From positions 1-30,857 of the forward strand of contig CALSCQ010000410.1 of the NCBI GenBank assembly GCA_943704525.1: 30,857 nt of DNA. Reading direction: 5' to 3'. This document shows, in pieces, positions 1-30,857 of the stretch. Within the stretch, counting starts at the first letter, position 1, and each line of letters starts with the position of its first letter. The stretch is from Pigoraptor vietnamica (taxonomy: Eukaryota; Opisthokonta; Filasterea). A program made the translations under genes and the position numbers. The notes under the pieces are model-generated. The model had not been told where the DNA came from, did no database searches, and saw nothing but the letters and a program-made list of their open reading frames with translations.

Positions 1-3
1 AAG

Positions 4-55
<52 letters not shown>
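4..55. repeat. poly-A tract (52 A)
   Basis: An uninterrupted run of A sits at the left edge, about 480 bases beyond the GCN1 stop codon. It could be a simple homopolymer, the tail of a retroposed sequence lying to the left, or an assembly or sequencing artefact. The window does not decide between these. Confidence 0.9.
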
Positions 56-56
<1 letters not shown>

Positions 57-537
57 CGAGGGAGAGTAGTGACGCACGCGGACATAGTCACATCACGCAG
101 AGACCCACGCAGCGACGTCGACACGCCCAGACGCAGGAGCCTCGTTCTCCTCTTCTCCTTCCCTTTCGTCGTCGAATGGCTTGGACAATCTCCCTCAGAA
201 ACGCGCTTTGTACGAAAAAGAAGGTCTCGCGCAATTTTTTCGTTTTTGGCGGGAGCCGATTGACAGGCGGCTGCCACACGGTCCATACTGAGCCCATACT
301 GAGACACATGTCCACGTTTCTTTCAGAACGCCTTGGGGGGAACATCGACTCGCAAGCAAACAAAGTGCGAAAACGAGAAGAAAGAGCGACGCAAGACCCT
401 CCCCACCCCCAGGCGACTATTTCGTGCTAACGATCCAGAGACATATTGCCAAAAAATGAAGAAGGAAGACACGCAGGCAAGCTTCCATACAAAGCACTAG
501 CGTGATGCACCGAAGTTTATGATCGCACATCGGCATC
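56..537. other. 3' flank of GCN1, no gene recognised
   Basis: This stretch contains only short open frames without recognisable domains or coding texture. A small direct repeat (CATACTGAG / CATACTGAG) lies near 285-303. It presumably holds the GCN1 3' UTR and intergenic DNA. I see no convincing exon of a neighbouring gene. Confidence 0.5.
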
Positions 538-3500
538 TCAATCGTCCGCGTTCGCCGCCACAGACTCTCCGCCGTCCACGCCGAGGAGGTCGTCGTCGTC
601 GCTCTTGGCGCCAACCCTGTTCGAGAGCACCTTCGAGTAGTATTCTTGGATGCGAGAGGCGACATCCGACGACACAATCTTGCCGACATTCTGAAAATTG
701 CGGGGAACAAGCACGTGGGCCGAGGTCAGGCAGACGCCCACACGCAGCTATACGCAACCACAGCGACAAGAAATAAGCGCCTAGAATGCACAGAGCCCAC
801 GAACACACGACGAGAAAAGAATAAAAAAGGCGCTTGAAGGGCACTTGATGTATCACGCCTGGTCACGTGCCCAGAACACGCGTGCCATCCCCACCTGCAC
901 CAGCGTCGGCCCGTCGTCGATCCGCAGAATGTGCACGAGCGCGCGCGTCGCGGCAATGTTCACCATCGAATTCTTCTCGCGGGCGCACGTGATCGCCACG
1001 GGCAGAACGGCGCCGCCAAACTTGGTGTAGAACGCGTTCCCGCGCACCCCCTTGGCGATCGACTTGATGGCACGCAGCGCATCGTGTCGCGTGTCTGTCG
1101 ATCCGTCCGCGCCGGCCTGCGCAATGGCGCGCACCATGCCGTCGATGTGCGCGTGCTCGAGAACGCCCTCGTTCAGCATGCCGTACTTGACAAGACGGCC
1201 GCACGCCTGCAGGCCGGAGTGGGCCACAGGGACGCGCTCGTCCGTCGCAAACGTCGCCGCGCGCGCAGCAACGCTCGCCGCGCCTCCGAGCGAGAGGAGC
1301 CTCTGAGGGGACTCCAGCGCGATGGCGGACAGGGCGAGTGCGCGCCCGTGCCTCTCTGGAAGCGTCGCGGGCGGCTCTGAGAGAATGTTCTGCTTGAGCA
1401 AATTGGCGACCTCCGCATCCGGCGCAAACGCAGAGAGCGTGCCGATGGCCGCGCCCGCCGCCTTGCGCACGGCCTCGTTGTTGTCGGCAAGGACGCCGAG
1501 CACGGTCGAGAGCACCGTCGCCCTCGTCGCGTCGCTTGCGTCCTTTCCCGCGCGCGCGAGCACATTCCGCAGCGCAGAGAGCATCGTCTCCTGCACAGCG
1601 CCGGTGCTCGTCCTCGAACCCGAGGCCAGCTCGACGATAAGCGGGTCCACGCGCGCCTGCAACCCAATGAGCAGGCCCAGCGCCGCCGCAGCGCGCGTGC
1701 GAATCTTGTCCGAGTTGTCGCTGAGCGCCTTGATGAACGACGTCTGAAGCTGCGGGACGAAGGCCTTGACCATCGCACCCACGCGCTCGAGCAGCAGCGT
1801 CAGCGTCTCGAGAATGGCAATCTTGACGGCGTCCGTGTACTTGTCGCCGACGACGCGGATCAGCGGGCCGGTGATCTGGATGACGAAGGGCTTGAGGGCG
1901 TCCGGCTTCGTCAGGCGGATGATCTCGCCCAGCGCACGCGCCGCCGCCTCGCGCGTCTCGGCGCTGCCGTTGCCGAGGCCGTGCAGAAGGCCCGGCAGCA
2001 GCGGCGACACGCCCTTGGGAATGTTGAATCCAGGCAGCTCGCTCGAGGGGAGGCCCGACATGACGGCGTCCTCCACGGCGTACGCGACCATCCGGCGGAT
2101 CTGGCTCGTGTGCTGCGACATCTCCTCCTTCGGCACGCGGCGGGAGATCGCGTCAGCCGCCTTCCACGCGGCCTCGACGACGCCGGCGTCCTTGTCGCTA
2201 AAGCGGCGCACCATCGCCTCGAGAATGGACACGACGTTGGCGAGGAGGTCGCCCTTGGTCTCCTCGCAGAAAGCGTGGACGAGCTCGCACGCAGCCTTGC
2301 GCATCCCGGCATCGTCGTCACGCGCGAGGCCAAGCAGCTCGGTGAGCATGAGGCGCATGCCCTGCTCGTTGTCAACCGACAGCACGACCTGGCGCGCCGA
2401 AGCGAGAATCTCGTCGTGCTCCTGGGGCGACTTTGCGCCGCGCATGGCCGACGCGAACGCCGGCACAATCTGGGAGAGGTGCTTGTTGAGGGCGATCCCC
2501 GCGACCGACGTGAGCGCCGAAAGCGCGCGTGCGTTGAACGGCGAGATGGGCGGGCTGATGAGCTTGGGCACGAGGAAGGGGAGGACGACGTTGCTCTTGA
2601 CAGCCATGACCTGGCGGAGGCCGTCGAGCGCAAACGCCGACACGTCCGAGTTGCCGAGAAGAGAGAGAAGCTCGGGGATGATCTCGTCGATCGTCGCGGG
2701 ACCGACCGTGCGGTGAAGGCGGTCGAAGGTGCGCGCCGCCTCCTCGCGCACCTCGGGAAGCGGGTCGCAGAGGGCGCGGCGCACGGCGGGCATGATCTTG
2801 TCCACGTACTGGATAATCTGCGTCGTTGTATGGAACGAAAGTGAGAAAGGAACGCCGTGACTGAAGAGAATGGGCTACACACACAAATAAACAAACGCCT
2901 GAAGCACAACTGCCCAGACAAGCAGAGACAACAAACAGCAACACGCAAACAGCAACACGACCCACCTGCTCCCTGCTCGTCGACTCCATAATCTCGCTGA
3001 AACCGACGCACACACCCTGGCGGCGGTCGCTCTCCTCCGCCTCCAGGCCGCGCTCCAGCATCGGAATAATGTCCGGAAGAACCCGCTCGCCGAGCTTGCG
3101 AACGAGGTCGCCCAGCGTGCGCGCGGCCACTTGCCGGCGGTCGTAGCTCGTGCTTGCGAGCGAGCCGAGGAGAAGTCCCATGAGCGTGACGAGAATCTCG
3201 CGCAGCGTGCGCGCCGTGTTCGTGACGACCGTCTTCCAGACGTGCAGAGACGCCTGGCGCACAATGGGGCTGACGTCCGAGCGTGCCATATACAGCCCCG
3301 CGAGCACGCGGTTGCGGCGCTCCTCGCCAAGAGTCATGAGGATGGCCTGGCGCGCCTCCTCCGTCCCAAAATTGTCGTCCTCGTGGCCGACCGTCGTCTT
3401 CTTGCCGGAGAGACCCGACACCTTGTACAGCAGGTCGCCGAGCAGCTGCACCGAGCTCTGTCGGATGCGCCAGTTCTCGTCAAACAGCCCAATCTCCAGC

Positions 3501-6500
3501 TCGGGGAGCAGGAGCGCGACGGACGTGTCGGCGTAGTGGCTGATAATCATCTGGCCGGCCTTGAGCGCCGCGTCGCGCACGTACTCGGCCTCGTCCGCGA
3601 GACCCTTGAGGATCGACGGGATGATCGGGGGGATGTGCGCGAGGAACGCGTCCCCAAACACGCTCGGCATGTACACAAACAGCATGAGATAGCCCTCGCG
3701 CACGTGCGGGCGACCAATCTTCGTGTTGGCCACAAAGTCCGGCATCATCGCCTCGAGCTTGCCCGTGCCGAGCGCCGAGAGCACCTCGCTCAGTCCCTGC
3801 GCGGCGCCCGCGCGGTCGACGCCGCTGTTCTCCGAACGCAGCGTCTCGAGCAGCCACGGCACGAGGTCACCCATCGAGTCCTCGCCAATGCCGCGGATCA
3901 TCGTGCCGAGGGCCTTGGCGGCGACGGCGCGCACCTCGGGGATGGGGTCGAGGAGCACCTCCTTGAGACCCGGGAGAAGGAAGGGGAGGTAGGGCGCGAG
4001 GTCCTTCTGGTCGGTGAGCGAGCTCATGTTGCCGATGATCTGCGCGGCCATTTTCTTCGTGTCGGTCGAGCGCTCCTTGAGTGCGCGCTGGAGAATCGGC
4101 ATGACGAGGGCGAGGGAGGGGACGTCGATAAAGTGCACAAACGCAGTGTCGATGAGCGCCTGGAGCGCCTTCTGCGTGCGCGCGTTGGGATCGCGCAGCG
4201 CGTCGAGGAGGAGCGCGACGAGCGCCTGGATCTCGGGGTTGCGAATGACGGCGCCAATCTGCTTGAGTGCCTGGTTGCCGGCCTCTTGCACCTGCGCAGG
4301 CACACACGCACACGAAGTTGAACACGACGCGAGAGAGCAAGGGCAACAACGCTGACAACTCGCACACGCACACAGACGCAGGCCCCCACCTTTGCGTGCG
4401 AGTCCGAGAGGACCTCGATGAGCCGCGGCACAATCGTCGGGAGGCATGCCGACAGTTGCTTCGGCGCGCAGTAGGCCATGGCACCGAGCAGTTCGGCGCT
4501 TCCCTGCTTGGTGCGCCACGCCTTGTCGTCGAGCGCGTTCAGCAGCGACGGTAGCACAAGCTTGACGCCGTGGCCGCTGAGCTGGCTCATGATCGCCTTG
4601 GCCGTGTCCTCCGTCGCCGCGCGCACGTCCTTGTTTCCATCGCCAAAGCACACCAGGAGGTGCGGTAGAATGTGAATAATGTACGGCTCGAACAGGCGGC
4701 CGAGCGTCGTGCACAGCGTCTCGAACGCCATCAGCGCGCCCTCGCGGTGCTGCGCAACCTTCTTGTCCTCGATGGCCTCCTGTAGCTTCGCCATAATCTC
4801 AAACTGCTTGAGCGCGAGGATCCCGAGGCCCTTCACGACGCCCGCGAGACCAAACGCGGCGCCGCGGCGGACGCCATACGAATCGCCGTCGAGCAACTTG
4901 AGCGTCAGGGTGCGCACGGTGTCGGCGGCCGAGTCCTTCACCGCGGGCACGAGCGGCGGGAGGCAGCGCGCAACGGCCTCCTGCACCGGCTGCGACGGCG
5001 TGTCGAGCGCCTGCAGCAGCCGCTTGAAGATCGGGGGGACCTTCGAGTCACCCGGTTGGAGGTGGCGCGCCACAGAGCCGATCAGGATGACCACGCTCTC
5101 GCGGATGCGGTCGTGCGTCTGCGTCGGGGGCGCCGGGGAGTCGATGTACCGCTCGAGCACGGGAAGCACGTTCTGCACGCAGCTTGGCCCGTGCGCGTCA
5201 ATGGCAGCCTGCCCGGCCGCGAGCATCTTCGAACGCACGTCTTCGCTCGCGTCGCCAAGCGCGCCGCCGATGAGGAACGTGAAGAGCTGGGAGAGCTCCG
5301 CCGCACGGAGGTGCGGGGCGATCGCGGCGAGAGCGAGGGCAATGCCCACGCGCGCCTGCCAGGGGTCCACCCACACCTTGTGAACGATGTTGCCGACGGC
5401 GTCGCGCTCGGGAGGCGGAACGCGCAGCTTGTCGTCGTAGCGCTGAACGAGGCGCGAGAGCGACGCACCGATGGCCTGGGGGTGGATCTTGAGGGCACCG
5501 GCAAGCGCGAGGCCTGCCGAGACGCGCACAGTCTCCTCGCTCGAGAGCGTCTTGTCGACGAGGATGTCCGTATGGTGCGCACCGAGCTTCAGCCCGTGCT
5601 TCTCCCACACGGCCTTTGCTTGCTCGGCGGTCGGCGCATCGGCGTCGTGGCACGCGAGCCACACGCCGCCGACGACCGTGTCCGAAGACCCGTCGAGCGG
5701 CACGTGGTGCAGCGCATCCACGCACGCAGCACGTACCGCCGTATCAGCGTGGGTGAGACCCGCGATGAGAGGGGCCGCTTCGGTGGGCCCAAGCGACTCG
5801 CTTCCGCTCTGACAGAGGGCGACGAGCGCGGCGTGCGCGGGCTTTTGCAGGCGCGCATTGGCCGGAATGAGGCTCACGAGCGCGGCGATGATCCCCGCAC
5901 GCGGCATGAGGGGCGAACCGCCCAGGTGGCAGTGCGCCGCGACAATCGCGAAGGCCGCCTCGTGGACGGGAAGCATGTCCGAAGCCGAAAGCACGGCGCG
6001 GACGGCGGGGAACACAAATGCGAACGAGCCTGGCGCGAGGGCGTGCGCGTGTCCCTCCTCGGCAAACAGCACCCTCAGCCTGTTGACGACGCGGGCGGCC
6101 ATAACCTTGAGCGGCTCCTCGCACCAGGCGGGGTCCTTCGCAGAAGCCGTGCCAACCATGCGCGCCGTGAGGTGCGCGACGGCGGGCGCGAGGCGACGCA
6201 GGCGGTGCGCGAGCGCCGTTCCCAGCACGGCCAGCGTCTCGGCAGCGCGGCCGCCAACGAGCGGCGACGACAAGAGCGGCACGAGCGAGGCGACGAGTGA
6301 AGGCGAGTGCTCGTCGATGGGCCCGTCGTGCGTGAAGTCGTCGTGGGCGGCGCACTCCTCCGCAGCGACTGCAGCGAGCATCATGGCCCTCCCGACCGTG
6401 CGATCGGCGGCGACGACGCGCTTGCGGGTCGCAGACTCTTTCGCCAGCTGCGCTTCCATCGTCTCCTTCTGTTTCTTCGTCAGCTGCAACTCGGGCTTCT

Positions 6501-9219
6501 TGCCTTGCTTAGCCTCAATCTCGGCGCGCACCTGCGCCTCCCACAGCTCGTCCTCGTACGAGTACACCTTGCTCTCTCGCTTCTTGTTTGCGAGCGCCAC
6601 AGACGGATCCTGCCGCTGGAAGGCGTCCCCGAGCACCGTCGTGTCGAACAGCGTGCCCTCGGGCGTCCGCGCAATGTTGCACTCGTACTCACCGATGCCG
6701 GCGACCAGCGACGGCTCCATCCCGCTGAGCATTCGGGGCACGAGCACACGAAGGGCCGCCTCGGCGTCGATGCGAAGAAGCGTTCGGACGGCGGCGACCG
6801 CAGAGCGGCGGCGATTGCCTTCGTCAGACCCGAGGCCCTCCGCACCAACCACAACATCCACGAGGGCGTCCCCGACAAGCGACGCGGGGTCAACCTTCAG
6901 CTGGGACGCGGCCGTCGTCCACCACGACAGCGACTGCACCTCGACCGCGGGATGGTGCAGCGGCAGCACAAGCGCAAGCGCGACAGACACGCCATACTTG
7001 GCGTCGGCGTTCGCGGGCAGCGTAGCAATAGCAAGGCCACAGCCGCCTGCCGAAGTCGCGAAGCGGCGCCGCACTTGACAAGCGTCGACATCCTTCGCGC
7101 TCTCGTCCTTCTTCTCTGCCGCCTGCTGCGAGAATTGCTCAGCGTGCGCGCGCAAGGCCTCCGCCAGCGCCGCGGCCACATCCACAGACGCCTTCGCCCG
7201 GATGATCTCGACGACAGCGTCCCGTCCCGCCGTGCGGACGGTGTGCGAGTTGTGCGAACCAAGCGCAACAGCAGTCGCAAACCAGAGGGGACGCGTCGCG
7301 GGTCCACCCGTCGTCCCGTCCAAGCGCGCAGACGCATTCCCAAGGAGGCGACCGGCAATGTGCGCCAAGTACACGAGATCTTGCTCCGTCGCAGACGCCT
7401 GCAGCTTCGTCGAGAGCAGCACGCGCGTCTTGGCATCAGCGTCCACGACGGCCGCATAAAACGCCTTCGTCGAAGAGAGCGTGCTGTCCACCTGCGGCTC
7501 CACGCTGGCGAGCTGCAGCAAAATTGAGGCGGCGGCCGCAAGTTCCCCAAAGTGCGCGGGCTGGGCGGGCTGAGTGGCGCGGGCGCGCTCCACGACTCCA
7601 AGAAGAGACGTCACCAAGTCGGCATTCGCGGCAAGCGCGCGCGCCCCATCGCCGGAGCAAGCGATACCGGCGACCGCATCGAGGAATCCGCGGCGTGTGT
7701 ACGGCTTGGCATTTTTAGACAGCGCCTCCTTCAGCACCGGCACGAGCCCCGAGGGCAGCGCGGACAGCTTCCCGCACCACGACGCTGCCGCCGCAGCGAC
7801 GGCCTTGCCAGCACCCTCGTGCGCTTCCCCCTGCGCAAACTGCGCGAGGCCCGAGACGGCGGTTGTCGCTGCACTCGCGAGGGCCGCCGCCGACACCTGC
7901 GCATTGCTGAGGCTGCCGATGGCGCCCGCAACAGCCGCGCGGTGCTCCCACGAGCCAATCTTGCCTTCCGAGCCATTGAGCACGGCCAGATAGTCCTTCA
8001 CCATCTGTTCCGTCACCGATCCGTCGCTGCAGTGACTCGCGACGGCGGCGACGGCCTTGGCGGCGTCCGCGCGCGTCGCCTCGCTGTTCGACTTGAGGTG
8101 CGCCGCGAACATCTTGACGACCTTAGCCGCGACTGGGCTGATGTCGCACGCCACGCGGTCGAGTGCGCTAGCAAAGGCGCCGAGCGCAGTCTCCGGGTTG
8201 CGCAGCATGCCCTTCTCGGCAGCGGGCAGGACAACAGACACAAACGCATCGCGGTCGCAGAGCGCCAAGAGAGGCTCCAGGGACGCAAGGACAGCGACGG
8301 GAACGGCCGCCTTCGCGCAGAGGGCCGCCTTGCCATACACGTCGAGGAGCGGCTTCCGCTGCGCCTCCACAAATGCCTTGCGCCGCGCTTCCTCCTTCTT
8401 GGGAAGGCGGCGCGCGGCCGCGCACACGGCACCGACGAGAGTGAGAGTCGACTCCTTGGGCTCACCCGCGGTGCATGCGCGCACGTATGCATCGAAGACG
8501 TCAGCGGGCGCAGCCGAGAGAAAGCGTGCGAAGCGGTCTACGGCATTGCGGCCGACGCTCTTGCGCTCGGCGGTGAGGGCGGCCGCAAGGAGCGACGACT
8601 GCACTGTCACGAGCGCCGTAAAATGATCCGACGTGTGAATTGCGCGGGCGTTCGCAGCAACAGCGCACGTCCACCGCAACAGCGTCAGACTGCCAACACG
8701 AGTGGCCCTGCAGGCACAATCCAGTCAGACATTCTGAAAATACTGCGCAGAGAGTGTGCGCTTTTGCGCGGAAAACTCACTTGGCAGCCTCCTTCGACAG
8801 CATCGGCACAAACAACTTGAGCGTCTGATCGCCGTGTCGCCGAGCGAGCGTCGCGAGAACGGCCTCCACTGCGACACGCGACGCCCTGTCACCGTAGCGG
8901 TACAGCGTCATGGCCAACAGGGACAGAATTGTCTTCACGGCGCCGTCTGGGAGCTCTGCGGATGTCAAAGGAGTGCACGCCTCAGCGCAAAGTGCGAGGC
9001 AGGAGGAGATTAGATCCCAGATGCACAGGGGAGTCGACACCCACGCTCTCGCTCGGCCAGCACGGGGACGAGGCCCCGCAGAAGCGACCGGCGCGCATTG
9101 GTCGACGACGTGGTCACATCGTTGTGAATGGCACGAACAACCTCGACGAGGCGATCCTGCGCGTCGACGGGAGTGGTCGGAGCCGGCGCGTCGGCATCCT
9201 GCACGGTTTCAGACCCCAT
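538..9219 (-). CDS. GCN1: GCN1, HEAT-repeat activator of the eIF2-alpha kinase GCN2
   Basis: GCN1 binds translating or collided ribosomes and passes the uncharged-tRNA/stall signal to the kinase GCN2 in the general amino-acid control pathway. I place six exons: 9219-9045, 8955-8781, 8707-4390, 4291-2966, 2817-895 and 690-538. They join in frame to 2689 residues, against about 2670 in yeast and human. HEAT repeats run throughout. The charged insert with YSYEDELWEAQ and LTKKQKE (exon 3) precedes the eEF3-like region. The motifs KNPEI-like RNPEIQALV, DPIPEVRAVAAKALG and RTLGDLVRKLGE follow in exons 3-5, matching conserved GCN1 blocks. The last is in the C-terminal part that in yeast contacts the RWD domain of Gcn2. 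All donors are GT and all acceptors AG. The gene is divergent from the RasGAP gene. No truncation is seen; the family call is secure, and the exon 1 and exon 6 boundaries are the least certain. Confidence 0.96.
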
Positions 9220-9426
9220 GCCGCAAGTGGGAGAAAAAGTTCAAAAAAAAAGTAATGCAGGGAAACAGGCGAAAGATGAACGAAACGACCGACACGCATG
9301 CGCCGTGCGGGTTCGTAGGAGCAAGCGTCCACAGGGCTCCTGTTCGTGCGAATGGCCCTCTGGATGGTCGCTCGTTTCAACGCACATGCACCACATGCCC
9401 AGTGCCGAGCTTTCGCTTGCGAAATG

Positions 9427-9444
9427 GACCATGACATCATGGTC
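9427..9444. promoter_or_regulatory. perfect inverted repeat with CRE-like core
   Basis: Arms GACCATGA and TCATGGTC are separated by CA, so the centre reads TGACATCA. This is one base from the CREB/ATF palindrome TGACGTCA. It lies about 210 bases upstream of the GCN1 start. Binding by a bZIP factor is only an inference. Confidence 0.4.
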
Positions 9445-9475
9445 AGGCAATTCATTTTTGTACTAAAAGCTGTCT

Positions 9476-9496
9476 TTCAATTGGCTCTTCAATTGG
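9476..9496. promoter_or_regulatory. tandem inverted CCAAT boxes
   Basis: TTCAATTGG occurs twice with starts 12 bases apart. ATTGG is the reverse of CCAAT, the NF-Y site, and each CAATTGG is also nearly palindromic. It lies in the AT-richer middle of the divergent promoter. Function is inferred from the motif alone. Confidence 0.35.
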
Positions 9497-9847
9497 AACT
9501 GCCTTGAAAATAAGTTGACTGGCTAATAGATTTATCTAGTACTGAAATTCGGGCATTGATAACTGCTACGGGCGAAATCTCGGAACAAGTGTTGTGACAG
9601 TTTCGGGTTGAGAATAAACAGGCACACAGTGCACGACGGCATCGTCTCCACGTGCAGTGTTGTCGAAGTTGTCGCTGCCTGTGCGTGGCCCGCGTGTACT
9701 TTGTGTGCATCCCTGTGTGTTTGCGTGCATGGCCTGTGTTTTGGTAATCGAGTGCACACTTATCGATGTGGCGTTGAAACACTTTGTTTTGCCTTGAGCA
9801 TCATGTGAGTCGGATTACGGCAGCCGCGTTCCGAGAAGCTGCCTCTC

Positions 9848-12751
9848 ATGGCTTCCGAGATGGCGTCCGTGTCGGTGCGGTCGCGCAAAGAGACCAGTCT
9901 CCAGCTCCGCATCGGCGAGGGGAAAGGCCTTCCGTTGAAAGAATCGTGAGTGCATCGGTACTTCAATCGTGTCGTTGTGTGTCATGTGATTCACTTCAAC
10001 CGTGTCGTAGTGTGTGTCATGTGGTTCACTTCAATCGTGTCGTTGTGTGTGTTTGTGATATCTTCGCGGGCTATCCTGGCGCTGAACGAAGATGTTTGCG
10101 GGCGTGCAGGACGGGCACGTGCAACCCGTATTGCCTCATCAAGATCGACAAGGAAGAGGTCGCCCGCAGTTCGACGCAATGGACGACGCAGATGCCGCAG
10201 TGGGGCGAGGACTACCACATGAATCTCCCGCACAATTTCGAGGAGGTGATCGTGTACGTTTTGGACGAGGACTTTATCACAATCGACGAGTTCATCGGAA
10301 AGGTCACTATCACGCGCGAGTCGCTCGAGCGAGTGCCCGGGCTGGAGCAGTGGTACCCGCTGTGTCCGGTGGAGGAGGAGGTGAAGGTGCGCGGCGAAGT
10401 GCATCTCGACATCACGCGCGTCGCCTCTGCCGGCGGGAAGGAACGGTTGCGGGTGAACGTAATTGAGGCGAAGGCGCTTCCGAAGAGGGATGGAGGCGCG
10501 GCGCCGGACCCCGTCGTGGTCGTGTCGTTGACGGACGCGGCGGGCTCGACAGTAGACAAGCAGACGGACGTGCGGAAGAAGAATCTGTTCCCGCGATGGG
10601 ACCAGAAGTTCGAGTTTGAGTATGCCGGCGCTGTGGGTGCTGCGGTCGCGGAGGGAGCCGGGGCCGGCGGCGCACAGTCGCAAGTGCCGACGCTCTCCGT
10701 GACGGTGCACGACGGCGCGGGCGGGGACGTCATCGGGACAGTGACGATGCCGGTGACGGACATTGATTTTGGCGCGCGGTCGACGGATCTGTGGTGTGCG
10801 CTGCTGCCGAAGCGGACGGGGACGGACCCGAAGACGAATCTCGGGTCGATACGGCTGAAGATCAAGTTTACGCAGGACATCATCCTCCCGACGCGCTTCT
10901 ACGAGCCCCTCATGCAGATGCTCCTGCAGTCGATCGCGTCCATGGCGACGATCCAGTCGGGCGCGATCGGCCTGCTGGAGGAGGTCATGACGGACCGAGA
11001 AGACGTCGCGCGGAGCCTCGTCAAGATATTCGATGCGCGCGGGAACCTCCCGGCCTACATGGACGCCGTCACTTCGCTGGACATTCGCAACACCGTCGAC
11101 CCGAACACGCTCTTCCGCGGCAACTCGCTCGCGACCAAGTCGTTCGATCAGCTCATGAAGCTGTACGGCCGCGACTACCTCAAGAGCACGCTGCAGCCGA
11201 TCGTCAGCGACGTGTTCGAGTCGAAGCGGTCGTGCGAGATTGACCCTGGCAAGGCCACTAAGGCCGACAACGTCGAGGCGAACGCCGTCGTGCTGCGCGA
11301 GCTCGTGGAGCGCGCGATGGAGGCGATCTTCACGTCGGCGTCCGAGTGCCCGATGGTCATGCGACGCGCGTTCAAGATCTTGCAGCACAGGGTTATGGAG
11401 AAGTTCGGCGGGCAGGAGGCGGCGAGCAAGGACATCAAGTACATTGCCGTGTGCGGGTTCCTCTTTCTCCGCTTCTTCGTGCCGGCGATCCTCGCCCCAA
11501 AGCACCACGGCATGCGCGACCAGCACGCCGACGCGACGACGCTGCGCACGCTGACGCTCATCGGCAAGACGCTGCAGACGCTCGGCAACTTTGGGAAGGA
11601 GGTCGGGAAGAGCAAGGAGGACTACATGAAGCAGTTCCACGCGATGATACAGGACAAGATGCCGCGCCTCAAGTCGTTCATCGACGCCGTCGTGAACGTG
11701 CCCGACGAGGAGCTGAAGAGGAGCGCACCGCAGGCGAACGACGCCGAGGCGGACCTTCCCGCACCGACCGGTGGATTGACCGACGCGAGCGCCATCAAGG
11801 AGGGCGTGCTGCTCAAGCGCAGCAAGGTGTCGTTTGGGCGCAAGTCGTTTGTGCGCCGGCAATTCCGCATGACGCCGCTCGCGCTCGTGTGCATGGACGG
11901 CGGCGAGGTGCGCGCTCGCATACGGAGGGAGGACATTGTCGCCGTCGAGAAGGTGGACGAGTCGGCGTTTGGGCGCAAGTTTGCCATGCAGGCGAGTTGT
12001 GACAGGACGCGTCCGCACATACGTCCACCCATACGCACACACACACACATATGCACGTACACATACGTACTTACACGCGCGCACACACAAACATAAAACG
12101 CACACAACTTTCATTCGAACGTGAAGATTTCAGCTGGCATTGCTGACTGTCTTCCTATGTGCCGTTTAGATCGTGTCGAGCAATCGCCACCACGCCGACA
12201 ACGTCCTCTACGTGTGCGCCGCCGACGCCAACGACCAGCGCGAGTGGATTTCGGCGCTCCGTTGGCTGTGCGGCAGCAACCCGACGATGCGCAGGGCATT
12301 CCACGCGGGAGCGTACGTCAAGTCGCGGTGGACCTGTTGCCGGTCGGCGGAGCGGGGCGCGGAGGGCTGCAACAAGGCCCACCCTTACGCCGTGTCGGCG
12401 CGCTTCCTCGTCGATTCGAACGTGGTGAGCGTGGAGAAGGAGCTGCAGCACATTTTCCGGCAGATACTCCAGGGGAAGGACAAGCTCACGCGGCACTACC
12501 TCGACGACGCGCCCATCGCCCAACCGTCGTCGTCTCTCTGCATCCCCGCGGACGAGAACGGCCAGCCGGGCGGGCAGATCTTTGGTGAGCCACGCACGCG
12601 CACCATTTCGGCGTTGAGCGCAACGGCGCTTGCTGCGCTGGACCCCGAGGTGCAGCGCGCGCGCCGCGTCACGGCACGCGAGCTACTGACCGTCGTTGAC
12701 GACCTGGACGCTGCCATTCGCAACGAGTCGCTGTCCAGTTCGATATGCTGA
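9848..12751 (+). CDS. GAP1-type Ras GTPase-activating protein (C2-C2-RasGAP-PH-Btk)
   Basis: It is predicted to switch off Ras (and perhaps Rap) at membranes. Exons 9848-9945, 10110-11991 and 12170-12751 join to 853 residues, close to human RASA2/RASA3 (about 835-850). Domains in order: C2A about 15-130, C2B about 145-283, RasGAP about 293-563, PH about 593-700, Btk zinc motif 705-727. The arginine finger is Arg369 in NTLFRGNSLATK. The FLR motif reads FLRFFVPAI, like GAP1 proteins (FLRFFAPAI) rather than the usual FLRLINPAI. The Btk motif is His705, Cys716, Cys717, Cys727, with exactly the spacing of BTK itself. C2A reads CNPYC where calcium-binding C2 domains have Asp, so calcium binding there is doubtful. 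The ATG chosen is followed directly by C2A strand sequence. Intron 2 uses a GC donor. The RASA2/3-like architecture is clear; the orthologue is not. Confidence 0.95.
9960..10057 (+). repeat. intronic minisatellite, three copies of a 33-35-bp unit
   Basis: Copies start at 9960, 9993 and 10028, each opening with ACTTCAAYCGTGTCGT followed by a TGTG stretch and, in the first two, CATGTGRTTC. It makes up most of intron 1 (9946-10109) of the RasGAP gene. Confidence 0.85.
11992..12169 (+). other. GC-AG intron in the RasGAP gene
   Basis: The donor reads CAG|GCGAGT and the acceptor GCCGTTTAG. Only this donor keeps phase 0 and joins the two halves of the PH domain (…FAMQ and IVSSNR…). The nearest GT (in GAGTTG) would shift the frame. 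The intron also contains a CA-rich stretch at about 12029-12095. Confidence 0.8.
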
Positions 12752-13176
12752 GAACGTTGTTTCGCCTCCAGCGCCCTTGGCGGGTGTTGGAATGCAAGCG
12801 CGCGCATGAGTGTGTGCGTGCGTGCGTGCGTGCGTGCGTGCACATATTTGTGTGCGTGTAGGTAGTAGAGTCGACTCCACGATTTCTGCAGTTGCTGTGC
12901 GTTGCGCCATTTCGCTTTGTCATCCATGCATGCTGCGCGTGCAATCTGAGCGTGTCCTATATACATTATAGATGTGAGGAGAGAGAGAGAGAGAGAGAGA
13001 GCACGCGCGCGCATGTGTGTGCATGCGTGTGTGTGTGTGTGTGTCCGTGTGTGTGTGTGTGTGTGCATGTGTGCATGCGTGTGCGCGTGCGTGTGAGTGT
13101 GGTGTGGTAGAACGCGCAGGCAGCAACGCGGGCGAAACGCAAACGAGAGAAAGACGGGCGCACGCAGTACCAAATG
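12752..13176. repeat. convergent intergenic gap with microsatellites
   Basis: The gap lies between the 3' ends of the RasGAP and PSI-domain genes. It contains (TGCG)n at about 12815-12840, (GA)n at about 12979-13001 and GT-rich DNA at about 13010-13100. No coding signal beyond repeat-driven open frames is seen. Confidence 0.8.
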
Positions 13177-14233
13177 TCAGGCTATCACCGTGTAACCCCC
13201 TCGTGCGCGGCAGAAGCACCGGTAAACGATGAGCGCACCGGCGACAAGCAGAACGACAAAGGCCGCGGACACGACCGCGTACAGCACCACCGACCGCACT
13301 GCGAGGCCAAAGGGCAATATGGAGTCATGCCAGGCGTCTCTTCCACGACTCGAATGGAAGCGAAAACGCGCACGAGTGTTTACAGGGCACGGAAATCGTT
13401 CTGCCCTCCTCGTTACGCGCCGCGCGCATTCGCGTCTTCTCGCAATTGTACCGCAACACACACGTCACTACGCCCAGCACGCGAGTGTGTATAACACGGC
13501 GCCACACACACTACTCACTCGTGCACTGGCCGTATCGCCAGTCGCCGCCACACGTGAAGCAGAGGTCCTGCTTGTCAATTGTGGCGCACATCGTGTTGTG
13601 GCCCGGCCCCGTCCACGAGCCGCTCACGCACGCGCCCTTGAAATAGGTCAGCCGCGTGTCCATCACAATCTGCAACGCGTTGCGCGATCCCCTCAGTCAG
13701 CCCAATGGGTGTGCGCGTACTGCTTTCAAGCGACCACCCCTTCTCCGCGCGTGCAGTCTCTTCCCCACTTCCACGACCTCGAGCAGACGCGCGCACGTGA
13801 GGGTGATGGGCGAACGAATAAAAAACAGGGCCACTCACATGCGGGTCCTCGCACCACACGCAGCCGGAGTCGTCCATGCACTGGTCGCACGTCCGATACG
13901 CAAGGAGACATTCTGCACACACGCAATGGCGGTTCGCATCAGACATCGCCAACGGTGGGCGAGAGAAAAGCGAGTAGAGATTGCAAGAACAGACGACATC
14001 ATTATACGGCCCCTGCGTGCACGTCGACGTGTGCACGTGCGTCTCTTGTGACTGTGAGGACGCGCAGCCGAAAGGTATGCATGCAGCCACGCACCTAGGT
14101 CGGAAATGGCGCGCGCAGTGCCACAGAGCGCGGCAACGGCAAAGGCGGCGATGGCGAGAACAAACGCAGACGGGCGAAAGGGCCCTCTCGCCCGTGCCCC
14201 TTGCGGCGCAGCGGTGCGCAACACACGCGCCAT
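13177..14233 (-). CDS. small PSI-domain type I membrane protein, PTTG1IP-like
   Basis: Four exons (14233-14095, 13912-13839, 13669-13519, 13298-13177) join to 161 residues. An N-terminal basic stretch and hydrophobic core (about 20-42) form a signal peptide. A cysteine-rich PSI-like module follows (about 47-120: ECLLAYRTCDQC, GCVWCED, WTGPGHNTMC). One membrane span covers about 125-147. The short tail RCFCRARGGYTVIA contains YTVI, a YxxΦ sorting-type motif. Order and size match PTTG1IP/PBF of animals (about 180 residues, PSI plus one span), a vesicle and plasma-membrane protein whose basic role is poorly known. The tail here is much shorter than in human. An imperfect-promoter feature upstream is the inverted repeat GTGTCA/TGACAC at 14339-14353. 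Exon 4's acceptor (CCTCGCAG) was chosen for frame and its pyrimidine tract, and is the least certain junction. Confidence 0.83.
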
Positions 14234-14420
14234 GACCGCCGCCCGCCTTAGAGTTGGAATAGAAGCTTCAAGGATATGTGCTAGTTATACGTTGCCGCGA
14301 TTTTGAGTGTGCGCGAGAGTACGAGCTCCGGAGCCGTCGTGTCACGATGACACACTCGGGATGTTGGGTACCATCTCGGGATTAACATACGGTGAGTGTT
14401 ACAATCGGCACGTAGGTCCT

Positions 14421-18520
<4,100 letters not shown>

Positions 18521-18976
18521 TTTCTCTCAGTCGAGGGCCCTTCTGCCGCACTCCGGACGGATAACTGCCGATGTGGCCGGTGTTTTGCGAATAAGGGGTT
18601 GACTGTAAGCTTGGATGCACACAGCGAGAAAAGACGACCGGACGGAGGGGTCCTGCACGCGGGCGAATTTCGGGCGCCCTCTCTCTTCAAGTGTGTTTCT
18701 GTATGCGTGCGAGCGCGCGTGCGAGCTGTGCGTGCGTGCGTGCGAATGTGTGCGGCACACTCTTTGTTGGTATTTTCGGTTTGCGCCTAACATCCACCTC
18801 ACACCATACAGTAAACACCCACTCTGCATTGCAGTTTCGCAGCGGAATTAACACCCACCCTATCCTCCACGCAGCCACTTTCATAGGCATAGAGTCTACA
18901 GTTGGGGTTAGGAACGCGCACAAAGGCGACCACGCCGGCGCAGTCGTTGCGACAACGGCGTGCGCGTTGAGCGAGA
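18521..18976. promoter_or_regulatory. divergent promoter region between GIT and the GH28 gene
   Basis: The start codons are 456 bases apart on opposite strands, so both promoters should lie here. A TGCG-type microsatellite lies near 18725-18745. I recognise no TATA box or other known element. Confidence 0.45.
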
Positions 18977-21446
18977 ATGACCCGCACGGTCCGCGTGCTT
19001 CTCTCCCTTCTTGCCTGTGCGTCCCTTGTGGGAGCGACGCACTCGGCCGCAGTGCCTCGTGTGTGCGATGTGACCGAGTATGGTGCTGTCGGCGACGGCC
19101 GCACATACGATACTGTCGGCATCCAGGAAGCGATCGACGCGTGCGCGGCGAGCGGCGGTGGGACTGTTGTCTTCCCGACGGGACGCAAGTTCCTCACCGC
19201 AACGCTGTTCGTCAAATCGCACGTTGAGCTGCGGATAGAGAGGTACTTGTTGTTCTCGTGTGTCGTATGTCCTTAGTGCCTGCAGCGACTGTGTGCGTGC
19301 GTGCGTGCGATCGAACCATAATAATTATTTTTTTGCCCGCAGTGGCGCTGTTGTGCTGGGCGGCGACCAGCGCGAGGACTATCCAAAGGAGAGGGACCGC
19401 TGGTACGTCATTCTAGCCGAAGATGCAACCGACGTGGCCATCACGGGGGGCGGCACGATCGACGGCCAGGCGCTCAAGTGCGTTTTCCCTTTACTCGCAT
19501 TCTCCCATTCGCGTCTATTGTGCCGCGCCTGTCAGGCGTTGAAGTGGGGTTTCCCGTTTACTCGTATATTGGCACATTCGCATCTATTGCGTCGCGCGTT
19601 GCTCATGCTGCCGGTGTGCACTGTACGGTGTAGTTATGTGCTCGAGCGCAACCCTCACAAGTACGTCATGCGGGAGTGGACGGGTCCGGACTGCACCGGC
19701 GAGTGCCGCCCGCGCCTCGTCGGGTTTGTGCGGTCCCGCCGCATCCGCGTGTCGGACGTACACCTCGTGCAACCGGCATACTGGTGCGTGTGTTGATTTG
19801 TGTTCGTGGACGAGAGGGCGAAGTGGGAGTGTGGGGAACAAGTGTTGTGGGTTGTGTTTGTTAACGGGAAAGTGCAGCTGGTGTGGCTTGCTCGTAGCTG
19901 CTTGCGTGTCCGCCGTGCTTATCGTCGTGCGTGAGTGCGTGCATCGGCGCAGGTGCCTTCACTTTGTCGCGTCGTCCGACATTGACGTGAGTCGCGTGAC
20001 GATATTCGGCGACTTTAACATTCCGAACAACGACGGTATAGACATTGACAGCAGCGCACGCGTCCGCATATCCGAGTGCGACATTGACGTGGGTGAAACA
20101 CCGCACGCGTGCACACGCATCGCACACACTTCTCGCACGCATACCCAGGCATCATTCGCGCAGTCGCTAACTCATTCGAGCAGGCATATGCGCGCGCGCA
20201 CGCACCCTCACGCACGCACGCTGTTGACACGCTCTCCTGCATCGCGTTGCAGACTGGCGACGACGGCATATGCCCGAAGACGTCGACAGCTCCCACGGAG
20301 GACGTGCACGTCTCTCGCTGCCGCATTCGCTCGAAATCGGGCGCGATCAAGTTTGGCAGCGCGTCCGTCTACGACTTTCGGCGGCTGCGCTTTGAGGACA
20401 TTGTCATTGCGGTGCGATTGCGCGCAACGAGTCATCGTTCATTTGTGTGTGCGTGTGTGCGTCGTCGTCGCAACGTCGCTATCGACAGACCACACGACGT
20501 GCGATATGTGCAGAACCGCTCCCCACTCCACTCCTGTGCAAACTCCACTGTAAGTGCGCGTGATAATTTATCTGCCACTCGCTGGACGCAGGGGTCCCAC
20601 CGCGGCCTTGGCTTCCAACTGCGCGACAACGGCAGCGCATACGACATTGCCTTCGAGAACATCCGCGTCGAGACGCGCCTTTACGATCCCGTGGGTATTG
20701 TTCGATCCGCCGCCTTCTCGCCCTCTCGCCGCACCTGCGTTTGTTTCTGTCCAATAATTACCGACGCACTGGTCCGTTTTCCCTCCAGTCGTGGTGGGGC
20801 CGCGCTGAGCCAATCTACTTGTCCGTGTTTCCGCGCAACAACGCAACGGCGGTGAGTTTGTCACTTTGCCTCGTGGCTCCGGACGTATGGATTGGATGCT
20901 CGTTAGTGCGTGTGTTCACAAAGGCTGCGAGCAATGGTTTTCCAAGCGATCCGTCGCCTATTGACATCCGAAGTAACGTGCCCTCGCGTCACTCGCATTC
21001 ACAGGTCGGTGCCATCGAACGCGTGTCCTTTCGCAACATTTCGTGCGCTTCGGAGAACGGCGCCTTCATCTCCGGCGGTTTGCTCGGCGACCGCGCGAAC
21101 GTCCGCGACATTCTGCTCGAAAACGTGCACGTCACTCTAGCGCAGCACTCGCCGTACGCCGTGTGCCAGCACGATTACCGCCCGAGCGATGTGAGTGAGC
21201 TTTCGTTCGCTGGCTGCGTGCATGCCTTCTTACGCTCCTCCCATTCTACGACTGCGGCAGATTGCTGGGCTCGTGGACCACGCGACTTCCGCGCTGTTCA
21301 TCGAGTCTGCTGAGGGCATCGCCGTCGTGGACTCGTCGTTTGGAATGGACCTGGCTGCGAGGAGTGCGTGCTGGGGTGCGCCGTACGACACAAGGGCGGG
21401 GAGCGTGCGGGATGTCGTTCTCGACCACACCACGTTCAATGGATGA
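18977..21446 (+). CDS. secreted GH28 glycosidase (polygalacturonase/rhamnogalacturonase-like)
   Basis: Predicted to hydrolyse pectin-type galacturonan outside the cell or in a food vacuole. Nine exons (18977-19242, 19343-19477, 19634-19783, 19953-20088, 20253-20411, 20592-20690, 20789-20851, 21005-21190, 21261-21446) join to 459 residues, a normal GH28 length. A signal peptide (about 1-24, hydrophobic LLSLLACASLVGA) precedes the N-terminal GAVGDGRTYDT block. The parallel beta-helix carries NNDGID (Asp211) and TGDDGIC (Asp232, Asp233). The 21-residue spacing equals that of the catalytic Asp180/Asp201/Asp202 of fungal polygalacturonase II. Where classical enzymes have GHG the sequence reads SKSGAIKFGS, and later SHRGLGFQLRD and SWWGRAEPI, as in the non-classical bacterial/plant GH28 group. 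The substrate is therefore uncertain. The 5' part contains a tandem duplication at the exon 2 donor (see the 66-bp repeat). Confidence 0.93.
19467..19598 (+). repeat. 66-bp tandem duplication spanning a 5' splice site
   Basis: Copy 1 (19467-19532) covers the last 11 bases of GH28 exon 2 and the start of intron 2. Copy 2 (19533-19598) follows directly. They are roughly three-quarters identical; both start CAGGCG and end in a TCTATTGYGYCGCGC block. Each contains a donor: AA|GTGCGT at 19478 and AA|GTGGGG at 19544, exactly 66 bases apart. Confidence 0.85.
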
Positions 21447-21959
21447 GACGATACTGGACGGACGCGTACGATTGGCATGTGCTAGACTACAGGTCGCGTA
21501 CCTGTCAGCACCGCACTTTTTTAACGAGTCGAGTGCTTGTGCAAATGGTCCGTCAGTGACGGGAACGCGTGGCGCTATGGGGCGCACCCGCGGCATCCCA
21601 ATACACTCGTGTGAAAATTTGCACATTGCCCAGGAGAAAAAAATAAGCTTGTGTGCCGCTCTTATTGACCAAATCGAGATAGGCCTCTTCTGCACCATCG
21701 CATCCTCTTCTTCTCTGAACACACTGCATTGCGTTGTGTGTGCCACACGAGAGAAAGACCGACGCAACGCAGCCGCAAAGAGCACGAAGACATGACAATA
21801 CGGCACGCGTTCATTATCAGACACGCTACACACGGCGGCAACGAAACGGGTCTACTTGAAGGGTACGCCGCGTGCCAGCACAATTACCGCCCGAGCGATG
21901 TGAGTGAGCTGAACGTTCATAATATCGGACACGCTACACGCGGCGGCAACGAAACGGGT
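21447..21959. other. convergent intergenic region with patchwork duplications
   Basis: This holds the 3' ends of the GH28 and methyltransferase genes. A hairpin (ACAGGT/ACCTGT, 21489-21505) lies near the GH28 end. From 21809 on the DNA is built of small duplicated blocks, listed separately. No further gene is seen. Confidence 0.7.
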
Positions 21960-21970
21960 CTACTTGAAGG
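21809..21970. repeat. duplicated methyltransferase 3' end around a captured GH28 fragment
   Basis: Block A (21809-21862) and block A' (21915-21970) are nearly identical. A' contains the methyltransferase stop codon and its last codons (reverse strand), and A is a second copy just downstream of that gene. Between them, 21864-21910 repeats 47 bases of the GH28 gene (21155-21201) with only two differences: 36 bases of exon 8 plus the first 11 bases of intron 8, in the same orientation. Confidence 0.9.
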
Positions 21971-23033
21971 CGACCCAGGTGGGGAACATGTTGCACCTGT
22001 CCGGATACACCACAATGTCCCGAAAGCCGGCTTCCTCGAGGAGGCGCGTCGTCTGCGCACGCGTGCGCGCGTACGCCACCCACATCGCCTGCACGATGAC
22101 CGGGACGAAGATCTGCTCCACCAGAATGTCCTCCTTCGGCACGAGGTCCTTCTTCCACTCGTCCTTCGTCATCGTCTGCGACACGACAAACGCGCCGCCA
22201 TCTTTGAGCGATGCGCGCACGTTCCTGAAGAACTGCAGGCACTCGGCGTCCGTGAGATACATGACGAGCCCCGCCGAGTGCAGGACGTCGAGCGAGCCGC
22301 AGACCGCCCCGTCCGACGCGTTCACCGCAAACCCTTCTCGCAACGCATCCCCAAGAAGATATTTGATCGAGCCGCCCGCAGATGCCAGGCGCTTGTCGAC
22401 GCCGAGTTCCGCCGCGAACTCTGCCGCGCCCGTGAGGGCATCCTTGTCGAGGTCGATACCGAGGATGTGCGCGCGATTGCCCACGCCGGCATAGTCGATA
22501 GCGAGGAGATCCCGCATCCGTCCGCACGGCAGAGACGCAACTTGCATATCGGGACGCGCGATGAGACGGGTTAGCTGCTCGCGCTCGATTCCAAAGCGCT
22601 CCTGCGCCGCCCTGAAGACCGGCGAGGTCGAGAAGATGCGGTCCGCCGTCGGCGCCGCCGCCACCGTTCCGTCCTTTCCTCGGCGAATGGCGTCCATCCA
22701 CTCGGGGTCAAACAGATAATCCGTCTTGCGCCAATTGAGTCCTCTGTGGAGCAAAACATAGCGCGCCAACATGGACTTCGCCGCGAGTTCTGCGAGCGCG
22801 AGAAAAAACGTGATGGGGTCGTCGCCAGTCGGGAGGGACACATTCTCGGGCATCGCGCGATGCCCGTCGAAGAGATGCGCGTCCCGAATCGCCTTGATGG
22901 CCTCGGAAACAGAGCCGTTGAAATTGGACTTCAGACGGGCCTCTATGGCCTGCACGTCCACGCGTCGGATGCGCTCGATTGCAGCCTCGAGCAGGGCGGC
23001 ATCGTCGCCGTCGCTGTGCGATTTGATTGACAT
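21960..23033 (-). CDS. class I SAM-dependent methyltransferase, intronless
   Basis: One uninterrupted exon encodes 357 residues from ATGTCAATC; an upstream in-frame extension has no ATG. The N-terminal 150 residues are helical and unfamiliar. The Rossmann part starts with motif I at about 166-176 (ASLPCGRMRDLL, a PCG variant of the glycine loop), then GIDLDKDAL (acidic residue about 194), GSLDVLHSAGLVMYL (about 247-260) and LKDGGAFVVSQ (about 276-285). It ends in a typical beta-strand hairpin, DRCNMFPTWVAFK. The substrate cannot be read from the sequence. It is the only complete gene here without introns, which fits recent acquisition or retroposition, although base composition is like its neighbours. 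It is divergent from the serine dehydratase gene. Confidence 0.88.
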   Translation of the reverse strand: MSIKSHSDGDDAALLEAAIERIRRVDVQAIEARLKSNFNGSVSEAIKAIRDAHLFDGHRAMPENVSLPTGDDPITFFLALAELAAKSMLARYVLLHRGLNWRKTDYLFDPEWMDAIRRGKDGTVAAAPTADRIFSTSPVFRAAQERFGIEREQLTRLIARPDMQVASLPCGRMRDLLAIDYAGVGNRAHILGIDLDKDALTGAAEFAAELGVDKRLASAGGSIKYLLGDALREGFAVNASDGAVCGSLDVLHSAGLVMYLTDAECLQFFRNVRASLKDGGAFVVSQTMTKDEWKKDLVPKEDILVEQIFVPVIVQAMWVAYARTRAQTTRLLEEAGFRDIVVYPDRCNMFPTWVAFK

Positions 23034-23306
23034 TGTAGCAACAATGGTCGCGTCTGTGTGAGAGAAACTTTGTGCGTGCGTGCGTGCGTGCCCAGAGAGA
23101 AGCAATAGGGCGCCTTTTATGTCCGCGTTGGCGTGTGTGCGTCAAAACGTTGGGTGTGCCAGCGCGCATGTTGGCAGGTGCGCGGCTATTTTTGGGGTGT
23201 GTCCGGACTTGGTGCACGTGTCCAGCAACAGCATCGGAGTTTCAGAAAAGCGAGTCCTTTCGCACAGCTGTGAATGTGCATTTGGGAACAGACTCTGCTT
23301 GATACC
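23034..23306. promoter_or_regulatory. divergent promoter region between methyltransferase and SDS genes
   Basis: Only 273 bases separate the two start codons on opposite strands. A short TGCG repeat lies at about 23073-23090, and an E-box-type CACGTG lies within GGTGCACGTGTCC near 23215. No further element is recognised. Confidence 0.45.
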
Positions 23307-23799
23307 ATGAAGAGCACACGGTGCGTATTGTCAGTGGCGCCTGCTGCGCGAAAGAAAGGCGCTTTCCCTCACACTTCCGTCTGACCCTCCGACGTACACC
23401 TGGCAGCCCACTCCACGTGCACACGCCGCTGTTCCAGAGCATCCCCGTGAGCGCCATCGCAGGTCGCCCCGTTTACCTCAAGTTCGACAATGTGCAACCG
23501 TCCGGCAGCTTCAAAATTCGCGGCATTGGGGAGCTCTGCCAGCGCGCGGCTGCGCGAGGGTGCACGGAGATTGTGAGCTCGTCCGGTGGGTTGCTTAATC
23601 GCAAGCACGCAGCGTCCGCAACAAACGACGCGTCTCCTTGTATGCCTTTCAGTGTTGCTGTGCTTTATGAGATGTGCATGCACGCTATTCAATCTGCGAT
23701 TGGATTGGGCTCAGCACAGGTGGTAATGCGGGGTATGCTGCCGCTTACGCTGGGCGGATGCTCGGAATGCGCGTGACGGTTGTCGTACCGGAAACCACG

Positions 23800-23831
<32 letters not shown>

Positions 23832-24986
23832 GTGTGCATGTTGTGTGTGTATGTGTGTATGTGTAATGTTGTGTGTGCGTGTGTGTGTCGTGTGTGTATT
23901 GTGTGTGTGTTGTGTGTGTGTGTGCGTTTGTGTGTGCGCACCTTTATGTGTGCGTGCGTGTGCGTGCGTGTTGTGCTTCGACGCGTATTTCACACACTAA
24001 TTGCGACTTACTCCTCTTGACAGCCCGAATTCATGCGGCGACGCATACAGTCGGAAGGGGCCAATGTCGTCATCCACGGCGCGGTGGGTGCCGTAGGAGA
24101 ATTTGCCTCACACCTCTCCCGCGTGTCTGTTCTCTTAAATGCAACTCAATAGGTTTGGGACGATGCCAACAAGCACGCACTGGAACTCTGCGCGAGTGGC
24201 TCCGCTGCATATGTGCCGCCCTTTGACCACCCTGACGTGTGGTGAGTGCACAATTGGGCGGCGTGCATGACGAATGGCACTGGCGTCAGACCCATGTATA
24301 ACAGTGCGCGTCCCTTGTTGCCTTCTACAAGGGCCGGCAATGCATCTGTCGTCGCCGAGATCACTCAAGATCTCGCAGCACTTGGCGTTGGCCGCCCGGC
24401 CGCAATCGTCGTCTCTGTTGGCGGCGGCGGACTGTACTGCGGCGTGGTGGAGGGCCTCAAAGCCGCGGGGCTGAACGACGTGCCTGTGATCGCCGTCGAG
24501 ACGGTGGGCGCGGCGTCGCTGAGAGCGTGTCTCGATGCAAAGGCGTGGGTCGAAATTCCCGGGATAAGCAGCGTTGCGAAGAGTCTTGGCGCAAAGCGTG
24601 TCGCACGGCGGGCCTTTGAGATGCTCTCCGAGCACCCAACGGAGTGTATTACTGTCACGGACGAGCAGGCGTTGCGTGCTTGCATCGACTTTGCGGGTGA
24701 GTGGCGTCGACCGGAAGGGCGTTGGGCTCGGCCAGCTGTCACTGTCGTCATGCGGTCTCAAAACATTCTCAGTTTGGCTGGTTTGTATTCTAAGTGTCTA
24801 TCCCCTCCGACAGAGCACCACCGTGTTCTTGTCGAGCCGGCGTGTGGCGCTTCGCTTGCCGTTGCCTACAACCGCCTCTTCGCTGGCGTTGGCGAGGGAC
24901 CGCTCGTTGTGGTCGTGTGCGGTGGGCACCTTGTGACGCCGGATCTTCTCGCGGAGTGGAGTCGGTCTCTGCAAGCGCCCAAATAG
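23307..24986 (+). CDS. SDS: L-serine/threonine dehydratase (PLP, fold type II)
   Basis: Deaminates L-serine to pyruvate and L-threonine to 2-oxobutyrate in the cytosol. Seven exons (23307-23320, 23407-23585, 23720-23799, 24024-24083, 24153-24241, 24332-24696, 24814-24986) join to 319 residues, against 328 in human SDS. The match runs end to end: PLHVHTPLFQS, YLKFDNVQPSGSFKIRGIG with the PLP lysine at 41 (same number as human), GGNAGYAAAYAG, VPPFDHPDVW, the phosphate-binding SVGGGGLYCGVVEGL, ISSVAKSLGAKRV, and LVEPACGASLAVAY. Exon 1 holds only 14 coding bases (MKST plus two bases), which gives the correct human-like N-terminus. Residue 65 is Gly, as in the SDS-like paralogue SDSL, where liver SDS has Ala; this may lower activity. 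Intron 3 is mostly a GT tract. Serine racemase is less likely, since the best-matching blocks are those of SDS. Confidence 0.95.
23800..23974 (+). repeat. GT-rich microsatellite in SDS intron 3
   Basis: Imperfect (GT)n with TATG and TGCG interruptions starts right at the donor (ACG|GTGTGT) and fills most of the 224-base intron 23800-24023. The acceptor region after it is ordinary (CTCCTCTTGACAG). Confidence 0.9.
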
Positions 24987-25845
24987 AGGAGAAAGCCTGT
25001 TCGAGAATTGGTGAATCGTTTTCAAGGCACTTACACCGGGCATTGAGCGAATGACAATACGGTCGGCATATATGCAAGGGTCTCGTACAGCGAATGTCTT
25101 CAATGTGCAGCGTCAGCGGGCATGCGCCATATAATGCCCGTTGGCCGGACGGTGGGCGATTCGTGTCTTGTTTTGACTAAAGCGCTTTATCCCCTATAGA
25201 ATTCGCTGTTCTGTCAAACCCGCAACGACGAGACGAATCGCGTAATTGAGGTCCACGCGGCAGAGGAAGTTGTGCGTCACAGCCGCTACAAAACGGGCCA
25301 TGTGTGTCGGGCGACTTGCGTGCGCCAGGTGTGAAAGGCGACGTGGGATGGACAAAGTGTCCTTCGGGAGAAGGCTTCGACAAGCGCGTCAAGATGGCAG
25401 CTTCCTCAATACACACGACATGTCCGCACGTGCGGACTTACCACATGGGTGAGTGAATTCCCCCGAGCTGGTTGTTTCACCACGCGGGTGTGAAAATTAT
25501 ATTCGGTGCTAACAGAAAAATATCATTTTTTGGTACATTTCCCATACCAATAAATGGAGCGTCGTTATAATTATTTGAAACGGCCAATACAAATTTACCC
25601 GCATTTGCGTCAGGCTATTGTGCTTGTGAGAAGGGTAGATTCAAAATTAGCACCAGAGGTGCAAAAATTGCCACATGCCTCCGGGGAAGTCGTGCGTGCG
25701 CGTCCGTCGTGCTTCGTCGAAAGTGAGCGATCTGCAACACAGTGAAGTCACAAAAACATTGCCATCAAACGCGCGCATCCTCTCGATACCGTGTCCATCT
25801 TATCTCGATCACTCTCACTTGCGTACGCCCACGCGGCCGGCCACG
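24987..25845. other. intergenic region and 5' leader of the histidine kinase gene
   Basis: About 860 bases between the SDS stop and the chosen kinase start. A perfect hairpin (CGGGCAT/ATGCCCG, 25117-25140) lies 130 bases after the SDS stop. An AT-rich stretch (about 25495-25670) could be the promoter. The kinase frame is open from an ATG at 25675, so up to 57 more N-terminal residues are possible. No separate gene is seen. Confidence 0.6.
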
Positions 25846-27351
25846 ATGGAGAATTCCACGTCGTCTTGCCCCTTCTTGGCTGCGCGCAATGGCACGGCAT
25901 CCTACAATGGTGTGTCAACGTCGCCCCACGGAAAACGAAGTGATGGTGACGCAACTATCAAGGACACAGGTCGCCCTTCTTCCTCCATGCGGGGATTTGG
26001 GGGGATGACGGCGGCGGCTATGGCCGGCTGTCCGATCGCTCACTCGTACAACTACGATTCAGACGTGCGATCGCCACTACCATACCACGTGTCCCCACGT
26101 CGCCTCACCAACGAATCCAAGGGCGATGCCCCGTTCTCAATGCGGCTCGACGGCGTGGGCATGATTCTCGAGGCGACTGGCGATAGCGCGCCGTTCTTCG
26201 GCTTTCCGACGGAGCTGCTCGCCGGCATGCACATCTCGTTCCTTGTCCCCGCCTTCGAGTGCGAGGGGCAGTCATGGCGTGACGCCGCGCGCGACGGACA
26301 CGTGTGCGTGGAGGCGCGCCGCCGTGACGGCACGCGATCGCACCTCGAGCTGTATGTGACGGAGACGGCGTGCGAGTCGGGTCAGTTCCAGTACGACCTG
26401 GCCGTCCTCGGCGCGAGCGAGCACAAGGCCGTCGAGCGATGCATGCATCTCGAGCGCCAGCGACTCGAGGCCGTGCTGAATCTCGCGCAAGATGCCATCA
26501 TAACGATCGACACGGGCGGGATCGTGCGGAGCTTCAACAGCGCCGCCGAGCGCATTTTCATGTATTCGGCGGACGAGGTGATCGGTCGCAACGTCAAGAT
26601 TCTGATGCCGCCACAGTACGCCGAGCACCACGACGAGTATCTCAGCGCGTACCTCGCGACGGGCCGCAAGCGCGTCATCGGCATCGGGCGCGAGGTGCAG
26701 GGACTGCGGAAGGATGGGACGGTCTTTCCGATGGAGCTGACGCTGAGCGAGATCAAGTCGCAGACGTTCCACCTCTTCACGGGATTCGTGCGGGACCTCA
26801 CGCAGCGCGCGCGGATGGAGAGCGAGATTGCGCTCGAGAGGGAGAAGCTGCAGTCTGTGTTGGACCTCGCCGTCGACGCGATCATCACAATCAACACGGG
26901 CGCGATCATCCAGTCTTTCAACAAGGCGGCCGAGGAGCTGTTCGGCTACTCGGCGCAGGAGACGATAGGGCAGAACGTGAAGATGCTCATGCCGGCCGAG
27001 CACGCGACGCACCACGACGACTACGTGCGCGATTACCTGACGACCGGGATGAAGAAGATCATCGGGATCGGCCGCGAGGTGCGCGGAATGCGGCGGGACG
27101 GGAGCACTTTTCCGATGGAGCTTTCCGTGTCTGAAGTGCGGACGGGCACGTACCACCTCTTCACGGGGATCATCCGCGACATCACGGCGAAGAAGGAGCG
27201 CGACGAGGAGATGCGTAGGCTCGCGCGGATGGAGGTCGAGATCGCGGAGAGGGCGGCGCGCTCGCGGAACCTCTTCTTTGCGAACGTGTCGCACGAGATC
27301 AAGACTCCCGTGAGTGTCTCAATCTCCCCCTCTCCGTGCGCGCGTGTGTGT

Positions 27352-27390
<39 letters not shown>

Positions 27391-29540
27391 CATGTGTGTG
27401 TGTGTGCGTGTACTATTGAGTACGCGGATTTTGTATGCTGCTCGTTCACACTTCCTCTCGTGGCTTCGCTTCACGCAGCTTAACGGCATTGTCGGTATCA
27501 TTCAGATGGTGGGTTCTCACTTGCACTGTAACCCGCTGGTTCGTTGTGGCGTTTCATCCCTCCCCCCCCCCCCCCCCCCCCTTTTCTTCTCCTTCTCTTT
27601 CCTCCAACACACACGCACATGCCACCCCTTTTTCCTTCCATCCTAACCGTCTCGCTTCCTCCCTTCAGCTTGAGGCCCATGCTCCCGCCACCGCCGACGG
27701 CTGCCTCAGCGGCCTCATCACCGCGATGAAGGGGTGCGGCGACAACCTCCTCCGGATCGTCGAGGACGTGCTCGACTTCTCCAAGATTGGCGCGGAACAC
27801 ATGCGCGTGGGCTTGGAGGAGTTTGACCTTGTCGGCGTCGTCGAATCGGTCGTTGCGCTGCACTCGGAGCAGGCGTTTGGCAAGGGCCTTGAGCTCTACT
27901 TTTACGCCGACCCACCTTCGCTCCCGCCGATGGCCGTGGGAGACCCTGCGCGCGTGCGCCAGGTGCGTTGCGATGCTACAAACACACCAGCCACATACAC
28001 ACACACACACGGCACGCACGCACACACACACGCGCGCGCATACACACACGCACACACATACACACACACACACACACTCACACACACACTCACACACACA
28101 CACACTCACACACACACTCACACACACACACACACACACACGCACGCACACACACACACACACATTCGTTCAATTAGCCTGTCCTCTAATTTCCATCCCG
28201 TGTGCTTGCAGGTCCTTTCCAACCTGCTCACCAACGCCATCAAGTTTACGGTGCAAGGCCACGTGTCCGTCCGCATCTCCCCAATCGCCGGCGATCCGAG
28301 CGCACCACCGCCGGTGAAGCGCGCGGTGACAAAGAGCCTCAGCACGACGAGCACGGGAAGTCTCTCGCCGCAAACATTGGACGCGTCCGCGAATCCCCCG
28401 GAGGAAGAGCCGCCACGGTGCAGGGAGGCGCCATCGCCCTCTCCCCTCGAGCGATTGCTCATCGAAGTGCACGACACGGGCATCGGCATATCGCCTGAGG
28501 ACGTCGCGCGCGTCTTTGCGCCCTTCGAGCAGGCCGACGGGTCCCTCACGAAGAGCTACCATGGCACGGGATTGGGACTCGCCATCTGCGACAGCCTAGT
28601 CACGCTCCTCGGCGGTGAGCTAGGCGTGCGCACCGAGCAAGGGTCGGGATCGACCTTCTGGTTCACGCTCCCTGGCGCCCCGAACCCCTCGCTGAAGCGG
28701 GACGGTCCCCCGGTGTCGCCGTCGGCGATTGCGCGCGAGACACTGGCGGTGACGCCGAGCGGTGCGTGCGCGGTCTTCGCCGAGCGCAAGCCCGTGGGTG
28801 TTATCGGTGGTCCGTCGTTCTTCGCGGCCGTTGCAACATGCCTGCACCCACTTGGCGGTACGCCGACGCCTGTCAGTCTACCGTGGAACCCCGCGAGTGT
28901 GCCCAACACGTTGCCACTCGTCGTGGATCTCGATTCTATATCCACGGAATTGCGGGACTCGCTCATGGACAGGGACGCCGTCGTTCTCTTCTCGTCCAAG
29001 GTGGCCTCGCGACCGGACCGCAAGATCGTGCGCAAGCCCGTGACGCGCGACAAGCTGCGCGCGTGCGTCGTCGACCATTCCGACCGTTCGCACTCGTCGC
29101 GCACGGGCACCGGTGCTCACGACGAGGCGCCGGCGTCGACGCGCACGGTGCTCGTCGCAGAGGACAACCGCATCAACATGATGGTCGTCGCGGACTTTCT
29201 CAAGAGCGGCGGCTACACGGCGCTGCGGGCGTCCAACGGTGTGGAGGTCTGCGACGTGTACGCGGCCGCGCCGGAGGGCTCGATCTCGGTCGTGCTGATG
29301 GATCTGCAGATGCCCGTGCGAAACGGGCTTGACGCGGCGCGAGAGATACGGAAGATTGAGGCGCAGCGTGGGTGGCGAAGCGTCCCGATTGTGGCGCTGA
29401 CGGCGAGCACGCTCCCCGATGTCATGCAGGACTGTCTGCAGGCGGGGATGGACAACTTTGTCGCAAAGCCGATCAAGAGGGATGCGCTGCTGCGGGTGCT
29501 TGAGAGGACGCTCGGCGGCGAGGACGGCGGGGACACGTGA
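25846..29540 (+). CDS. hybrid histidine kinase with two FixL-like haem-PAS domains
   Basis: Predicted soluble sensor kinase starting a phosphorelay. Exons 25846-27309, 27479-27508, 27669-27962 and 28212-29540 join to 1038 residues. I chose ATG 25846 for its strong context (GCCACGATGG); ATG 25675 in the same frame would add 57 residues of no recognisable domain. Order: N-terminus with two Cys-Pro motifs (Cys8 in CPFLA; Cys62 in CPIAH); degenerate PAS1 about 98-200; PAS2 about 202-328; PAS3 about 331-455; HisKA with phospho-acceptor His483 (SHEIKTPLNG); HATPase about 597-755 with N-box Asn604, DTGIGI and GTGLGLAI, plus a Ser/Pro-rich insert; a degenerate receiver about 790-885; and an intact receiver about 908-1038 with Asp960 (LMDLQMP) and KP. 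PAS2 has His262 and Arg282, PAS3 His390 and Arg410. These align with haem ligand His200 and distal Arg220 of Bradyrhizobium FixL, with identical 20-residue spacing. No membrane span is seen. Confidence 0.94.
27336..27410 (+). repeat. GT-rich tract in histidine kinase intron 1
   Basis: (GT)n with CG and TATG interruptions lies in the middle of intron 1 (27310-27478). In the pre-mRNA it is a (UG)n stretch, complementary to the (CA)n of intron 3. Confidence 0.9.
27562..27581 (+). repeat. poly-C tract (20 C) in histidine kinase intron 2
   Basis: An uninterrupted run of 20 C followed by TTTTCTTCTCC lies in intron 2 (27509-27668). It is part of a 110-base pyrimidine-rich stretch leading to a CTAAC branch-point-like sequence and the CCCTTCAG acceptor. 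Confidence 0.9.
27992..28164 (+). repeat. CA-rich tract in histidine kinase intron 3
   Basis: About 170 bases of (CA)n with regular CT interruptions (CACACACACACT units) and GCG steps fill most of intron 3 (27963-28211). Confidence 0.95.
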
Positions 29541-29967
29541 TTGCGATTGTTGGGGTGTCTGCTGTTCGCGTCGCTATTGCGTTCTCGCGTGTAATTAGGC
29601 ATATGCGCTTTGATGCTTGCGTGCGTGCGTGCGTGAAATGCGCGTGTGGCGTTAACGCGGCCTGAGACTTGGTAAAGAAATATCGACTTGTTTTAGGTCT
29701 CCGCCCACGTCAATGTTGCGTGCAAACTGCCTTCGCTTAATGTAACAGTGTGTTAGTGCAAACACGTGCGGCACTACGATGGACGCGTCAACTTCTTGGC
29801 CGATCCAGGCACACTCTTGACCCGCTCTCACAGATGCCCTCAAGACGTCGCCGTGTGCACTCAACCGATATGTGCCCGACGATCAGTGACGTGTGGACAT
29901 CGACTTCGAGGAAAAAGGCAACACAACACGCGGCACATTTCATTATCGTTCACATCGTTTCGTTCCT
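29541..29967. other. convergent intergenic region, no gene
   Basis: This gap lies between the 3' ends of the histidine kinase and the EGF receptor genes. A short (TGCG)n lies at about 29617-29635. I see no coding texture or known element. Confidence 0.7.
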
Positions 29968-30857
29968 TCATCGGCGGACAACGTCGTACTGCGGCTCCGT
30001 CTTGCGCCCAGCACGCAACTCGTCGTACTGGTGCGCAGACGGATTCTCCGCCGCACCCTCGGGCGTCTTCGACGTCCGGTTGAACACGACACCATACTCC
30101 GTCGGCCCTTCGTCGTCGGAGGGACGCTTTGCGACGCCCTTCTTGCTTGAAATGTCGAGCTGCGCGTACTGGAGGTTGGAGCCGCCGCCGCCGCCCTCCA
30201 CAGGTGCCATCTCAATGTCGGTCTTCCCTGCGCTCGACGGGTGCATGGGGTTGAGGAAGACGGCGGGCGACTCGCGCGTCTCGCGCATGACCTTCTGCTG
30301 CCGCTCGCTGAAGAAACGCCACGTCGACTCGGTGCCCTTCTCCTGTCCCCGGCGCTGCGCGTAGCGGTACGTAATGAACAGCGCCACGGCGATCACGACA
30401 ACGCCGCCGCCCACGGCCGCGCCCACGATAATCCCAATGTTGGGGCCTGACGACTTGGCCGCTCCCTGGTTCGCACCCGTGCTCGGGTCGATCGGGTCCA
30501 GGCACAGCTGCCCCTTGTAGCCGTTGTAGCAGGAGATGCAGCTCCCCGTGCCGTTGCGCGTGTCGTTGCAAACGCCGTGTTCGCAGAAACAGACTGCGCG
30601 GAAAGCGGCGAACGGGGTGAGCAGCGTTTAAGACAAAGGGCGACACGAGGATAAAGACGCAAGCGCATGAAGTTCTTTAGCGCCTCCTACTCACTCTGGC
30701 AGTACGTCCCCCAGTAACGAGGAGCGCATTCGTCGCAATTGGGGCCTCCGTAGCGGACCTCACTGCATGGGCCAAAGCACGTGCCGGTGCCATTGACGCC
30801 GCGGTTGCAATCGCCGTTGACGCATGTGCACGCTGTGCGGGAATTGTTACAGCCGGG
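29968..30857 (-). CDS. EGF-repeat single-span receptor with tyrosine-motif tail (3' part)
   Basis: The 5' part lies beyond the right edge. The visible exons 30857-30695 (open at the edge) and 30593-29968 join in frame. Two EGF-like modules of the laminin/multiple-EGF style are seen (CTCVNGDCNRGVNGTGTC … CDECAPRYWGTYC; then CFCEHGVCNDTRNGTGSC … GYKGQLC). A short stalk and one membrane span (IIVGAAVGGGVVVIAVALFI) follow, with a basic stop-transfer YRYAQRRG. The roughly 130-residue cytoplasmic tail has four tyrosine motifs: LQYAQL (30157-30174, ITIM-type), TEYGVV (30085-30102, ITSM-type), YDEL (30016-30027) and YDVV (29977-29988). There is no kinase domain. It would act as a surface receptor or adhesion protein read by tyrosine kinases and SH2 proteins, or use YxxΦ motifs for endocytosis. 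The ligand is unknown. Confidence 0.87.

Follow-up and report, generated by a model that had tools for sequence, protein, structure and literature searches.

A eukaryotic hybrid histidine kinase gene with two FixL-type PAS domains in Pigoraptor vietnamica, a probable haem-based gas sensor

Most of the direct haem-based oxygen sensors known to signal through a phosphorelay are bacterial. A kinase gene of the filasterean Pigoraptor vietnamica raises the question of whether a relative of the animals carries such a sensor as well. We present here an analysis of this gene, located at positions 25846 to 29540 on the forward strand of the window, that is, of the whole stretch of DNA analyzed (30,857 nucleotides of contig CALSCQ010000410.1, assembly GCA_943704525.1). 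At a probability of roughly 0.7, we read its product as a cytosolic haem-based gas sensor, most likely for O2, with two haem sites and a phosphorelay output. If so, relatives of the animals could sense oxygen through haem as well as by the 2-oxoglutarate dioxygenase route, and the protein would be a tractable two-haem kinase for learning how a dose response depends on the pairing of gas sites.

Joining of four exons yields a single open frame of 1,038 residues, which starts with the ATG at 25846 and ends with a TGA whose last base is 29540. The three introns (169, 160, and 249 nt) are all GT-AG. A second in-frame ATG lies upstream at 25675, and from there the frame is also open. The protein contains, in order, a weak PAS domain (PAS1), two FixL-type PAS domains (PAS2 and PAS3), HisKA, HATPase, a linker, and a complete receiver, as follows.

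25846-27309, 27479-27508, 27669-27962, and 28212-29540, forward: exons 1 to 4, from exon joining
25846-26127, forward: N terminus, about 94 residues, predicted disordered (pLDDT below 50 for residues 1-94)
25867-25869 and 26029-26031, forward: Cys8 (SSCPFLA) and Cys62 (GCPIAH), in the Cys-Pro (CP) motifs of the N terminus
26140-26460, forward: PAS1, degenerate and without the F-alpha histidine, from weak BLAST matches to FixL-type PAS domains of relatives and a PAS-like model
26461-26805, forward: PAS2, FixL-type, with proximal His262 (26629-26631) and distal Arg282 (26689-26691)
26845-27189, forward: PAS3, FixL-type, with proximal His390 (27013-27015) and distal Arg410 (27073-27075)
27190-27309, forward: helix from PAS3 to HisKA (model helix 447-486), with phospho-acceptor His483 (27292-27294) in SHEIKTP
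27265-27794, forward: HisKA (DHp), residues 474-540, Pfam 4.7e-15, split by introns 27310-27478 and 27509-27668
28212-28673, forward: HATPase_c region, Pfam 5.8e-27, with NLLTNAIKF (28221), DTGIGI (28473), and GTGLGL (28563)
28674-29147, forward: linker, read from the sequence, containing VVDLD ... RKPVTRDKL
29148-29501, forward: receiver, Pfam Response_reg 3.1e-20, with VAEDN (29154), Asp960 in LMDLQMP (29295), ALTAS (29394), and VAKPI (29460)

Extended (GT)n and (CA)n repeats lie in the introns (window 27350-27400 and 27990-28165), as does a run of C near 27562; two other loci of the genome, L020 (contig C345) and L131 (contig C1234), have runs like these.

Among the matches listed, most named relatives of the kinase are bacterial, as would be expected if the assembly were contaminated with bacterial sequence or held a recent insertion of bacterial DNA. 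We give that explanation almost no weight: the introns and the eukaryotic neighbor genes argue against it, as does an intron-containing paralogue on contig C345. Genes for GCN1, a C2-C2-RasGAP protein, and a GIT-like ArfGAP on the same contig indicate that the kinase gene is eukaryotic and nuclear, in keeping with its preliminary description as a eukaryotic gene. Segments of GCN1, the stalled-ribosome sensor, with HEAT repeats are found at 853-8679 (minus strand), the C2-C2-RasGAP protein occupies a long open frame at 9784-12096 (plus), and the GIT-like ArfGAP, whose repeats are of the ankyrin and SHD types, lies at 17315-18520 (minus); a weak GIT1_C match below the cut-off is located at 14659-15732 (minus). 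The GIT-like gene, like the Opistho-2 and Nk52 relatives described below, hints that the genome is holozoan.

The preliminary description had aligned both PAS domains by eye to FixL, and sequence alignment and an AlphaFold model now agree with it: His262 and His390 align on FixL His200, and Arg282 and Arg410 on FixL Arg220, the distal arginine that contacts O2. The His-Arg spacing is 20 residues in PAS2, PAS3, and both FixL crystal sequences, as had been stated. At the pocket positions compared, which include those named in that description, the hydrophobic character also holds, with residues identical to those of FixL or conservatively changed (215 V/I, 218 I/I, 222 V/V, 234 M/M, 236 L/L, 238 L/V, and 249 F/F). 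E values of the PAS tandem are 1.7e-32 against SmFixL 1d06 and 1.8e-32 to 4e-29 against BjFixL chains, and PAS2 and PAS3 share 45-54% identity with solved single FixL haem domains. The profile search that had been proposed places the protein in the FixL subfamily: the open frame 25846-27483, which covers exon 1 and reads on into the intron, matches the NCBIfam FixL model NF041777 at 1.3e-83 with 281 bits, below the equivalog cut-off of 850 bits. With the PAS fold, the proximal His, and the distal Arg 20 residues on, both domains fit FixL-type haem-PAS domains in sequence and predicted fold.

Two substitutions are absent from the preliminary description. FixL His214 is replaced by Arg276 in PAS2 and Lys404 in PAS3, and Ala268 and Asp396 stand in for Arg206, a proximal-side residue of FixL, so switching could differ. 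Ala is found at the Arg206 position also in the haem-containing FixL structure 2cmn, whose title links a proximal arginine to the switch. Asn occupies this position in 224 of the 344 His-bearing relatives from the best 120 of 7,094 proteins.

The AlphaFold model of the tandem was built without haem from a 21-row alignment (pLDDT 87.7, pTM 0.57). When superposed on single FixL haem domains, its PAS2 fits at 1.1 Å over 116 residues and its PAS3 at 1.0-1.6 Å, with no register shift; the offsets to BjFixL numbering are 132 and 4, which put His200 at model residues 68 (His262) and 196 (His390), respectively. Structure prediction, named beforehand as a test that could refute the haem assignment, thus places both histidines within the pocket, on FixL His200. 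The fit to the tandem FixL structures 8js5 and 8js6 is looser (3.8-3.9 Å over about 245 residues), which leaves the placement of PAS2 relative to PAS3 uncertain. Exon 1 was also modeled separately (16 rows, pLDDT 73.5); this model renders PAS1 (about 99-205) as PAS-like with only a short helix at the expected His site, and joins PAS3 to DHp by a continuous helix (447-486). PAS1 has no Pfam match, and its PDB sequence matches are no better than E 0.15. Only one PAS domain, more likely PAS3, may be a working haem sensor, with PAS2 as a weak haem binder or a dimerization or tuning module; tandem FixL 8js5, where one of the two PAS domains carries the haem, offers a precedent, and the direct run of PAS3 into the HisKA helix of the model would favor PAS3 for this role. 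We hold this to be unlikely, at about one chance in four, since PAS2 retains the His, the Arg, and the hydrophobic pocket character and superposes equally well. Dual PAS-haem sensing is moreover known for Vibrio Aer2, going by a title cited in PMC8694187.

The best 120 of 7,094 relatives contain 396 PAS domains, 364 of which cover both the His and Arg columns. His and Arg occur together in 332 of these, His only in 12, Arg only in 7, and neither in 13; the relatives were selected by similarity to the kinase, so this conservation is partly built in. At least two His-bearing FixL-type PAS domains are present in 119 of the 120.

The same genome, 32.5 Mb in 1,395 contigs, has two further FixL-type loci.

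C345:20929-22439 (L020 4430-5940), minus: 440 residues with three FixL-type PAS domains
L131 about 3480-4640 and 6097-7352 (contig C1234), plus: two FixL-type PAS domains and Ser/Thr kinase pieces

All three PAS domains of the C345 protein carry His and Arg, no kinase domain is present, and the gene has one GC-AG intron and a stop shortly past the third PAS. At C1234, each PAS domain is split and contains His and Arg, and the kinase pieces (Pfam Pkinase 6e-9 and 1.8e-24) follow about 1.2 kb downstream on the same strand, with MARK and AMPK as nearest PDB matches (best 60 of 1,255). These parts likely form one gene, whose putative product is perhaps a haem-binding PAS kinase. None of the PAS domains at C733, C556, C1198, C1125, C686, C464, C241, C62, and C292 has His and Arg in a convincing match, in a comparison that left out six Pfam PAS matches (C1344, C209, C1093, C322, C249, and C1203). 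C292 (L029:3332-6391, plus, and L038) displays two long frames that resemble eukaryotic membrane proteins of the TmcB type; their PAS, in two copies, has the FixL-type His and Thr for the distal Arg. Elsewhere in the genome, C295 (L019) carries mitochondrial COX1, with TGA read as Trp. This COX1 has a 99% match in one assembly, and the named ones among the 120 matches listed lie at 66-74% (Triparma laevis 74%, Fonticula alba 68%, Pyropia pulchra 66%), so that COX1 does not place the organism.

The EukProt protein P0054 ("Opistho-2", Pigoraptor) and the protein P0099 (Nk52, Chromosphaera) share 60% and 43% identity with the PAS part of the kinase. Neither sequence contains a kinase domain. P0054 shares 66% identity with the C345 protein over 336 residues and stops near the matching exon end of C345, probably at an exon end itself. 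The C345 protein shares 43-44% identity over 384 columns, nearly to all C termini, with P0099 and with P0094, which is counted as holozoan solely for its 58% identity to P0099. The PAS pair might have lost haem and bind another ligand or serve only in dimerization, as in human PASK PAS-A. According to PMC10468136, whether a PAS domain of the FixL/DosP cluster binds haem is determined primarily by this His, which is present in 60% of that cluster and missing in about 40%; PASK PAS-A, of a neighboring cluster, is without it. The last PAS of P0099 likewise does not have the His. A loss in the kinase is nevertheless improbable, as His and Arg are found in both of its PAS domains, all three of C345, and both of C1234, and P0054 has three His-bearing FixL-type domains, two of which extend as far as the Arg site and have Arg there.

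All PAS trees were built on 115 columns. In a FastTree of 354 domains, those of the kinase and P0054, PAS1 of C345, and the first haem-PAS of P0099 and P0094 form one weak cluster (0.737), and PAS2 and PAS3 of C345 form a separate one (0.859). A quick tree of 91 rows, with one random His- and Arg-bearing domain from each of 70 of the 71 usable bacterial loci (80 fetched), displays a 17-row cluster (97) of 9 of the 11 holozoan rows, P0114 and P0116, and P0046, with none of the 70 bacterial rows. In a careful tree, with one long row left out, the cluster has 18 rows (95/86), including one bacterial row, probably L075. The second haem-PAS of P0099 and P0094 falls outside the holozoan cluster. Thus, in two of three trees, 9 of 11 holozoan domains stand with P0114, P0116, and P0046, and almost every bacterial row lies elsewhere. 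A constraint keeping 19 or 11 rows in one group was not rejected (p-AU 0.637 and 0.566), which does not by itself establish a clade. The trees allow a single ancient acquisition with later duplication of domains and genes. For the kinase region, the best 120 of 5,950 matches include none from EukProt, and those named are prokaryotic, so no eukaryotic orthologue of this part was seen.

The kinase core and receiver had been described as intact, and all phosphorelay motifs are indeed present. Pfam places PAS in two stretches of the protein, and these as well as HisKA, HATPase_c, and Response_reg all score above the cut-offs; the H, N, and G boxes together with a receiver bearing a phospho-acceptor Asp make the protein a hybrid histidine kinase. 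The receiver (Pfam span, residues 909-1026) has its acidic residues, Asp960, Thr, and Lys. A Pro/Ser-rich insert lies within the HATPase_c region. The linker, which has no match in a Pfam scan, is possibly a degenerate receiver, judging from VVDLD and RKPVTRDKL. The genome contains 19 HisKA matches (not counting the intron-split HisKA of this kinase), 1 HPt, and 40 receiver matches (counting its receiver), enough for a multistep phosphorelay. A ferrochelatase match is above the cut-off, and ALAS-like matches, scored exon by exon, are below theirs; the organism probably synthesizes haem.

Because two pockets match the O2-binding haem pocket of FixL, the kinase probably senses oxygen or a similar gas. 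We infer that PAS2 would bind haem b through His262 and PAS3 through His390, with bound O2 selected and stabilized by Arg282 or Arg410 and a hydrophobic roof. Ligand binding would shift the G and H strands, and the shift would pass along the PAS-linking helices to the DHp helix with His483, which would raise or lower kinase activity. From His483, phosphate would then pass to receiver Asp960, to an HPt protein, and on to a separate response regulator. FixL haem domains have also been crystallized with NO, CO, and cyanide (1dp8, 1lsv, and 1lt0), and the protein may instead read redox state, NO, CO, or haem supply, the last of which would suit its N-terminal SSCPFLA, a match to the HRM_r consensus. 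We rate this, too, as unlikely, to about the same degree as a single working haem site: the distal Arg, which contacts O2 in FixL, is kept in both PAS domains.

A CPF motif near the N terminus, spotted post hoc, is common to the kinase (Cys8, SSCPFLA), C345 (Cys31, GGCPFLA; GGGCPFLA), and P0054 (Cys3, MSCPFFS; residues 3-5), in otherwise unlike, low-complexity sequence. The six-frame reading frames of the window and of 12 loci of the genome, 131,527 residues in all, contain CPF[LF][AS] twice, once each in the kinase and C345 genes. Within the first 60 residues, P0054 alone among the best 120 of 7,094 relatives carries a CP-hydrophobic motif. As defined in PMC3904948, HRM_r spans seven residues around Cys-Pro, and HRM_t reads N/K/R-Cys-Pro-(K or hydrophobic)-L/M. 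SSCPFLA fits HRM_r; C345, P0054, and the Cys62 motif of the kinase do not, and HRM_t has no match in the kinase, C345, or P0054. Six HRM_r occurrences in the 131,527 residues make such a match weak on its own. Frames of a probable ALAS gene (C933) contain CPIM and CPVF, neither of which fits HRM_r or HRM_t by inspection. CP motifs are found mostly in loops, according to PMC10377097.

A broader picture, which we offer as speculation and consider rather doubtful, is that unicellular kin of the animals share an ancient family of haem-PAS proteins, with FixL-type domains in tandem and more than one kind of output (a hybrid kinase, the kinase-free C345 form with its Opistho-2 and Nk52 relatives, and the Ser/Thr kinase of C1234). 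The kinase-free form might partner or buffer the kinases, and through the N-terminal CPF labile haem might load the sensor or gate it, so that signaling would read O2 and haem supply together, as a HIF-independent oxygen sense with a possible haem-binding relative of the animal PAS kinase.

The preliminary description knew of no eukaryotic protein of this build. This stands insofar as no eukaryotic tandem haem-PAS hybrid kinase, and no holozoan hybrid kinase with two haem-PAS domains accompanied by a triple-PAS paralogue without a kinase, was found described in the titles and abstract beginnings searched, which covered few subscription papers; a review of eukaryotic histidine kinases (PMC6944256) has neither "FixL" nor "oxygen" in its text. 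Three sets of proteins that come close call for caution. The metagenome proteins P0114 and P0116 combine three FixL-type PAS domains with HisKA and HATPase, fall in the same tree cluster as the kinase, and share 32-35% identity with it over 669-727 columns; unlike it, they have no CP-hydrophobic motif and no Pfam receiver. FXL1 and FXL5 of the green alga Chlamydomonas have eukaryotic FixL-type PAS domains and reportedly bind haem and O2 (Murthy et al. 2012). PASK, whose build the C1234 locus resembles, differs from the kinase in its Ser/Thr kinase output; its PAS domains from Capsaspora, Thecamonas, and Acanthamoeba are assigned to the FixL cluster in PMC10468136.

FixL, hybrid FixL, and tandem FixL-type PAS kinases are already known in bacteria. 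The rhizobial hybrid FixL (hFixL), a bacterial FixL variant, has a fused receiver. It signals through FxkR at 1% O2, according to PMC7888657. The bacterial protein P0052 of Bradyrhizobium combines several FixL-type PAS domains with HATPase and a receiver, as does the kinase. FixL of Bradyrhizobium and Sinorhizobium shares with the kinase a PAS domain with proximal His and distal Arg and a histidine kinase output, whereas the kinase has two haem-type PAS domains, an extra degenerate PAS, a fused receiver, introns, and a replaced Arg206. Its sequence and predicted fold support well its placement as a new eukaryotic variant of known bacterial FixL-type elements.
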